Assembly (NCBI RefSeq): GCF_014131695.1
Contig: NZ_CP036346.1
Coordinates: 1,674,001-1,738,000, forward strand
Reading direction: 5' to 3'
Source: Thomasclavelia ramosa DSM 1402
Lineage (GTDB): Bacteria > Bacillota_I > Bacilli_A > Erysipelotrichales > Coprobacillaceae
DNA length: 64,000 nt
Part shown: positions 1 to 64,000 of the stretch, piece after piece
Numbering within the stretch: position 1 is the first letter of the stretch
Layout: every line of letters starts with the position of its first letter
Notes under the pieces: generated by a model
What the model saw: the letters and a program-made list of their open reading frames with translations, nothing else
Database searches by the model: none
Told to the model about the DNA's origin: nothing
Made by a program: the position numbers and the translations under genes

Positions 1-153
1 TATCCAAATAATTGTTGCAAGATATGGATTGCGAATTACAAAAAGATTTAAAATTAATAAAATTAATGCAAATATTAATAAAAAATTGTTTAGTTGATCC
101 GATCCATAACGACCTGACATAAAGCGATACAGCGCATTTTGAAACTTATTCGT
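1..153 (-). CDS. Small membrane protein, 3' part outside window
   Basis: The reading frame is open for 51 codons to the window edge. It gives an N-terminus with the motif ALYRFMSGRYGSDQLNNF followed by a hydrophobic helix (about residues 24-40). This RFM-GRYG-DQL pattern is familiar from small uncharacterised Firmicute membrane proteins, but I know no function. An AGAGGG ribosome site (minus strand, about 159-164) sits 5-6 bases before the codon at 153-151, which reads ACG and not ATG. The only in-frame ATG is residue 12, inside the conserved motif. Either ACG initiates or the start codon has mutated. The C-terminus is beyond the window. Confidence 0.6.
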
Positions 154-167
154 GTTAACCCTCTTTT

Positions 168-192
168 CAAATTATACATTAAGTATAATTTG
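168..192. promoter_or_regulatory. 10-bp-arm palindrome before the partial membrane gene
   Basis: CAAATTATAC (168-177) and GTATAATTTG (183-192) are a perfect inverted repeat with a 5-base loop. On the minus strand it contains TATAAT just upstream of the partial gene, so an operator overlapping a -10 box is plausible. It could also be a weak AT-only hairpin at the end of the gene stopping at 207. Confidence 0.4.
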
Positions 193-206
193 AAATTATT
201 AAATCT

Positions 207-1430
207 TTATGAATTATTTTCATTAGTATCTTTTTTCTTATGTTCTTTACGACTACAATCGTATGTCTCTACAATTAACGTTTTAAAAAATTGAATTAAT
301 GCATTTCTTGTATCGCTGTTCATATTTTTGATTTCTTTAATAGCCGTAATTAGATGTGATAATGATTTTTCTGAAAAATCATTAATTTTTTCAATTTTAG
401 CTGCTTCTAAAATTGAAAATACTGCAGTAACTGCATCCTTTCGTGTTTTACTGTCGACTTTACTTAGCCATGATTTAAAAGCTGCATCCATAGTTTGGCT
501 GTCCTTACTCATTTCAGTAGCACAAACAAATTGTGTTCCTTCTACTGACCAGCTAAAGCCACTATGTTGCATTAAACCTTTAGCGCTACTTTTAACTACT
601 ATTTTTTCTTCAAGATTCTCAAGCATTATCCCGAATACGGAACTTTCTGGAATGAATTTTTTTATCCTAGTAGAAATATTGCGGTAATTATCTGTATTTA
701 GCATTTTTTGATTAAAACCAGGGCCGTCATTATTATAAATCTCAATAATTCGTTTAGATATTTTAGAATTCACACAACTAGATGCATAAACTGCTAAATT
801 TCCTCCTTTTGAATGACCACCAACACGAATTTTAACACCAGATATCTTTTGGGTGATATATATCCTAAAAATTTGATACCACTTCATTTTATAATCACAA
901 TGGCATAAAAGATAAAAAAGTGATTTAGAAAAATCGATTTCAGCAATTTTAGCCAAATACTCAACTGCTCTTTGCTGAGAAGCAACTGGAAATTGATAAG
1001 TCATTTGAAAATCCTCACGCCAGCCTAAAATTGTATCATCAGTGCCACGAAAAGCAACATAAATACTACTATCTTCTAATTGAAAAGTAATTGCTGCAAA
1101 TTGTTTTATACTTTGATAGTCCAGTTCATTAATATAATTAGATAGCAGAATATTTTGATAACGCGGACATTTAGCTAATTCTTGTAATAATGTAATTGAT
1201 TCCTTAGTGAAAGATATCTCATCTAGTAATTCTTCAATATTATTTACTTGACTAAAATTATTAGCAACATCTTTTAAACAATAACTTTGTTCATTGGGAA
1301 ATGTGGGAACTATTTTATCAAAATCAACATAAACTAATTCACTTAAAATCAAGCCATCAATATCATTAAATGGATCTATTCTCATTGACAGATCACCTCG
1401 CCATTTTAAATAATCATATATATTGGACAT
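207..1430 (-). CDS. Mbeg1-like (DUF2974) alpha/beta hydrolase
   Basis: A 407-residue cytosolic protein of the Mbeg1-like/DUF2974 family of lipase-related hydrolases. The sequence shows the family core: AFRGTDDT at about residues 126-133 (oxyanion region) and the nucleophile elbow GHSKGGNLA at 205-213, with Ser207 the likely nucleophile. NNDGPGF lies soon after. No signal peptide is seen. The start at 1430 has a GGGGGAAC ribosome site. An extended -10 promoter lies upstream, divergent from the deacetylase gene. The substrate is unknown for this family. Hydrolase fold is firm, specificity is not. Confidence 0.8.
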   Translation of the reverse strand: MSNIYDYLKWRGDLSMRIDPFNDIDGLILSELVYVDFDKIVPTFPNEQSYCLKDVANNFSQVNNIEELLDEISFTKESITLLQELAKCPRYQNILLSNYINELDYQSIKQFAAITFQLEDSSIYVAFRGTDDTILGWREDFQMTYQFPVASQQRAVEYLAKIAEIDFSKSLFYLLCHCDYKMKWYQIFRIYITQKISGVKIRVGGHSKGGNLAVYASSCVNSKISKRIIEIYNNDGPGFNQKMLNTDNYRNISTRIKKFIPESSVFGIMLENLEEKIVVKSSAKGLMQHSGFSWSVEGTQFVCATEMSKDSQTMDAAFKSWLSKVDSKTRKDAVTAVFSILEAAKIEKINDFSEKSLSHLITAIKEIKNMNSDTRNALIQFFKTLIVETYDCSRKEHKKKDTNENNS

Positions 1431-1456
1431 TTTTGTTCCCCCTTTCCTTTTTTGGC

Positions 1457-1486
1457 ATTATACCATATTAAAAAAAAATTATACAA
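1457..1486 (-). promoter_or_regulatory. Promoter of the Mbeg1-like gene
   Basis: On the minus strand TTGTAT (1486-1481), an 18-base spacer ending TGG, and TATAAT (1462-1457) form an extended -10 promoter. It is divergent from the promoter at 1501-1528. Confidence 0.55.
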
Positions 1487-1500
1487 CTTCATGACATTTA

Positions 1501-1528
1501 TTGACAATAAGTTTTTGAGACCTATAAT
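1501..1528 (+). promoter_or_regulatory. Consensus sigma-A promoter of the deacetylase gene
   Basis: TTGACA (1501-1506), 16-base spacer, TATAAT (1523-1528): both hexamers match consensus exactly. It places the transcript start near 1535 and so decides the downstream start codon at 1551. Confidence 0.85.
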
Positions 1529-1550
1529 GTTTATGGAAAGGTCGAGAAAA

Positions 1551-2978
1551 ATGAAGTTATTCAATAAATTTTCAAAAAAACAAAAAATTACCTTTATTTC
1601 AGTATTATTTATTTTAATTATTAGTACAGTTTATTTAATCTGGCAAAAAAATAACCAATTGTTAACTTTTGTCAAAGACCCAATACTAGAAATCAACCAT
1701 GAGTTTGATTATCAAAAAATAATTAAAAATATTAAAAATGTCCAAACATCCGATATTAAGGTCGACACATCTAAATTAAAAAATGATAAAATTGGCAGCT
1801 ATCCTGTTACCTATATTTATCAGGGCAAAAAGTTCACAGTAAATATTAACGTAGTTGATAAAACTAAGCCTAAATTTGAAATTAATAATATTGAAATAGA
1901 TGCAGGAATGGATGTTGATCCAACAATGTTAGTTGATAACATTGTTGATGAAACAAAAACAACTATTTCTTTTAAAGATGCATATAATTTTTCAAAAAAA
2001 GGAAAAGTCAAAGTGACAGTAATTGTTAGCGATGAAAGTAATAATAAATCAACAAAGCACGCTACTGTTACAGTTTTATCTAAAGATACAACAAAACCAA
2101 CTATTTCTGGTCTTAATGATCTAACTGTCACTTTAAATGGTAAGGTTGATTATTTAGCTGGCGTTAAAGGAAATGATAATCGTGATCCACATCCACAATT
2201 GACTATTGATAACAAAAAAGTAAGATTGGATAAATTAGGTGATTATATTGTAACCTATACTTGCAAAGATAGGTCTGGCAATAAAATAGTTGCTAAAAGG
2301 AAAGTTTCAGTTGTTGAAAAGAAAGAAATTGGAGTTTATGCTCAAACTGAAGAAAAAGTTATTTATTTGACATTTGATGATGGTCCTTCAAAAAATACCA
2401 AACGTATTTTAGATATTCTTGACAAATATCATGCAAAAGCAACTTTCTTTGTGACTGGTACAAACCAAAACTATAATTACTTGATCAAAGAAGCATATCA
2501 ACGAGGTCATACAATCGGTTTACATACTTACAGCCATGATTATAAAACCGTTTATACTTCAGTAACCGCATATTTTAATGATTTAGAAAGAGTTGGAAAC
2601 ATGGTTAAAAATGAAATTGGCTTTATTCCAAAGTATATTCGTTTCCCTGGTGGAGCTTCAAATACAATTTCACGTAAATATTGTCCTGGAATCATGAGTA
2701 TTCTAGCAAACGAAGTAATTGACCGTGGTTATCAATTTTATGATTGGAATTATGGTACAGGTGATGCCGGTGGAAACAATATTCCAGTTAATCAAATCAT
2801 TGCTACTGCTACAGCTGGAAATGCCAATAATCAAGTGATTCTTGCTCATGATACAGATGCCAAAAATACCACGGTAGATGCCCTTCCGGCAATAATCGAG
2901 CATTATCAGGCACTAGGTTATTCTTTTAAAAGTATAGATGACAATTCTTATGTTCCTCATCATCATATTAATAATTAA
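1551..2978 (+). CDS. Membrane-anchored polysaccharide deacetylase with Ig-like repeats
   Basis: Extracellular carbohydrate esterase 4 enzyme, likely acting on peptidoglycan or another N-acetylated wall glycan. Starting from ATG 1551 (GGAAAGG site) it is 475 residues: a basic N-terminus, one membrane anchor (about 14-31), two or three DUF5011/HYR-type Ig-like repeats with D-x-TKP signatures (about 50-255), then the NodB domain. Visible catalytic and metal residues are TFDDG (274-278), HTYSH with His325 and His329, RFPGG (364-368) and LAHD near 431-434. All core CE4 motifs are present, so it should be active. An in-frame ATG at 1482 lies before the promoter and cannot be used from it. The gene looks monocistronic. 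Confidence 0.88.
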   Translation: MKLFNKFSKKQKITFISVLFILIISTVYLIWQKNNQLLTFVKDPILEINHEFDYQKIIKNIKNVQTSDIKVDTSKLKNDKIGSYPVTYIYQGKKFTVNINVVDKTKPKFEINNIEIDAGMDVDPTMLVDNIVDETKTTISFKDAYNFSKKGKVKVTVIVSDESNNKSTKHATVTVLSKDTTKPTISGLNDLTVTLNGKVDYLAGVKGNDNRDPHPQLTIDNKKVRLDKLGDYIVTYTCKDRSGNKIVAKRKVSVVEKKEIGVYAQTEEKVIYLTFDDGPSKNTKRILDILDKYHAKATFFVTGTNQNYNYLIKEAYQRGHTIGLHTYSHDYKTVYTSVTAYFNDLERVGNMVKNEIGFIPKYIRFPGGASNTISRKYCPGIMSILANEVIDRGYQFYDWNYGTGDAGGNNIPVNQIIATATAGNANNQVILAHDTDAKNTTVDALPAIIEHYQALGYSFKSIDDNSYVPHHHINN

Positions 2979-3219
2979 AAGTAGTTTTCGAAATTGGCTC
3001 TAGAATTTGATTTTTCAAAAGATGGAACCTATTTCAATAAAACTATTTTTATTTTTAAGATTTATTAAGAGATTCTTAGGATTTATTATGATAGAATTTT
3101 TAAAATAGCGTGTTATGATTATAATTGTTATGTATTGGTTAATTCTTGCTAATTCATTGCAAAGCAATTGTAGTTATATTACAATTAGATAAATTTTGTT
3201 TTTTATGAGGATGTTATTT

Positions 3220-5550
3220 ATGGGAAAAATTAAAGGTTTAAATAAACAAGAAGTTGCAAAGCGTATTAGTGAAGGGAAAGTGAACCTTTCCCCTAAACCA
3301 GTAGTTAAAAGTAATTTTCAAATTATTATGGGGCATGTTTTTAACCTCTTTAATGCCTATAATTTTATTATTGCTGCTGCTCTAATTGCTGTTCAAGCAT
3401 ATTCAAGTTTATTTTTTGTTGTTATTGTCATTTCAAATACTGTTATTAGAGCGCGACAAGAAATAAAATCTAAAAATATGGTTGCTAAATTAAACTTGAT
3501 CGTTTCGCCAAAAACTAAAGTTATTCGTGAGGGAAAAACGATTTCAATCGATAACGAAGAAATCGTTCTAGATGATGTAGTTTATTTTGAAACCGGTAAT
3601 CAAATCAGTGCTGATTCAATTATTATTGAAAATAATGTTGAAGTTGATGAATCACTTTTAACTGGTGAAGCTGATCCAATTTCTAAAGGGCCTGGTGACC
3701 ATTTATTATCTGGTAGTTTTATTTTGAGCGGTGCTTGCTATGGTAAGGTTGAACATGTTGGAAAAGATAACTATGCAAATAAAATTACTGATCAGGCAAG
3801 AACTCGTAAGCCTGTTAGTTCTGTCTTATTAAACACTTTTAATAAAGTTACTCGTTATACTAGTTATTTAGTTTTACCATTAAGTATTTTAATGCTCTAT
3901 CAGGCTTATATCATTCGTGATCAAGGAATTACAAGCACAATCGTCAACACTGCTACAGCTCTGCTAGGGATGCTTCCTAAAGGACTAGTTCTATTAACAA
4001 GTGTATCTTTAGCTGCTAGTGTTGTTAAATTAGGGAAAATGAACACTTTAGTTCAAGAAATGTTTAGTATTGAAACCTTATCACGAATTGATGTTCTATG
4101 TTTAGATAAAACCGGTACCTTGACTGAAGGAAAAATGGAAATCGAACAAGTCATTAAATTAAAAAATCCATTAAATCTTGATCTGGATGAGATTATGTGT
4201 TCCTTTGTTAAAGGATCTCTTGATAATAATATTACTTTTAAAACACTTAGTAACTATTTTACTGGCCCTGCAAAGTATGAAACATTAGACCGTATAGCTT
4301 TTTCTTCAGCCCGGAAATGGAGCGCCATTGAACTAGATTCAATAGGAACAATTATTGTTGGAGCACCAGAAATAATTCGTCCTGATTATCAATTATCACC
4401 AAGAATTATTGAGATGCAAAAAAGCGGCGCACGTGTTTTATTAATTGGCCATCACCCAACATTAAATATCTTACAGGAAACTTTAGGACAAACAACACCG
4501 ATTGGGCTAATTGTTATTAAAGATCCTATTCGGAAAGATGCTCATGAAGCCCTTAAATTTTTCAGTGATAATGATGTTGCTGTAAAAGTTATATCTGGTG
4601 ATAATCCAGCGACAGTTAGTGCAATCGCTAGTCAAGCAGGTGTTGCTAATGCAGAAAAATACATTGATGCTTCAACAATCGTTACTGATCAACAATTAGA
4701 AGATGCAATTTTAAACTATAATGTCATTGGTCGTGCTAGTCCTTTTCAAAAGCACCAGATGATCTTATGTTTACAAAAACATAATCAAAAGGTTGCGATG
4801 ACGGGTGATGGAGTAAATGATGTTTTAGCATTAAAAGATGCTGATGTTTCAATTGCGATGGGTTCTGGTTCCGATATTGCCCGCCAAGTATCGCAATTTA
4901 TTATTATTGATGGTAAATTACAAACATTAGTAGAAGTTGTTCGAGAAGGTCGCCTAGTTATTAATAATGTTACACGTTCTGCGTCAATGTATTACTTGAA
5001 AACAATTTACACGATTTTACTTTCAATATTATCTATTTTAATGAATATACCTTATCCTTTTATTCCTTTCCAAATGACTTTATTGGATATGTTTATTGAA
5101 GGTTTCCCTTCATTTATGATTTTATTTGAACGAAATATCGAAAAACCAAAAGAATCAATTGGTCATCATGCTATGCGTTTTTCCTTACCTAACGCATTAG
5201 CAATAGTTTTAAGCGTTGCTGGTATAAGATTACTCGCACCAACCTTACAATTGTCGTTAGCAGAAACTTTTTCAGTCCTATATTTTACAACTGCTTTTGT
5301 GTCTATTCACATGATTTATCGTATTTATAAACCATTAAACTGGTATCGAGGTGGAGTTTTAATAATTGATATTATTGGCTTTATCCTCTCTACACCGATT
5401 TTTTGGCCACTTTTAGAAATGCATGTATTAACACCTAAGTTAATTCAAATTATCCTAATTACGATTGTTATTAGCATTCCTGTTTTAATCATCCTGACAA
5501 GGAGTGTTAGTTATTATCTTAAGAACCTAAATAGTAAAAAAGCTTTATAG
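3220..5550 (+). CDS. P-type cation-transporting ATPase (CtpE-like)
   Basis: Membrane cation pump of the HAD-IC P-type ATPase family, 776 residues from ATG 3220. An ATGAGG ribosome site at 3205-3210 favours this start over TTG 3196. Seen in order: N-terminal helices, actuator motif LLTGEAD (TGE 148-150), M4 segment GMLPKGLVLLTS (about 250-261), phosphorylation motif DKTGTLT (296-302), the hinge MTGDGVND, then C-terminal helices. The compact N-domain and the M4 region resemble the CtpE group linked to calcium uptake in mycobacteria. The residue between Pro and Gly in M4 is Lys here; Glu is what I recall for relatives. Ion specificity is therefore open. Confidence 0.85.
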   Translation: MGKIKGLNKQEVAKRISEGKVNLSPKPVVKSNFQIIMGHVFNLFNAYNFIIAAALIAVQAYSSLFFVVIVISNTVIRARQEIKSKNMVAKLNLIVSPKTKVIREGKTISIDNEEIVLDDVVYFETGNQISADSIIIENNVEVDESLLTGEADPISKGPGDHLLSGSFILSGACYGKVEHVGKDNYANKITDQARTRKPVSSVLLNTFNKVTRYTSYLVLPLSILMLYQAYIIRDQGITSTIVNTATALLGMLPKGLVLLTSVSLAASVVKLGKMNTLVQEMFSIETLSRIDVLCLDKTGTLTEGKMEIEQVIKLKNPLNLDLDEIMCSFVKGSLDNNITFKTLSNYFTGPAKYETLDRIAFSSARKWSAIELDSIGTIIVGAPEIIRPDYQLSPRIIEMQKSGARVLLIGHHPTLNILQETLGQTTPIGLIVIKDPIRKDAHEALKFFSDNDVAVKVISGDNPATVSAIASQAGVANAEKYIDASTIVTDQQLEDAILNYNVIGRASPFQKHQMILCLQKHNQKVAMTGDGVNDVLALKDADVSIAMGSGSDIARQVSQFIIIDGKLQTLVEVVREGRLVINNVTRSASMYYLKTIYTILLSILSILMNIPYPFIPFQMTLLDMFIEGFPSFMILFERNIEKPKESIGHHAMRFSLPNALAIVLSVAGIRLLAPTLQLSLAETFSVLYFTTAFVSIHMIYRIYKPLNWYRGGVLIIDIIGFILSTPIFWPLLEMHVLTPKLIQIILITIVISIPVLIILTRSVSYYLKNLNSKKAL

Positions 5551-5559
5551 CATTAATAA

Positions 5560-5586
5560 GCCTGTTCAAGTTTTTCTTGGACAGGC
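5560..5586. terminator. Hairpin between convergent genes
   Basis: GCCTGTTCAAG (5560-5570), loop TTTTT, CTTGGACAGGC (5576-5586): 11 pairs with one G-U. There is no clear U-run on either side, but its place between the convergent ATPase and GGDEF-EAL genes suggests a shared transcription stop. Confidence 0.5.
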
Positions 5587-5656
5587 TCCCATTTAAAACA
5601 AATCTATTTATCTAAACAAAAAGATATATTTAGATACATTACTGTACCTTCTATAT

Positions 5657-8629
5657 CTATTTTTCATTTAAAAGTTGAATTAACTTAATCACATCTTCTT
5701 GAATCCGAGGTGGTAAATATTGCGGCTTGGCTAATAAAAAACCTTGAAGATAATCAACTTTAAGCTTAATCACCTGCTTTAATTCATCAATCGTTTCAAT
5801 TCCTTCAGCAATTAATTTCATATCCCGTTCATGAGCATAATTAACAATGTTTTCAACAATTTTACACTTATCAGGATCACTATCAATATTACGAATTATA
5901 TCCATATCGATTTTAATAAATTTAGGTGAAATCAGCAATAAGATTCGATCACTATTATATCCACTTCCATAATCATCTAATGCTAATTCTGCTTGCCATT
6001 TTTTCATTAATTCTGCTTTTTGCTGATGATAATTTTCGTCAATGTACTCAACTTCAGTAACTTCTAAAACAACATTTTTTAAATACTTTGAATACTCCTT
6101 TTCTAGCTCATCAATTTTTTTAGTACTTAAAATTTGATTTGAAATAGAATTAATAAATATTTTACAATCCTTATTAATTCGCTCATTTCGTAAATGGTTG
6201 GCAAAGGTTTCAAGTGATGAGGACCATGTTAATTCTTCAATTTCTGCTAAACGTCCCTCCTCTTTAGCTATTTTTAAAATATCAAGGGGATTTTTTAATG
6301 ATGGCATAAATGATCTCATTAATGATTCATATGCATAAATAGTTCCATCTTTGCTACTTATAATTGGTTGAAAATAAAACTGAATTGCTCGATCTTCAAT
6401 AATAGTGTTTAATTCTTCTTTACTTTCGCTTAAAAAAGAATCCGCAATATAATCATTGAGATTAAACTCTGTTAAATTACCTTTACTTGTACGTTTGATC
6501 TTATACATTGCATAATCAGCATAATGTTGGAGTTTTTCAAAAGATTCACTATCCCGTGGATACCAGGCAATACCGCCTGATGCATTGACATGAAAATTAC
6601 TATTATCAGCCAAAGGAATAAAAGCCTTGCTAATTGCTTCCTTTAATTTATTAATTAACTGCTTAATTACATTTTCATCATCATAACCATAAAAGAAAAC
6701 AAAAAATTCATCACCAGAAATCCGTGAAATAATAGTATTTTCTGGGGTGCTGTTTACAAATGTTTCAGCAGCTTTAGAAATGTAATTATCACCAATTTCA
6801 TGCCCATAATTATCATTAATGTACTTCAGATTATCTAAATCTAACATCAATAGTGCTGCTATTTTTATTTTGTTTATTTCATTTTCAAATAAACTATTCA
6901 TGATCCTAATAAATGCTCTCCGATTCAAAAGTCCAGTTAGAGCATCATGATCACGTTCATATTCAATCACATTCTTTTCAACAATTGTATTAGTTACATT
7001 CTCAATTACCCCAGTATATGCATTATCATTTACCAATAGCCGTAGATTCACAAAAACATAATTATCATCATCAGGAATTTTGAAGAGATATTCTTTTTTG
7101 CTATAATCATGTGAAACAATATATTGTTTATAGCCTTCAAATGTTTCTTTAAATTTTGTCATTGTTAATTCTGAAGTATTAACATCATATTTTAGTAAAA
7201 CCTCAAAAAAGTTTTCTGATATAAACAATTCTTCAGTGTTTATATTATATTCGAACCCTGCTAGCTTAATACTTGCCATTTGTAATAAATTAGTGAATTT
7301 CAAGGCAGTATCACGAACATTTTGATTTAGTTGTTCCATCATATTTGCAAGATGATCAATTTCAGCAATATTTGTACGTCTGAAAGAAATCTTATTTTTA
7401 ATATTAGCTTTTACGACTTCATCTGATAATTTTTTTATTGGTTTTGAAATGATATAACTAAAAATGAAACTTCCACCAATTCCAACTGTCAAGGTTAAAA
7501 AGATTGCGAACATCAAAATCGAAGTGATTTTATTTGTAAATGCAAATAAATCTGAAGTATCAACTATTCCTACTAAAGCCCAGCGTTGATTACTGTATGG
7601 TGTATTAGAATTATAAATATTCAAATATTTTAATGAACTATATAAAGTGTTAGAACCTTGATTGATATAATAATCATTCTCAGATTGCATTAATTCAGTT
7701 GTAGGACTTTTCGTCGTATAAATATTTCCATTAGTTAAAATATTACTTAAAATCAATGAATCATCTTGATTGATTGCCAACAAATAGCTTCCATTACCTT
7801 CATCAAGTAACTCTGTACTGGGCAATAATTTGTTCAAATAATCTAATGTAATATCAATTCCAACGACACCATAAACAGCTCCTTGATCGTTGATTAGCGG
7901 TAATGAGTAGGTGAAAGCCTCATTTTCAGAATCTCTCAGGCGAAAACTCCCACCCCAATAGCCTATATCAGTACTCGAAAATTCTTGTGAATTACTAATT
8001 GCCCGCTGGTATGGAGTATAGAAAAAATCATAATATTTTATGTTTGCTTTTTTAAATTCAAAACGTGGCCGCCATGATGAATCAGTAGCAATATTTAAAG
8101 ATTTAACCACTTCAGTTGGAGCTCGTTCAATTAATAAATCCCCATTTTCTGCTGAAGCTTTTGATAATGGATCAAGATCTCTTAAATATATTCCAGGTTT
8201 ATCTTCAAGTCCCTTATCCAAGTCATGATTATTAAAAATGATATATGCCCCTGTAACATGCTGAGAGCGCATTGTTGAAATCAATTGATCTACAACTGCC
8301 AAAATAAGTGGTGTTGCTGTTTCAGAGCTGTCATCAAGATGCTCATAATCAACCTTTCCTTCACTAACAAGCTGCTTAGCTGTCGTATTTATGTGGTCTG
8401 TCAATTGAGATAAATTGGACCAATTGTTTAACATTTCATTTTGAAGATAACTGCTTCGATTAATAACTCGCTGATCAACAATATCTTTAGCGTTCTGGTT
8501 TAATTTAGCAAACATTCCACCAGTTGAAAGGCTACCAACAAGGATTGTTGTCTCGATTAACACTAAAATACACATTACTACAAGTAAATATGAAAAAATT
8601 GATTTGTTTTTCATGATTTTACGAAACAT
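5657..8629 (-). CDS. Membrane dCache-HAMP-GGDEF-EAL c-di-GMP enzyme
   Basis: Inner-membrane sensor making and/or degrading cyclic di-GMP, 990 residues from ATG 8629 (GGAGG six bases upstream). Using numbering from the GTG one codon earlier: helix 14-36, extracytoplasmic double-Cache-like region 40-365, helix 370-395, HAMP to about 445, a PAS-like region, GGDEF domain 560-720 and EAL domain 740-990. The cyclase signature is SGDEF (639-643), an often active variant. No RxxD inhibitory site is seen five residues before it. The EAL signature is ESL (769-771), but the later acidic and lysine residues are present (E857, DD 886-887, K907, E943, YLQG 961-964), so phosphodiesterase activity is likely. 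It follows a solute-binding lipoprotein gene after 21 bases, suggesting a ligand-presenting partner. Confidence 0.88.
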   Translation of the reverse strand: MFRKIMKNKSIFSYLLVVMCILVLIETTILVGSLSTGGMFAKLNQNAKDIVDQRVINRSSYLQNEMLNNWSNLSQLTDHINTTAKQLVSEGKVDYEHLDDSSETATPLILAVVDQLISTMRSQHVTGAYIIFNNHDLDKGLEDKPGIYLRDLDPLSKASAENGDLLIERAPTEVVKSLNIATDSSWRPRFEFKKANIKYYDFFYTPYQRAISNSQEFSSTDIGYWGGSFRLRDSENEAFTYSLPLINDQGAVYGVVGIDITLDYLNKLLPSTELLDEGNGSYLLAINQDDSLILSNILTNGNIYTTKSPTTELMQSENDYYINQGSNTLYSSLKYLNIYNSNTPYSNQRWALVGIVDTSDLFAFTNKITSILMFAIFLTLTVGIGGSFIFSYIISKPIKKLSDEVVKANIKNKISFRRTNIAEIDHLANMMEQLNQNVRDTALKFTNLLQMASIKLAGFEYNINTEELFISENFFEVLLKYDVNTSELTMTKFKETFEGYKQYIVSHDYSKKEYLFKIPDDDNYVFVNLRLLVNDNAYTGVIENVTNTIVEKNVIEYERDHDALTGLLNRRAFIRIMNSLFENEINKIKIAALLMLDLDNLKYINDNYGHEIGDNYISKAAETFVNSTPENTIISRISGDEFFVFFYGYDDENVIKQLINKLKEAISKAFIPLADNSNFHVNASGGIAWYPRDSESFEKLQHYADYAMYKIKRTSKGNLTEFNLNDYIADSFLSESKEELNTIIEDRAIQFYFQPIISSKDGTIYAYESLMRSFMPSLKNPLDILKIAKEEGRLAEIEELTWSSSLETFANHLRNERINKDCKIFINSISNQILSTKKIDELEKEYSKYLKNVVLEVTEVEYIDENYHQQKAELMKKWQAELALDDYGSGYNSDRILLLISPKFIKIDMDIIRNIDSDPDKCKIVENIVNYAHERDMKLIAEGIETIDELKQVIKLKVDYLQGFLLAKPQYLPPRIQEDVIKLIQLLNEK

Positions 8630-8650
8630 CACAATCCTCCTTCTATAGAA

Positions 8651-10081
8651 CTATTTAATTAATGATTCTAATTGGCTTTTAGTATTAGTATACCACTGAT
8701 TAAAATAAGTATCATTATTAAATTGGCTAATTGCTTGTTCTAAATTCATTCCATTTGAAAGATTAGTAATAACTGTTTCACGATCTTGTTTAGCTAAATT
8801 ACTCATTGTTGTTTCTAAAACATTTCTTGCATCAGTTCCCTTTTCAAAAGGAACTGATGTATACATATTATTATCTGAAATCATTTTAAGACTAGTATTT
8901 AACGTTTTCTTTACTGACTCATTGACTTCTACTTCATCAGTAATCTTATCAAGATCATTTGCACTTTTGGTAACTGGCAAATAACCACTAGCATTTGAAA
9001 AAGCAATATTTTGTTTATCACTAGTAAACCATTTCAAAAATTCAACAGCTGCCTGTTGTTCTTTTTCTTCACTTTTGAGAACAACCATTCCTGCTCCTTG
9101 TTGAACGACATAATCTTTACCATCTTTAAATTTAGGGCAAGCAAATGTCTCCAATTCAATTGAATGGCTTTCTTCGTCATTTAAAATAACTTCTTTAGGA
9201 AAATATGTGACACTCGAAGATGAAGAAACACAAGCAAGAATATTTCCGATTTTTATATCATCACTTCTAAATTTACCTGATGAACTAAAATAACCACTTA
9301 TGTAAGGAACATAATAATTATCCCATAATTTTTTAGCAATATCTGCTTCAAAATTTAATACGATTTTATTATCCTTTTTACTAAAAATATCTGTTGCTAG
9401 CTGGCGATAGCCAACGAGCATATAATTTGCAAAAGCATCACGACCAAAAAATGCTTTTCCATCATTTGGAGCAGCTGTCAAACTATCAGTCCAGTTATAA
9501 TATTGCTCTGCAACCTTAGTAACACCCTCAATTGTATTTAAATCATTTGTTGAAGCACCCGTAGCATTTGCAAACTTCTCCCAATCTGTTTTATTCAACA
9601 TAAATAACTCTACTGATTTAGCCACTGGAAAAATTTTTAATGTATCTTTACTTGAAAAGTGTCCTTCTTCAAGATAACCATCGACATACTTAGATAGCTC
9701 GTCTTTACTAAAATATTTATTTAAATCTACTGCATAACCTAACTTATCCACTTGATAAGCTGTGTCACCATACGCTGCAAAAATATTCGGAATATCTGCA
9801 GCCCCAGCTTTTCCATTAATTGAATCTAAGACATTTCTTTCTAAATCAGAAATTGTTCCTTGACCAGAGCCCTCAACAATTATCCCTTTTTCTTTACCGA
9901 CTGTTTTGTTAAATTCATCGACTAGACGATTAAATTCTTCTTGTTGCGCACCATTATAATAATGCCATACTTGAATCGTCGTTGGATCATCCTTGTCTAA
10001 TAAGTTTTTATCCTCATTACTACATCCAGTTACAGCAAAAAACATTAATAAAGATATCAAAACTAATCTTACTTTTTTCAT
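8651..10081 (-). CDS. Family 1 extracellular solute-binding lipoprotein (orphan)
   Basis: Lipid-anchored binding protein, 476 residues. Signal peptide and lipobox AVTGC put the lipid cysteine at residue 20. The mature part begins with the family 1 pattern IQVWHYYNGAQQEEF, typical of sugar-binding components of ABC importers. The start has a GGAGAT ribosome site. No permease or importer ATPase gene is near. The next gene in the same direction, 21 bases on, is a Cache-GGDEF-EAL sensor. I infer that this protein feeds ligand information to that sensor and may not be a transport component. A distant permease set cannot be excluded. Confidence 0.85.
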   Translation of the reverse strand: MKKVRLVLISLLMFFAVTGCSNEDKNLLDKDDPTTIQVWHYYNGAQQEEFNRLVDEFNKTVGKEKGIIVEGSGQGTISDLERNVLDSINGKAGAADIPNIFAAYGDTAYQVDKLGYAVDLNKYFSKDELSKYVDGYLEEGHFSSKDTLKIFPVAKSVELFMLNKTDWEKFANATGASTNDLNTIEGVTKVAEQYYNWTDSLTAAPNDGKAFFGRDAFANYMLVGYRQLATDIFSKKDNKIVLNFEADIAKKLWDNYYVPYISGYFSSSGKFRSDDIKIGNILACVSSSSSVTYFPKEVILNDEESHSIELETFACPKFKDGKDYVVQQGAGMVVLKSEEKEQQAAVEFLKWFTSDKQNIAFSNASGYLPVTKSANDLDKITDEVEVNESVKKTLNTSLKMISDNNMYTSVPFEKGTDARNVLETTMSNLAKQDRETVITNLSNGMNLEQAISQFNNDTYFNQWYTNTKSQLESLIK

Positions 10082-10159
10082 ATGCTTATCTCCATTCCCT
10101 TATCCCCTAAAGGATAACACAAATTGGTCATTTATACAATCTTCACACTTTATCAATAC

Positions 10160-10183
10160 AAAAAAGGATACCTATTGATATCC
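10160..10183 (-). terminator. Rho-independent terminator of ABC operon 1
   Basis: On the minus strand GGATAT, 6-base loop, GTATCC (10183-10166), then six T (10165-10160), directly after the stop codon of the ABC gene. Confidence 0.8.
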
Positions 10184-10184
10184 T

Positions 10185-12041
10185 CTATGACAACTCCATT
10201 TTTCCAGTATACAATTGATAATATCTTCCTTTTTGATTAATTAATTCATCATGATTCCCACGTTCTATGATTTCCCCATGATCGAGTACCATAATTGCTT
10301 TTGAATTACGAACTGTAGAAAGACGATGTGCAATTACAAAAACGGTACGATCTTTCATTAAACTATCCATCCCTTTTTCAATCAATTTTTCAGTATGAGT
10401 ATCAATAGAACTTGTAGCCTCATCCAAAATTAAAACTGGGGGATTAGCAATTGCTGCACGAGCGATAGCTAATAGCTGACGTTGTCCTTGTGATAAGTTA
10501 GAACCATCACCAGTTAACATTGTTTGATAGCCTTGCGGAAGTCGCCGAATAAATGAATCTGCATTTGCTAGTTTAGCTGCTGCCACCACTTCTTCATCAC
10601 TAGCATCTAATTTACCGTAACGTATATTATCTTCAATCGTTCCTGTAAATAAATGAGTGTCTTGCAAAACCATTGATAACGATTGTCGCAATGCTGCTTT
10701 TTTTATTAATTTAATATCAATTCCATCGTATGTTATACTGCCAGAATCTAATTCATAAAAACGATTAATCAAATTAGTAATAGTTGTTTTCCCAGCTCCT
10801 GTAGAGCCCACAAATGCAATTTTTTGACCTGGTTTTGCATATAAGTTTAAATTTTTTAAAATAGGATGGTTGGAGACATAACTAAAACAAACATCATGGA
10901 AGCGAACATCACCTTTTAACAAAACCAGTTCTACATCACCATTAGAACGGGGATGACGCCAAGCCCAAAGTCCAGTATTTTCATGACACTCAACTAGCTT
11001 ACCATATTCATTGCGAACATTTGTTAAAGTGACATTTCCTTCATCTATTTCAACCTTTTCATCCATAATTTCAAAAATACGTTCTGCACCTGACATTGCT
11101 GCCAAAATAAAATTCATTTGTTGGGAAAATTGATTTACTGGCATCGCAGTTTGTCGAACAAAAACCAAATATGATGATAAACTTCCTAAATCCATAATCC
11201 CATAAATTGCCATAAACCCGCCTATTACAGCAGATAATGCATAATTCAAATATGAAATACTGACAACTGTTGGTATCATAGTTCCTGAATAAGTAACTGC
11301 TTTCGTAGCTGCTTGTCGTAAAGCTTGATTTCTTTTTTCAAACTCGGCAAAGTTCACCTGTTCATGATTGAAAACTTTAACTACTTTACTTCCTTCGACC
11401 ATTTCTTCAATAAAACCATTTAAACTTCCCATATATTTTTGTTGTTGATTAAAATACTGCTTACTCTTTTTACTACTATAACGAATAAAAATAAACATCA
11501 TTACCATTGAAGCAATTACAATGATTGATAGATAAGGATTTAAAATAATAATCATCGTAATTGTTCCTACAATCATTATAAAACTTTGAATCAACATTGC
11601 AAAACTATTATTTAAAGCTTCTAAAATTGTATCAATATCACTAGTAAATCGACTCATCAACTCACCATGAGTATGCTGATCAAAAAAACTAAGCGGTAAG
11701 TTTTGTATCTTATCAAATAAATCTTCACGAATTTCTTTAACGATTTCTTGAGCAGTTTTTACCATTAATTGATTATATAGATGACAAGCCCCGACACCAG
11801 TTAAATACATAATTGCCATCGTTATTATTGCTTGTAATAGTCCAGCATTATTACCTGGTAGAATGTAATCGTTAATAACCGGTTTTAATAAATAAGTACC
11901 TAAAATATTTGCACCTGCACTAATTAATACTAAAATAGCAATGATTATGAGTGTTCCTATATGTCGAGTTAAATAACTAGCCATTGCTTTTAAAGTTTTC
12001 TTTAAATTTTTAGGGCGTGGAGTTCCGTTTATTCTAGCCAT
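10185..12041 (-). CDS. ABC exporter half-transporter, second subunit
   Basis: 618-residue exporter half-transporter: six-helix type I exporter membrane domain (about 30-330) followed by an ATPase domain. Visible are Walker A GSTGAGKT, Q-loop region VLQDTHLF, signature LSQGQRQ, Walker B VLILDEATSS and H-loop AHR. An insert of some 30 residues with NTGLWAWRHPRSNGDVE sits between membrane and ATPase domains, as in the YfiC/LmrD type of heterodimer partner. Its ATG follows the stop of the preceding ABC gene by one base, so the two are co-translated and probably form one heterodimer. The upstream MarR protein likely controls them. Substrate unknown; drug or lipid export is usual. Confidence 0.88.
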   Translation of the reverse strand: MARINGTPRPKNLKKTLKAMASYLTRHIGTLIIIAILVLISAGANILGTYLLKPVINDYILPGNNAGLLQAIITMAIMYLTGVGACHLYNQLMVKTAQEIVKEIREDLFDKIQNLPLSFFDQHTHGELMSRFTSDIDTILEALNNSFAMLIQSFIMIVGTITMIIILNPYLSIIVIASMVMMFIFIRYSSKKSKQYFNQQQKYMGSLNGFIEEMVEGSKVVKVFNHEQVNFAEFEKRNQALRQAATKAVTYSGTMIPTVVSISYLNYALSAVIGGFMAIYGIMDLGSLSSYLVFVRQTAMPVNQFSQQMNFILAAMSGAERIFEIMDEKVEIDEGNVTLTNVRNEYGKLVECHENTGLWAWRHPRSNGDVELVLLKGDVRFHDVCFSYVSNHPILKNLNLYAKPGQKIAFVGSTGAGKTTITNLINRFYELDSGSITYDGIDIKLIKKAALRQSLSMVLQDTHLFTGTIEDNIRYGKLDASDEEVVAAAKLANADSFIRRLPQGYQTMLTGDGSNLSQGQRQLLAIARAAIANPPVLILDEATSSIDTHTEKLIEKGMDSLMKDRTVFVIAHRLSTVRNSKAIMVLDHGEIIERGNHDELINQKGRYYQLYTGKMELS

Positions 12042-12042
12042 A

Positions 12043-13761
12043 TTATTTATCTCCTTCTTGAATTTTACATAAATCTTGATAGATATGATTACGATTTGCT
12101 AATTCTTCAGGTGTTCCTATATCATCAATTTTACCATCAGTTAAAATAACAATTTTATCTGCATGGGCAAGTGATGATAATCGCTGTGAAATAATAATTT
12201 TAGTTGTCTTAGGCAAATAGTATGCTAATCCATCTGTTAGTTTTCGTTCAGTTGCTGTATCTAATGCACTGGTAGAATCGTCAAGAATTAAAATTTTTGG
12301 TTTCTTTAATAATGCACGTGCAATACATAACCTTTGTTTTTGCCCACCAGAAACATTAACTCCACCTTGCCCTAAATCTGTATTGATTCCCTTAGGCAAT
12401 GCATCGATAAATTCACTGGCACAAGCAATGTCTAAAACTTCATTAAGTTCGTGATCACTAGCATCTGCTTTACCCCATAAAATATTTTCCTTAATCGTTC
12501 CAGAAAATAGAGTGTTTTTTTGTAATACCATAGCAATTTCATCTCGAAGATGTTCGATTCCATATGATTTTATATCATGACCATCGATTAATAAATCCCC
12601 TGCTGTAATATCATATAATCTAGGAATCAATTGTACTAATGAAGTTTTGGCACTACCTGTTCCTCCGATAATACCAACAGTTTCACCAGGCTCAATTTCC
12701 AAATTTATATTATTTAATACATATTCTTTTGCTTTTAAGTCATATTTAAAAGCAACATTTTTAAATATGATTTTTCCCCTCGTAATCTTTATGTCACTTT
12801 TTTCATCTTTAATATCTATTTCTTCATCAAAAACTTCTTGAATCCGATATGCCGAAGCTAGAGAACGAGTTAACATCAAGAAAACATTTGAAATCATCAT
12901 TAAGGAATTTAAGATTTGCATAATATAGCTTAAAAATCCTGTTAATTCACCTACTTGCATATTTCCAACCTGAATCATCCCACCCCCAAACCATAGAATT
13001 GCAATAATCGTCGAATACATCACAAATTGAAAACACGGCATATTCATAACTGCATAATGGAATGATTTACGTGAAACTTGTTGATAATTCAAATTAACTT
13101 CATTAAATTTAGCTTGTTCGTAATCTTTTCTAACATATGACTTTACAACTCTGATCGCAATTAGATTTTCCTGAACTATCGAATTGACAGAGTCTAAAGC
13201 TCTTTGCATTTTCCCATATAAAGGACGAACTTTTGACATAATTATAATTAAGCATGTTGCTAGAACAGGAATAGCTATTAAAAAAACAACAGCTAATTTA
13301 GCATTAATTAGTATTGCCATAGTTAGTGCAGTTAACATCATAAAAGGTGCTCTAACTAACGGACGAATCCCATTACAAATAGCGTTTTGTAAAATAGTAA
13401 CATCACTTGTAAGTCGAGTAACTAACGATGAAGTACTAAAATGATCTGTATTTTTAAACGAAAATTCTTGAATCTTTTGATATTGTGCTTTTCGCAATTC
13501 ATAGCCAAACCCCTGTCCTGCTTTGGCAGCAGTCTTTGCATACAATAAGCCTAAACCAAGCGACAAAAGCGCACATATAATCATTAATCCCCCTTTGATC
13601 AGAATATAATTTCTATCTTTATTTGCTACACCGATATCAATAATATCAGCCATTATCAAAGGAATAATCAACTCAAAAAGAGTTTCTAAAATAACAAACA
13701 CTGCACTTAAATAAAGATATTTTTTATAGTTTTTAAAATAGCCAAAAAATTGTTTGAACAT
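12043..13761 (-). CDS. ABC exporter half-transporter, first subunit
   Basis: 572-residue half-transporter with N-terminal exporter membrane domain and C-terminal ATPase. Walker A reads GGTGSAKTS, with Ala where Gly precedes Lys in most proteins. Signature is VSGGQKQ and Walker B ILILDDSTSALD has Asp where the catalytic Glu normally stands. The H-loop histidine is replaced (SQRLSSL). Such a degenerate composite site is typical of one subunit of heterodimeric exporters, with the partner at 10185-12041 supplying the intact Glu and His. It begins one base after the MarR gene stop, with GGAGG ribosome site. Confidence 0.88.
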   Translation of the reverse strand: MFKQFFGYFKNYKKYLYLSAVFVILETLFELIIPLIMADIIDIGVANKDRNYILIKGGLMIICALLSLGLGLLYAKTAAKAGQGFGYELRKAQYQKIQEFSFKNTDHFSTSSLVTRLTSDVTILQNAICNGIRPLVRAPFMMLTALTMAILINAKLAVVFLIAIPVLATCLIIIMSKVRPLYGKMQRALDSVNSIVQENLIAIRVVKSYVRKDYEQAKFNEVNLNYQQVSRKSFHYAVMNMPCFQFVMYSTIIAILWFGGGMIQVGNMQVGELTGFLSYIMQILNSLMMISNVFLMLTRSLASAYRIQEVFDEEIDIKDEKSDIKITRGKIIFKNVAFKYDLKAKEYVLNNINLEIEPGETVGIIGGTGSAKTSLVQLIPRLYDITAGDLLIDGHDIKSYGIEHLRDEIAMVLQKNTLFSGTIKENILWGKADASDHELNEVLDIACASEFIDALPKGINTDLGQGGVNVSGGQKQRLCIARALLKKPKILILDDSTSALDTATERKLTDGLAYYLPKTTKIIISQRLSSLAHADKIVILTDGKIDDIGTPEELANRNHIYQDLCKIQEGDK

Positions 13762-13762
13762 C

Positions 13763-14188
13763 TTATTCCTCCTTTAACAAGGCGTCATAAAGGCGCTCTA
13801 AGTAATTAATAAATTGTTTTCTTTCTTCCTTGCTAAAATCTCTCAAGGTAATATCTTCACGCTCATCTAGATATGCTTGCCATTTAAGAAAAGTGATTTT
13901 TCCTAATTCGGTAAGTTGAATATATACATTTCTCTTATTTTCCTCACTATAATTCCGTTTAATAAAACCATTACTTTCTAATTTGTTTAGCATAATTGAA
14001 ACTGTAGCAGGCTCAATATCACAACCTTTAGTAATATCTTTTTGTAAACATTCTCTTTTCTGTTCATACAAATATCGTAAAACCTTTGGCTGTCCTGGTG
14101 CTAAATTCAGTTCTTTTAAAAAAGGAATATTCTTTTTCCTTTGTGTATGCGCTGTTTTAAATAATAAATAATATAATGAATTAGCCAT
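13763..14188 (-). CDS. MarR family repressor of ABC operon 1
   Basis: 141-residue winged-helix regulator. The start at ATG 14188 is chosen because GGAGG lies five bases upstream; a longer reading frame to 14251 would run through the promoter and operators. The winged helix includes DITKGCDIEPATVSIMLNKLESNGFI (split here by its helices) and a wing rich in Lys/Arg and Asn. First gene of a tight three-gene operon (gaps of one base) with two ABC half-transporters, the usual arrangement for a repressor of its own exporter. Two RTTAG-N4-CTAAY palindromes lie in the promoter. Confidence 0.88.
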   Translation of the reverse strand: MANSLYYLLFKTAHTQRKKNIPFLKELNLAPGQPKVLRYLYEQKRECLQKDITKGCDIEPATVSIMLNKLESNGFIKRNYSEENKRNVYIQLTELGKITFLKWQAYLDEREDITLRDFSKEERKQFINYLERLYDALLKEE

Positions 14189-14201
14189 CTTTCCTCCTAT
14201 T

Positions 14202-14251
14202 ATTAGTATCCTAACTATTAGTATACTAATCTTATTAATAAAGTCTGTCAA
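14202..14251 (-). promoter_or_regulatory. MarR operon 1 promoter with two operators
   Basis: On the minus strand TTGACA (14251-14246) is followed after 17 bases by TAGTAT (14228-14223) as a likely -10. Two palindromes overlap and follow it: ATTAG-TATA-CTAAT (14217-14230, symmetric) and ATTAG-TATC-CTAAC (14202-14215). The same motif recurs before the second MarR operon at 61027-61081. Confidence 0.75.
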
Positions 14252-14267
14252 GGTATTTACTAAAATT

Positions 14268-14294
14268 AAAAACCGGCTTCTATTTAGAGCCGGT
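14268..14294 (-). terminator. Terminator of the fusion GTPase/small gene operon
   Basis: ACCGGCT/AGCCGGT stem (14272-14278 with 14288-14294) and a T-run on the minus strand at 14268-14272. The stop codon of the small gene (14280-14282) is inside the loop. Confidence 0.85.
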
Positions 14295-14663
14295 CATTTT
14301 ATATATTTTACTTAGTGTATTATATGCTGTTTTAATCGTACCATCGTATTCCTCAGCAAAAACAATAGTCATTTCCTCTTTTAAAATAATAGCTAAACAA
14401 TATTTTAATTTACGATTCAATCGTCTATCTAATAACGCCATTCGTCCAAATAATAAAACATTTACAGGATCCAGCTGTTTTTTTAATTCCTCGATTTCAC
14501 CATATTTCACTTCAATAATATCGTTATAAGAAAACTTTCTACTTTTGAAGATACCATCAACTGAAAAGCTATTTTCTTTAAGATTTAAGGTATAAATAGC
14601 ACGCTTTTGATATTCAGCAATACCACCAATATAATTAAGATTATATTTAAATGTTTTTTTCAT
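14280..14663 (-). CDS. Unknown 127-residue protein, possible PH-like fold
   Basis: I do not recognise this family. From ATG 14663 (AGGAG seven bases upstream) it is a soluble basic protein with alternating beta-type stretches (IYTLNLKENSFSVDG, KFSYNDIIEVKYG) and a C-terminal amphipathic helix, the pattern of small bacterial PH-like domains. No signal peptide or membrane helix. It lies ten bases after the GTPase-nuclease fusion gene and shares its terminator, so the two are co-transcribed. Confidence 0.65.
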   Translation of the reverse strand: MKKTFKYNLNYIGGIAEYQKRAIYTLNLKENSFSVDGIFKSRKFSYNDIIEVKYGEIEELKKQLDPVNVLLFGRMALLDRRLNRKLKYCLAIILKEEMTIVFAEEYDGTIKTAYNTLSKIYKMTGSK

Positions 14664-14673
14664 TTTCAAACTC

Positions 14674-17235
14674 CTAATCCTGATTAAAATTCTTAAGTTC
14701 TTCTAATAAATAATTATGACTCTTAGGTTGTTTACGTCGGAATTCTTCTAATTTTTCTTGATCAAGTTGTGCTACTTCTAATCGAAGTTCGCGAGAAGAT
14801 ATTCTTTTCCCACCTTGCCCTAATACGATTAATTGTTCTAACGCATCAGATGTGGCCACTGTAATATTGTATTTACTTGCCAACTCATGAGTTGCCCGCT
14901 CAATATACATATCAGCAGTTTGTGCTTCTTTAGTATATGCGATATAAATATTATGATATTTAGTAGTTGAACCAATATTATCTTTAACCTTATATGCATC
15001 AAATACTAAAATCAAAATACATTTTTTGTAACCTTGATAGTTGCACATAATATCAATTAATCGCATTCTAGCTGCGTCTAAATTATCTTTTGCTAACTCT
15101 TTTAATTCTGGCCAGGCATGAATAACATTATAGCCATCAACTAATAAACATTCTGGAATGTATTTATAACTTGACTCATTAAATATTTTTTTAGTTACTT
15201 GATGTTCGCCAGATCTTTGTTTAACTGGTCCATAAGTGCGTGTGAAAATATTTTCTAACTCGTCATCAATATTATCAAATTTAGATTTATCCTGAATATT
15301 ATTAGCGGTCTTCTTTATTTTTTTAAAAACAAATGGTATGTGCATATGTTGGGCAACTTGATCCCACCTTACATTATAACCAGCACCATGACTGCAAAAT
15401 ACTGATCCTGTTGGATTTTCTACATCTGCCTCACTATCATAGTTGAATGATTTAATTACTTCAGCCTGATTTTGACATGGGCGATAATCACTTAACTGAC
15501 AAATTAGGCGCCCTTTTCCTTTAGTATATCTAACAACTTCACTTTGATAATTTTGCATTTTACTGACTGGTGCACTTCCGGTAATAACAGCAATGTCAGT
15601 TTGATTTTCCGGTAATTTAAAGTCCCCTGCCATTGCCTCAATATCATAAATCGCTCGACTCAGATATTCAATCGGTAATTCAAGTGAAAAATCAAAATAC
15701 GGCTCTAGTAAAACCGATTTTGCTGTTTTCAAGCCTTGACGTATCGCCCGATATGTTGCCTCTCTAAAATCACCGCCTTCAGTATGCTTTAAATGTGCTT
15801 TTCCAGCCACTAAAGTTATTTTCATATCTGTGATTGGCGAGCCCGTAAGTACTCCCAAATGCTCTTTTTCTTGTAAATGCGACAAAATTAATCGTTGATA
15901 GTTATTCGCTAGAAGATATTCTTGACAATTTGTATCGAATTTTAATCCCGACCCTGGTTTCCCGGGTTCTAAAAGTAAATGTACTTCAGCATAATGACGT
16001 AATGGTTCAAAATGTCCTACCCCTTCAACAGTTTCTTCAATCGTCTCTTTATAAATAATTCTTCCATAATCAAAATCAACTTCAACTTTAAACCGCTCTT
16101 GGATTATATTTTTAAGCACCTCAATTTGAATTTCACCCATTAATTGAACATGAATTTCTTTGGTTCTAACGTTATAATTGATATGTAGCTGAGGATCTTC
16201 TTGTGCTAATAAATTTAACTTTTTTAACACTTGATGTTGATCACAATCAGGAGGCAATTTAATTTGATAATCCATGTATGGTGACAACAATGGCTGAGTC
16301 GTATTATCTTCTATACCTAATCCCTGACCAGCAACTATACTTTTAAGCCCTTTAATCGCACAAATATCCCCAGCCATCACTTCATCAGTTAAATGATACT
16401 TATTCCCAGAATAAATACGAATTTGATCAACTTTTTCATCATTTAAAAGTTGCGTTTTCACTTTTAAACTACCGCCAGTAATTTTTAAATGTGTCAATTT
16501 GTTTCCTTGTTCGTCATGACTTATTTTAAAAACTCGCGCTCCAAAAGATTCAGAATAATCCTTATTCTTTATATAATTAGTAAATTCATTAAAAAAATTA
16601 TCAATCCGTTCCATTTTTAACGCAGAGCCAAAAAAACACGGAAATAATTGGCATCTAGCAATTTCATTAATTAACATCTCTTTGTTTAAGGTATTATATT
16701 CTAGATAATAATTCAATAAATCTTCGCTATTTAAAGCAACACTTTCATAAAATTCATCATTCAAATTACTAAAATCAAAACAATGTTCATCTAGTCGTTC
16801 TTTTAAATTCTGCATTAATTCAGATTGCTCATAACGACTAACATCCATTTTATTAATAAAAATAAAGGTTGGTATTTTATAATATCTCAATAAATTCCAA
16901 ATTGTTTCACTATGACCTTGGACACCGTCTATCCCACTGATTACCAAAATAGCATAATCGAGCACTTGTAGCGTACGTTCCATTTCTGTCGAAAAATCAA
17001 TGTGACCTGGCGTATCAATCAAAGTAATTTGGCTATCATGCCAATTTATTATTGCCTGCTTAGAAAAAATTGTAATCCCTCGATTTCTCTCTTGAAAATC
17101 ATAATCTAAAAAAGTATCCCGATGATCAACTCGACCTAATTTTCGTGTTGTTCCTGTTAAATATAATATACTCTCAGTTAATGTTGTTTTTCCTGCATCA
17201 ACATGTGCAAGAATTCCTAATACTATCTTTTTCAT
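14674..17235 (-). CDS. Tet(M)-like ribosomal GTPase fused to YacP/Rae1-type NYN nuclease
   Basis: 853-residue two-part protein. Residues 1 to about 650 follow EF-G-like ribosomal protection proteins: G1 AHVDAGKT (10-17), RGIT near 52-55, DTPGH (74-78), NKMD (128-131), then domains II to V including the region VVRYTKGKGRLICQLSDY. Residues about 695-845 match the YacP/Rae1 NYN family: LLVDGYN with Asp700, VFDAYKVK with Asp746, TKEAQTADMYIE with Asp775 and ATSDALEQ with Asp797, so the acidic nuclease centre is intact. B. subtilis Rae1 cuts mRNA in the ribosomal A site, and Tet(M) binds next to that site. I infer a ribosome-delivered mRNase or rescue factor. Tetracycline resistance is not shown. 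Tet(M) itself is 639 residues and lacks this tail. Confidence 0.85.
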   Translation of the reverse strand: MKKIVLGILAHVDAGKTTLTESILYLTGTTRKLGRVDHRDTFLDYDFQERNRGITIFSKQAIINWHDSQITLIDTPGHIDFSTEMERTLQVLDYAILVISGIDGVQGHSETIWNLLRYYKIPTFIFINKMDVSRYEQSELMQNLKERLDEHCFDFSNLNDEFYESVALNSEDLLNYYLEYNTLNKEMLINEIARCQLFPCFFGSALKMERIDNFFNEFTNYIKNKDYSESFGARVFKISHDEQGNKLTHLKITGGSLKVKTQLLNDEKVDQIRIYSGNKYHLTDEVMAGDICAIKGLKSIVAGQGLGIEDNTTQPLLSPYMDYQIKLPPDCDQHQVLKKLNLLAQEDPQLHINYNVRTKEIHVQLMGEIQIEVLKNIIQERFKVEVDFDYGRIIYKETIEETVEGVGHFEPLRHYAEVHLLLEPGKPGSGLKFDTNCQEYLLANNYQRLILSHLQEKEHLGVLTGSPITDMKITLVAGKAHLKHTEGGDFREATYRAIRQGLKTAKSVLLEPYFDFSLELPIEYLSRAIYDIEAMAGDFKLPENQTDIAVITGSAPVSKMQNYQSEVVRYTKGKGRLICQLSDYRPCQNQAEVIKSFNYDSEADVENPTGSVFCSHGAGYNVRWDQVAQHMHIPFVFKKIKKTANNIQDKSKFDNIDDELENIFTRTYGPVKQRSGEHQVTKKIFNESSYKYIPECLLVDGYNVIHAWPELKELAKDNLDAARMRLIDIMCNYQGYKKCILILVFDAYKVKDNIGSTTKYHNIYIAYTKEAQTADMYIERATHELASKYNITVATSDALEQLIVLGQGGKRISSRELRLEVAQLDQEKLEEFRRKQPKSHNYLLEELKNFNQD

Positions 17236-17367
17236 TTATATCATCCTACTTATTTTCTAATAATATAATTATAAAGAATATTGCTATAATTACAATTGAT
17301 ATTACCAATTTATCTAATTCAGCTTAAAAATATGCTTAATTCAACTAAAATTATTTTGAATTGTTGT

Positions 17368-17396
17368 AAAAGCATGAATCAATGACTCATGCTTTT
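17368..17396 (-). terminator. Terminator of the DUF89 gene
   Basis: AAAAGCATGA and TCATGCTTTT arms (17368-17377, 17387-17396) with a 9-base loop; the 3' arm on the minus strand ends in TTTT. The stem overlaps the last codons of the DUF89 gene. Confidence 0.7.
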
Positions 17397-18242
17397 ATAA
17401 TAGTTTAAACAAATTAATGATTTTTGTGCGACCCCAATATAATTAGCAATAACTTCACATTTAACCATCAATAAAAAATAAATATTTTTCTCTTGTTCAC
17501 TCAAACTTTCAAAGTTTGCCTGCCCTTTAGCAATAACTATATCGGCACTTCGGTATATCCTTTTAAATTCATTACTCGTACGTTCTAATACCGTACCCAA
17601 AGAATTATCACCATTACTGATAATTGTAGCGTATTCATCCATTCCAACAAAATATGCATCAGCTTCAATTGAATCATTTACTACTGGTTTTCCTCTTACA
17701 CCAAAATATATATCAATCTCCGGATTGAGTTTTTTAATTCTTCTAATTAATAATTTATCAAGACAAATTTCACCACAATTATCACCTAAATATAAAAGTA
17801 CCTTTGCACTTTTTATATCAGTTATCATTTCTTCAAGCTGATTAATTGCTAATTTTAATTGATCAATATTTTCAAACCACTTATCAATGTCTTTAATTTG
17901 GGTATTATAGATAGGACTAAAATCAATAATATTTCCAATAATTGCATATTTAACAGCCGTTTCAAAAGAGTTGATCTTATTTTCAAATTCAGTACTACGT
18001 GATAAGAAAAGTTCGTTATAATATTTCCGAAGTTCAAAATATGGATCCTCATCATTAACTTGCTGCTTGATCATTTCAAATGTAGCACCAATTATCTCTG
18101 GATTAGTTTTAGTAAAATTTAGTTTTCCCAAATACTGAAATACTCCTCGATAAAACATATCACGATTTTTTATATTTGTAATATTGGCCACTTTAATAAC
18201 TTGACTGATCAAGCATGGTAAACAATTTTCATTTATTTTCAT
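17379..18242 (-). CDS. DUF89/ARMT1-like damage-control phosphatase
   Basis: 287 residues from ATG 18242, set by AAAGGAGG nine bases upstream; GTG 18251 would sit on top of that site. The N-terminus NENCLPCLISQ has the CxxC found in bacterial DUF89 proteins. Near residues 155-165 the pattern YLGDNCGEICLDK matches the metal-binding Asp-Asn motif of the family, followed by FGVRGKPVVND. DUF89 enzymes are metal-dependent phosphatases that hydrolyse side-product or damaged phosphometabolites. The gene follows an RpiR-family sugar-phosphate sensor, which fits a sugar-phosphate substrate. The exact substrate is unknown. Confidence 0.82.
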   Translation of the reverse strand: MKINENCLPCLISQVIKVANITNIKNRDMFYRGVFQYLGKLNFTKTNPEIIGATFEMIKQQVNDEDPYFELRKYYNELFLSRSTEFENKINSFETAVKYAIIGNIIDFSPIYNTQIKDIDKWFENIDQLKLAINQLEEMITDIKSAKVLLYLGDNCGEICLDKLLIRRIKKLNPEIDIYFGVRGKPVVNDSIEADAYFVGMDEYATIISNGDNSLGTVLERTSNEFKRIYRSADIVIAKGQANFESLSEQEKNIYFLLMVKCEVIANYIGVAQKSLICLNYYKSMSH

Positions 18243-18290
18243 TCGACTCACCCTCCTTTAGCATAGCATTCTTATATTTAAATAAATATT

Positions 18291-18309
18291 ATTTCCAAAA
18301 AATGGAAAT
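18291..18309. promoter_or_regulatory. Palindrome between rpiR-like and DUF89 genes
   Basis: ATTTCCA (18291-18297), five A, TGGAAAT (18303-18309): a perfect 7-bp inverted repeat in the 68-base gap between the two genes. It could be an operator of the RpiR protein or a processing hairpin; no U-run follows. Confidence 0.4.
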
Positions 18310-18310
18310 T

Positions 18311-19084
18311 CTATTTTATCAAATTTTTTTGATATTTCATAAAAATCAAATCAACAAGACATTGCAAAGTATAGTTATATAAATCATGTTTTATTGGAAC
18401 CAAAATAACTTCATTGACATATTCGAGCTCCTGCACTAAATTATTTTTAGTAATTACGTAAACCTTTGCTTTACTACTTTTTAAATAATCATAAGTATGA
18501 TAAAAACGTGAATAGCCATTTTTCATGACATAGTTACCAGAAAAGCTAAAAATTACAATTAAAGTATTACTATCTGCACTTTTAATAAAATCTAGTTGGT
18601 CTTGAAAGTTAGTGTAAGAAATGCAAATTTTTCCCCAGCCAATTAAATTATACTGTAATTCTTTTGCTCCATTATCACTATTTAAAATTCCAAAAATTGC
18701 TATTTTTGGATATTTGTAAAAATCATAGACAAGTTTATCCACTCGACTTTCATCAAAATTCTGATAAAAATACGTAATCTCCTCAGTAACCATTTTCTGA
18801 TATACTCTATAATCAATTATTTCTCTTTGTAAACCTGTATGTCGCTTTTGCTCCCCGTGATATACCAAGGCTTCTTTAAAATCAGAAAAAGATTCAATCC
18901 CTAACGATCGTACAAATCGGCTTACTTGCGATATTGAAACATTTGTATTTTTCGCTAACTCACTAATTGATAGACTATTAATATTTTCGTGATTTGCTAT
19001 TAAATATTTAGCAATATCACAATCAACTACACTATTGTGAGAATTATTTATTACATTTATTAACATTGTTGTCACCAAATTCAT
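18311..19084 (-). CDS. RpiR/MurR family transcription regulator (HTH + SIS)
   Basis: 257 residues from ATG 19084 (AGGAG seven bases upstream; ATG 19102 has no such site). The N-terminal RpiR-type helix-turn-helix includes SISELAKNTNVSISQVSRFV. The C-terminal SIS domain (about 105-250) shows KIAIFGILNSDNGAKELQYN and LIVIFSFSGNY; SIS domains bind phosphosugars. It probably senses a sugar phosphate and controls the following DUF89 gene and itself. Confidence 0.8.
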   Translation of the reverse strand: MNLVTTMLINVINNSHNSVVDCDIAKYLIANHENINSLSISELAKNTNVSISQVSRFVRSLGIESFSDFKEALVYHGEQKRHTGLQREIIDYRVYQKMVTEEITYFYQNFDESRVDKLVYDFYKYPKIAIFGILNSDNGAKELQYNLIGWGKICISYTNFQDQLDFIKSADSNTLIVIFSFSGNYVMKNGYSRFYHTYDYLKSSKAKVYVITKNNLVQELEYVNEVILVPIKHDLYNYTLQCLVDLIFMKYQKNLIK

Positions 19085-19131
19085 CCAATTTCTCCTATTC
19101 ATAATTCAATACCAGGCTTTACTATTGTTTT

Positions 19132-19661
19132 TTATAAAAGTAATTTCATTTTGATAATAATTAATCTCATTATTTTTTGAAAAGCTTTATTTCCAGCCAA
19201 TACCTCATGATTAGTCAAATTACAAAGTTCTTCGATTCAACATATCCCCCAAATAAAGAGATTATCTGGTATAATCATTCCGTAAGCTTTAAAAAATATT
19301 TTTATTCTTTCTTTTCTAAACAAAGTATCATTTGTCTTATAATCTCTTATTGTTCCATCCGAATTAGTCTGATAACTAGCATCATTGTGACAATATAATC
19401 TGTCCAAACAATTGCATGACAATTAAGAAAGTTGTTACCAGATATATATTCATGCAAAAAAGATAATATCTCACGATTATTTTCATCATCGCCTAAAAAT
19501 CTTGGAACTCTATTACACTTTTTAAATTCTAAATATTGTGAAAAATCATGGATATAAGGTTTCCAATAGCTGTTACGATAGATTCTATCCCCTTTCTTTT
19601 CAATAGTTTGATTTACGTTTCCATTTAACCTTTCTATTTCTTTATTCCATGTAATATAAAT
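19132..19661 (-). pseudogene. Decayed aminoglycoside-phosphotransferase-family gene
   Basis: On the minus strand a frame from about 19661 reads WNKEIERLNGNVNQ and continues to YISGNNF, then shifts near 19420-19430 into a second frame with CHNDASYQTN, which resembles the HxDxxxxN catalytic loop of APH-type kinases. That frame meets TGA at 19237 and continues to 19132 with LAGNKAFQKI, a typical C-terminus of small phosphotransferases. No ATG is in frame at the expected start. At least one frameshift, one internal stop and a lost start make it non-functional. It fills the gap upstream of the rpiR-like gene. Confidence 0.7.
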
Positions 19662-19775
19662 ACCTATTTATCATTAAAATTATCTTATCATACAATTTAA
19701 AAGGCAACAATTAAATGATCCATATCATTTCTATTTACAAGCTGCGATATGGATCAATAAACATAAATTTAGTTT

Positions 19776-20183
19776 TTATCCGCCATTTTTTAAATACTTA
19801 ATTAATATGTTATCAATAACTAATGAATTATCCCTATTAGGATTAATAATTATTGCATTTTTCTCTTTAAATCTTTTCATTAACATAAAACAATCATAAA
19901 TACTCAAAGTAACAAAATAGCGATATTTTGAATTGAATAAAACAGGACTAGAATATACAGGTAAATAATTTTGAGTAGTTTCTCCAGATAAATTATCTAA
20001 AATCATTATTAGATCATCATTGGGGATCTTTAGTAATTTTTGTTTTGAAATCTTAATTGTCGAAGGCATATAAATTGGTTTTGATTTTAAATAATCAAGA
20101 ATATCTTTTAAACGATTGAGTTCAATATCATGATTGTATGCTTTTATTAGCTGGTTTAAATTATCATTAGTTTCTATAGTCAT
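19776..20183 (-). CDS. SseB-like small protein
   Basis: 135 residues from ATG 20183 with GGTGAG ribosome site. The pattern NLNQLIKAYNHDIELNRLKDIL, IYMPSTI and LPVYSSPVLF resembles the N-terminal SseB domain (often YxP, then LPVFTS). No membrane helix. SseB-domain proteins in Firmicutes have no clear role. Family assignment is tentative; a real gene is likely from codon use and start site. Confidence 0.55.
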   Translation of the reverse strand: MTIETNDNLNQLIKAYNHDIELNRLKDILDYLKSKPIYMPSTIKISKQKLLKIPNDDLIMILDNLSGETTQNYLPVYSSPVLFNSKYRYFVTLSIYDCFMLMKRFKEKNAIIINPNRDNSLVIDNILIKYLKNGG

Positions 20184-20318
20184 ATACTCACCGACTTTCA
20201 AATTGATTTTCAAGGATATTATTGTAACATATCTAAGCTTATAAAGAAACGCGTTATTCACCTTTTCTTATACATTATGTTTAATACTAAATGATACGCG
20301 ACTACCTTGCAATCACAG

Positions 20319-20343
20319 AGTAATTCACAAATTGTGAATTACT
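20319..20343. promoter_or_regulatory. 25-base perfect palindrome upstream of the SseB-like gene
   Basis: AGTAATTCACAA (20319-20330), one central A, then TTGTGAATTACT (20332-20343). Twelve perfect pairs with a single-base centre suit a dimeric protein-binding site better than an RNA hairpin. It lies between the XRE gene terminator and the SseB-like gene. Confidence 0.6.
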
Positions 20344-20364
20344 TGTGCATATTCTTAAATATTA

Positions 20365-20393
20365 TAAAAAATGATGATATTTAACCATCATTT
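20365..20393 (-). terminator. Terminator of the XRE regulator gene
   Basis: Minus strand AAATGATG, 9-base loop, CATCATTT followed by a T-rich run (20371-20365). The stem overlaps the stop codon. Confidence 0.8.
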
Positions 20394-21422
20394 ATATTTT
20401 TCTAAGATTTTATTCATTTCAAGATCATCGGTAATAAATTTACAATCAGGATCACTTTTAATTGATGTCACAAGCATATTTTTCATTTCTTGAACAAAGG
20501 TCTGATCAATTTTTTTTGCTGTAATATGGCGATATAAAGGAGAAGTATTGATATTCCATCCTTTATTAATTGCATTGAACATTTCTTTTAATATTTTTAA
20601 ACACTCTAACCGTTTTTTACGATTTATACATAATTGAAAATGTGCAGTATAACTAGAATATTTCCATAATTTAAAAACTTCATGCATTTCTTTATATATA
20701 TCGGCGATTATTTCAGCATCATCATACCGCTCTTGTTTAATTGCAATCTCCATTAAAGTTAAAAGCATAGTTGGAATCTCATTAACTGTCACTAAAAGTT
20801 TTTCTTCTTGTAATTTAGCGGCTACTTCTAATTTTGCTTGAGCTATGTAGAGATTGACTAACTTTTGTTTTTTATCTATTAAATGTTGTTCTGGTAATTC
20901 ATTAATTAGCTTCTCAGCCTGTTCAAGTTTCCCTTGATTAATATACTTGTTGATCAAAACTGCTTGAGCTTGATTTTTAATCATTGGATTGTCACTAGTT
21001 AAACACTGTTCCAATAAACTGTCAATTTTTTGCTGATATTTTATAGCTTCATCCATCTCGTTTAATGAAAGCAATCCTTCTAAAACAACTGCTACATTAA
21101 CAATTAGATTATCACAAGTTGGATATTCATTTATTTTATCTATTGCAATTCTATATGCCTGCTGAAAATCTTTGATTGCAGCTAAATCGTTTAAAAACAA
21201 CACAACTTCATAATCTGACAAATCATCTTTAAATGACAATAGAGTATTTAAGTCTGTTTTTAGGATTCTTGCTAGAGCTGGTAAAATAGTAATATCTGGA
21301 TAACTAATCCCCCGCTCCCATTTATTGACTGCTGGCGTAGTAAGATTTAAAAACTTGGCTAATTGCTCTTGTGTATACCCTAAAGCTAATCGCTTTTCTT
21401 TAATTATTTCATTAATTTTCAT
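20388..21422 (-). CDS. XRE-family regulator with TPR-like C-terminus
   Basis: 344 residues. Residues 1-60 form a Cro/C1-type helix-turn-helix (YTQEQLAKFLNLTTPAVNKWERG). The rest is a series of helical pairs with A-x2-L spacing resembling TPR repeats (about 70-330), as in Rgg/PlcR-like or stress-response XRE proteins. No adjacent peptide gene is seen. The neighbour 98 bases downstream of its start is a MATE exporter in the same direction, but separate transcription is likely. Target unknown. Confidence 0.78.
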   Translation of the reverse strand: MKINEIIKEKRLALGYTQEQLAKFLNLTTPAVNKWERGISYPDITILPALARILKTDLNTLLSFKDDLSDYEVVLFLNDLAAIKDFQQAYRIAIDKINEYPTCDNLIVNVAVVLEGLLSLNEMDEAIKYQQKIDSLLEQCLTSDNPMIKNQAQAVLINKYINQGKLEQAEKLINELPEQHLIDKKQKLVNLYIAQAKLEVAAKLQEEKLLVTVNEIPTMLLTLMEIAIKQERYDDAEIIADIYKEMHEVFKLWKYSSYTAHFQLCINRKKRLECLKILKEMFNAINKGWNINTSPLYRHITAKKIDQTFVQEMKNMLVTSIKSDPDCKFITDDLEMNKILEKYK

Positions 21423-21520
21423 TAATTTTCACCTCATTATAGTAATATAATAACATATGCATTCTAAGATACAATTGACCGTTAGTTACTATTGCTGGGA
21501 AAAAATAAACGAATTGTTAA

Positions 21521-22879
21521 TTAAACTGTTACTTCCTCGCTACTTTGAGTTACTTTTAATTCTTTACGTTTATAAATCCATCCACCAATAAAGACAATAT
21601 TCGCAAAAAGCCACGCTAATGGATTTGCAAAACAAATTGCATTAAAACCAAATGATGAAACAAAAAAGAAAGCAACAATACAGCGAGCTATCATTTCTGC
21701 AACACCGCCAAACATTGCTAAAAAACTATAACCTAATCCCTGTAGTAAATTACGCAATATAAATAAAATACATAAGATATAATATCCCATCGAATTAATT
21801 AACAAATATTGTTTAATTTCTGCCATAATAACAACTTCTTTAGCATCGATAAATAACAATGATAGATAATCAGAAGTAAAGTAAACAAATATAAATACAA
21901 TAGCACAATAAGCAGCGCCAATAATACAACTTACTCGTAATCCGGCGAAAATCCGTCCTATTTTATTTGCGCCTAAATTCTGACCGCCATACGTTGCCAT
22001 TGTTAACCCTAAAGTTTCTAATGGCTGAGTCAACATAACAGAAATTTTAATCGCAGCAGTAACTGCAGCTACAACATCTGAACCTAAAGTATTAACAGCA
22101 GATTGAATCACAACACTGCCAATTGCAGTAATCGAAAACTGCATTGCCATCGGTAAGCCCATTTGTAATAATCGAATACTGTGTTTTTTACTGAATTTTT
22201 TATCATCATGTTCGAAAGTTAAAACGTCGGTTTTCTTTTTCATATAAATATAGCAGGCTGCTCCAGATAGAAATTGGGCAATTACTGTTGCATAGGCAGC
22301 TCCTACTGCTCCCATATCAAATTGAGTAATAAAAATCAAATCTAGAACAATATTAATTATTGATGATAAAATCAAAAAATATAACGGTGTCCTTGAATCT
22401 CCGATTGCTCTTAAAATACTTGATAAAATATTATATAGCATTGTGGCAAATAATCCAATAAAGATAACCACGATATAATCATATGCCTGCTGATAAATAT
22501 CACTTGGTGTTTGCATCAACTCTAAAACTGATGGTAAAGCAATAACAGTAGCAATTGTCATAATTGCTGTAATTAACATACATAAATAAAATGAATTAAC
22601 TATATATTTTTTCATGTCTTGTATTTTTTTACCACCAAAACTTTGGGCAATTGGAATTCCAAAACCACTACATATACCAATTCCAAAACCAATAATCATA
22701 AAGTTTAGTGATCCGGTCGACCCCACAGCTGCTAAAGCTGTTTTCCCAACATATTTCCCAACAATAATTGTATCAACCATACTATAAAACTGTTGAAAAA
22801 TATTACCTATTACTAAAGGTATCCCAAAAGCAATAATCAGCTTAAGAGGACTACCTGTCGTCATATCCTTTTTCATCAT
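21521..22879 (-). CDS. MATE family efflux transporter
   Basis: 452 residues with twelve hydrophobic segments and the MATE-repeat pattern: PLVIGNIFQQFYSMVDTIIVGKYVGKTALAAVGSTG near the N-terminus (two overlapping motifs) and its counterpart near residue 240 with PMAMQFSITAIGSVVIQ. Cation-coupled export of drugs or metabolites is the family role. GGAGGG ribosome site. Length is normal and no defect is seen. Substrate unknown. Confidence 0.88.
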   Translation of the reverse strand: MMKKDMTTGSPLKLIIAFGIPLVIGNIFQQFYSMVDTIIVGKYVGKTALAAVGSTGSLNFMIIGFGIGICSGFGIPIAQSFGGKKIQDMKKYIVNSFYLCMLITAIMTIATVIALPSVLELMQTPSDIYQQAYDYIVVIFIGLFATMLYNILSSILRAIGDSRTPLYFLILSSIINIVLDLIFITQFDMGAVGAAYATVIAQFLSGAACYIYMKKKTDVLTFEHDDKKFSKKHSIRLLQMGLPMAMQFSITAIGSVVIQSAVNTLGSDVVAAVTAAIKISVMLTQPLETLGLTMATYGGQNLGANKIGRIFAGLRVSCIIGAAYCAIVFIFVYFTSDYLSLLFIDAKEVVIMAEIKQYLLINSMGYYILCILFILRNLLQGLGYSFLAMFGGVAEMIARCIVAFFFVSSFGFNAICFANPLAWLFANIVFIGGWIYKRKELKVTQSSEEVTV

Positions 22880-23106
22880 TTTCCCTCCTTAAACATGTTT
22901 ATTTATTATACATTATTTTCTAACAATGTTAAGAAAATTTATAAATATGAAAAACTATTTATATCAAGTAATCACTTTATTAAAAAATATAGTTTAATAC
23001 ATTTATTGACTAAAATTGACAGTATCTTTAATTTATTATATATTCATTTGCAGAAGGTAATATTTATGTTAATATTTACTGCTTTATTAGATAGGAAAAA
23101 AAGAAA

Positions 23107-24638
23107 ATGAGTTTATTAACAATTAAAGATTTATCTCATGATTTTAGAGATAAAATATGATATAAAAATGTAAATTTTAAAGTTTTTAAAAATGAACATA
23201 TAGTCATCTTAGGAGCCAATGGTGCTGGTAATAGCATATTAATGAAATTGCTTACCGGTGCTTATTTACCAGAGTATGGTCAAATTATTTGGCATTCTAA
23301 TATTAAAGTCGCCCACCTTAATCAATATGCTACTCTTAATCAAGAATAAATAATCAAAGAATATCTTAGTCCTGTCTACAATGAAGAATATTTTTTAGAA
23401 CAAAAAATGCTAACACTGTATCAAAAAAAGAAGTTTTAATAATAATGAAGAACTTTTGACTTTAGCTGGTAGATATCAAGAAAAATTGATTAACAGTGGT
23501 TATTATACTATCGATACTTCAATAAATATGGTAACTGCAGGACTTGGGATTAATCTAATTGGACTTGATAAAAAAATTAATAAAATCAGTGGTGGACAAT
23601 GTGCTAAAGTGATTCTAGCTAAATTGTTATTAGAAAAACTAGATGTTTTATTATTGGATGAACTTACTAATTTTTTAGACACTAAACATATTAATTAGCG
23701 AGTTGACTTTTTAAATAATTTTATGGACACCTATATTGTTATCTCGCACGATTTTGATTTTCTAGATAAAATTACTGATTGTATTTTAGATATTGATTAT
23801 TATACAATAAAAAATATCGTGGAAAATATTCATCTTTTTAAAACAAAAAAACGTCTTCGCACTGATTATCTAAGACGTTATCAAAAACAACAAAAACATA
23901 TAAAAAACGGAACAATTTATCCGCAAAAATATAGCTGGGAATAATTCAGAAATAACTCAAGGAAGACGTAAACAATTAGCTCACTTTGAACGTCTAACAT
24001 CACCTATTACAATTATAATACTAGATTTTAAATTTAAAAATCTACCACTTTTAACGAAACAAATTCTTAAAGCAGCTAATTTAACGATTGGATATCATAA
24101 GCCTTTACTTTCAAAGATCAGCTTTTCACTGTCCGCTCAAGAAAAATTGCCATTACTGGATTTAACAGTGTTGGAAAATCAACACTTAAAAAACGTTACT
24201 AGGTGAAATTATTCTGATATCAGGAACCTTTATTTTTAATGATCAAATAAAAATTGCTTATTATAATCAAGATTTAATTTGGACTAATGATTATCAAACA
24301 CCGTTAGAAATAGTTCACGATAGTCATCCTAAATTAGGCATTAAGACAATTCGAACCAATCTTGCACATTTCAATATTACGACCGATCTTATTGATAAAC
24401 CAATTATCCAATTAAATGGTGGTGAGCAGACAAAAGTAAAATTATGTATGTTGCTATTATTACTAGCCATTTATTGATTTTAGATGAACCAACTAATCAT
24501 CTAGATCAAGAAATAAAAAAAGCATTGGCAAAAGCAATTAAAAATTATTCTAGTAGTGCTATTTTAGTTTGCCATGAGCCTGATTTTTATCAAGAATTAG
24601 TTGATCACATAATTAAAATAGAAAACTGTAATTTCTAA
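23107..24638 (+). pseudogene. Decayed ABC-F ATPase gene
   Basis: From ATG 23107 the frame reads MSLLTIKDLSHDFRDKI then TGA. It goes on with Walker A LGANGAGNS (the essential Lys is Asn), more stops near 23347 and 23440, signature ISGGQCAK, Walker B LLLDELTNFLD, and in the second half a broken Walker A, LNGGEQTKV and LLILDEPTNHLD near 24475. Two ATPase halves with an intervening linker and no membrane part are ABC-F (translation factor/antibiotic resistance type). Several stops and frame changes make it dead. Confidence 0.85.
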
Positions 24639-24640
24639 TA

Positions 24641-24750
24641 AAAACCTACATAGTAGTTAATGATCTGATGCCTCTTTAATATTCAGCGTTTCATTTATTT
24701 ACACAGTCTGCTTTAGAAGTACCATACCATAACATCTACTAGTAGGTTTT
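24641..24750. repeat. Inverted repeat enclosing about 90 bases
   Basis: AAAACCTAC (24641-24649) pairs with GTAGGTTTT (24742-24750). The inner flanks also carry CTAC..GTAG elements (CTACATAGTAG and CTACTAGTAG). It lies between the ABC-F relic and ddh, with no coding sequence inside. It may be a relic of a small mobile element or an extended terminator for ddh. Confidence 0.35.
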
Positions 24751-24775
24751 AGATTTATTAAATTTGAAAATTTTA

Positions 24776-25756
24776 CTATAATAATTTTTTTCTTAATTCA
24801 TCACCAGATTCAGGATGTAAGTAAGCAGGCGCTATATCAAAAACAGTTTTACATCCATGTTGACCCTCTTGATACATCCGATGCGCTGCTCGAGCATATG
24901 CAACTAATACACTTGACGTGAATTCCGGATTTGAATCTAAGGTTAATTTATACTCAATTACATGTTTGTTTTCTTGTTCGAATCCAGTTGTACCACTTCT
25001 TAATACAACCCCTCCATGAGGAATTCCTTGGTGATCACGTAATAATTCAGCTTCACTTATAAAATGAACAGTAGTATCATAGTCTGCAAAATAATTAGGC
25101 ATTGTCTTAATTTCTTCTTCTATTCTTTGTAAATCAGCCCCTTCTTCAGCAACAACAAAGCATTCACGAGTATGTTTTTGACGTGTTACTAAAGTTGGAT
25201 TCTCCCCATTACGAACACTTTGAAGAGCAGCTTCTACTGGAATAGTATACTGTCTTGCATCCTTAACTTCGTCAATTCTTCTGATTGCATCAGAATGTCC
25301 CTGACTAACCCCTTTTCCCCAAAAAGTATAATCATGACCCTGCGGTAAAATAGCTTGTCCATAAAGACGGTTTAATGAAAATAACCCTGGATCCCAGCCA
25401 ACAGAAATAATACTTATATGTTTATTCTTTTTACTTGCCTCATCAACATTAGCAAAATGTTCAGGGATTTTAGCATGTGTATCAAAACTATCAACTACAT
25501 TAAAATATTCTGCTAATTCTACTGTTTGTTTTGGTAAATCATTGGCACTACCACCACATAAAACAAGAACATCAATTTGATCTTTCATATCATAAACTTT
25601 ATCCATACTATAAACAGGTACATCACTATGTGTTTTTACTGATTTAGGATTTCTTCTTGTAAAAACCCCAGTTAGTTCCATATCTTGACTATGTAATACT
25701 GCACATTCTACCCCACGTCCTAAATTTCCGTATCCTACAATTCCTATTTTTATCAT
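24776..25756 (-). CDS. ddh: meso-Diaminopimelate dehydrogenase
   Basis: 326-residue NADPH-dependent enzyme that makes meso-2,6-diaminopimelate from tetrahydrodipicolinate in one step, for lysine and peptidoglycan. N-terminal Rossmann motif GIVGYGNLGRGVE (6-18), GVFTRRNP, LCGGSANDLP and the signature VGWDPGLFSLNR near 125 are typical of Ddh. TFWGKGVSQGHSDAIRRI matches the substrate-binding segment. GGAGT ribosome site. It stands alone between two decayed gene groups. Its presence implies meso-DAP in the wall or lysine synthesis. Confidence 0.93.
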   Translation of the reverse strand: MIKIGIVGYGNLGRGVECAVLHSQDMELTGVFTRRNPKSVKTHSDVPVYSMDKVYDMKDQIDVLVLCGGSANDLPKQTVELAEYFNVVDSFDTHAKIPEHFANVDEASKKNKHISIISVGWDPGLFSLNRLYGQAILPQGHDYTFWGKGVSQGHSDAIRRIDEVKDARQYTIPVEAALQSVRNGENPTLVTRQKHTRECFVVAEEGADLQRIEEEIKTMPNYFADYDTTVHFISEAELLRDHQGIPHGGVVLRSGTTGFEQENKHVIEYKLTLDSNPEFTSSVLVAYARAAHRMYQEGQHGCKTVFDIAPAYLHPESGDELRKKLL

Positions 25757-25918
25757 GTTTCCACTCCTTATATTTTTTAATATTTTATCATTCTTTTATC
25801 AAAAAAACACGAATATGAAATTTTTCTTACATCAATATATTTTTTCTCATATATAAACTTCTACTATTAAATATATTTATTTTGGCAACTAATAACTATT
25901 AGCTAAAAAGGGGAGGAA

Positions 25919-26516
25919 ATGATTTCAACAAAAGAAAAAATATTATTAGAAGCACTAACTTTATTTTCAAAAAATAGCTACGATGCAATAACTGTTAACC
26001 AAATTGCTCAAATCGTTGGAATCAAGGCTCCATCACTGTATAAACATTATCGAAGTAAACAATATATTTTTATATGATAACATTAAAAATATGAATGGTA
26101 TCAAAAATTTGTCGAAAGTCTAGAAATGAATGGAATTGCTCTAGAACAAGAGATGTATCGATTCATTAATATTGATGAGAATATGTTTCCTTATTTTCTC
26201 CACGACGAATTTCAAAGTAAGTTTGAAAAATAATGACAGTTGAACAGTTTAAAAATAAAGATTTTGCCAACTAATATATCAAAGAATATTTTGACGATTC
26301 ATTACCCTATCAACAATTCATTTTTCTGTTTTAACCAAGCATAATATTTCAAAAGACGAAAATTCATATATTATTACTTTACACTTTTATACTCCTATTT
26401 ACATTCTTATCTCTTTATGTAACAGTACCCCAGAACGTGAAGATGAGGTAGTTAATATTTTGGGACTTCGCATTAAACAGTTTAATCGTTTATATGCTAA
26501 TAATGGTAAAATTTAA
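25919..26516 (+). pseudogene. Decayed TetR family regulator gene
   Basis: ATG 25919 follows GGGGAGG. The first 52 codons encode a TetR helix-turn-helix (ITVNQIAQIVGIKAPSLYKHY), then a frameshift leads to a stop at about 26075. Other frames continue with EYQKF..EMYRFINIDENMFPYFLHDEF, further stops near 26230, and end ILGLRIKQFNRLYANNGKI before TAA 26514-26516. The C-terminal TetR domain is thus broken in two or more places. The stop overlaps ATG 26516 of the next relic. Confidence 0.75.
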
Positions 26517-27111
26517 TGAATCGCATTAGCATTTTTACAAGTTGCTTTTTATTTGCAATTTATTATCATATTGAAAATCGAAATCTTCCTTTTGTTCTAC
26601 CAGCATGATTATTTTTCCGATCACGATATGTTTTCTATGTTTAATTTAACTTTATGCAAAGGATACCAGTTTTTAAAAAAATATATTTCTAACCATCAGC
26701 TTAATCCAATACTTTTTAAAAGGACTGTTCAAATATATAATCACAGAACCGTCTTTACTTTGAGTTTCTAGATTTCTTTATCAAATTTCTCTGTCTTCTT
26801 TGCAAATTTTAGCTGGTATCCTTTTAACTCTTTATTTATCAAACCACAACGTTACATGGAATGCCGTATCTATAATTAAGATTCTATTTTCAGTACAGCC
26901 TTTTAGTTTTTATCCCTACTCCATTTACAATTTAGCTTTTTGTTTAGTGTCTATATTGGAATAAGAATATAGACATTATCATCATCCTGAGCATTTTTAT
27001 AAAATCAGTAATAAACACTCAACTTGTGAAAACTACAACTTAGATACTTGTCATAAACATGAAACAAAATTATTTCATAAAGCACTCAAAGATAAATATC
27101 AAAATAAATAA
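26516..27111 (+). pseudogene. Decayed partner gene of the TetR relic, unidentified
   Basis: ATG 26516 overlaps the TetR stop (TAATG), a normal operon junction. The first 30 codons (MNRISIFTSCFLFAIYYHIE) are followed by frame changes, hydrophobic stretches such as LAGILLTLYLSNHNVTWNAV near 26810, a stop near 26960, and a His/Cys-rich end (YRHYHHPEHFYKISNK) up to TAA 27109-27111. This looks like a multi-helix membrane protein with a polar tail, dead by several mutations. I cannot name the family. A weak hairpin (AGATAACT..AGTTATCC) follows. Confidence 0.45.
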
Positions 27112-27296
27112 AAAGATAACTACAAAATCTAATATATTTAAAGTTATCCTCTTATTTATATGATTTTAAAATTAATTTAATCGTACTCTGTTTTACTTAA
27201 AATTATTAAAGAGCTTATTTTATATTAATAATTTCCATAAGTATTTTGGAAATATCATCATAATCATTGATCCAAATGACATTTATCCCCAAACTA

Positions 27297-27518
27297 TTAA
27301 AATAATGCTACCTTATAATTATAATAGTTTTTTATGTACTTATCGTTATTAGCTGCAATATCATCACAATTCTCTTCAATGATATCTATATTCTCTTCTA
27401 ACTTTGAAGTCGGAATATATACTTGATTATTTCTTATTACCAAAACAACCGCTTTATCATCAATGTTTTCTCCATTATATATATCACTGATTTTCCAAAT
27501 TTCTCCCCTATTATTCAT
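27297..27518 (-). CDS. Small acidic hypothetical protein
   Basis: 73 residues with no recognised domain. The N-terminal half (GEIWKISDIYNGENIDDKAVVLVIRNN, two beta-rich runs) resembles a small SH3-like barrel, and the rest is acidic and Asn-rich. The ribosome site is weak (GAAAGAT). It lies 45 bases downstream of the rsmH-like gene, in the same direction. It may be real or a relic. Confidence 0.4.
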   Translation of the reverse strand: MNNRGEIWKISDIYNGENIDDKAVVLVIRNNQVYIPTSKLEENIDIIEENCDDIAANNDKYIKNYYNYKVALF

Positions 27519-27563
27519 ATATTAGTTTAGTTATCTTTCAATATATAGTAATTCCAAGTATAC

Positions 27564-28604
27564 TTAAGCTTTGATTGCCCATCTCATTTTTGTTGATTTA
27601 GCACGACTATTCATATGACACTCTTCTTTACTTGGTCTAATCACATTTCTAGCTACATCACTATAAATTCCAAGATTTTTCATTTCTTTAAATGCCTTTT
27701 TAACAATTCGATCTTCACCAGAATGAAATGTTAATATCGCAACTCTGCCTCCAGGTTTAAGAATCGTTGGGAGTTTATCCATAAATTCTATGAGAACATC
27801 AAATTCACGATTAACTTCAATCCGTAAAGCTTGGAATACCCGTGCAGCTGATTTCTTCACTATGTCTTTTCGTTCTGTCACTGGAATAGAAGACAGGCTT
27901 TTTTCAATTATTTTATACAGTTGTGTTGTCGTTGTAATTAATTGGCCTGATTTTAAGTATGAATCAATATTTCTAGCTATTTCTTTTGCGTATGGCTCAT
28001 CAGAGTTTTCAATAAAAAGCTGCTCTAACTGATCTCTATTTAACTCTTGTAGCTTAATAGATGCTGGAACTCCTTTTTGAGGATTTAATCTTAAATCTAA
28101 GGGACCCTCTTTTTTATAGGAAAAGCCCCGTTCTGGATTATCTATTTGCATAGATGATACCCCTAGATCAGCTAAAACAAAATCAAACAAACCAACCTCT
28201 TTTGATATGATATCAATGTCTTTAAAGTTACAATTTTTTATTGTTAAAACATCTTCGCCATATCCTTTACCTAATAAGCGTTCTTTAGTTTTTATACTTT
28301 CAATTGGATCAATATCTAAAGCATACATATGACCAGTATAATTTAAACATTCCAGCATTTTTAAAGTATGTCCGCCATAGCCTAAAGTACAATCTAATCC
28401 TATTTGCCCTTCTTGAATATCTAAAAATTCTAAAATTTCATCAACCATGATTGATAGGTGCATACCTACTGGCGTGCTACCTTTTTTAATTACTTTTTCA
28501 ATTGTTTCTGGATATAATTCTGGATTTAATTCTTTATACTTCTCATTGTATTTTTTAGGATGCGTTCCCTTATATCTAATCCTTCTTTTATGTTTAGGTT
28601 CCAT
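27564..28604 (-). CDS. RsmH/MraW-type rRNA methyltransferase paralogue
   Basis: 346 residues from ATG 28604 (GAGAGG nine bases upstream). Class I SAM methyltransferase of the RsmH family, which N4-methylates C1402 of 16S rRNA: LDCTLGYGGHTLKMLE (SAM loop), YALDIDP, LADLGVSSMQID, GFSYKKEGPLDLRLNP, ARVFQALRIEVN, and the end SRAKSTKMRWAI. Standard RsmH has GGHS and SF/YR..DGPLDMRM. This one differs, has a basic N-terminal tail (KHKRRIRYKGTHPKK) and is outside a division/cell-wall cluster. It is probably a second copy with altered target. True rsmH cannot be excluded. Confidence 0.75.
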   Translation of the reverse strand: MEPKHKRRIRYKGTHPKKYNEKYKELNPELYPETIEKVIKKGSTPVGMHLSIMVDEILEFLDIQEGQIGLDCTLGYGGHTLKMLECLNYTGHMYALDIDPIESIKTKERLLGKGYGEDVLTIKNCNFKDIDIISKEVGLFDFVLADLGVSSMQIDNPERGFSYKKEGPLDLRLNPQKGVPASIKLQELNRDQLEQLFIENSDEPYAKEIARNIDSYLKSGQLITTTTQLYKIIEKSLSSIPVTERKDIVKKSAARVFQALRIEVNREFDVLIEFMDKLPTILKPGGRVAILTFHSGEDRIVKKAFKEMKNLGIYSDVARNVIRPSKEECHMNSRAKSTKMRWAIKA

Positions 28605-28756
28605 AATTAGATTCCTCTCTTTTTTAGCTACTAATTTTTTATTTACTAACAACTATCTTATCATCATTAGATAGTAAATGTCTAGGATATATGCAAATCA
28701 TCTATGCTTACTGAGATAATCAAAAATATTTATTAAGTAATTTAGAAAATTTTATA

Positions 28757-28796
28757 TAAAAAGGATAAAATGTTTTAAAACTAACCTTTTATCCTT
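28757..28796 (-). terminator. Terminator downstream of the decayed cluster
   Basis: AAGGATAAAA (28761-28770) and TTTTATCCTT (28787-28796) pair perfectly. On the minus strand the stem is followed by TTTTTATATAAA. It serves the minus-strand relics at 28781-29239. Confidence 0.75.
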
Positions 28797-28905
28797 TCTT
28801 CAAAATTATCCTCTTTATATAATTTTTTCATTTCTACTGCAGTATTATTACCCAAATAAAATGCAATGGGTAGAACTCTCAATTTTTTTAATTTTAAGTA
28901 ACAAT
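28781..28905 (-). pseudogene. C-terminal coding fragment, unidentified
   Basis: An open minus-strand stretch without a start reads LRVLPIAFYLGNNTAVEMKK and ends ERIKG before the stop at 28781-28783, directly at the terminator. Codon use looks coding. Perhaps the tail of a gene deleted upstream; family unknown. Confidence 0.35.
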
Positions 28906-28999
28906 TTTAATACTCTTTAAATTCCTCATATCAAAATTTATTGATATCTTTTAATATAAAACAGCATATTTATACAACACTTTATTATATATACAAAGC

Positions 29000-29239
29000 T
29001 TATAATTGATTATATTTTTTACTATTTCCTTTAGCTTTTTCAACAGGATATTTCTTTTCAGTCTTTTTCAATTTCTTTAATACTATATCTTCCAAATCAA
29101 CATCTAACTTATCAGCCATCAAAATACAATAATTTACCACATCAGCCAATTCCATATACTAATCTTTCTATCTTTTCATCTATTTTATCATTATATACAT
29201 CTAATAGAAATTGTTCTTTTGTTTCTTGATACACTATCA
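29000..29239 (-). pseudogene. Chimeric relic: DUF2075 start joined to MazG-like end
   Basis: ATG 29239 with GGGGTGAAG site begins MIVYQETKEQFLLDVYNDKI, the usual N-terminus of DUF2075 ATPase/helicase proteins. It stops at 29141 after 32 codons. A second frame overlapping it (29155-29000) reads MELADVVNYCILMADKLDVD and ends EKKYPVEKAKGNSKKYNQL, the C-terminus of MazG-type nucleotide pyrophosphohydrolases. An internal deletion appears to have joined the two genes and removed both catalytic cores. Between here and 29840 I see only AT-rich non-coding sequence. Confidence 0.6.
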
Positions 29240-29892
29240 TAACTTCACCCCAAATTTAAAATTATTTATTTAAGTATATCATAGATAAGTATATCATATA
29301 TTATTTTTTTAATAATTATTATTAAAAATTCCTACAATCATATTAATCAACTAAATCAAATCATAAGTCTTTGGGTTATGGGTTATTTTCTTTATTTGTG
29401 AAAATCTACTATATGATTTATATTCATTTTAATTTTGAATAGCTATAAATTATATGATTATTTTCTCTATATCTTATTTACCACTACGCATGCCTGCATG
29501 CTCATCTCTCATATATGTTACAAATTCAAAAATTTTTAAAACTTACTAAGCCGTATTCATGATGAAAACTATCTTAATCATATTAAATATGTACAAAATA
29601 TTAATAACAGCTACTGTTTTGTTGAAAGTATGTTCATTATATTATAATGATAATGTGGTTAAAATTTTCAATCTAGTTGTGCCAAACTTTTGATAAGTCA
29701 CCTTGCAATCATGAAATCAAGAATAATTCAATAAGAAAATGCTTTAATATCACACATTTTAATCCTTAGTTACTGCTTTATACTTGTTGTTTTTTTATTT
29801 TCTCAATTTATTAATATTTCTTCAATAGATATCAATGCAATTAATCAAGAAATGTGTATAATAAACAATGTATTATTTATAGGAGGTTTTTT

Positions 29893-31152
29893 ATGATACT
29901 TGATCAAATAAATCCGGATCTACTTACTTTAGCTAAAGAATCTGATACAGTTTTACATGATATCTACGAAAAGATCGACTCTATTTGTCTAACAAATTCT
30001 AATCGAATCTTATCTGCTTTTATTGAAAACAAAGTCTCTTACTCAGATTTTAGTGATATCAACGGTTATGGAAACTATGATGAGGGAAGAAATAAGATTG
30101 AAAAGATTTTTGCAACGGTTCTTGGTTGTGAGGATGCATTAGTACGGCCTCAAATTATGAGCGGAACAAATGCCTTATACATAACTCTTTCAGCCTTATT
30201 GAAACATGGTGATACAATGATTTCATTGTCTGGTGCTCCTTACGATTCGCTTCAGGAAATGATTGGGATAAGCGGAGATTCAAGTCAGTCGCTAAAAGCT
30301 GCCGGAGTGAAGTATGAACAAATTGAATTAATTAATGACGATTTTGATGATCAAATGATTATTGAACGCTTAAAAGAAAAGAATATTAAATTAGTTGAAA
30401 TTCAAAGATCTAGGGGTTATTCGCATCGTAAGTCATTATCGATAGCAAAGATTGAACGGATCATTAAAAAGATTCGTGAAGTAAATGATGAAGTAATTAT
30501 TATGGTAGATAATTGTTATGGCGAGTTGGTAGAAACCAAAGAACCTGGGCATGTTGGTGCTGATATTGTTGTCGGATCTTTAATGAAGAATCTTGGTGGC
30601 GGGATTGCTCCAACTGGAGGATATGTAGCCGGTAATCAAAATTTAGTTTATATGGTAGCGGAAAGATTAACAGCTCCAGGAATTGGAAAAGATTTAGGGG
30701 CTAATTTCAATTTAAACAATGCTTTTTTTAAAGGAATTTTTATGGCACCCAATGCTGTAAAAAACGCATTAAAAACTGCTATATTTACAGCTTATATGTT
30801 GGAAAAACTAGAATATTCAAACGTATCTCCTCGCTATGATGAACCACGGACTGACATTATTCAAACATTAGAACTTAAATCTAAGGAGAATTTAGTAAGC
30901 TTTACTCAAGGCATTCAACAAACTAGTCCGATTGATTCATTTGTCCATGTTTTACCAGCTCCAATGCCAGGGTATCCTTTTGATGAAGTTATGGCTGCCG
31001 GCAGCTTTACTCAAGGCAGTACGATTGAATTAAGTGCTGATGCCCCAGTTATTGAACCATATACCTTATATCTGCAAGGCGGTTTAACTTTTGAGTATGG
31101 AAAATTATCTATTTTATTAGCATTATCAAATATGAAAAGGAAGTTGAATTAG
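29893..31152 (+). CDS. Methionine gamma-lyase family PLP enzyme (YnbB type)
   Basis: 419 residues from ATG 29893 with AGGAGG nine bases upstream; TATAAT at 29857-29862 is the likely -10. This is the PF06838 'aluminium resistance/methionine gamma-lyase-like' family of fold type I PLP enzymes. Seen: RPQIMSGTNALYITLSALL (cofactor phosphate loop), VDNCYGELVE (Asp contacting the PLP ring), GSLMKNLGGGIAPTGGY with the Schiff-base Lys, and C-terminal QGGLTFEYGK. Probably a C-S or related beta/gamma-elimination on a sulphur amino acid; the true substrate is not settled for the family. Confidence 0.85.
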   Translation: MILDQINPDLLTLAKESDTVLHDIYEKIDSICLTNSNRILSAFIENKVSYSDFSDINGYGNYDEGRNKIEKIFATVLGCEDALVRPQIMSGTNALYITLSALLKHGDTMISLSGAPYDSLQEMIGISGDSSQSLKAAGVKYEQIELINDDFDDQMIIERLKEKNIKLVEIQRSRGYSHRKSLSIAKIERIIKKIREVNDEVIIMVDNCYGELVETKEPGHVGADIVVGSLMKNLGGGIAPTGGYVAGNQNLVYMVAERLTAPGIGKDLGANFNLNNAFFKGIFMAPNAVKNALKTAIFTAYMLEKLEYSNVSPRYDEPRTDIIQTLELKSKENLVSFTQGIQQTSPIDSFVHVLPAPMPGYPFDEVMAAGSFTQGSTIELSADAPVIEPYTLYLQGGLTFEYGKLSILLALSNMKRKLN

Positions 31153-31165
31153 CAACTTCCTTTTT
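31135..31165. terminator. Bidirectional terminator shared by convergent genes
   Basis: AAAAGGAAGTTG (31135-31146) pairs with CAACTTCCTTTT (31153-31164), with T-runs in both directions. The overlapping stop codons of the two convergent genes (31149-31152) are in the loop. Confidence 0.88.
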
Positions 31166-31895
31166 GTCCACCATCAATTCGAATTACGGTATTATTAATA
31201 AAATCAGCTTCTTTGCTTACTAAAAACTTTACTAAATAAGCTACTTCTTGAGGATCACCATAGCGATTGACCATGATTTTTTCAACTTCTTCTTTTAAAA
31301 ATTGCTCATCATAACCATTCAGTTCATTTTCCGTACCAATGAAACCTGGAGCAATGCAGTTTACATTAACAAAGGGTGCAAATTCAAAGGCAAGATTATG
31401 TGTCATAGAAATCAATGCAGCTTTAGATGCATCATAATCAATACACATCGGATAATAGGTATTAATACCATTGGTCGAAGCGATATTAATGATTTTTCCA
31501 TATTCTTGATCGATCATATGGCGATAAACACGTTTACTGCAATTAAATGCTCCTACTACATTTACATCTAATGTTTTTCTAAATTCTTCAGCATTTTTTA
31601 AATGAAATAAATTTGATAAATCTACGGCTGCATTATTGATCAAAATATCAACGCCACCAAGTTTTGACTCAATCAAAGATACCATTTCATCTACTTTATC
31701 TTCCTTAGAAACATCTCCTGCAATAGCCAAACAACGTACTCCATAATTATCAATAATCATATTTTTTAATGCCTCAGCTTCTTTTTTGGATGTTAAATAA
31801 TTAATTACAATATCATATCTTTGTTTTGCCAATTCTAAAGCAATTGCTTTGCCAATTCCTTTAGCCCCCCCAGTAATCAATACAATTTTATTCAT
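31149..31895 (-). CDS. SDR family oxidoreductase (FabG-like)
   Basis: 248 residues from ATG 31895: LITGGAKGIGKAIALELA (TGxxxGIG nucleotide loop), INNAAVDLSN (NNA), catalytic Ser in INIASTNG, YDASKAAL (YxxxK) and PGFIGTE. Classical short-chain dehydrogenase, NADP-type by the Lys/Ser after strand 2. Typical as a 3-oxoacyl-ACP reductase but without a fatty-acid gene neighbourhood. No ribosome site is visible before ATG 31895; a terminator hairpin of efp ends seven bases upstream. Translation may depend on read-through transcripts or a weak AT-rich leader. Confidence 0.82.
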   Translation of the reverse strand: MNKIVLITGGAKGIGKAIALELAKQRYDIVINYLTSKKEAEALKNMIIDNYGVRCLAIAGDVSKEDKVDEMVSLIESKLGGVDILINNAAVDLSNLFHLKNAEEFRKTLDVNVVGAFNCSKRVYRHMIDQEYGKIINIASTNGINTYYPMCIDYDASKAALISMTHNLAFEFAPFVNVNCIAPGFIGTENELNGYDEQFLKEEVEKIMVNRYGDPQEVAYLVKFLVSKEADFINNTVIRIDGGQKGSC

Positions 31896-31901
31896 AATTT
31901 T

Positions 31902-31924
31902 AAAAAAGAGCTTATTAAGCTCTT
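31902..31924 (-). terminator. Terminator of efp overlapping its stop codon
   Basis: Minus strand AAGAGCTT, 3-base loop, AAGCTCTT, then T-run (31907-31902). The efp stop (31915-31917) is in the loop, and the SDR start codon is only seven bases beyond. Confidence 0.85.
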
Positions 31925-32472
31925 CCAGCATACTTTCCATCAGTTGTAAACACAACGATTTTTTCTCCAGTATCAATGAACTGAGGAACCCGTAATGTTA
32001 ACCCTGTATCAGTAACGGCATCTTTTGTCTGGTTAGATGGTGCACCCTTGATGGCTGGATCCGTTTCAACCACTGTTAATTCTACTTTTTCAGGAACAGA
32101 TACTGATAACAATAACCCGTCAAAGAACATTAATGAAACAGTTGAACCTTCAATAATATAATATTTATTGTCCCCTACTTGATCCTCTGCCAATTCATAT
32201 GTTTCATATGTTTCTAGATCCATAAAATAAAAAGTAGCATCTGCTTCATATGAATATTGCGCATCTTTTCTTGAAATATTTGCTGCTTCAAACTTAGTCG
32301 AAGCATTAAAGTTTCTTTCTTGAATCGATCCAGTTTTTAAGTTTCTCATCTTTGTTTTTAAGATGGCCGCTCCTTTACCTGGTTTTACATGTTGAAAATC
32401 CATAACTTGACAAGGATCACCATCAACAATCAAAGTTAATCCTGTTTTAAAATCACCTGCTAATATAGCCAT
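31915..32472 (-). CDS. efp: Elongation factor P
   Basis: 185 residues from ATG 32472 (AGGAG site). EF-P relieves ribosome stalling at polyproline. The three-domain pattern is complete: MAILAGDFKTGLTLIVDGDPC, HVKPGKGAAILKTKMRNL with Lys at the tip of the loop that is modified in other bacteria, and C-terminal GLTLRVPQFIDTGEKIVV. Bacillota often use 5-aminopentanol or leave the Lys bare; no modification gene is seen here. Confidence 0.96.
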   Translation of the reverse strand: MAILAGDFKTGLTLIVDGDPCQVMDFQHVKPGKGAAILKTKMRNLKTGSIQERNFNASTKFEAANISRKDAQYSYEADATFYFMDLETYETYELAEDQVGDNKYYIIEGSTVSLMFFDGLLLSVSVPEKVELTVVETDPAIKGAPSNQTKDAVTDTGLTLRVPQFIDTGEKIVVFTTDGKYAGRA

Positions 32473-32546
32473 ATTTTCACTCCTAATCTTGCTCATATTA
32501 ATATATACTTTATTCTATCAATTTTAACATCATTCCTCAAGACACA

Positions 32547-33773
32547 TTATGATATTTGTGCTTGTTTCTCTGTTGTATGTTCCTTAATATATCTGCTCCA
32601 CTTGATATAGCCATATGTTGTATTAGTAAAATAGCCTAATTTTAGAACTAATAAAACATATTGTCCCGAAATAATATTTATAACGGCTTCAAGAAATGCA
32701 CAAATATACCATGCAATCCACTGCTCTTGCAACCTAAAGAAAATAAATAAACCATTTGCAATCCCTACTGCTGAGGCACAAGCATCAATATAGATAATGA
32801 ATGTTTCTAATAATTCATTGTTGTAGAAATCCGTGGCAATATTTAAACCACTAATAAGATATCCAATTACAAACGTCCAAACAATGATTCCGATGATAAC
32901 TAAAACTTCCTGGTATCCTCTTAGTTTTCTTACTACTGTTAATTCATTTTCTTCATCATCTTTATGTTTTGACCAATTTATGTAACTAATAATATCAATT
33001 GGCAGCCAGAAAAATAATGTTGTTGCCATTGTAGCAAATCGATACATTAATACTACACATATAGCAATTTCAACAATTTCAACTAATACCGAAACAAGAA
33101 AATTATATCGTGATTGTTTAGAAATCAATAATTCACAAAGAATATTTAAGAATGTATCCAATAAATAAAGCAGCATAATGATAATTCCATTTACCCCATT
33201 AGCACTTTCTTCTGGGAAAACTACGGAAAAAATCGTTGCTAGAACCATGATCGAAATAAACCATGATTTTTCATAGGTTGTAAATTGTTTTGCAAATAAC
33301 ATCATAATTAAAATGGATAACATCAAGATTAAAGAAGCAATCCCAAAGTTAAATAATGAGGCTAATTCATTAGCTCTTACTTGTTTGTAGGCATACTGTA
33401 CTTCTTGATCGTTTATATTTTGGTGATCAAAATATAATTTTGTCCCATTTTTTGTTTCGTATTCATATGCTGTAATTATCTTATCATCTAATTTAACATA
33501 GTCTTCATATGAATAAGATACAATTAGCTGCTTGTCACCATTTATATAGGTAACATCACAAATCGTGTTATCTTCACTGTAGTCTTCTAAGTCAGTATCT
33601 CTTGTCATCTGGATACTTTGTTTAAACTGTATATCTTCAATATTAGCATTAATATCAAACAAGCCATATCCAATTGATATAATTGAAGCAATACATAATC
33701 CTATTGAAAATATTACTTCTATCATTCTCAACCTTTTTTTAGGTTCCATGTTTACTTTAAAAAATTTAATCAT
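32547..33773 (-). CDS. PnuC-like nicotinamide riboside transporter with N-terminal extension
   Basis: 408 residues, against 200-260 for usual PnuC. The C-terminal 240 residues (from about 165) have the PnuC pattern: FEK-like YEKSWF, then WLPIDIISYINW, YIDACASAVGIANGLFIFFRLQEQ and YIKW near the end. The first 160 residues are a helix (17-40), an apparently extracytoplasmic stretch of about 95 residues rich in Asp, Tyr and Lys, and another helix (138-162). The role inferred is facilitated uptake of a nicotinamide riboside-like vitamin, with the extra domain possibly binding substrate. GAAGG ribosome site. Vitamin specificity is uncertain. Confidence 0.75.
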   Translation of the reverse strand: MIKFFKVNMEPKKRLRMIEVIFSIGLCIASIISIGYGLFDINANIEDIQFKQSIQMTRDTDLEDYSEDNTICDVTYINGDKQLIVSYSYEDYVKLDDKIITAYEYETKNGTKLYFDHQNINDQEVQYAYKQVRANELASLFNFGIASLILMLSILIMMLFAKQFTTYEKSWFISIMVLATIFSVVFPEESANGVNGIIIMLLYLLDTFLNILCELLISKQSRYNFLVSVLVEIVEIAICVVLMYRFATMATTLFFWLPIDIISYINWSKHKDDEENELTVVRKLRGYQEVLVIIGIIVWTFVIGYLISGLNIATDFYNNELLETFIIYIDACASAVGIANGLFIFFRLQEQWIAWYICAFLEAVINIISGQYVLLVLKLGYFTNTTYGYIKWSRYIKEHTTEKQAQIS

Positions 33774-33890
33774 ATCAAACCTTCTTCCCCTATATATTTA
33801 CATTTTTAATGCTTTTACATTATAATATATTTTTGTAAATATGAAATAACTTTTTTATAAATAGTAAGAACAAAATAATATAGTGTATTA

Positions 33891-33931
33891 AAAAAGCCAA
33901 TATTCTTTGTAACCAAAGAACTTAGCTTTTT
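33891..33931. terminator. Terminator hairpin, bidirectional
   Basis: Outer arms AAAAAGC/GCTTTTT and inner arms TTCTTTG/CAAAGAA form a long stem with T-runs both ways. It lies downstream of the relic at 33944 and upstream of the pnuC-like gene. Confidence 0.7.
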
Positions 33932-33943
33932 ATTTACATCTAT

Positions 33944-34200
33944 TTATTCTTGAAAATTTTCTTTTATAAAAAATTCTTTTCTTCTTAAACTATTATCTAA
34001 TTCACCAATTTCAAATTTACTTCTGACTTTTGAAAAATATCTTCGCAACCATCCTGTCAAGTAAATATCTTCATTTTTTCAATTTTCAAAATAGCTTTTG
34101 GAATCATCTATGTTATTCAAATAAAAATCTGACAAATAACGTTTTACAGTACATATTTTTATTTCTTTTGAATATTGTAATTTTCTACCTATAGTAAGTA
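33944..34200 (-). pseudogene. Coding relic of unknown family
   Basis: In one minus-strand frame from about 34200, codons read KLQYSKEIKICTVKRYLSDF to a TGA at 34079, then continue in frame IYLTGWLRRYFSKVRSKFEIG and end FFIKENFQE before TAA at 33944. The mix of charged and aromatic residues looks coding. One internal stop and no good start: a relic, or the end of a gene cut by the terminator at 34213. Confidence 0.35.
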
Positions 34201-34212
34201 AAAACCTCCTAT

Positions 34213-34234
34213 AAAAAGCACCTATATCAGGTGC
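34213..34234 (-). terminator. Terminator of the type I RM operon
   Basis: Minus strand GCACCT, 5-base loop, AGGTGC, then TTTTT (34217-34213), about 150 bases after the hsdR stop. Confidence 0.8.
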
Positions 34235-34385
34235 CAACACTGTTAGCGTGCTTATCCTTTCTACAGGTACTATTTTAGACATTGTCTTTTTTAGTATACA
34301 GACTTAACCATTTTAGTTCATTACAAATCCTTAAAAATACAGCACATGTTAAACAATATTTAAATGAAAAATATTCTCTATCAAA

Positions 34386-37300
34386 TTATAATTTATCTCC
34401 AATATGTTTAAATTTCTCTACAAAAGCAGATATTTTCTGAAATACTGTTTGCTTTTTTGTTAAATACCCTGGATTAAGTGGGCTCATTTTAGGTAATATT
34501 TCATTTAAATCTATACCATTTTCACTCGCATATTCTCTTTTCAATGAAACTAGAATATATCTCTTTGCAGCATCTACATTAAGTCCTTCCTCGTTGATTA
34601 ATTCCTCTGCTTCTCTTTTTTGCTCCTGTTGAGCAAACTCATAGAAGTCAGCAAGAATACTTACTTTATCCTGTATTTTATTTAAATCTGTTTGATTTAT
34701 AAAATCCACTATCAAACTTTCTTTAGCACGATTTTCTATACTAGAACGAATAATACGACGTATTTCATCAACTAATGTATCTTTGTCTTTTACATCTTTA
34801 TTCTTCTCATAAATTAATTCAAGAATATAATCCAAATTTATTTCTTGTGACTTTAATAAATCTATTTCAAAAATTACGTCATCCCAATTAACAGAAGACT
34901 TTTCTTTATCATTTCCTGCCCTTTCTCGATGAAGCCATTCGCGAATATCATTATATGTAGAACGATAATCTTGAATCACTCTCTCATCAGGAACAACTAT
35001 TTGTTGCATAGCAGCAATATCCTCATCACTTATATAATGAGTTGTTTTAAATTCTTCTATAGCTTTTTCATCATTTACATCAATCTTTTGTAATGCTCTT
35101 AGATTTGTAAATTCATCAAAGTTTTGAAGAATATTTTCAATTCTTAAATATTCACTAAACAATTTTGTAAATTCTTTTTTATCACTTTCTGTAACTATTT
35201 TATCAACATTTGGGAAACGAGTATTTAATTCATTAACTACATCAACATAACCACGTCGTGCTTCTCCTGTAGATATATCTGTGAATCCTTCCATGTATTC
35301 TTTATAATTATTTTCAAGTATTATATTCTTTGTGTTATCATCACCAAAGCATTTGATTGCAGCAATTGTAGCCTGTTCTAAATCTCTAAAAGTAACAATA
35401 TTTCCAAATGTTTTTGTAGAATCATAAATACGATTTGTTCTTGAGAATGCCTGTATTAACCCATGGTAACGAAGATTTTTATCGACAAATAATGTATTTA
35501 GTGTTGGGGCATCAAATCCTGTTAAAAACATACCAACTACAATTAAAAGATCAATTTCTTGATTCTTCACACGGTTAGCAAGGTCTCGATAATAATTTTG
35601 AAACTCTTTGCTTTCTACACTAAAATTAGTTTTAAACATCTTATTGTAATTTTTGATAGCTAACGTTAAAAATTCTTTTGCACTACTATCCATAGCAGTA
35701 GGTTCAAAGTTTTCATCAGCAATTTCTCCTATTGCATTTTGTTCTTCGTTTGCTGCATATGAAAATATAGTAGCAATTTTTAAAGGTTTTTCACTGTTTT
35801 TTTGTAAATCGTTGAGTGTTTCATAGTACAATTTTGCTGCATCAATACTACTTACAGCAAACATTGCATTAAATCCTTTTGCACCAATATGTCCACGATG
35901 TGTCTTAATTCTAAAATTATTTAAAATATATTGAGAAATCTCTCTAATTCTTTCAGGATGTAATAATGCTTCTTTAGTTTCTGCAGCAGATAATTTTTTC
36001 TCATCTTGCTCCATTTCGATAGATTTAAATTTAGGACGAACATCGTTGTAATCTACTTTAAATTTAAGAACTTTTTCATCTCTAATAGCATCTGTAATAA
36101 CATAAGAATGTAGTTCACTCCCAAATACAGAAGCAGTAGTCTCTGCACCTAATGCATTTTCAGGAAATATCGGTGTACCAGTGAATCCAAATTGATAATA
36201 TTTCTTAAACTTCTTCTTTATGTTTTTTTGGGCCTCACCAAATTGAGAACGGTGAGCTTCATCAAAAATAAAAACCACTTCCTTATTGTAAATTGCTAAA
36301 TTCACGTCACTTTTTATAAGATTATTTAATTTTTGAATTGTAGTTACAATGATTTTATTATCCTCTTTTTCAATATTTCGTTTAAGTCCAGCAGTACTTT
36401 CAGAGCCATTTACACTATCAGGCGAAAACTTTTGATATTCTTTCATTGTCTGATAATCTAAATCTTTTCTATCCACCACAAAAAACACCTTGTCTATAAA
36501 ATCAAGTTCTGTTGCTAAACGAGCAGCCTTAAAACTAGTTAAGGTTTTTCCTGATCCTGTTGTGTGCCAAATATAGCCACCGCTTTCTGTAGTACTCCAT
36601 TTTTTTAACTCATGCGCACTTTTAATTTTCCATATAATTCGTTCAGTAGCTGCTATTTGATAAGGTCTCATGACTAATAAGTTATTACTTGAATCAAAAA
36701 CAGAATATTGTAATAAAATTCTTAATATTGTATTTTTTTGAAAAAAAGTAGCAGTAAAATCTTTAAGGTCTTTTATTAAAGTATTATCAGCTTTTGCCCA
36801 ATTCATTGTAAAATCAAAGCTATTTTTATCTCTTTTTGTCGTATTTGCAAAATATCGAGTATCTGTTCCATTAGAAATAACACAAATTTGTAAATACTTG
36901 AATAGAGAATGCTCTGAGTTATAACTTTCTTTACTATATCTATTTACTTGATTAAATGCTTCTCTAATAGCAACTCCACGTTTCTTAAGTTCCACCTGTA
37001 TCAAAGGAAGACCGTTTACCAAAATAGTAACATCATAACGATTTGCTTGGGCTCCTGTTATTTCAAATTGTGAAATAACCTGCATTCTATTTTTGGTTAT
37101 ATCATCTTTATTTACAAGATAAATATTTTTTATATGACCATCGTCAAATACAAAATCATAAATATAGTTATTGTGAATTTTGCGAGTTTTATCTATATGG
37201 CTATCACTTGATTTATCTAAATATTCTTTACAGAATCTTACCCATTCTTCATCACTAAATACCACATTATTAAGTATTTGTAATTGTTCACGCACATTTT

Positions 37301-37493
37301 TAAGCATTGCTTCAGGGGTTGTTAACTCTGGTAAATATTCATATCCTTGATTTACTAAATCTTGAATAAACTCTTTTTCAAGAGAAGCTTCTGTTTGATA
37401 AATGGAAGCTTCTTCTCGTATAAGTGAATACTTTTCATACTTGTCGAGGACAATAAAGTTTTTTGATTCTACAATAGGTTTATATTCAAACAT
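34386..37493 (-). CDS. hsdR: Type I restriction enzyme, HsdR subunit
   Basis: 1035 residues from ATG 37493. AAGGAGG lies seven bases upstream, and the stop of the prrC-like gene is one base upstream. An N-terminal nuclease domain shows [19 protein letters not shown] (D..ExK centre). SF2 motor: [54 protein letters not shown] and AFSRTNRI. C-terminal helical domain binds the methylase core. HsdR translocates DNA and cuts at a distance. Last gene of hsdM-hsdS-prrC-hsdR. Intact. Confidence 0.94.
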
Positions 37494-37494
37494 T

Positions 37495-38655
37495 TTATTC
37501 CTCCTTCCAAAAGCCATAATTATTTATTAAGTGTTCAAGTAATAATTTTACTGTTTGTTTCTCTTGTGGCGTAGGCTCAGCTACAATTTCATTTGCTAGC
37601 GTGGAATGACTAGTGAACTGGATGATTCGATTATAATAAGCCTCTTTGTTTTCTGGTAAGAGTTCTGACCATCTTGGAAATCCTAAGAAACTAGCAGTTT
37701 TTTCATAAAGGTTTCTTAATAAAGTAAAATGAAATTTTTCTATATTATCATTTGCAACTGCCTCTTCAAGTATTGCTTTTAGATGTAAATGATATGAAAA
37801 ATTTTTATTGGAATCGCTTTTCTTTTCTGAAAGATCAAAAGTCCCATCTTCTAAACGTTCTAGCATATAACATTTTTTCTTATTTATTTCATTATATAAT
37901 ACATTATAAAATATAGGGTTATGTGTGGTAATAATAAATTTTAACTCAGATTCACTTTTCCTAATTACTTCCGCTAAATCAACTGCCATCTGAATCAAAT
38001 GATTATCATCTAATGAGGTTACTGGATCATCAATAAAAATATAATTTAAGTTGTCAAATTGATTTGTTTCTCTATCACTTTCCTCTACTACATTTAATAC
38101 GCTAACGACTTGTTCAAGCAATGCATAAAAAACACTCCATATAAAACAACTTTCTTCACCTTTAGAAACCTTAATATTGTTTGCAATTGAATTATTTCCA
38201 CGTTTATATGAAAATATTACTTCTGTAAAAGCATTTACGGTTATTTCTCTTTCATCGTTATTCTTAGTAGTATACTGAGAATTAAAACTTGGATTTAATT
38301 TATCATCTGTATAGTGTTGAAAAAATTTAACAACATTTTGATCTTGTCCTTGATCTTCAAAAATCCATTTTGTAAAAACATTGGGATGTATTTTAAGTTT
38401 TGGTTTAGCATCTTCTTTCAAATCATTATCCCAATAGAATAAATCTTCTGTAAAAGCATTGTAATAAAGGATTTTTTTGTTTTCCAAACCTGCATCTTCA
38501 GTTTCCTCTTGATCTATTTCAATTTTAGGAGAAACAAGTGCTTTAAATTCTCTTGAGAGCCTTGTCTTTCCGTTTCCATTAAATGCATAAATTAACTGCA
38601 CTTTTTTGTTATTATCTTTTAATTCCTGTGCGATTTCTTTTAAAGTCTTCCCCAT
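37495..38655 (-). CDS. prrC: PrrC-type anticodon nuclease
   Basis: 386 residues (E. coli PrrC: 396). N-terminal ABC-ATPase: [11 protein letters not shown], Walker A NGNGKT (26-31), signature VSKGEES, Walker [17 protein letters not shown]-loop TTHNP. C-terminal nuclease: Arg314-x3-Glu318 in LLRNLYEK and His350 in FTSHSTL. The spacing 4 and 32 is exactly that of the E. coli PrrC triad Arg320-Glu324-His356 (established knowledge). The gene sits between hsdS and hsdR as in the E. coli prr locus. There PrrC is held silent by the RM enzyme and, when a phage peptide disarms it, cleaves tRNA-Lys at the wobble base. Nuclease family firm; tRNA target inferred. Confidence 0.88.
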
Positions 38656-38657
38656 AT

Positions 38658-39824
38658 CTATACCTCAGCATTTATATTCTTAAACGTTAAAAGTTTATTC
38701 CTATAATATTCGTATTGTTTTTGTCTCTCCGCTATTTCAGCAGGAAGTCCTTTAGAAATATCGTTACAAAGTGTGTCAAAACGATCAAGAATGTCAACAA
38801 TACGTTGTTGCTCAGATAAAGATGGAAGCGGTACTATAATATCACCTAATTTACTTGGTGTGACCTCTATAACTTTTGTACCATGAGCTAGTTTTTTCTT
38901 ATCTTTAAAAAACATAGCAGTATGAAAATAATATGCAAGAAACTTTGCATTCTGATTGTGTTTGATTATTGCAGTGTGACCACTTATTGCAACTTTTTCC
39001 TCACCTAACCACACAACACATTTACAAACATCTTCTATATTTTCACTTGTAACAGCCATTATAATATCATTTGTATTCGCAAATTTAGATTTTTTTGCAA
39101 CATCTCCATCTATAAAGGTTATAGTTTTAGTAGCAGATAAACCATATCTTGTATATATTTGCCCATAATGAATACAAGGTATCCCCTTCTCTGTAAAATC
39201 TTTCTTTTGAAAATTACCACCTCTGATAATTGTAGCAATTTCCCTAAGCGGTTTCCTTTCAACATCATCACCAAAGGTAAGTAAGCTATCCCTATAATAC
39301 TCATACTGTTTTTTTCTTGCTGTAAGCTCTGCTGTAAGCTCTGCTGTAAGCTCTGCTGTAAGCTCTGTGAAATTATCCAAAATACGCACAATTTCCTCTT
39401 GTACTGGTAAAGGTGGGAAAGGAATTAATGTATTTTTAGCAGCACTCCAGTGACGAGTATATTTTCCAGTTGTCTTATAAAAATTAACAAAGCAATAGTA
39501 CAAGTATTTGCAATTAATATTTTTACTTGTCAATATTTTTATTCCATCTGCGCCTTGTGCAAATGGAAAATCGACATATTTTATTATCTCTGTATGATCT
39601 CCAAAAATTATATATTCATTTTTAGGAAATAATGCAGTTTTATCATTTGTATAACCACTTATGTAATCGCTACCTTGATTTATTACAGGATAATCACCTG
39701 TAATTAAAATATTTTTAGATAATATTTTAATTGATGGTGTATTAATTGTTACAAGTTTAAACAAAGGTTTCAAGACTACTCCATCAGGACATAATTCATT
39801 TATTAGCTCATTTAGTTTACTCAT
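38658..39824 (-). CDS. hsdS: Type I restriction enzyme, HsdS specificity subunit
   Basis: 388 residues with two target-recognition domains (about 10-150 and 190-350), each followed by a helical spacer: LPVQEEIVRILDNF..ARKKQYEYYRDSLL and LSEQQRIVDILDRF..RQKQYEYYRNKLL. Each domain reads one half of a split DNA target. The central spacer carries four copies of the TAEL tetrapeptide (about residues 153-169), the hallmark of the EcoR124 (type IC) group. The start directly abuts the hsdM stop (TAA then ATG). Recognition sequence cannot be read from the protein. Confidence 0.92.
   Translation of the reverse strand: MSKLNELINELCPDGVVLKPLFKLVTINTPSIKILSKNILITGDYPVINQGSDYISGYTNDKTALFPKNEYIIFGDHTEIIKYVDFPFAQGADGIKILTSKNINCKYLYYCFVNFYKTTGKYTRHWSAAKNTLIPFPPLPVQEEIVRILDNFTELTAELTAELTAELTARKKQYEYYRDSLLTFGDDVERKPLREIATIIRGGNFQKKDFTEKGIPCIHYGQIYTRYGLSATKTITFIDGDVAKKSKFANTNDIIMAVTSENIEDVCKCVVWLGEEKVAISGHTAIIKHNQNAKFLAYYFHTAMFFKDKKKLAHGTKVIEVTPSKLGDIIVPLPSLSEQQRIVDILDRFDTLCNDISKGLPAEIAERQKQYEYYRNKLLTFKNINAEV
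39319..39366. repeat. Four 12-bp tandem repeats in hsdS (TAEL)
   Basis: The 12-mer GCTGTAAGCTCT is repeated four times without change at 39319-39330, 39331-39342, 39343-39354 and 39355-39366. On the coding strand this adds Glu-Leu-Thr-Ala units. In EcoR124, two versus three units change the non-specific gap of the target from 6 to 7 bases (established). Confidence 0.95.
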
Positions 39825-41375
39825 TTATTGCACCTCGATTTCTGCAATTATCTCATCAATCTCAGTACGAAGTCTATCTATGTTAGCCACTGTTTTTTTA
39901 ATTTTAGCATTTAATTCAACTATATCGATAACTTCTCTTGTATCCTTAGCCTCAACATAAGTACTTACCGAAAGATTATAATTTTCTAATGATATCTCAC
40001 TATTATCTACAGATTTTGAAACATGATCGATATCTTTTTTATTAGCAAACAGCTCTAAAATAGCATTGATATGTTCTTCTGTTAAAATATTATTGTTTGT
40101 TTCTTTTTTGAAATAATCTTCACCACTTGCATCTATAAACTGAGTTTTAGTTTCCGTTTTGTGTTTTGAAAGCACTAATATATTAACTGCAATTGATGTT
40201 CCAAAAAATAGATTAGGTGCAAGTGAAATAACAGCTTCTACAAAGTTATTATCAACTAAATACTTTCTAATTTTTTGCTCTGCTCCACCACGATAGAAGA
40301 TACCCGGAAAACATACAATTGCTGCTCGCCCTCTACTTGAAAGATAACTTAATGCATGAAGCACAAAAGCAAAATCAGCTTTAGATTTTGGTGCAAGTAC
40401 CCCTGCTGGTGCAAAACGTACATCATTAATAAGAGTTGGATCACTGTTACCAATCCATGGTATTGAATAAGGAGGGTTTGATACGATTGCATCAAATGGT
40501 TTCTCATCTCCAAATTGTGGATTTAATAGGGTATTACCTAGTGCTATATTAAATTTATCATAGTTAACATTATGCAAAAACATATTCATACGAGCAAGAT
40601 TATAGGTTGTATGATTAATTTCTTGTCCAAAGAAACCATCTTCAATAATATGCTCATCAAACTGTTTCTTTGCTTGTAATAATAAAGAACCCGAACCTGC
40701 TGCTGGATCGTAAATTTTATTAATTGTAGATTGACCATGCATTGCAAGTTTTGCTATAAGTTTAGATACACTTTGTGGTGTAAAAAACTCTCCTCCAGAC
40801 TTTCCAGCATTAGCAGCATAGTTAGAGATTAAAAATTCATAAGCATCCCCAAATAAGTCTATTTGATTTTCTTCGAATTTACCAAAACTAAGCCCTTCAA
40901 CTCCCTTAATTACAGCTGCTAAACGACTATTTTTATCTTTAACTGTATTTCCTAGCCTATTACTTGTTGTATCAAAATCAGCGAATAAACCTTTGATATC
41001 TGATTCAGAAGGATATCCACTTGCAGAACTTTCAATTGCTGAAAATATCTTTGCTAAATCTGTATTCAAACTATCATTTGTGTTTGCATTTTTTGCAATG
41101 TTGCAAAATAATTGGCTGGGATATATAAAATATCCTTTTGTCTTAATTGCATCTTCTTTTATTTCTTTTGTAATAATACTATCATCTAATTCTGCATAGT
41201 TAATACTATCGTCCCCTCCTTCAATATAATTTGAAAAGTTCTCACTAATAAAACGGTAAAAAAGGGTTCCTAATACATATTGTTTAAAGTCCCATCCGTC
41301 AACTGACCCTCTGACTTCATTTGCTATTTTCCATATCTGTGATTGTAATTCTGCTCTTTGTGCTGCACTTGACAT
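39825..41375 (-). CDS. hsdM: Type I restriction enzyme, HsdM methyltransferase
   Basis: 516-residue N6-adenine methyltransferase. N-terminal helical domain (HsdM_N), SAM region [17 protein letters not shown], then catalytic [18 protein letters not shown] and ERGFFTPQ-like [10 protein letters not shown] precede. A C-terminal coiled helix ([17 protein letters not shown]) contacts HsdS. First gene of the four-gene operon, with CGGAGG ribosome site. No defect seen. It protects host DNA and with HsdS forms the scaffold that would keep the anticodon nuclease silent. Confidence 0.94.
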
Positions 41376-41742
41376 TTCAATTCCTCCGTTTAATATAATT
41401 AATACATTGATAGCTTTAAAATCAATTTGTTATGTGCTATTTCACTTTATATTTAGTGTATTAATGTTTTTTTATTATAGCATATTTAAACCCTTTAAAT
41501 CATTTTAATTTACAGTTTTATTTCATTTGTTGATATGTAGAAAATTCGACTTAATAGCAAGATACTCTCCCATGACATATGCCTTACGAACACTATTTCC
41601 TTAATTTAATCTATTATCACTTAACCAAATTTTCATACAAAATAGGTGTTTAAATTTCAAAGATTAAAAAGTATTTTAGGTGTCTACAATCTTTTATGTG
41701 CAATGACATAAAAAAGTTACAACAATGAATAAATCATATTTA
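41376..41742. other. Intergenic region between helicase and hsdM
   Basis: No gene is seen. It must hold the hsd operon promoter, but I find no convincing hexamer pair. A small hairpin TTTATGT/ACATAAA lies near 41694-41713, and an inverted pair CAATGAATAA/TTATTCATTG (about 41722-41758) may end the helicase transcript. Confidence 0.4.
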
Positions 41743-41832
41743 TTATTTGTTATTCATTGCCATAAACAAATAGTAATCCCTAGAAGCACTTACTGGTTCC
41801 ATACGAGATAAAACTCTATTACACACTTCAGA

Positions 41833-44505
41833 TTACCAATATATATTTAGATATTTCTTTGCCCTTGTTATAGCTGTATAAAATATATTATGAGTAATCT
41901 TTTCTTCACTGTCATCAGCTATTACAATCTTTACTGATTCATATTCTAAACCTTGTGACTTATGTATTGAAACAGCATATGCAATTTGAAATGGTAAAAT
42001 AGATTCATCATCGGTATTTTCATTATCGCTATCAAACGGCTTACTTCTACTAACGTAAAATCCAATAACAGTAGATTTCTTATCTTTTTTTATTAGATAT
42101 AAGCCGTCAGCAATATCTATTAATGATTCCGATAATACTATATCTACACTTATAGCAAAATATACTCTATCTTCCAAGTCATTTATATCCTCAATTCTGC
42201 CTTTTAAATTATTATAAAGTAATTCAAATCTTCCTGAATCATTAAATAATATAGGGTCATTTATTTTAAACTCATATATACCAATTTTAACTGCATTGTT
42301 TGGATTGTCTAGTTGAAGTAATTTATTGATATTATTTAAACCATAAAGCCCGTTATAATTTAAACAAAGAATAATCTCATCATCTGATTTACTAATAAAA
42401 ATTTCTTCATCAATTTTATGCGAATAATCATTTTTAACAATTTGTTCTAAAATTAAATTATTATTTTTTATTTCTCTTGTTTCTTTCCAAAGGTCTATTA
42501 AATTTTTGTTCTCACTTCTAAATGGCTCTGTCAGTTCACTTATTACATTATCATCAAATACATACTTACAAAGATTAAACCAGTTTCCTAAACCAATTGA
42601 TTCAATTTGATAGATATCACCTACTAATATTAGTATAGCATTATTGGTTTTATCTAAAATTTTAATCATATCTTCATTTTTTACTGTACTACACTCATCG
42701 ACTACAATTAAATCGTATTCTAGTAAACTATATGAGGGCTGGTTTATGAATTTATCAATTGTCATATAATCTGAATTACCATCATCATTTATTTTTCTTC
42801 TTAAATTATTTACTGCCGGATTAGTTTTTGCAATAAATAGTTTCTGCTTATCTTTCATTAAAAAAGAAACATAATTAATAAGAGTAGTTTTACCTGTTCC
42901 AGCAGCACCATAAATCAATCTAACTTTTGTTGATAAAAACATATTTTTTAATATTTCTTCTTTTTTTATATCATCTAATTCAACAATTTCTGTACTAGTC
43001 TTTAAACTATTAATTTTATCACTAGAAAATAGTTCATTTAATAGTGTCGTACTTTCTGAAAGTATTGTTAATTTTGCTATAATTTCTTTTATAGCATTTA
43101 ATTCACCTACCTTATATAAATACTTTTTATAGATTCCAATTTCACTAGCTGGTCGAAAGCCAGAATATAAAGAATCATTATATATCTTTATCAAACCTTT
43201 AATCTCATTCGTGTTTCCAAAAAAACTAAAATCTCCGATTGGTATAAAAATCTTATTCTCTGTAAAAGACTTTATATGAACTAATCTCGCAAGTAAATCT
43301 TCATGATAATTTTTTACATTAATACAATGATATAGGTCTGAAAGATTAGAGATATGTCTTTTAGGATTAAAAGAATATGGTTTTTTTTCAAAAGGATAAC
43401 ATTTTGCTGATAAAAACAAATCAGAAAATTCATTTTCTTTGCTAGTTGGCCATTGATCATGGATAAAAGAATTGTTCATACTAATTAGTATATACCTTAT
43501 TATATTTTTCCCATTTAAATTATTATTTGATATATTTCTTGACTTTCTCAATAATATTGCTATTGAAGATTGTTTTGATTTAGTAGTATTATCTAAATCA
43601 CTCATAAAATTATTAAACTCTTTATATGGTAGATCAATAACATCAACTAATGTAGCTCTCTTATCCTTTATATAATTCATTAGTAGTTTATAATCTTTGC
43701 TTCCTCTTTGAATATTAGTACTTATTTTTAAAATTTTAGCATAGTTATTTATCTCACAAGGTCTTATAGACACATGCCAATCAGTTATTAATCTAATGGG
43801 AAACTCAACTCCAAACATTGATATGGTAGTATCAAAAAATTCTAAAGCTACACAATAATTTTTAAATATGTCATATTTAGTAAAAGCCGTAATTCTATTA
43901 AATTTATTTTGCTTATCTGTTCCAGGTTCTAGTGTAACTTCAAAATAAGTATTTTGGTTGATAAAAAAAGGTTTAACAGCTCGAATATAATAATTATCAA
44001 AATTTTGAGTACTAATAGTAACCATATTTATTTTTTCAGCAACTTTTTCATAATATTCCTTTGTTTGAACATCTAAATCAGGCAAAAACAAATCGATATT
44101 TTGAACAATTTCCATTCCAAATCTAACTTTCATTAACTTTTTTAGTTCTAAAATATACTGATAATATTTTAATATTAATCTATCTGCACCATCTTCTGTA
44201 GGTGTAAAATGTGAAACAGATTTACTAAGGTATTTATGAAATATACTTATAAATTTATAATTTTTCTCACTTGCAAATTCTTTAGCAACATTTTTAACAC
44301 TTTTCATCTCATTAGGGTGTAAATCTAACCAAAGTTTTAAAGCAATATTGTCATTGAGATTTCGAACTATAGATAATATTCGTATTGCTACTTCACCTCT
44401 ATTACTTTTATTAAAAGATAGTAGAGCTTTATCAATAGCGTTGCTTGCTTTTATAATTTCACTATCTGTATCATTTAATATTTGTCGAGTTTTATTATCC
44501 ATCAT
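41833..44505 (-). CDS. SF1 helicase with uncharacterised N-terminal half
   Basis: 890 residues. Residues 1 to about 500 have no motif I recognise. The C-terminal part is a superfamily 1 (RecD/Pif1-like) motor: LIYGAAGTGKTTLINY (Walker A 533-540), IVVDECSTVKNEDM (Walker B near 601-606), VGDIYQIESIGLG (motif III), AVSIHKSQGLEYESVKIV (motif V/VI region) and YTAITRAKKYL. It stands 457 bases upstream of the type I RM operon in the same direction, which suggests a defence role. After the TAA at 41833-41835 the same frame stays open for 29 more codons to 41743, so the C-terminus may be cut by a recent nonsense change. Confidence 0.75.
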   Translation of the reverse strand: MMDNKTRQILNDTDSEIIKASNAIDKALLSFNKSNRGEVAIRILSIVRNLNDNIALKLWLDLHPNEMKSVKNVAKEFASEKNYKFISIFHKYLSKSVSHFTPTEDGADRLILKYYQYILELKKLMKVRFGMEIVQNIDLFLPDLDVQTKEYYEKVAEKINMVTISTQNFDNYYIRAVKPFFINQNTYFEVTLEPGTDKQNKFNRITAFTKYDIFKNYCVALEFFDTTISMFGVEFPIRLITDWHVSIRPCEINNYAKILKISTNIQRGSKDYKLLMNYIKDKRATLVDVIDLPYKEFNNFMSDLDNTTKSKQSSIAILLRKSRNISNNNLNGKNIIRYILISMNNSFIHDQWPTSKENEFSDLFLSAKCYPFEKKPYSFNPKRHISNLSDLYHCINVKNYHEDLLARLVHIKSFTENKIFIPIGDFSFFGNTNEIKGLIKIYNDSLYSGFRPASEIGIYKKYLYKVGELNAIKEIIAKLTILSESTTLLNELFSSDKINSLKTSTEIVELDDIKKEEILKNMFLSTKVRLIYGAAGTGKTTLINYVSFLMKDKQKLFIAKTNPAVNNLRRKINDDGNSDYMTIDKFINQPSYSLLEYDLIVVDECSTVKNEDMIKILDKTNNAILILVGDIYQIESIGLGNWFNLCKYVFDDNVISELTEPFRSENKNLIDLWKETREIKNNNLILEQIVKNDYSHKIDEEIFISKSDDEIILCLNYNGLYGLNNINKLLQLDNPNNAVKIGIYEFKINDPILFNDSGRFELLYNNLKGRIEDINDLEDRVYFAISVDIVLSESLIDIADGLYLIKKDKKSTVIGFYVSRSKPFDSDNENTDDESILPFQIAYAVSIHKSQGLEYESVKIVIADDSEEKITHNIFYTAITRAKKYLNIYW

Positions 44506-45300
44506 TGAAATTTTAATCCTCCTCTAAAATCTCGAGGACGCAAAGTTATTAAAAGAAAGTACTAAACAGTAATTACAATGATTTTTCAAAAATATATACA
44601 ATTTTATATTTAAATAATATCCCTTAACTATATTGTTGGTATTTAATTATAATAAAGTGCTTTTTGCATCAAATAATATTTTAAAACCTATTTTCCATTA
44701 ATTACTCTACTTTATCCCTCATAAAGATTTATATCCTATACAGTATATTGTATCAATGAAACTATACAAATACCAATAAATTAATAATATTTTACATGTA
44801 CTATTCTTGATTTAAAAAAATGAAAACCCGATTTACATGTACTTCTTCTTAGTATTATAATATTCTTTAATGAAAATAATATTATATCTGCAGCTGATTT
44901 AAGTTCAATGCTTGATACACTGCACTACTTTTAGTAAGAGCCATATAGTATTCATCTACTAATAGGCAATTTTATAAAGTCACAACAAAACATGTCAAAA
45001 GTATTATTTAATTTTGATTAATAGTATCAAATACTAGATAAATTTTCTGAATTCATACATTTTACTAATTTTTTAAATTAAGAATTATTACCTATTCAAA
45101 ATTTTACACTATTTTTATAATATTATTTTTGTTTTTATAAAAAAGATCATTTTAATATTTCCAACTTTTTCTTTATTGACAAGCTTTAATTATAATTTTT
45201 TAGCCATATATCTTCTACCATATTTCATTGTTTAATTATCTCTAATTTTTGATATAATAATATTTTTCAATTCATATACAATTTTATTTGCATTATTACT
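44506..45300. other. AT-rich intergenic region, no gene seen
   Basis: About 800 bases of very AT-rich sequence between the helicase start and the terminator at 45301. No frame with coding character, no repeat, no RNA gene that I can recognise. It probably contains the helicase promoter. Confidence 0.5.
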
Positions 45301-45339
45301 AAAAAAGCTTAACACCTTAAGATATTATCTTTAGGCGTT
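45301..45339 (-). terminator. Terminator downstream of the 45.4 kb fragment
   Basis: Arms 45311-45324 and 45326-45339 (AACACCTTAAGATA with TATCTTTAGGCGTT) pair at 13 of 14 positions on the minus strand, followed by AAGC and six T. Confidence 0.75.
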
Positions 45340-45378
45340 AAAAATACTAACTATATTTTATATAATAATTTAAATCAA

Positions 45379-45735
45379 CTAATGATTTCTTAATTGTTTT
45401 CTAAGACTCTGAGTTTCTACAATCCTATAATTAGATAACCATAATTGTTTATCATTTCCTGCCAATTGAGGGTTATTATTTGATTCAAATGTATTTTGAA
45501 TTATACTTGAGCCGACTTCATTCCAAATTTCAATTGGGTCAAAAATCCATTCAACTTCTTCAGATTCCTTTCTAAATTTCAAAAGAGCTCTAAATGCCCC
45601 AAATACTGGGTAAATATAACCACTAGAAATAGAATAATTACTCATATTACCTAAAAAGGAATATGAACGTTTAGGCTTCATTCTTGTACTTTCTTTGTTT
45701 TCCCTTGTCCATATCCATGTGAAAATCCCATACAC
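45379..45735 (-). CDS. Unrecognised protein or C-terminal gene fragment
   Basis: Open for 118 codons; a plausible internal start is Met19 (MKPKRSYSFLG). The sequence SISSGYIYPVFGAFRALLKF and WIFDPIEIWNEVGSSIIQN has good coding character, but I cannot place it. No ribosome site is evident, and its 5' end overlaps an aldo/keto reductase fragment in another frame. It is more likely the surviving end of a rearranged gene than a complete one. It has its own terminator at 45301-45339. Confidence 0.35.
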   Translation of the reverse strand: MYGIFTWIWTRENKESTRMKPKRSYSFLGNMSNYSISSGYIYPVFGAFRALLKFRKESEEVEWIFDPIEIWNEVGSSIIQNTFESNNNPQLAGNDKQLWLSNYRIVETQSLRKQLRNH

Positions 45736-45920
45736 CCCATACCTATTTCAGAAACTTCTAAATTTCTTATTACATTCATAGTTGTCTTCGGTATCAAAAT
45801 AGCGTACAAAATCAGGACCCCTATTTTCCCCGATTTAAAGGCTGCGAACCCTTCTGAATCAAAAGATTTTATTTTCATTCCACTTGGACCATATAGATTT
45901 ACATTATCATTTAATCGCAA
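45678..45920 (-). pseudogene. Chimeric relic with aldo/keto reductase N-terminus
   Basis: The second half (from 45775) reads MNVIRNLEVSEIGMGCMGF SHGYGQ (one motif split here), the start of an aldo/keto reductase of the YakC/IolS type, then ends after eight more codons. The first half (LYGPSGMKIKSFDSEGFAAF) belongs to something I cannot name. The catalytic part of the reductase is missing. It ends next to a LysR relic on the other strand. Confidence 0.5.
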
Positions 45921-46291
45921 TCATCACTTAGCCCACAAAAAAAGCATCAGTTTTCAAGATTTATCTCAAGAAAACATTATGATTATAAAACCTGGAATCA
46001 GCCCTATTTACGATGAAATCAGAAATAAAATAATCAGTAAATATCCTGATATCAATATCATTGATATCAATCCATATTATGATATTTCTACATTTAACCA
46101 CTGTGCTGAAAATCAAGATATTCTTTTATCGTTAGAATGTTGGAAAAATATACATCCATCATTAGTCACTATTCCATTAAAAGAAAAAATTTTATCTTCC
46201 TTATGGTATTGTTATTGCTAAGAAACATATACACAAAATGCAAGAATTTATACAAAATATTGAAAAAATTATTAACAGTAAAAAATCCTAA
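45919..46291 (+). pseudogene. C-terminal relic of a LysR-type regulator
   Basis: Without a start codon the frame reads HHLAHKKSISFQDLSQENIM, then SKYPDINIIDINPYYDISTF and LLSLECWKNIHPSLVTIPL, typical of a LysR substrate-binding domain. A one-base shift near 46200 moves it to PYGIVIAKKHIHKMQEFI ending at TAA 46289-46291. The helix-turn-helix half is gone. In Firmicutes such regulators often stand beside aldo/keto reductase genes, and relics of both lie here. Confidence 0.6.
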
Positions 46292-46310
46292 TCAGTATGA
46301 TAGGATTTTT
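46281..46310. terminator. Bidirectional terminator
   Basis: AAAAATCCTA (46281-46290), 10-base loop, TAGGATTTTT (46301-46310): perfect arms with A/T-runs, between the LysR relic (+) and the reductase gene (-). Confidence 0.88.
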
Positions 46311-46319
46311 TATTGATAT

Positions 46320-47170
46320 TTAAGATTTGGCTTCATCTGGATTAAAACGCATTCCCCTACAATATGGAATAGCATCAATTATTTGCATATCTTGAGAACT
46401 TATTTCAAAATCAAATACCTGCATATTTTGAATCATTCTTTCTTCATGGGTTGATTTCATAATAGGTAAAATATTTTTTTGAAGAAGCCATCGGATACAT
46501 ATTTGTGCTGTGCTTTTTTATATTTATCTGCAAGTTGCTTTAATGTTTTATTTTGTAAAACTTCACCACATCCTAACGGACTCCATGCTTCAACAATAAT
46601 ACCATGTTCTTGATAATACTTAGCACTTTCAGTTTGACCAAATCTAGGATGATATTCAATCTGGTTTACCATTGGTTTTATATCAGTATCTTCAATAAGT
46701 GCTTCTAGATGATGAGCAAGGTAATTAGCAACACCTATTGATTTAATTTTACCTTGTTTATAATAGTTTTCTACTGCTCTATATGTATCTGCATTAATAT
46801 CACTCCAATTGTCATGCCACTTTGCAACTGCTGGCCAATGTAGCATATAAAGGTCAATATAATCTAAACCAAGATTATCTAAAGATGTTTCAATTGCTTC
46901 TACTGCTTTATCATATCCTCTATGGTCATTCCACAACTTTGTACTTACAAATATTTCTTCTATTTTTATACCATATTCTTCCATTGCTTGACGAATACCT
47001 TCACCAACTTCCTTCTCATTATGATAAGCTGCTGCTGTATCAATATAACGATAACCTGCTTTTAATGCTAACTTTACACAATGTGCTGTCACTCCTTTTG
47101 GTATTTGCCATACCCCAAATCCTATATTAGGTAGTTTCATTCCATTATATAATTCTTGAAATTCATTCAT
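46320..47170 (-). pseudogene. Aldo/keto reductase with a one-base frameshift
   Basis: From ATG 47170 (GAGGAAAA site) an NADPH aldo/keto reductase runs 230 codons: MKLPNIGFGVWQ, YIDTAAAYHNEKEVGEGIR (Asp/Tyr), STKLWNDHR (Lys), LYMLHWPA (His), SIGVANYLAHHLE and NQIEYHPRFGQ. After LADKYKK the frame is lost in a T6/A6 run at 46514-46519. With one extra A the reading continues STAQICIRWLLQKNILPIMK to NPDEAKS and TAA 46320-46322, the normal 2,5-diketo-gluconate reductase-type end. The gene is thus complete apart from one missing base. It is either a fresh inactivation, a phase-variable tract or a sequencing error. Confidence 0.8.
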
Positions 47171-47395
47171 TTCTTTTTCCTCCTTATCTCCTCTTGTATT
47201 TTATCCAGTTACACATGAAAATAGAAGTTTCAAAAATAGACATTCATTGTTAATGAAAGTTACAGCAAAATAAACTTTAAAAATTCTTCTTTATATTTTT
47301 ATACTTTTTTTGATTAATTGTAAAAATATAATTATTATTATGAAGAAAAAACTCAAAAATATTTGTAGTCTATTTTACAATCAATATATTCTAGC

Positions 47396-47431
47396 TAAAA
47401 AAATTTGATGGGAAGGCAACTGCTTTCCCAT
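47396..47431 (-). terminator. Hairpin with T-run
   Basis: ATGGGAAGGC/GCTTTCCCAT (47408-47417, 47422-47431) with 4-base loop. The minus strand then reads CAAATTTTTTT. It closes the relic at 47435-47612. Confidence 0.7.
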
Positions 47432-47434
47432 TTC

Positions 47435-47612
47435 TTATTGATAAATATATTCTCTCTTTATAAACTCTTCAACACATTGTTGAATGTTATTCATCTCTTT
47501 AACCTATCTCATTTGATTCTTTTCTTTCAATTCTTCAGTAATATTGTAAGCGTAAAATAAAAGAGCCATATCACTTTTTAAGGTATATTTAAGGTCATTT
47601 ATTATTTTCAAT
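47435..47612 (-). pseudogene. Short coding relic, unidentified
   Basis: A minus-strand frame reads FELKIINDLKYTLKSDMALL FYAYNITEELKEK (split), meets TAG, then continues EMNNIQQCVEEFIKRE and ends at 47435-47437. It has coding character but no start and one internal stop. Family unknown. The rest of the gap 47171-47654 shows nothing else but terminators. Confidence 0.35.
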
Positions 47613-47614
47613 TC

Positions 47615-47639
47615 AAAAAACACCCTGTCAAAAGGCGTT
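47615..47639 (-). terminator. Terminator of purA-guaA
   Basis: Minus strand ACGCC, loop TTTTGACAG, GGTGT (one G-U), then TTTTT (47619-47615), 16 bases after the guaA stop. Confidence 0.7.
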
Positions 47640-47654
47640 TTTTCATTTCATCTA

Positions 47655-49202
47655 CTATTCGAATTCAATCGTTCCTGGTGGTTTTGAAGTAATATCATAC
47701 ATTACTCTATTTACCCCACGAACTTCATTAATAATTCTAGACATAACCTTATTTAATACTTCATAAGGAATTTGAGCAGCTTCTGCTGTCATGAAATCAA
47801 TTGTGTTAACAGCTCTAAGCGCGATAGCATGATCATAAGTTCTTTCATCACCCATAACCCCCACTGAACGCATATTTGTAAGAGCAGCGAAGTATTGACC
47901 GATTGAACGATCTAATCCTGCTTTTGCAATCTCTTCTCTGTAAATTGCATCAGCATCTTGAACGATTCTAACTTTTTCTGCTGTTACTTCACCAATGATC
48001 CGAATACCAAGTCCAGGCCCTGGGAACGGTTGTCTAAATACTAAGTATTCAGGGATTCCTAATTCAAGACCCACTTTACGTACTTCATCTTTGAAAAGAT
48101 CACGTAATGGTTCAATGATTTCTTTGAAATCCACTGCATCAGGTAAGCCCCCAACATTATGATGAGATTTGATTACTGCTGATTCACCACCTAATCCACT
48201 TTCAACAACATCAGGATAAATAGTTCCCTGAACTAAGAAATCAACAGTCCCAATCTTTTTAGCTTCTTCTTCAAAAACACGAATAAATTCTTCACCGATA
48301 ATTTTACGTTTGGCCTCAGGTTCTTCAACACCCTTTAACTTTTCATAATATCTTTCTTGAGCATTAACTCGAATAAAGTTTAAGTCATATTGACCATCAG
48401 GTCCAAATACCGTTTCTACTTCATCACCTTCATTTTTACGAAGTAATCCATGATCAACAAAAACACAAGTTAATTGGTTTCCTATTGCTTTAGATAATAA
48501 TACCGCTGCCACTGATGAATCAACTCCACCAGACAAAGCACATAATACTTTACCATTACCAACTTTTTCTCTAATAGCTTTAATTTGTTCTTCAACAAAT
48601 GAATCCATACGCCAATCACCACTACAATTACATACATCTAAAACAAAGTTAGATAACATTTTTGTTCCATATTCAGTATGTAAAACTTCGGGATGAAATT
48701 GAATTGCATACAATTTTTTACTTTCATCTTCACATGAAGCAACTGGACAGTCTTTAGTGTATGATGTAATTTCAAAGCCTGGAGCAATTTTTGAGATATA
48801 ATCAAAATGACTCATCCAGCAAATCGACTCTACCGCCACATCTTTCATTAATTTAGATTCTTGTTTACTAACAATTAAATGAGATTTACCATATTCTCTA
48901 ACATCAGCTTTTTCTACTTTACCACCTAACACATGCTGCATTAACTGAGCCCCGTAGCATAAACCTAATACCGGTATCCCTAATTCAAATAATTCTTTTT
49001 GATAAGTAGGTGAATCTTCTAAATAACAACTATTAGGGCCACCCGTTAATATAATTCCTTTCGGATTCATCTCTTTAATCTTTTCAATATCTACTTTATA
49101 AGAATAAATCTCACAGTAAACATTACACTCACGTACTCGACGTGCTACTAATTGGTTATACTGACCACCAAAATCAATTACAATTACTAATTCATTTTTC
49201 AC
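47655..49202 (-). CDS. guaA: GMP synthase (glutamine-hydrolysing)
   Basis: 515 residues, full length. Amidates XMP to GMP. Class I glutamine amidotransferase: [27 protein letters not shown] with catalytic Cys79, and FHPEV His. ATP pyrophosphatase: [14 protein letters not shown]-loop. Dimerisation domain ends [16 protein letters not shown], the invariant C-terminus. It follows purA after 11 bases. The pair commits IMP-derived nucleotides to GMP and AMP. AGGAGG site; terminator downstream. Confidence 0.97.
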
Positions 49203-49213
49203 TAGCTATCCTC

Positions 49214-50530
<1,317 letters not shown>

Positions 50531-50655
50531 CTAACAAAATGCATCAATAAATATACATTAATATAATAGTTTGACTAGTTTACAGAATAATTATATTATA
50601 GTCTTAGCTATTAGTAAAATTAATATATTATAATTATGATATAAGGAGAACTTAT

Positions 50656-51543
50656 ATGTATATCAAACTAGAACAATACAAAATATTCAATGAAGCTGCT
50701 ACGACCCTATCTTTTTCAATCGCAGCTAGAAATCTTTTTATTTCTCAATCTGCAGTTTCCCAAACAATCAGCAGTATTGAAAAAGAACTACAGACTCAAT
50801 TATTTATTCGCAATTCTAAAGGTGTTAGTTTAACTAAAGAGGGTAAATTATTACATCAGCAAATTGACAAAGCTTTAGCATTGATTACCGGAGTAGAAAA
50901 CCAGTTATCAAATTATCATGAATTAAAAGATGGTCAATTAATTATTGGAGCCGGTGATACTTTTAGTGAGTATTTTTTAACTAATTATATCGTTAAATTC
51001 AAACAACTATATCCTGGGGTTAAAATCAAAGTAATCAACCGAACCAGTCTAGAAACCCGTGAATTGTTGAAATCTGATCAAATAGATCTCGGTTTTTTAA
51101 ATCTTCCCATCAAAGATGATTCTTTAGTAATTAAAGAATGCTTCCAAGTTCATGATATTTTTGTTTCTAAAAAGCCTGATAATCATATTTACACCTTCAA
51201 TCAATTAGCTGATCAGCCCCTAATTCTTTTAGAAAAGTCATCAAATACCCGTAATCGTATCGATAATTACTTTGCTAATAAGGGACTATTATTAAAGCCA
51301 ACAATTGAACTTGGAGCTCATAATTTATTGTTGGACTTTGCCAGAGCAGGACTAGGAATTTCTTGTGTCATTAAAGAATTCTCCCAAGAATTACTTGATC
51401 AAGGGATTCTTCATGAAATAAAAACATCACAACCATTGCCTAAACGCAGTATCGGTTATGCTTATCCAAAACGACGAACTCAATCTGTTGCTACAAACAA
51501 ATTTATTGAACTAATTGCTAATGATCCAACTTTACATATCTAA
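50656..51543 (+). CDS. LysR family transcription regulator
   Basis: 295 residues. N-terminal winged helix: FNEAATTLSFSIAARNLFIS QSAVSQTISSIEKEL (motif split), then linker helix and periplasmic-binding-like effector domain (90-290; GDTFSEYFLTNYIVKF). AAGGAG site. Divergent from purA-guaA, but LysR targets are commonly elsewhere and nothing ties it to purines. Effector unknown. Terminator hairpin follows directly. Confidence 0.85.
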   Translation: MYIKLEQYKIFNEAATTLSFSIAARNLFISQSAVSQTISSIEKELQTQLFIRNSKGVSLTKEGKLLHQQIDKALALITGVENQLSNYHELKDGQLIIGAGDTFSEYFLTNYIVKFKQLYPGVKIKVINRTSLETRELLKSDQIDLGFLNLPIKDDSLVIKECFQVHDIFVSKKPDNHIYTFNQLADQPLILLEKSSNTRNRIDNYFANKGLLLKPTIELGAHNLLLDFARAGLGISCVIKEFSQELLDQGILHEIKTSQPLPKRSIGYAYPKRRTQSVATNKFIELIANDPTLHI

Positions 51544-51545
51544 AA

Positions 51546-51576
51546 ACGTCACTGATTAATTTAGTGACGTTTTTTA
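51546..51576. terminator. Bidirectional terminator
   Basis: ACGTCACT (51546-51553), 9-base loop, AGTGACGT (51563-51570), then six T; A-run on the other side. Shared by the LysR gene and the FakA-like gene. Confidence 0.9.
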
Positions 51577-51577
51577 T

Positions 51578-51829
51578 TTATCCTTTTAACCCTCTTGACT
51601 GACGTTCCATATCCTCAACAACGATATCATAGATTTCACCAAGTGATGCACAATATTCCAACACTTGCCACGGTTCGTTAGTATGGAAATGAATCTTGAT
51701 CAACTCATCATCACCAACCGCTAACAAACAATCTCCTTTAAAATGTTCAGTAATGTAATCATTGATAACATCTTCATCGAGATTTTTACCTTCAATCAAT
51801 AGTTGAGTATCATATCTAAATTCTAGCAT
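51578..51829 (-). CDS. Stand-alone FakA C-terminal-like domain
   Basis: 83 residues: FRYDTQLLIEG, VGDDELIKIHFHTNEPWQVLEY and GEIYDIVVEDMERQ correspond to the C-terminal domain of fatty-acid kinase FakA/DAK-like proteins (usually VGDDDLVKVHVHTNxP). The kinase domain (Dak2) is absent. Free-standing versions of this domain occur in Firmicutes without known role. It follows the cinA-like gene after nine bases with GGAGAA site, so it is co-translated. Confidence 0.72.
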   Translation of the reverse strand: MLEFRYDTQLLIEGKNLDEDVINDYITEHFKGDCLLAVGDDELIKIHFHTNEPWQVLEYCASLGEIYDIVVEDMERQSRGLKG

Positions 51830-51838
51830 CTTATTCTC

Positions 51839-52909
51839 CTAATTATAACCTGGTTGAGTTAAAAATTTATAAACTCGCTCAATAATTTTTGATTCTAACT
51901 TATTATATGATAAAGTTGGATCTTTTAATAAAGGTATTTCGAAAACATCTTTTCGTCCTTGATAATCAATCGTTACTTTAATAATTGATCCTAAAGGATG
52001 TTCACGGCAATCGATTAATAAATTCATTGTATCTTCAGTATGGTTGTGACCAAGATTAAAATCATCTCTAAGCGTAAAATTATCACATTCATAAATTGTC
52101 CAATAAGATGGCATTATATTTGCTAAGGCCTCTTTTAAATTCTTCTCTTTGATAATATAATCTTTTAAAATCTTTTCAATTTCTGTCTTAATTGGAGCAA
52201 TTTTTTTATCAGCAGTTTCTTTATCGCTTGCTTTACAACCTAATCGAACCCGCACTGTTTCTTCTGAAGCATAAAGAGCAATACTAACTTCTTCTTGGTG
52301 ATCAATTAAATCTGCTAAGACCTCATCAACCCGACTTTCCCCTATTCCCATGGTTAGAAAATCATATGTGTAAATAATATCCTGCTTAAATTGACTTAAA
52401 TAATCTTTTAAAACATGATCAACAACATAAGTCATTTCTTTAGGCGGACCAGGCAAATTAACAATCATCTTTTCATCTTTCGACATTACACAGCCATTTG
52501 CTGTCCCTACTTCATTTTCTAAAATATAACAATCTTTAGGAAAAAAAGCTTGTTTAAAATTATTTTCCGGAATATCACCCCATCCCGTTACAAATCGACA
52601 TTTTTCTTCTACCTTTTTAGCTTCTTCTTCATTATATAATAATTCTAAACCCAAATATTCTGCCGATAATTCTTTTGTTAAATCATCTTGGGTAGGTCCT
52701 AATCCCCCAGTCGTAATTACACAATTAGCACCACGTTTAAAAGCTACATCTAGACATTCTTTAAAACGATCATGATTATCACCAACTGTCGTTTGATAGT
52801 AAACATTAAACCCCAAGTCTTTACACATTTTTTGAATATAAGTTGCATTAGTATTAACAATTTCTCCTAATAACAATTCTGTCCCAACATTAATTATTTC
52901 AACATTCAT
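51839..52909 (-). CDS. CinA-like molybdopterin-binding-domain protein
   Basis: 356 residues. Residues 1-170 match the CinA N-terminal domain (COG1058): INVGTELLLGEIVNTNATYI, TTGGLGPTQDDLTKE, NLPGPPKEM. The middle (to about 250) is the CinA KH-like region. The usual C-terminal nicotinamide-nucleotide amidase domain is missing, replaced by about 100 residues (LRDDFNLGHNHTEDTMNLL) that I do not recognise. The N-terminal part of CinA proteins hydrolyses ADP-ribose and related pyrophosphates, so a nucleotide-housekeeping role is likely. Confidence 0.8.
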   Translation of the reverse strand: MNVEIINVGTELLLGEIVNTNATYIQKMCKDLGFNVYYQTTVGDNHDRFKECLDVAFKRGANCVITTGGLGPTQDDLTKELSAEYLGLELLYNEEEAKKVEEKCRFVTGWGDIPENNFKQAFFPKDCYILENEVGTANGCVMSKDEKMIVNLPGPPKEMTYVVDHVLKDYLSQFKQDIIYTYDFLTMGIGESRVDEVLADLIDHQEEVSIALYASEETVRVRLGCKASDKETADKKIAPIKTEIEKILKDYIIKEKNLKEALANIMPSYWTIYECDNFTLRDDFNLGHNHTEDTMNLLIDCREHPLGSIIKVTIDYQGRKDVFEIPLLKDPTLSYNKLESKIIERVYKFLTQPGYN

Positions 52910-53400
52910 GAAATTATCCTCCTTAATGATTAACTATATTATAGTTAATTTTAATCATTTTGCTAGTCTTTTAATCATTAAAATTATTTCTTGCATATTT
53001 TCCTTCTAGCACCTAAGACCAAAGGTCTAGTTGAATACCAAAATAAACTAACAAAAATGACTAAACAAGCAATAAAAGTTAATTATTAGCTGAATTATTC
53101 CTAAATCGAATTCAATATACATATCACTCACTCCCTCGTCAACTTCACTTCAATAGTAATAAAAAATTTCTATCAGCTGACTTAGCATCTCTAAATAATC
53201 GTATTTGGCAATAAACTGACTATCACAAAATGCTAAAATAAAATCTTTGATAATAGTACTTTTGAATTCTAATAACCCCTTATCAATAATAGTTGCTATC
53301 CTCACTTTCGGACTATCCAAATATTACTTATAGCGATTTACACTCTATAAACGTTTCAGTCCTTCATCATTTCTGACTGCTATGACTTCATCTGATTTCT
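52910..53400. other. Intergenic region with a possible coding relic
   Basis: No intact gene. On the minus strand a stretch (about 53400-53150) reads KSDEVIAVRNDEGLKRL, stop, then IDKGLLEFKSTIIKDFILAF and YDYLEMLSQLIEIFYYY. It looks like a decayed gene, not identified. The rest is AT-rich. Confidence 0.3.
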
Positions 53401-53740
53401 TGTGATAAATCTTTTTCTATCGATGGTATCATTACTGTTTTTAAAGTTTACTGGACTTCATCGTCCACAAGGCCTCCCGAGGTAAGGCATACATCCTTTT
53501 TATCTTCACAGGTTTTTGATTTACTGTCTTGGTTTTACGTTTACCTTTTGGACTTGGTTTGTTCTGCAACCTTGTCCACCATTCAGCCTCATCAAATTTC
53601 TTTTCGTAACCTCGAAGATTTTTCCACACCACTTCCTCCGCCCATAGCATCACTACTAACGGCTTGTGGTTCACTACTCTTGGCGGTAAATACCCGTGGT
53701 TGGACTTTCACCAGCTAGATGTATGCCATGCTCGACACAC
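53400..53740 (-). mobile_element. 5' fragment of a group II intron
   Basis: The minus strand from 53740 starts GTGTGTCGAGCATGGC and has CTGGTGAAAGTCC some 20 bases on, the hallmark of the 5' end and first domain of bacterial group II introns. It is much richer in G+C than its surroundings. No reverse transcriptase or domain V is found, so it is a truncated, dead copy. It starts two bases after the T-run of the terminator of the DUF368 gene, the insertion habit of class IIC introns. The left limit is uncertain. Confidence 0.65.
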
Positions 53741-53742
53741 AG

Positions 53743-53780
53743 AAAAAGAAGTCATTGGTTTTACAATCAATAACTTCTTT
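53743..53780 (-). terminator. Terminator of the DUF368 gene
   Basis: Minus strand AAGAAGTTATTG, 10-base loop, CAATGACTTCTT, then TTT: 12 pairs with one G-U, 12 bases after the stop codon. Confidence 0.85.
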
Positions 53781-53792
53781 TTTATATTTTAA

Positions 53793-54632
53793 CTATTGAA
53801 TCTTAGATAATCCAAGAACAATGATTCCTCCTAAAATAACTGCAATAATTGATGTCACAACTAAACTTAAATTATAACTTACATCAAAAGGAATCAATAC
53901 TAATGATGAAGCAACGATCAATCCTAAAATCAAACTCAAGAATCCAGCTTTATGAGTTTTAGTGAAATATGAACATAATTTTGCACTAACAACTATTCCT
54001 ACAGCAATACCAATTGCCATAAATCCTAGCGGCATAATAACATCCAGACTAAAACTAGTAACATTTGCTAGATAAGACTTAAATAGATAATATTCTCCTA
54101 AAATTAATAAAACCATACTACCGCTAACACCGGGCATAATCATAGTTGCTCCTGATACGGCACCAATAATTATCATTTTAACAAACAAACCAGCACTTAG
54201 AGCAGGAAAATCAGGATTAACAACTACTTTCCCTTCTCCAGGATTTAAAAATTCTAACCCAAAGATAATTGCTAAACCACAAATAAAAGGGATAATTACA
54301 AGTTTTTCACCTTTCATTTCCCCTTTTAAAAATAAAGGAATACTAAAAGCAATCAAACCAATAAACCAATAAATCGTCTGCGTTGGATAATATTCAAATA
54401 ACACTTCCAATATTTTCGCAAATCCAATTATTCCAACTCCAGCGCCAACCAAAACCTGAAAAATAAAGATAATATCTTCTTTGCGATTAGGATTTTCTTT
54501 TTTAAAGATTCCACTAATAGCATCCATCATGCGATTAAAGATACCTAGAATTACCATCATGGTTCCACCACTAACGCCTGGAATAACGTTAGCAATACCA
54601 ACAGCGATTCCGCCAATTATGTTTTTTATCAT
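53793..54632 (-). CDS. popT: DUF368 polyprenyl-phosphate transporter (PopT type)
   Basis: 279 residues from ATG 54632 with AAAGGAG site. Polytopic membrane protein, two related halves each with an xxPGVSGG motif: GIANVIPGVSGGTMMVILG near residue 20 and ATMIMPGVSGSMVLLILGEY near 185. DUF368 proteins (PopT) return undecaprenyl phosphate to the inner face of the membrane for wall synthesis (established in other bacteria). No associated operon. Confidence 0.87.
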   Translation of the reverse strand: MIKNIIGGIAVGIANVIPGVSGGTMMVILGIFNRMMDAISGIFKKENPNRKEDIIFIFQVLVGAGVGIIGFAKILEVLFEYYPTQTIYWFIGLIAFSIPLFLKGEMKGEKLVIIPFICGLAIIFGLEFLNPGEGKVVVNPDFPALSAGLFVKMIIIGAVSGATMIMPGVSGSMVLLILGEYYLFKSYLANVTSFSLDVIMPLGFMAIGIAVGIVVSAKLCSYFTKTHKAGFLSLILGLIVASSLVLIPFDVSYNLSLVVTSIIAVILGGIIVLGLSKIQ

Positions 54633-54696
54633 TGAAACTTCTCCTTTAAATACCTCATCATTATAATAAAATATCACCATTATCACAAGCAGTATT

Positions 54697-55071
54697 TTAT
54701 TTCCCTTTTAAAATCAAGTGATAAATTGCTTCTTCACTCTCTAAATCATAATCTCCTAAATGGCTGTTAGGATAATGGTAAATTACTCCATTAGACTCAT
54801 TTTTCCTTAAACAAGCAATTAATTTTTCTTCCCCATATTGTCCAATAAATTTACAAAATGTTCTAATCCGTAACTTGTGTAAAATACTATCCTGACAAGG
54901 AAAATCAGGACATTGGCAACAACTATCATATCCTGACTTTGTGCAGCACTGATAATTTTTACAAAAATCCTTTTCTGGACACCCACCTTTTTTACAACCA
55001 ACACAGCTTTCATTTTCACTACACAGCCCACAAACAAGACCACAATATCCTAATCCTAATTCATCCTTCAT
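54697..55071 (-). CDS. DUF3795 cysteine-rich protein
   Basis: 124 residues. The first 60 are rich in Cys: LGYCGLVCGLCSENESCVGC and CPEKDFCKNYQCC, then CCQCPDFPC, the DUF3795 pattern. About 15 Cys suggest zinc or an iron-sulphur site. No membrane helix. It follows rarA after nine bases on the same strand with a modest AGGGAT site. Function unknown. Confidence 0.75.
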   Translation of the reverse strand: MKDELGLGYCGLVCGLCSENESCVGCKKGGCPEKDFCKNYQCCTKSGYDSCCQCPDFPCQDSILHKLRIRTFCKFIGQYGEEKLIACLRKNESNGVIYHYPNSHLGDYDLESEEAIYHLILKGK

Positions 55072-55080
55072 ATTTAATCC

Positions 55081-56415
55081 CTAATCCTTATGATGCTTTC
55101 GTAAATATTCAATTTGTTCCATCCGTTTAATCACCTTTGCCTCTGTTCCTTGATTAGTAGGAAAATAATAACGATGATCCTTAATATTATCTGGTAAACA
55201 CTGCATATTTGTAATTTTATCATCATAATCATGCGCATACTGATAACCTTTACCATAATTTAATTCTTTCATTAATTTAGTTGGCGCATTGCGAATTTGT
55301 AAAGGAACGGGATCAGCAATTGTATTCAAAGCGTCATGTTTTGCTCGTTCATATGCATTATATAACGCATTAGATTTAGGTGCCAAGGCCATATAAGTTA
55401 CACAATGAGCTAAATTAACATTACATTCTGGCATGCCATTATAATGGCATGCTTGATATGTTGCTACTGCAATTTCCAAAGCACGACTATCAGCCATTCC
55501 AATATCCTCTGAAGCAAATCGAATCAGCCTCCTTGCTACATATAGAGGATCTTCACCAGCTTCAATCATTCGTGACATCCAATAAATTGAAGCATCAATA
55601 TCACTATTACGCATTGATTTATGCAAAGCACTAATAATATTATAATGTTCTTCACCTTTTTTATCATATAATAAAGATTTTTGATTGATACATTGTTCAA
55701 TCGTTTCTTTATCCACTACGATTCGATCATGAGTAATTGCTCCATTTAAGACTGCCATCTCTAAAGTATTTAAAGCAACTCGAGCGTCACCGTTAGAAAA
55801 ACCAGCAATCATGTATAATAAATCATCATCAATCATAACATTTTGATCTTTAAACCCTTTCGGACTTATCAGCGCATAATGCAATAAACCAAATAAATCA
55901 TCGGTTGTTAGTGCTTTTAAAACAAAAACTTTACATCTTGATAATAAGGCAGAATTAATCTCAAATGAAGGATTTTCAGTAGTAGCCCCAATTAATATAA
56001 TACTCCCCTGTTCAACATATGGTAAAAAAGCATCTTGTTGAGCTTTATTAAAGCGATGAATTTCATCTACAAAGACGATTGTTTTTTCGCCTAGATCCTG
56101 AACTTCCTGTGCTTGTTTCATAACTGCCCGTATATCTTTAATGCCGCTAGTCACCGCACTAAAATTAATAAACTTAGCTTTTGTTTGATTTGCAATAATG
56201 CGTGCTAAAGTTGTTTTCCCAACTCCCGGTGGTCCCCAAAAAACCATTGAGGGAACAACATCACTATTGATTAGCTGGTACAAAATCTTTCCCGGTCCAA
56301 TTAAGTGCCTCTGTCCTACATATTCAGTCAAAGTTGTTGGTCTTAGGCGATTTGCCAGTGGTTCATTTGACATGTTTTTAAACATTGCTTGCTGCTTCAT
56401 CATCATCACTTCCAT
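55081..56415 (-). CDS. rarA: Replication-associated recombination protein RarA (MgsA)
   Basis: 444 residues, AAA+ clamp-loader-like ATPase acting at stalled forks. LANRLRPTTLTEYVGQRHLI, Walker A WGPPGVGKTTLARII, Walker B FVDEIHRFNKAQQDAFLP, sensor 1 IGATTENPSFEIN and C-terminal tetramer domain RRLIRFASEDIGMADS..A. Complete. Several ATGs lie at the start; 56406 has better distance to the GGAAGTG/AAGGA site than 56415, so the first three residues are uncertain. Confidence 0.94.
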   Translation of the reverse strand: MEVMMMKQQAMFKNMSNEPLANRLRPTTLTEYVGQRHLIGPGKILYQLINSDVVPSMVFWGPPGVGKTTLARIIANQTKAKFINFSAVTSGIKDIRAVMKQAQEVQDLGEKTIVFVDEIHRFNKAQQDAFLPYVEQGSIILIGATTENPSFEINSALLSRCKVFVLKALTTDDLFGLLHYALISPKGFKDQNVMIDDDLLYMIAGFSNGDARVALNTLEMAVLNGAITHDRIVVDKETIEQCINQKSLLYDKKGEEHYNIISALHKSMRNSDIDASIYWMSRMIEAGEDPLYVARRLIRFASEDIGMADSRALEIAVATYQACHYNGMPECNVNLAHCVTYMALAPKSNALYNAYERAKHDALNTIADPVPLQIRNAPTKLMKELNYGKGYQYAHDYDDKITNMQCLPDNIKDHRYYFPTNQGTEAKVIKRMEQIEYLRKHHKD

Positions 56416-56451
56416 TTCCTTATAATTATAACTAATTCCCGCTTTAAAAGC

Positions 56452-56482
56452 AAAAAAAGAAACAGTTGTTTAAACTGTTTCT
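56452..56482 (-). terminator. Terminator of ABC operon 2
   Basis: Minus strand AGAAACAGT, 7-base loop, ACTGTTTCT, then seven T (56458-56452). The stop codon is in the stem. Confidence 0.88.
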
Positions 56483-58334
56483 ATTCATCTGATCCCTCGA
56501 ATTGAGAACGATACAATGAGGCATAGAAGCCATCTTTAGCCAATAATGAATCATGATTTCCAAGTTCTACAATGTCACCATCTTTCATTACAATAATTGT
56601 GTCAGCATCACGAATTGTTGATAAACGATGGGCAATGACAAAACTTGTTCTTCCCTCCATTAGCTTTTCCATTCCTTTTTGAATTAATACTTCTGTTCTT
56701 GTATCTACTGAAGAAGTTGCTTCATCAAGAATCAAAATTTTTGGATCTTTTAAGAAAGCACGTGCAATTGTTAAAAGTTGTTTTTGCCCTTGAGAAATGT
56801 TAGATGATTCCTCATTGATCATTGTTTCATATCCATTCTCTAATGTTTGTACAAAATGATCAACATAAGCGACTTTACAAGCCTCCTTGACTTCTTCATC
56901 ACTTGCATCTAATTTTCCATACATTAGGTTTTCCTTAATTGTTCCATTAAACAACCAAGTATCTTGTAAAACCATTCCAAATAATGATCGTAAATCCTGA
57001 CGTCCAAAATCACGAATATCTTTACCATCAATAAGAATCGAACCACTATTTAATTCATAGAATCGCATTAATAATTTTACGATCGTTGTTTTTCCAGCAC
57101 CAGTCGGTCCTACAATTGCAACAGTTTGCCCCGCATGAACATGTAAACTAAAATCATTAATAATCGTTTGATCTTTTAAATACCCAAAATTAACATCAGC
57201 AAAGGTAACAGAACCTTCAACTTTAGCCACCTCATCAGCAGTAACTTTTGGTGTTTCTGGTTCTAATTCTTCTTCACCTAAAAATTCAAAAACACGTTCA
57301 GCCGCTGCTGCTGTACTTTGTAACATATTCATTGTCTGTGCTAATTGTGTTATTGGTTGATTAAATTGTCTTACATATTGAATAAAGGCCTGAATATCAC
57401 CAATTGTGATACTACCACCACCAGCAAGAACACCACCTAATAAACATACCGCAACGTATCCAACATTTCCAACAAATCCTGTGATTGGCTGCATCAAACC
57501 CGAAAAGAATTGTGACTTCCAAGCACTTTCATATAAATTATCATTATACTCATTAAATTGTTCTACTGAAGCAGCTTCACCATTAAATGCTTTAACCACA
57601 TTATGACCACCATACATTTCTTCAATATGACCATTGACATCACCTAAAGCAGCTTGTTGACGCGCAAAATATTTTTGTGAACGTTTCATTACTAAACCAA
57701 TCAAAACCATTGATACTGGTAATACGCAAACTGCGATCAAAGTCATAACTGGTGAAATAGTCAACATCATGATAAAGATTCCAATTACCGTTACTGTCGA
57801 CGTAATTACCTGTGACATACTTTGATTTAGTGATTGTGCGATTGTATCGATATCATTTGTTACTCGGCTTAAAATATCACCACTAGTATGTTTATCAAAA
57901 TAACTTAATGGCATCCGATCCATCTTTTGAGAAATTGATGTTCTTAAATCATAAGCAACTCGTTGTGAAATAGTTGAAGTAATAAAACCTTGTATATAAC
58001 TAAATAAAGCACTAATCAAATACAATCCAACTAAAATCAAAATAATTTGACCAATATAATCAAAATCAATTCCACCAGTACCAGCTACTTTAGCCATGAT
58101 ACCTTCACTTAATTTATCTGTTGCTTTAGCTAAAATCTTTGGTCCTACGATTGCAAAAACCGTTGATGCTGAAGCAAAAATCACAACTATAACTAAACGA
58201 AAATAATACGGTCTTAAATATTTAAATAATTTACCTAAAGTACCTTTAAAATCTTTAGCTTTTTCACCGCCACGCATTCCGTGCATACCACCAGGTCCGA
58301 ATTTAGGACCATTTCTTTTTGGTTGATTACTCAT
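56481..58334 (-). CDS. ABC exporter half-transporter, catalytically complete subunit
   Basis: 617 residues. A Gly/Lys-rich start (MSNQPKRNGPKFGPGGMHGM), six-helix exporter domain (40-340) and ATPase domain: VGPTGAGKTT, ISQGQKQ, ILILDEATSSVD with catalytic Glu, AHRLST. Its start overlaps the end of the preceding ABC gene by eight bases, so the pair is translationally coupled. With the partner at 58327-60555 it forms a heterodimeric exporter under the MarR protein. Paralogue of 10185-12041. Substrate unknown. Confidence 0.88.
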   Translation of the reverse strand: MSNQPKRNGPKFGPGGMHGMRGGEKAKDFKGTLGKLFKYLRPYYFRLVIVVIFASASTVFAIVGPKILAKATDKLSEGIMAKVAGTGGIDFDYIGQIILILVGLYLISALFSYIQGFITSTISQRVAYDLRTSISQKMDRMPLSYFDKHTSGDILSRVTNDIDTIAQSLNQSMSQVITSTVTVIGIFIMMLTISPVMTLIAVCVLPVSMVLIGLVMKRSQKYFARQQAALGDVNGHIEEMYGGHNVVKAFNGEAASVEQFNEYNDNLYESAWKSQFFSGLMQPITGFVGNVGYVAVCLLGGVLAGGGSITIGDIQAFIQYVRQFNQPITQLAQTMNMLQSTAAAAERVFEFLGEEELEPETPKVTADEVAKVEGSVTFADVNFGYLKDQTIINDFSLHVHAGQTVAIVGPTGAGKTTIVKLLMRFYELNSGSILIDGKDIRDFGRQDLRSLFGMVLQDTWLFNGTIKENLMYGKLDASDEEVKEACKVAYVDHFVQTLENGYETMINEESSNISQGQKQLLTIARAFLKDPKILILDEATSSVDTRTEVLIQKGMEKLMEGRTSFVIAHRLSTIRDADTIIVMKDGDIVELGNHDSLLAKDGFYASLYRSQFEGSDE

Positions 58335-60555
58335 GTCCTAATTCCTCCTTTGATAATTGTGAATATGCGATTTCTTGATAGACATCGCAATTTTTCATTA
58401 ACTCTTCATGGGTTCCTTTTCCAACAATCTTACCTTCATCTAAAACAATGATTTGTTCAGCTCCCATAATTGAAGCAATACGTTGTCCGACAATCAATAC
58501 TGTATTTTTAGTCTTCTTAACCATCTTATCTAATTCTTGACGTAATTTAGCATCTGTCTTGAAATCTAGAGCTGAAAAACTATCATCAAAAATAAAGATT
58601 TCTGGATTTTTAGCAATAGCTCGAGCAATTGCTAAACGTTGTTTTTGACCGCCAGATACATTTGTTCCACCTTGTGAAATTTCACTATCTAATCTTTCTT
58701 CTTTATTATCAATAAATTCTTTTGCCTGAGCTACCCGAATTACTTCTTCAAGTTCATCGTCTGTAGCCTCAGGTGCACCATAAGTTAAATTTGATCTAAT
58801 GGTTCCTGAGAATAATAATCCTTTTTGAGGTACTAAACCAATTTTATCTCTTAAATCATGTTGATTAACATCACGAATATCAACACCATCAATCTTAATA
58901 TTACCTTCAGTTACTTCATAAAAGCGAGGAATTAAATTGATTAACGTACTTTTACCGGATCCCGTTGAACCGATAAATGCTGTAGTTTCACCAGGCTTTG
59001 CAGTAAAACTAATATTTTCTAATACTGCTTCATTAGCACCAGGATATTTAAATGTAACATTATTGAATTCAACTAAACCTTTTTTACTTTCAATAAAAGC
59101 TTTAGGTTCCTTAGGATCAACAATTTTAGGTTCCATTGAAATAACTTCATAAATACGATCTGCTGCTACACTAGCCCGTGGCAACATAATTGAAATCATT
59201 GCAATCATCAAAAATGACATAATAATTTGCATTGCATACTGCATAAAAGCCATCATTTGTCCGATTGCAATATTACCTAAATCAATTTGTTTTGCTCCAT
59301 AATATACAATCAATAATGTTACTACATTAAAAATGAACATCATAATCGGCATTAATGAAGCCATTGTTCGATTGACAAACAAATTGACATTTGTTAGATC
59401 ACCATTAGCCTTTTCAAATCTTTCTTCACTATGCTTTTCATTACCAAATGCCCTAATTACTAGCATACCTGAAAGATTTTCCCGCATTGTTAAATTTAAA
59501 CGGTCAATTAATGATTGTACGATCTTAAACTTTGGCATCACAATTGCAAAAGTAACACCAATCAAACAAAAAATCACCAATAAAACTAAACCAATAATCC
59601 AAGTCATTGATGGTGTATTATTAAAAGCTTTGATCAAGGCCCCAATTCCCATCATTGGAGCAAAACATACTATTCGAATGAACATAATTACGACCATTTG
59701 TACTTGGGTAATATCATTCGTTGTTCTTGTAATCAGTGATGCAGTTGAAAACTTATTGAATTCTTCATTTGAAAAACTTTCAACTTTCTCAAAAACATCA
59801 CGACGTAATAATCTCGAAACACCAGCCCCAACCTTACTAGCCAAGAACCCACAAGCAACAGCACATACAGTACCAGCTAATGCAATTGCTAACATTTTTA
59901 ACCCAGACCATAAAATATAGTCATTTTGAATCTTATCAGTATCACAACCTAGTCTAGAATATTCTGCTTTTACACCGTTACCGGCAGCAATTTTTAAAGT
60001 TGATTCACCCATCGTTTCCATCTGACTATCAATTTTACTAAACATTTTAGCTTTAGTTGTATTATCCATCATTGCTAAAGCATCGTAAGGTGTCATATTT
60101 GGCGGTAATTGCCCAAACTGTTCTTGATATTCTTTACTATTTTTATCCATTCCATCAATTGATGTTACCATCAACATTGGTTTAACTAAAATACTCTCTA
60201 AACGGTCTAATTTTTTTTCACTTAGATCTTTTAATTTATAGATATTTTGACCTTTTGCTTTAGGAAACTTATCTAAAGTATCTTTATCAAGATTACTGGG
60301 TTCAACTAATTTATATGCATCCATAAATTGTTGCTGATCCTCTTCATCCATCAGTACTAATAAATGATTATATGTTTCTTCACTCAAAACATCACTTACT
60401 GCACTATCAAAGCCACCAGCCTGAATTCCTACCGAAACGATATCCGACATATAATCAGGTAATGCTAATTCTGATTGTGATTGTAAGAATAATAATCCTA
60501 CACAAAGTAGAATTGGTGCCCAAAACTTTTTAAAATAATGTTTTAATTTTAGCAT
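58327..60555 (-). CDS. ABC exporter half-transporter with large extracytoplasmic insert
   Basis: 742 residues, about 165 more than its paralogue at 12043-13761. Between helix 1 (11-28) and helix 2 (about 218-240) lies a soluble hydrophilic domain rich in Asp, Lys and Met (about 40-210), predicted outside. Then the usual exporter domain and ATPase: IGSTGSGKST, VSGGQKQRLAIARA, IFIFDDSFSALD with Asp in place of the catalytic Glu, and VGQRIAS in place of the H-loop His. It is the degenerate half of the heterodimer. The start overlaps the marR stop by one base. Confidence 0.88.
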   Translation of the reverse strand: MLKLKHYFKKFWAPILLCVGLLFLQSQSELALPDYMSDIVSVGIQAGGFDSAVSDVLSEETYNHLLVLMDEEDQQQFMDAYKLVEPSNLDKDTLDKFPKAKGQNIYKLKDLSEKKLDRLESILVKPMLMVTSIDGMDKNSKEYQEQFGQLPPNMTPYDALAMMDNTTKAKMFSKIDSQMETMGESTLKIAAGNGVKAEYSRLGCDTDKIQNDYILWSGLKMLAIALAGTVCAVACGFLASKVGAGVSRLLRRDVFEKVESFSNEEFNKFSTASLITRTTNDITQVQMVVIMFIRIVCFAPMMGIGALIKAFNNTPSMTWIIGLVLLVIFCLIGVTFAIVMPKFKIVQSLIDRLNLTMRENLSGMLVIRAFGNEKHSEERFEKANGDLTNVNLFVNRTMASLMPIMMFIFNVVTLLIVYYGAKQIDLGNIAIGQMMAFMQYAMQIIMSFLMIAMISIMLPRASVAADRIYEVISMEPKIVDPKEPKAFIESKKGLVEFNNVTFKYPGANEAVLENISFTAKPGETTAFIGSTGSGKSTLINLIPRFYEVTEGNIKIDGVDIRDVNQHDLRDKIGLVPQKGLLFSGTIRSNLTYGAPEATDDELEEVIRVAQAKEFIDNKEERLDSEISQGGTNVSGGQKQRLAIARAIAKNPEIFIFDDSFSALDFKTDAKLRQELDKMVKKTKNTVLIVGQRIASIMGAEQIIVLDEGKIVGKGTHEELMKNCDVYQEIAYSQLSKEELGHE

Positions 60556-61007
60556 TATTCTTCTCCTTTACATTTTTCAATATTCTTTTTCATGATATTA
60601 ATAACATCATTAATAACAGTTATCTGTTCCTTAGAAACCCCTTCAAACATAATCATTGTTTTTTCTTTCATAATTTTGATTGCCGCCTCAATAAATACCT
60701 CTCCAGTTTTTGTAATATTTAAAATATAATTACGTTTATCATTTTTATCTTGTGTTCTAGTTAAATAACCCAGTTTTTCAAGGCGCTGCAATCTCACTGA
60801 TAAAGTCGCTTTAGTAATATTTAACTTCTTTGCTAAAGCATTTTGATTAATGTTTTGATGATTCTGCAACATAAATAATAACCTTGTTTGATCCGGTGAT
60901 ATATCAAACTTTTCTGTTTTTTCCATCATCATATAATGCATTGTTTTATTTAACCCTTGAAAATTATTAATTACTTCTTCAACATCATCAAAACTTATCT
61001 CTTCCAT
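60555..61007 (-). CDS. MarR family repressor of ABC operon 2
   Basis: 150 residues. Winged helix: NQNALAKKLNITKATLSVRL QRLEKLGYLTR (split), wing KNDKRNYI. AAAGGAGG site. First gene of a three-gene unit with overlapping junctions and two ABC half-transporters. Three GTTAG-N4-CTAAC boxes cover its promoter, so autorepression is likely. It resembles in layout the MarR/ABC/ABC unit at 10185-14188. Confidence 0.88.
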   Translation of the reverse strand: MEEISFDDVEEVINNFQGLNKTMHYMMMEKTEKFDISPDQTRLLFMLQNHQNINQNALAKKLNITKATLSVRLQRLEKLGYLTRTQDKNDKRNYILNITKTGEVFIEAAIKIMKEKTMIMFEGVSKEQITVINDVINIMKKNIEKCKGEE

Positions 61008-61026
61008 GATGTACCTCCTTTCATTA

Positions 61027-61090
61027 GTTAGATGACTAACTATTCCGTTAGTACACTAACTATTATAGTTAGTCTACTAACCATTGTCAA
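61027..61090 (-). promoter_or_regulatory. MarR operon 2 promoter with three operators
   Basis: Perfect promoter on the minus strand: TTGACA (61090-61085), 17-base spacer, TATAAT (61067-61062). Three palindromes GTTAG-N4-CTAAC lie at 61068-61081 (filling the spacer), 61047-61060 and 61027-61040, spaced 20-21 bases, two helical turns. Confidence 0.9.
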
Positions 61091-61189
61091 CTATTTTATA
61101 ATCAAGTAGCGAAAAATTTTAAATAATTTTCCTCTCTTACACCACTGTCCATACGGTTCCATATACGGCAGTTTAATTAAATTTCAATT

Positions 61190-61703
61190 TATATCTCAAT
61201 AAATAATAATCCAAACAACTAACTAGTCTTTATGTGCTAGCCTTTCTTTTGCTACAGCACGCACAACACATGTTTTAGTTATCACGAATTAATAGCGTAT
61301 GATATTTGTCTTGCTCTACCATGATTGACCCAAGTTTTCTAACACCATGACTAGGCTTTGGTATTTCAACCCTTTTAACAGGTTGTGGTTTGTAAAACCT
61401 TGTTTCGATTTGTCTTTTGATGTCTTTCTAGTTTTAATTAACATAATCTTTTATTTCATCATTGGCTACATACATTATCCACACGACTTGTACTTTTATA
61501 GACAAGTATCATATTTTTCTTAGATAAGACTTCCTCTAATAATTTAGACATAATTTGCATGCTCTTCTCCTTTTCACTTTCTAATGCCTAGATCCTAGTG
61601 TATATGTCCTTTGGCTCAAATACATTTCCGATGCACTATGCGATTCGTCGACAACTACGTTCACGAAGGACTTTCACCCTAAATGTATGACAAGTCGTCA
61701 TAC
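61190..61703 (-). mobile_element. Decayed group II intron with reverse transcriptase remnant
   Basis: The minus strand from 61703 starts GTATGACGACTTGTC and then TTTAGGGTGAAAGTCC, a group II intron 5' end. Further on a frame reads MSKLLEEVLSKKNMILVYK, stops, and another gives RQIETRFYKPQPVKRVEIPK and HGVRKLG, matching the N-terminal region of intron maturase/reverse transcriptases. A late stretch RAVAKERLAHKD may be the C-terminal end. Most of the enzyme is deleted. It begins directly after the T-run of the terminator at 61705-61730. Left limit uncertain. Confidence 0.75.
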
Positions 61704-61704
61704 T

Positions 61705-61730
61705 TAAAAAGATGTCAAATTTGACATCTT
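61705..61730 (-). terminator. Terminator of the C_GCAxxG_C_C gene
   Basis: AAGATGTCAAA and TTTGACATCTT (61709-61719, 61720-61730) form a 22-base perfect palindrome, with T-run on the minus strand; it overlaps the stop codon at 61729. Confidence 0.85.
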
Positions 61731-62148
61731 AATCAACTAAATATTTTTCTAGTAATCTTACTACTTCAGCAATTAAATCATCACAAGTAGCACGATTAAC
61801 TTTTTTATTTGTTTCCCGTAATCCTAGTAGTTCTCCACAAACCACTGATCCATGAGAATCTTCAAATTCTTTACACAAAGCTGCTACTTTTTCATTAACA
61901 AATTTTTTTTGTTTAACATCTGCTTCACCTTTACCATATTTAAGTCCTAAAGCCATAGCCCCACCAGTTAAAGTTCCGCAAATTTCTCTTGTCATCCCGA
62001 CACCGCCACCAAAACCATAAGCAATAGTCATTGCCCTATCCATATCTAAATCAAATAAATCCACATATGCCCCAAGTACTGCCTGAGCGCAGTTATAACC
62101 TGAATGATGTAAAGCATATGCTTTTTTCACTCTTTCATCAATATTCAT
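61729..62148 (-). CDS. C_GCAxxG_C_C family (putative redox) protein
   Basis: 139 residues with the family pattern: GYNCAQAVLGAY, YGFGGGVGMTREICGTLTGG (the GxGGGxG...CG..TGG core) and VVCGELLG. Three conserved Cys. Such proteins are thought to bind a metal or redox cofactor, but no activity is established. Single gene, weak GTGAGG site, own terminator into which a group II intron later inserted. Confidence 0.82.
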   Translation of the reverse strand: MNIDERVKKAYALHHSGYNCAQAVLGAYVDLFDLDMDRAMTIAYGFGGGVGMTREICGTLTGGAMALGLKYGKGEADVKQKKFVNEKVAALCKEFEDSHGSVVCGELLGLRETNKKVNRATCDDLIAEVVRLLEKYLVD

Positions 62149-62239
62149 AATTTAGCCTCACTTTTATATAATTTAATTATAGTTTAGTGATAATTATAAT
62201 CGATGTCAAGACATTAACAATTATGTATTCGTCTTGAAT

Positions 62240-63046
62240 CTAACCCTTTAGAAAAAACTCACCATACAATAAATCATGATCAGAAAATGATGATTTTTTC
62301 AAACCACAATTCTTTAATTCAAAAAAATCTGCATAAAAAATATTATCAGGTGCTGCAAATTCGCAGAAAGTCTTGTATTTTTTATTCTCGTTGATACACT
62401 TTACCCCTTCCATTTTAAATTTATTGTTCATTTTAAATGAATTAAAATCACCAGCTAAGATGCTGTAACTGTTAAAATCAACATGCTTTTTTACATAATC
62501 CATTTGTTTAATACGATATTGATTATCCGCATAAGTTAAATGGGTATTATAAATATTAATTATCTGCTCATTAAAATAGAGCTTTGTTCTTGTAAGGATA
62601 CGCGGTTCCCTTATTATGCTATTTGGTAATCGTTGAGCCATAACTTCTATTATAGAATATTTACTTAAGATTCCCAAACCATAGTAACCACTTAAAATCC
62701 ACATGGTAGGATAAAAATAATAATAACAATATCCACTAGAATTTGCCATGATTTTTAGCATGTCAAAATTGCCTGAACGTAAAGAATTCTTATCTACCTC
62801 TTGCAAACAAATAATATCAAGTTTTAAATCAATAATATCCTTATTAAAACTTTTTAAATCATTTTTCCCATAATTTAAGGATTTTATATTATATGTTCCT
62901 ATCCCCAAGGTATTAGTCTTTAAATTTTGAATCTTTTTTTGATCAACAAATTTATAACAATACTCATTAGTTAAGATGCTATAATAATAACGACCTGATA
63001 TTATCATCAATAATATCTTAATTATTAATTTAAACTGTTTATTCAT
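62240..63046 (-). CDS. Endonuclease/exonuclease/phosphatase-fold hydrolase, membrane anchored
   Basis: 268 residues: an N-terminal hydrophobic segment (7-25), then the EEP fold with GIGTYNIKSL (Asn), ICLQEVDKN (metal Glu), IYNTHLTY (His/Thr), LAGDFNSF (Asp/Asn) and SDHDLLYGEF (Asp/His). All catalytic positions are present. Such secreted or membrane-bound EEP proteins can be sphingomyelinase-, nuclease- or phosphoesterase-like. The substrate cannot be told from sequence. No partner gene. Confidence 0.82.
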   Translation of the reverse strand: MNKQFKLIIKILLMIISGRYYYSILTNEYCYKFVDQKKIQNLKTNTLGIGTYNIKSLNYGKNDLKSFNKDIIDLKLDIICLQEVDKNSLRSGNFDMLKIMANSSGYCYYYFYPTMWILSGYYGLGILSKYSIIEVMAQRLPNSIIREPRILTRTKLYFNEQIINIYNTHLTYADNQYRIKQMDYVKKHVDFNSYSILAGDFNSFKMNNKFKMEGVKCINENKKYKTFCEFAAPDNIFYADFFELKNCGLKKSSFSDHDLLYGEFFLKG

Positions 63047-63154
63047 TTATTTACCTCAATTATTTACTAATTTATTATTGGATAAATTAGTAATTTTAAT
63101 ACAATCAAAATATTTATCTAACTTTCAAAATTCTAATCTGATTCAACTAAAAAT

Positions 63155-63188
63155 AAAAAAGATATAGACAGTTAATTTGCCTATATCT
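63155..63188 (-). terminator. Terminator of proA
   Basis: Minus strand AGATATAG, 13-base loop, CTATATCT, then T-run; overlaps the proA stop codon. Confidence 0.8.
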
Positions 63189-64000
63189 ATCTTATTTGCC
63201 CATTCCCAAATATTTTATATTTTGTTGATGTCATTTCCTGCAGTCCAATTGGGCCACGTGCATGTAATTTTTGAGTACTAATTCCAACTTCAGCGCCAAA
63301 TCCAAATTCTCCACCATCAGTAAAACGAGTTGAAGCATTATGATAAACACAGGCAGAATCTAAAGAATCCATAAAATATCTAGCTGTATCTTCATTATCA
63401 GTAATAATACTTTCAGAATGTTTGGTTGAATAATCATAGATATGCTCAATCGCTTCATTGATATCATTCACAACTTTAATATTACAAATATAATCATCAT
63501 ATTCAGTAGCATAATTCTTGGTTGTTGCCTTATTGCCTTCTAGATATTTTAAAACTATTTCATCACCAAATATCTTAATTTTATCAAACCTTGGTTTTAA
63601 TAACGTTAAAAATTCATTTGCAACACCTTGATGAACTAAAATAGTTTCAATCGCATTACAAACTGAAGGACGAGAAATTTTAGCATTAACTGCAACTTCA
63701 ACAGCCATTTCTAAATCAGCTTCTTGATCAATGTATAGATGACAAATTCCTGCACCAGTTTCAATTACTGGGACAGTTGCATTATTTACAACATGTTGAA
63801 TCAACCCTGCTCCCCCCCGAGGAACGACAACATCTATATAATTATTGGCTGTGATAACTTCAGTAACAACACTACGATCTGTTTTCTCAATCAAATTAAC
63901 AACATTTTCAGGTAAAATATTTGTGATTGCCTCTTTGATTACCCTTACTAGAGCAATATTAGAATTAATCGCTTCTTTTCCGCCTTTTAGAATACAAACA
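63187..64000 (-). CDS. proA: Gamma-glutamyl phosphate reductase, 5' end outside window
   Basis: The frame is open to the window edge, so the N-terminus is missing. Residues read ILKGGKEAINSN, VVVPRGGAGLIQHV, then the catalytic-cysteine region ISRPSVCNAIETILVH and C-terminal TRFTDGGEFGFGAEVGIST, ARGPIGLQEMTSTKY. ProA reduces gamma-glutamyl phosphate to glutamate semialdehyde in proline synthesis. proB would be expected to the right. A TTG at 63894 could look like a start, but coding clearly continues upstream. Confidence 0.93.
   Translation of the reverse strand, partial: VCILKGGKEAINSNIALVRVIKEAITNILPENVVNLIEKTDRSVVTEVITANNYIDVVVPRGGAGLIQHVVNNATVPVIETGAGICHLYIDQEADLEMAVEVAVNAKISRPSVCNAIETILVHQGVANEFLTLLKPRFDKIKIFGDEIVLKYLEGNKATTKNYATEYDDYICNIKVVNDINEAIEHIYDYSTKHSESIITDNEDTARYFMDSLDSACVYHNASTRFTDGGEFGFGAEVGISTQKLHARGPIGLQEMTSTKYKIFGNGQIR

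What the first reader, a model, noticed from the sequence alone, without database searches (positions are those of the whole stretch)
14674..17235. Ribosomal-protection GTPase fused to a Rae1/YacP nuclease
One protein joins a Tet(M)-like EF-G paralogue, which docks beside the ribosomal A site, to an NYN domain of the YacP/Rae1 family, an endoribonuclease that cuts mRNA in the A site in B. subtilis. The GTPase motifs and the nuclease aspartates (700, 746, 775, 797) are all intact. A GTP-driven enzyme that delivers an mRNase to stalled ribosomes would be a new kind of rescue or translation-control system. The co-transcribed unknown protein at 14280-14663 may be part of it.
Basis: partly seen in the sequence, partly recalled or inferred. 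Interest (0 to 1): 0.85.

Follow-up and report, generated by a model that had tools for sequence, protein, structure and literature searches.

The report
Ribosome-docking GTPase fused to mRNA-cutting nuclease
A gut bacterium and many relatives have welded Rae1, the nuclease that cuts mRNA inside stalled ribosomes, onto a GTPase of the kind that lands next to the ribosome's decoding site, and have lost the separate nuclease gene, which suggests a GTP-controlled mRNA-cutting machine that nobody has tested.

Summary
ORF 14674-17235 (minus strand, 853 aa) is an EF-G/Tet-type GTPase (1-590), a conserved 611-632 motif, a flexible linker, and a YacP/Rae1 NYN nuclease (697-849, E 3.5e-49). The four named Asp equal B. 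subtilis Rae1 D7/D53/D81/D104 and are invariant in 94 fused and 20 stand-alone copies. The fusion itself is not new: Atkinson 2015 (PMC4342817) reported it in ten clostridial species and guessed at RNase-based antibiotic resistance. My evidence points elsewhere. The GTPase forms its own clade, scores about half the curated cut-off for tetracycline-protection proteins, and has a different domain IV tip. It is mostly chromosomal, with no conserved neighbours. The fusion has replaced free Rae1: it is the only YacP domain in this genome, and 15 of 15 readable cysS-mrnC-rlmB-[rae1]-sigH loci of fusion carriers lack rae1. Among 398 Firmicutes, 1 of 23 fusion carriers keeps free Rae1, against about 182 of 375 others (p = 1e-5, not corrected for ancestry). 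Best reading: this is the cell's Rae1, brought to the ribosome by a GTPase. That step and A-site cutting remain inferred. The small downstream gene encodes a genus-specific PH-like protein.

The parts
14674..17235 (-). Fusion gene, 853 aa: translational GTPase plus Rae1/YacP NYN nuclease
   Evidence: ORF; Pfam; 80 full-length homologues
16567..17226 (-). G domain, residues 4-223 (HVDAGKT, DTPGH, NKMD intact)
   Evidence: PF00009 E=1.9e-49; invariant columns
16327..16542 (-). Domain II, residues 232-303
   Evidence: PF22042 EF-G_D2
16072..16281 (-). Domain III, residues 319-388
   Evidence: PF14492
15718..16065 (-). Domain IV, residues 391-506, the part that enters the A site in EF-G and Tet(M)
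   Evidence: PF03764 E=4.8e-19
15763..15795 (-). Domain IV tip loop, residues 481-491 HLKHTEGGDFR: subfamily-specific, unlike Tet(M) YSPVSTPADFR and unlike EF-G YHDVDSSEMAF
   Evidence: alignments
15466..15714 (-). Domain V, residues 508-590
   Evidence: PF00679
15340..15405 (-). Conserved C-terminal motif of the GTPase subfamily, residues 611-632 (SVFCSHGAGYNVRWDQVAQHMH), also in relatives without the nuclease
15151..15339 (-). Flexible linker, residues 633-695, with one conserved helix near 656-668
   Evidence: pLDDT under 50 at 641-656 and 672-691; E659 and I663 at least 90% conserved
14689..15147 (-). NYN_YacP (Rae1) nuclease domain, residues 697-849; Asp 700, 746, 775, 797
   Evidence: PF05991 E=3.5e-49; the only YacP domain in the genome; Asp invariance
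14280..14663 (-). Downstream co-transcribed gene, PH-like fold, genus-specific (ATG at 14663; a TTG at 14669 is also possible)
   Evidence: +1 neighbour in 5 of 5 Thomasclavelia-type relatives; model pLDDT 86; PH/PTB-type matches; no Pfam or NCBIfam hit
17268..17295 (-). Probable promoter TTGTAA-16-TATAAT, about 30 nt before the start codon
   Evidence: consensus match whose -10 TATAAT and most of whose -35 are conserved in six relatives
17369..17395 (-). Hairpin plus T run that probably ends the upstream phosphatase unit
   Evidence: read from sequence; a similar hairpin in L008 and L009
14268..14294 (-). Intrinsic terminator at the end of the PH-like gene, closing the two-gene unit
   Evidence: stem found; sequence with T run

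Best explanation
The protein is this organism's Rae1, the nuclease that cuts mRNA in the A site of paused ribosomes, now carried on a translational GTPase. Proposed action: (1) the GTP-bound EF-G-like body binds the factor site of a ribosome whose A site is free or badly occupied, i.e. a paused one; (2) domain IV, with its own conserved HTxGGDF tip, enters the decoding site, senses or clears it, and GTP is hydrolysed; (3) as domain IV withdraws, the nuclease on its roughly 60-residue tether enters the emptied A site and cuts the mRNA, so that the mRNA decays and the ribosome can be rescued. Shown here: architecture, intact catalytic residues of both parts, replacement of the free Rae1 gene by the fusion, a GTPase distinct from tetracycline-protection proteins, and no conserved partner genes. 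Inferred from family knowledge: ribosome binding, GTP hydrolysis, mRNA as substrate. Pure inference: the order of events and that GTP gates cutting.
For: The only YacP domain in a complete single-contig genome is the fused one. The ancestral slot cysS-mrnC-rlmB-[rae1]-sigH is preserved but lacks rae1 in this genome (16 nt between rlmB and the sigma gene) and in 14 of 14 other readable loci of fusion carriers, while it is filled in C. carboxidivorans and one non-carrier. In 398 Firmicutes, 1 of 23 fusion carriers also has free Rae1, against about 182 of 375 others (p=1.3e-5) and 4 of 6 carriers of the same GTPase without nuclease (p=0.003). In the organism's own phylum no YacP domain above the cut-off stands free: 24 of 26 lie in long frames, one runs off a contig end, one lies next to a split GTPase frame. 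Catalytic Asp are 100% kept. A single capture followed by long retention fits the nuclease tree, where fused and free forms separate at 98/92. Rae1 is described as an A-site endonuclease acting on paused ribosomes (PMC12320835; PMC10100781; PMC6613710). The GTPase model matches ribosome-bound EF-G and Tet(M) over residues 1-600/626.
Against: No experiment. If domain IV fills the A site as in EF-G and Tet(M), the nuclease cannot be there at the same moment, so a sequential mechanism has to be assumed. The same GTPase exists without a nuclease, in 4 of 6 cases in a genome with free Rae1 and in two genomes of the own phylum without any, so the GTPase has some role of its own. Four Clostridium genomes keep both fused and free forms, so the two are not always interchangeable. 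Y748 is invariant in fused copies where free Rae1 mostly has His, so the specificity may have shifted. The counts are not corrected for shared ancestry.
Confidence: 0.5

Rival explanations
1. The two parts work separately on the ribosome and are only tethered for co-localisation: the GTPase does its own, still unknown job (as in relatives without the nuclease), and Rae1 cuts in the A site as usual without needing GTP.
For: The same GTPase subfamily exists without NYN, sometimes in genomes with a free Rae1 and sometimes without; one branch (L. salivarius) sits inside the fused group and has lost the nuclease while keeping the GTPase. The linker is long and mostly disordered.
Against: The fusion has been kept across several orders, with only one clear loss in the sampled tree, and the linker holds one conserved helix, which suggests that linkage matters.
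Confidence: 0.25
2. It is a tetracycline-resistance ribosomal protection protein that gained an RNase as an extra resistance mechanism (the suggestion of Atkinson 2015).
For: Published suggestion (PMC4342817); NCBI records label related proteins TetM/TetW/TetO/TetS family; overall about 30% identity to Tet(M).
Against: 425 bits against the curated cut-off of 775, whereas real Tet(M) and TetB(P) score 872 and 959. Tet(M), Tet(O), Tet(Q) and TetB(P) form a separate clade with full support. The drug-displacing loop YSPVSTPADF is replaced by HLKHTEGGDF. No leader peptide or attenuator: a promoter about 30 nt from the start codon, whereas a tet(M) locus has an annotated leader peptide. Only two plasmid records hold a near full-length match. 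Replacement of a housekeeping nuclease is not expected of a resistance gene.
Confidence: 0.1
3. The nuclease part acts on ribosomal or transfer RNA (maturation, quality control or stress cutting) rather than on mRNA, with the GTPase guiding it to ribosomes.
For: NYN domains were first predicted to process rRNA or tRNA (Anantharaman and Aravind 2006, as cited in PMC4342817). The ancestral rae1 gene sits next to rlmB and mrnC, which act on 23S rRNA.
Against: The one studied family member cuts mRNA in a translation-dependent way, and all its catalytic positions are kept.
Confidence: 0.1

Closest known systems
Rae1/YacP of Bacillus subtilis (PF05991; PDB 5mq8, 5mq9)
   Same: NYN nuclease fold by sequence, all four Asp and the DGYN, FDA, TAD and TSD motifs; the fusion takes its place in the genome
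   Different: Here fused to a GTPase, in another chromosomal position, and with Tyr748 where free Rae1 mostly has His
Tet-NYN fusion proteins of ten clostridial species (Atkinson 2015, PMC4342817)
   Same: By its description the same architecture, and very likely the same family
   Different: That paper proposed antibiotic resistance, before Rae1's function was known; loss of free Rae1, separation from true Tet proteins, and wide presence in Erysipelotrichales are added here
Tet(M)/Tet(O) ribosomal protection proteins
   Same: Five-domain EF-G-like GTPase of similar length, about 30% identity
   Different: Separate clade, other domain IV tip, extra 611-632 motif, nuclease, no attenuator leader, mostly chromosomal
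EF-G and EF-G paralogues
   Same: Domain order and GTPase motifs
   Different: Lacks the SGGxGQYG and SYHxVDSSEMAF tip loops; the genome has its own EF-G and a further 729-aa paralogue
A-site mRNA cutters RelE and YafQ
   Same: Proposed site of action
   Different: Unrelated proteins, toxins with antitoxins, no GTPase

Membership tests
Rae1/YacP endoribonuclease | Match to PF05991 above the curated cut-off | tested here: met
   167.4 bits against 24.6
Rae1/YacP endoribonuclease | Catalytic Asp (Rae1 D7, D53, D81, D104) | tested here: met
   D700, D746, D775, D797; invariant in 94 fused and 20 free copies
Rae1/YacP endoribonuclease | Encoded alone, between rlmB and sigH (a gene-order feature, not a biochemical one) | tested here: not met
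   Slot empty here and in 14 other carriers
Rae1/YacP endoribonuclease | Translation-dependent cleavage of mRNA in the A site | not testable with these tools
   needs biochemistry
Tetracycline ribosomal protection protein | Curated family cut-off (NF012153, 775 bits) | tested here: not met
   425 bits; Tet(M) 872 and TetB(P) 959 as positive controls
Tetracycline ribosomal protection protein | Domain IV loop with the YSPVSTPADF signature | tested here: not met
   HLKHTEGGDF instead
Tetracycline ribosomal protection protein | Groups with Tet proteins in a tree | tested here: not met
   Tet(M/O/Q) and TetB(P) form their own fully supported clade (quick method)
Tetracycline ribosomal protection protein | Confers tetracycline resistance | not testable with these tools
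   no experiment
EF-G-type translational GTPase | Domains G, II, III, IV, V and intact G motifs | tested here: met
   Pfam hits, invariant motif columns, structural match Z 30-38 to ribosome-bound EF-G and Tet(M)
EF-G-type translational GTPase | Ribosome-dependent GTP hydrolysis | not testable with these tools
   needs biochemistry

The most novel reading that the evidence does not exclude
A GTP-gated A-site mRNase: one protein that uses an EF-G-like cycle to recognise a paused ribosome, clear its A site and hand the emptied site to a tethered nuclease that cuts the mRNA. In Erysipelotrichales and many Clostridia this would be the only form of Rae1.
Probability: 0.4. Interest if true: 0.85.

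Novelty: new variant of a known kind. Interest (0 to 1): 0.63.

Why it matters
How Rae1 finds its target ribosomes is still open; a natural fusion that has replaced the free enzyme says that its partner in these bacteria is a translational GTPase, and it makes that directly testable with one purified protein. If GTP hydrolysis controls the cut, it would be a new way to link ribosome pausing to mRNA decay and rescue in many human gut Firmicutes. It also corrects annotation: several records label these proteins as tetracycline-resistance genes, although they fall far below the curated cut-off and lack the key loop, which would inflate resistance-gene counts from gut genomes.

Tried and rejected
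Conserved operon partner: neighbours within four genes at 80 loci form no common cluster; only the PH-like gene recurs, and only in the same genus. The MarR and two ABC half-transporter genes downstream are a separate unit behind a terminator and are not conserved beside the fusion, so the tempting parallel with Rae1 control of the B. subtilis bmrCD transporter mRNA (title cited in PMC12320835) is not followed. Mobile resistance gene: only two of 1,327 plasmid records with a match cover 80% of the protein. Leader-peptide attenuation: none seen. Obligate pairing of the nuclease-free GTPase with free Rae1: 4 of 6, and 0 of 2 in the own phylum, so not supported. The Rae1 discovery paper (EMBO J 2017), the Rae1 distribution paper (RNA Biol 2018), the 2006 NYN paper and the Tet(O) structure paper are not held; the 2018 paper may mention the fusion. 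The full-length structure comparison covered residues 1-623 only; the nuclease fold rests on sequence.

Full report
What is there. Residues 4-590 carry the five domains of EF-G-type factors and residues 697-849 a YacP-like NYN nuclease; every assignment is above its curated Pfam cut-off. By sequence the nearest solved structures are ribosome-bound Tet(M) for the first part and B. subtilis Rae1 for the second. An AlphaFold model built on 47 homologues (mean pLDDT 81) aligns over residues 1-600/626 with EF-G and Tet(M) on ribosomes (Z 30-38), and shows a mostly disordered linker from about 633 to 695 before the folded nuclease. About 62 residues of linker can span far more than the distance across the factor site, so geometry neither supports nor excludes the A site as target (inference).

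Is it chance or artefact? No. Eighty full-length homologues at 50-75% identity were found in independent genomes, 314 candidates in all.

It has been seen before. Atkinson 2015 (PMC4342817) reports that Tet proteins of ten clostridial species have gained a YacP-like NYN RNase domain and suggests an RNase-based resistance mechanism. No later functional work was found in the held library. Two papers on Rae1 itself could not be read.

The GTPase is not a normal tetracycline-protection protein. It reaches 425 bits in the curated model where 775 are required; real Tet(M) and TetB(P) reach 872 and 959, and nuclease-free sister proteins 381-430. In the tree, Tet(M), Tet(O), Tet(Q) and TetB(P) form one clade with full support, and fused plus nuclease-free sister proteins form another (98; quick method, SH-aLRT only). 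The tip of domain IV, the part that reaches the decoding centre, reads GHFEPLRHYAEV and AHxKHTxGGDFR in nearly all of the subfamily, against YYSPVSTPADFR in Tet proteins and SGGxGQYG plus SYHxVDSSEMAF in EF-G. A motif after domain V (SVFCxHGxGxxVxW) is also shared by fused and nuclease-free members, and in the nuclease-free ones the protein ends just after it. So the nuclease was added to the end of an existing factor. One nuclease-free branch, on Ligilactobacillus salivarius plasmids, sits inside the fused group and is best read as a loss, although its placement has moderate support (89).

The fusion has taken the place of Rae1. This genome has a single YacP domain, the fused one. In Firmicutes with free Rae1 the gene lies between rlmB and sigH (C. 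carboxidivorans). Here that operon is intact except that rlmB is followed after 16 nt by the sigma-factor gene. I fetched the same place from 16 other fusion carriers; in all 14 where both flanks could be read, rae1 was missing. Of 24 genomes chosen for the fusion, 19 have no other YacP domain, four Clostridium genomes keep a free Rae1, and one has a fragment. In one and the same sample of 398 Firmicutes, 23 carry the fusion and 1 of these also has free Rae1; about 182 of the 375 others have free Rae1 (Fisher p = 1.3e-5), as do 4 of 6 carriers of the nuclease-free GTPase (p = 0.003). The figure 182 is the number of genomes above the cut-off minus fused carriers, and the counts are not corrected for shared ancestry. 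In the organism's own phylum no free YacP was found above the cut-off: 24 of 26 are in long fused frames, one runs off a contig end and one lies beside a split GTPase frame. In its own family 38 of 43 genomes have a YacP domain, nearly all in frames of about 850 aa. The nuclease tree separates fused from free forms at 98/92, consistent with a single capture.

Gene context. The gene has its own promoter-like site about 30 nt before the start codon, with the -10 box and most of the -35 box conserved in six relatives, and no leader peptide or attenuator. It is followed by one small gene and then an intrinsic terminator. That gene encodes a 127-aa protein predicted to have a PH-like fold; it follows the fusion in five of five close relatives but nowhere else among 80 loci. 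There is no other conserved neighbour, so the fusion seems to act without a dedicated partner.

How it probably works. Rae1 is described as an endonuclease that attacks mRNA in the A site of paused ribosomes (PMC12320835; PMC10100781; PMC6613710, where loss of Rae1 suppresses a defect caused by lack of EF-P). Factors of the EF-G type bind next to the A site and put domain IV into it. Both cannot occupy the A site at once, so the simplest joint mechanism is sequential: docking, probing or clearing by domain IV, GTP hydrolysis, then entry of the tethered nuclease and cutting. Replacement of free Rae1 supports the view that the fused nuclease does Rae1's job; it does not show that GTP controls it. 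The main rival is that the two parts merely share a tether.

Verdict. Real, widespread, published as an architecture but with its role untested and probably misread as drug resistance. The new evidence here is the loss of free rae1 from its own operon in fusion carriers and the clear separation from tetracycline-protection proteins.

Noticed in passing
window 53491-53659 (-): Group II intron structure (RF02001, 84 bits), the only Rfam match in the window.
   Followed up: no
window 10185-14251 (-): MarR-type regulator and two ABC half-transporters form a separate unit right behind the fusion unit; in B. subtilis a Rae1 target is the mRNA of a two-part multidrug ABC transporter (bmrCD). Not conserved beside the fusion elsewhere, so probably coincidence.
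   Followed up: partly
L094 (NZ_CP062072.1), L105 (NZ_CP143948.1): Members of this subfamily are annotated as TetM/TetW/TetO/TetS tetracycline-resistance proteins; the L. salivarius one scores 381 bits against the curated cut-off of 775. Likely over-annotation of resistance genes.
   Followed up: partly
L112 (G715:C1:1858479-1860362): A 35%-identical relative that branches below the whole subfamily and shares HTxGGDF in the domain IV tip but lacks the C-terminal motif and the nuclease: possibly another uncharacterised EF-G-like branch.
   Followed up: no
L012 (SHOH01000005.1): A fusion in a contig labelled Anaerolineaceae (Chloroflexota), nested among Clostridia: horizontal transfer or a binning error.
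   Followed up: no
L147 (G296:C3:77500-81000): The GTPase (712-aa frame) and the nuclease (160-aa frame) are adjacent but in separate frames: a natural fission or a frameshift.
   Followed up: no
L003 (G000:C1, about 2548163): The organism has a further EF-G paralogue of 729 aa with EF-G-type tip loops and a very long tree branch.
   Followed up: no

What the first reader, a model, noticed from the sequence alone, without database searches (positions are those of the whole stretch)
39319..39366. Four TAEL repeats in hsdS: slippage-variable recognition spacer
Four identical 12-bp units encode the TAEL spacer between the recognition domains. EcoR124 alleles with two or three units recognise targets with gaps of 6 or 7 bases. 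Four units predict a gap of about 8, and gain or loss by slippage keeps the frame but changes the target. Combined with the PrrC-like guard, a specificity switch could be risky or useful for the cell.
Basis: partly seen in the sequence, partly recalled or inferred. Interest (0 to 1): 0.65.

Follow-up and report, generated by a model that had tools for sequence, protein, structure and literature searches.

The report
Repeat-length ruler in guarded restriction system
A bacterial DNA-defence enzyme carries a short repeated stretch that works as a ruler for its DNA target; the repeat is real and of a known kind, its length equals the classical three-repeat form, and close relatives that carry the same suicide-guard gene have gained or lost one repeat unit in nature.

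Summary
The array is real: a perfect 50-bp, period-12 run at 39318-39367, in hsdS of a complete hsdM-hsdS-prrC-hsdR locus. Between conserved anchors the spacer is 32 residues. EcoR124I-like HsdS (two TAEL) has 28; three-TAEL forms have 32. So the methylated bases should lie 8 bp apart (gap usually N7), not "four units, gap 8". Among 85 central spacers from the held loci, lengths fall only in steps of four (42 at 32, 39 at 28, 1 at 24, 3 at 20), none longer. Slippage is well supported in relatives but untested for this allele, which has no second copy in the sequences searched. Two Klebsiella plasmids differ over about 9.95 kb of a prrC-linked locus by two substitutions plus one exact 12-bp unit; an E. 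coli pair shows the same 3-versus-2 change with prrC open. The switch is therefore compatible with an intact prrC gene. The mechanism is textbook type IC biology. What I did not find in print is natural repeat-number switching under PrrC.

The parts
39318..39365 (-). Four in-frame 12-bp units GAGCTTACAGCA (ELTA x4 = three whole TAEL); perfect period-12 run extends to 39367
39294..39389 (-). HsdS central conserved region, 32 residues from VRILD to RKKQYEYY (residues 146-177), inside one predicted helix 139-181
38703..38798 (-). HsdS C-terminal counterpart, 32 residues VDILD..GLPAEI..RQKQYEYY (residues 343-374), no repeats, predicted helix 336-379
38658..39824 (-). hsdS, specificity subunit, 388 aa; Methylase_S x2; best solved relative EcoR124 HsdS 7bst_A (E 4.3e-49)
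37495..38655 (-). prrC homologue, 386 aa, anticodon nuclease; triad R314 (37714-37716), E318 (37702-37704), H350 (37606-37608)
   Evidence: (PADLOC PrrC E 4.5e-143); triad from PMC2610378
34386..37517 (-). hsdR, 1043 aa, with EcoR124_C domain; overlaps prrC end by 23 bp
39825..41375 (-). hsdM, 516 aa

Best explanation
This is a type IC restriction-modification locus with an embedded PrrC guard, of the EcoprrI kind. The 12-bp array encodes part of one long helix that joins the two target recognition domains and sets their distance. At 32 residues it is the three-TAEL length and should place the two methylated adenines 8 bp apart (usually N7). Replication slippage that adds or removes a unit keeps the frame and moves the target by 1 bp per unit; loss of one unit should give 7 bp (N6). 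Shown here: array, length class, locus, triad residues, and natural one-unit changes in prrC-linked relatives. Inferred: the interval of this enzyme, that slippage is the cause, and that this allele slips.
For: HsdS, HsdM, HsdR (EcoR124_C) and PrrC families. Spacer 32 = three-TAEL L138, L139, L141; EcoR124I-like L137, L142 = 28. Review passages: two TAEL gives N6 (methyl interval 7), three gives N7 (interval 8 for EcoDXXI and EcoprrI) (PMC3874165). Lengths step by 4 residues only. Units within a locus are identical far more often than between loci: 66% of 186 pairs against 12% of 12,217 pairs, 0 of 5000 shuffles reach it, and 1.4% expected from each locus's own codon use. Same-allele pairs: L187/L188 differ by 12 bp and 2 substitutions in 9,952 columns; L134/L143 hsdS by 12 bp and 4 substitutions. 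Model: array lies inside helix 139-181, partner helix 336-379. Published variation: NgoAV LEAT 1 vs 2 gives N6 vs N7 (PMC6789123); M. pneumoniae 12-bp repeats vary between passages (PMC4537597).
Against: No second copy of the window's allele, so no variation seen here. Same-allele relatives with equal copy number exist too: 5 of 7 same-allele pairs (>=97% outside the spacer) did not differ, and two of those five may be the same genome held under two ids. Within-locus identity of units may partly be inherited, not recent. No methylome; half-sites unknown, so the N count could differ from 7 even if the methyl interval is 8. The structural model has pTM 0.63, so domain placement is not precise to one base pair.
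Confidence: 0.82

Rival explanations
1. Fixed ruler: the array is a stable structural spacer in this lineage. Its perfect repetition is a relic of descent and of selection for helix and length, and it does not switch at any useful rate.
For: 5 of 7 same-allele pairs kept their copy number. 32 and 28 dominate, and nothing exceeds 32 in 85 spacers, which suggests strong selection on length. The array codons are alike across phyla.
Against: Two same-allele pairs differ by exactly one unit. Own-codon-usage control: 1.4% expected identity of units against 65% seen.
Confidence: 0.35
2. One reading: four TAEL units, gap of about 8 bases.
For: Four 12-bp units at DNA level. Some type IC targets are written N8 (NgoAV truncated form, PMC6789123).
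Against: Anchor-to-anchor length equals three-TAEL HsdS, not one unit more. The N8 case of NgoAV is a truncated HsdS with a different half-site.
Confidence: 0.1
3. Recombination seam: the near-identical DNA of the array across phyla serves mainly for exchange of recognition domains between hsdS genes by homologous recombination.
For: One count per locus, 52 loci: GAG 42, CTT 41, ACA 46, against CTT in 9 of 52 at the neighbouring leucine and GAG in 19 of 44 at the neighbouring glutamate. The exact 48-bp array occurs in a viral contig with other recognition domains.
Against: The window genome has no other hsdS as partner. An array of about 50 bp is short for homologous recombination. Not tested by breakpoint mapping.
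Confidence: 0.2

Closest known systems
EcoprrI (prrA-prrB-prrC-prrD of E. coli)
   Same: Type IC R-M with prrC embedded; three TAEL according to the review (PMC3874165, passages); the gene order hsdM-hsdS-prrC-hsdR is that of the annotated E. coli prrC loci fetched here; PrrC about 61% identical to enterobacterial PrrC
   Different: Different recognition domains and host phylum; window PrrC is 386 aa against 396-399 aa, with a shorter N-terminal region
EcoR124I / EcoR124II hsdS pair
   Same: 12-bp TAEL units set the spacer; 28 and 32 residues between the same anchors
   Different: No prrC in the EcoR124-like loci fetched; the first spacer unit reads ALTA and the last ELNM, whereas all four window units are ELTA
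NgoAV hsdS of Neisseria gonorrhoeae (LEAT repeats)
   Same: Four-residue repeat number changes the gap by 1 bp (PMC6789123, passages)
   Different: Also has a phase-variable poly-G that truncates HsdS; no PrrC mentioned in the passages read
Mycoplasma pneumoniae hsdS 12-bp repeats
   Same: 12-bp units in the first helical dimerisation domain, copy number varies between passages of one strain (PMC4537597, passages)
   Different: Copy numbers up to 33, broken hsdR, ten hsdS genes

Membership tests
Type IC restriction-modification (EcoR124 family) | HsdR with EcoR124_C domain; HsdM and HsdS of the family | tested here: met
   PF12008 E 2e-69, TIGR00348, TIGR00497, Methylase_S x2; EcoR124 HsdS best solved relative
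[quoted passage not shown]
   ELTA x4; type IC criterion stated in PMC10030836 (passages)
Type IC restriction-modification (EcoR124 family) | Bipartite target with the gap set by repeat number | not testable with these tools
   needs a methylome of the strain or a cloned-enzyme assay
PrrC-guarded type I locus (EcoprrI kind) | prrC between hsdS and hsdR, whole reading frame | tested here: met
   same order in L132-L136, L143, L187-L193 and L195-L198; L193 has one small extra gene between prrC and hsdR; L194 carries no annotation
PrrC-guarded type I locus (EcoprrI kind) | Anticodon-nuclease triad Arg320, Glu324, His356 of E. coli PrrC | tested here: met
   R314, E318, H350 at the same spacing (triad from PMC2610378, passages)
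PrrC-guarded type I locus (EcoprrI kind) | Silenced by the R-M complex and released by an anti-restriction factor | not testable with these tools
   needs a bench assay
Phase-variable type I specificity by slippage | Different repeat numbers of the same allele | tested here: inconclusive
   Seen in prrC-linked relatives; no second copy of the window allele found

The most novel reading that the evidence does not exclude
hsd-prrC loci are, as a class, slippage-switchable: the methyl interval moves between 7 and 8 bp while the suicide guard stays in place, so a cell can change its target without waking PrrC. The window allele would be one more such switch, in a distant Bacillota host.
Probability: 0.5. 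Interest if true: 0.55.

Novelty: new member of a known kind. Interest (0 to 1): 0.4.

Why it matters
The ruler itself is classical. The useful new point is the near-isogenic pair of prrC-linked Klebsiella loci that differ by one repeat unit: a natural experiment to ask whether a change of target strains or triggers a PrrC guard, and how fast such loci switch. It also fixes the counting rule: read the spacer between anchors, not by units in an arbitrary register.

Tried and rejected
Rejected: 'four TAEL, gap 8' (register error). Rejected: array as chance protein composition (codon controls). Looked for the same allele elsewhere and found none: 60 relatives, 315 genomes of the order, 9 of the genus by DNA, the 80 best loci of genome contigs, 9 viral loci. 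A PrrC search of 392 genomes of the phylum gave 30 with any match at E <= 0.001, of which only 3 (window included) are strong (E <= 8e-86); the rest are weak, probably ATPase matches, so it did not give a large prrC-linked set. Plasmid records did (105 records at E <= 1e-40; I fetched 10 of those rows, and had several others already). PDB by sequence gave no relative of PrrC. Phage records gave only short shared parts of an E. coli prrC-linked hsdS (3 records). Inversion-type switching: no second hsdS in the genome.

Limits of the length table: loci were fetched by similarity to the window HsdS, so family members of like spacer may be over-represented. Seven duplicate ids (L001-L003, L020-L022, L122) were dropped before counting. 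The class called C-terminal was set by a GLP-like motif and includes some repeat-free central regions (for example in L004, L006, L012, L034), which are also 32 long. The two switching pairs were noticed because their matches differed by 12 bp, so 2 of 7 is not a rate.

Full report
What is there. On the minus strand are hsdM (39825-41375), hsdS (38658-39824), a 386-aa AAA protein (37495-38655) and hsdR (34386-37517). Pfam, NCBIfam and PADLOC name them N6_Mtase/hsdM, Methylase_S, PrrC (E 4.5e-143) and hsdR with the EcoR124_C domain. hsdM and hsdS abut, prrC starts 2 bp after hsdS, and prrC overlaps hsdR by 23 bp. Residues R314, E318 and H350 of the PrrC homologue have the spacing of the E. coli triad Arg320, Glu324, His356 given in PMC2610378 (passages).

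The repeat. Tandem Repeats Finder gives 39318-39367, period 12, 4.2 copies, 100% match. On the coding strand it is GAGCTTACAGCA x4 with two more bases that fit the period; residues 154-169 are ELTAELTAELTAELTA. A pattern of two units occurs nowhere else in the genome, even with 3 mismatches. Given the amino acids and the codon use of 11 window ORFs, four identical units have probability 3.0e-4; the array uses GAG for Glu, which is 20% of Glu codons there.

Counting. The published convention counts TAEL: EcoR124I two (GAA N6 RTCG, methyl interval 7), EcoR124II three (N7); EcoDXXI and EcoprrI also three (N7, interval 8) (PMC3874165, passages and table). In the EcoR124 HsdS alignment the window has four residues more than the two-TAEL chain. 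In the held loci EcoR124I-like L137 and L142 measure 28 residues from VRILD to RKKQYNYY, and three-TAEL L138, L139, L141 measure 32. The window measures 32. The predicted methyl interval is 8 bp, and the gap N7 if the half-sites are of the usual kind.

Length classes. From 188 anchored segments, 85 were classed central: 42 of length 32, 39 of 28, 1 of 24, 3 of 20; the other 103 all have length 32. Without the window and the plasmid picks: 73 central, 35/34/1/3. So the window is at the upper limit seen, the same length as its repeat-free C-terminal counterpart. The AlphaFold2 model (mean pLDDT 86.9, pTM 0.63) has two long helices of nearly equal length, 139-181 with the array and 336-379. Best solved relatives by fold are type I S subunits: Foldseek puts EcoR124I 7bst_A first, E 1.5e-18; VIA-align gives Z 24.9 (rmsd 6.1, 361 aligned) to 1yf2_A and Z 21.5 (rmsd 4.8, 354 aligned) to 7bst_A.

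Turnover of units. In 50 loci with at least two ELTA units, two units of one locus are identical in 66% of 186 pairs, two units of different loci in 12% of 12,217 pairs; 0 of 5000 shuffles reached 66% (highest 24%). Leaving out the last unit of each array, it is 91% of 78 pairs. Codon bias of each locus predicts 1.4%; 45 of 50 loci exceed their expectation. Changed motifs spread through whole arrays (TTEL, TSEL, EAEL, EVEL). This fits duplication by slippage; inheritance of an old array could explain part of it.

Natural switches under PrrC. Klebsiella plasmids pK16744_2 (L187) and pRJA166c (L188) carry the same HsdM, HsdR and PrrC protein accessions. Over 9,952 aligned columns they differ by 2 substitutions (one inside prrC with the protein accession unchanged, one in a neighbouring gene) and one 12-bp gap that lies in the TAEL array: 28 against 32 residues. 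E. coli pRHB17-C14_2 (L134, 32) and the chromosome record of strain NCCP 15734 (L143, 28) have hsdS with 4 substitutions in 1,206 aligned bases plus the same kind of 12-bp gap, identical HsdM, 5 of 1,039 differences in HsdR and 1 of 396 in PrrC. Over all held HsdS, 7 pairs from different ids are at least 97% identical outside the spacer; 2 differ in repeat number and 5 do not. prrC-linked spacers of both lengths are common: 28 in L132, L133, L189, L192, L195, L196, L198 and 32 in L135, L136, L191, L193, L194, L032, L048, L073, for example; L012, L091 and L146, with a prrC match, showed no TAEL array there.

What follows. The locus is a type IC system with a PrrC guard, and the array is its ruler. 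A specificity change by one unit is compatible with an intact prrC reading frame in relatives. That slippage is the cause, that both members of each pair are active, and that PrrC stays silent during a change are inferences. For type IC systems, entry into an unmodified cell is eased by staged assembly (PMC12707154, passages), which may also cover a change of target.

Literature. Variable four-residue repeats and their effect on the gap are published (PMC3874165, PMC6789123, PMC4537597, PMC10030836; passages). I found no paper on repeat-number switching in prrC-linked hsdS: PrrC + hsdS + tandem repeat, 0 papers; PrrC + TAEL, only the review PMC3874165; anticodon nuclease + phase variation + specificity subunit, only the general review PMC12707154. 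The library is open-access only.

Not settled. No second copy of the window's allele was found, there are no reads, and there is no methylome. The 12.7-kb stretch has no full counterpart in the eight other genomes of the genus, so the locus looks acquired.

Noticed in passing
window 41833-44505 (-): Next to hsdM: an 890-aa SF1 helicase-like protein that matches PADLOC candidate PDC-S53 over nearly its whole length (E 1.4e-292); a second candidate defence gene in the same place.
   Followed up: no
hsdS arrays of 52 loci: The repeat's codons (GAG CTT ACA) are more alike across phyla than codons of the same residues next to it, although GAG and CTT are minor codons in this genome.
   Followed up: partly
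L133, L134, L143, L190: E. coli hsd-prrC loci sit beside Phd/Doc-like genes, as on P1-like phage-plasmids (recalled); L143 also has a terminase gene nearby; a gene annotated 3'-phosphatase lies beyond hsdR in L134, L143 and L190.
   Followed up: no
L177 7521-7568 (viral contig): The exact 48-bp array occurs in a viral contig inside an hsdM-hsdS-hsdR locus with other recognition domains and no prrC between hsdS and hsdR.
   Followed up: partly
L136, L187, L188, L196, L198: Klebsiella hsd-prrC loci have a DUF262-domain gene next to hsdM.
   Followed up: no
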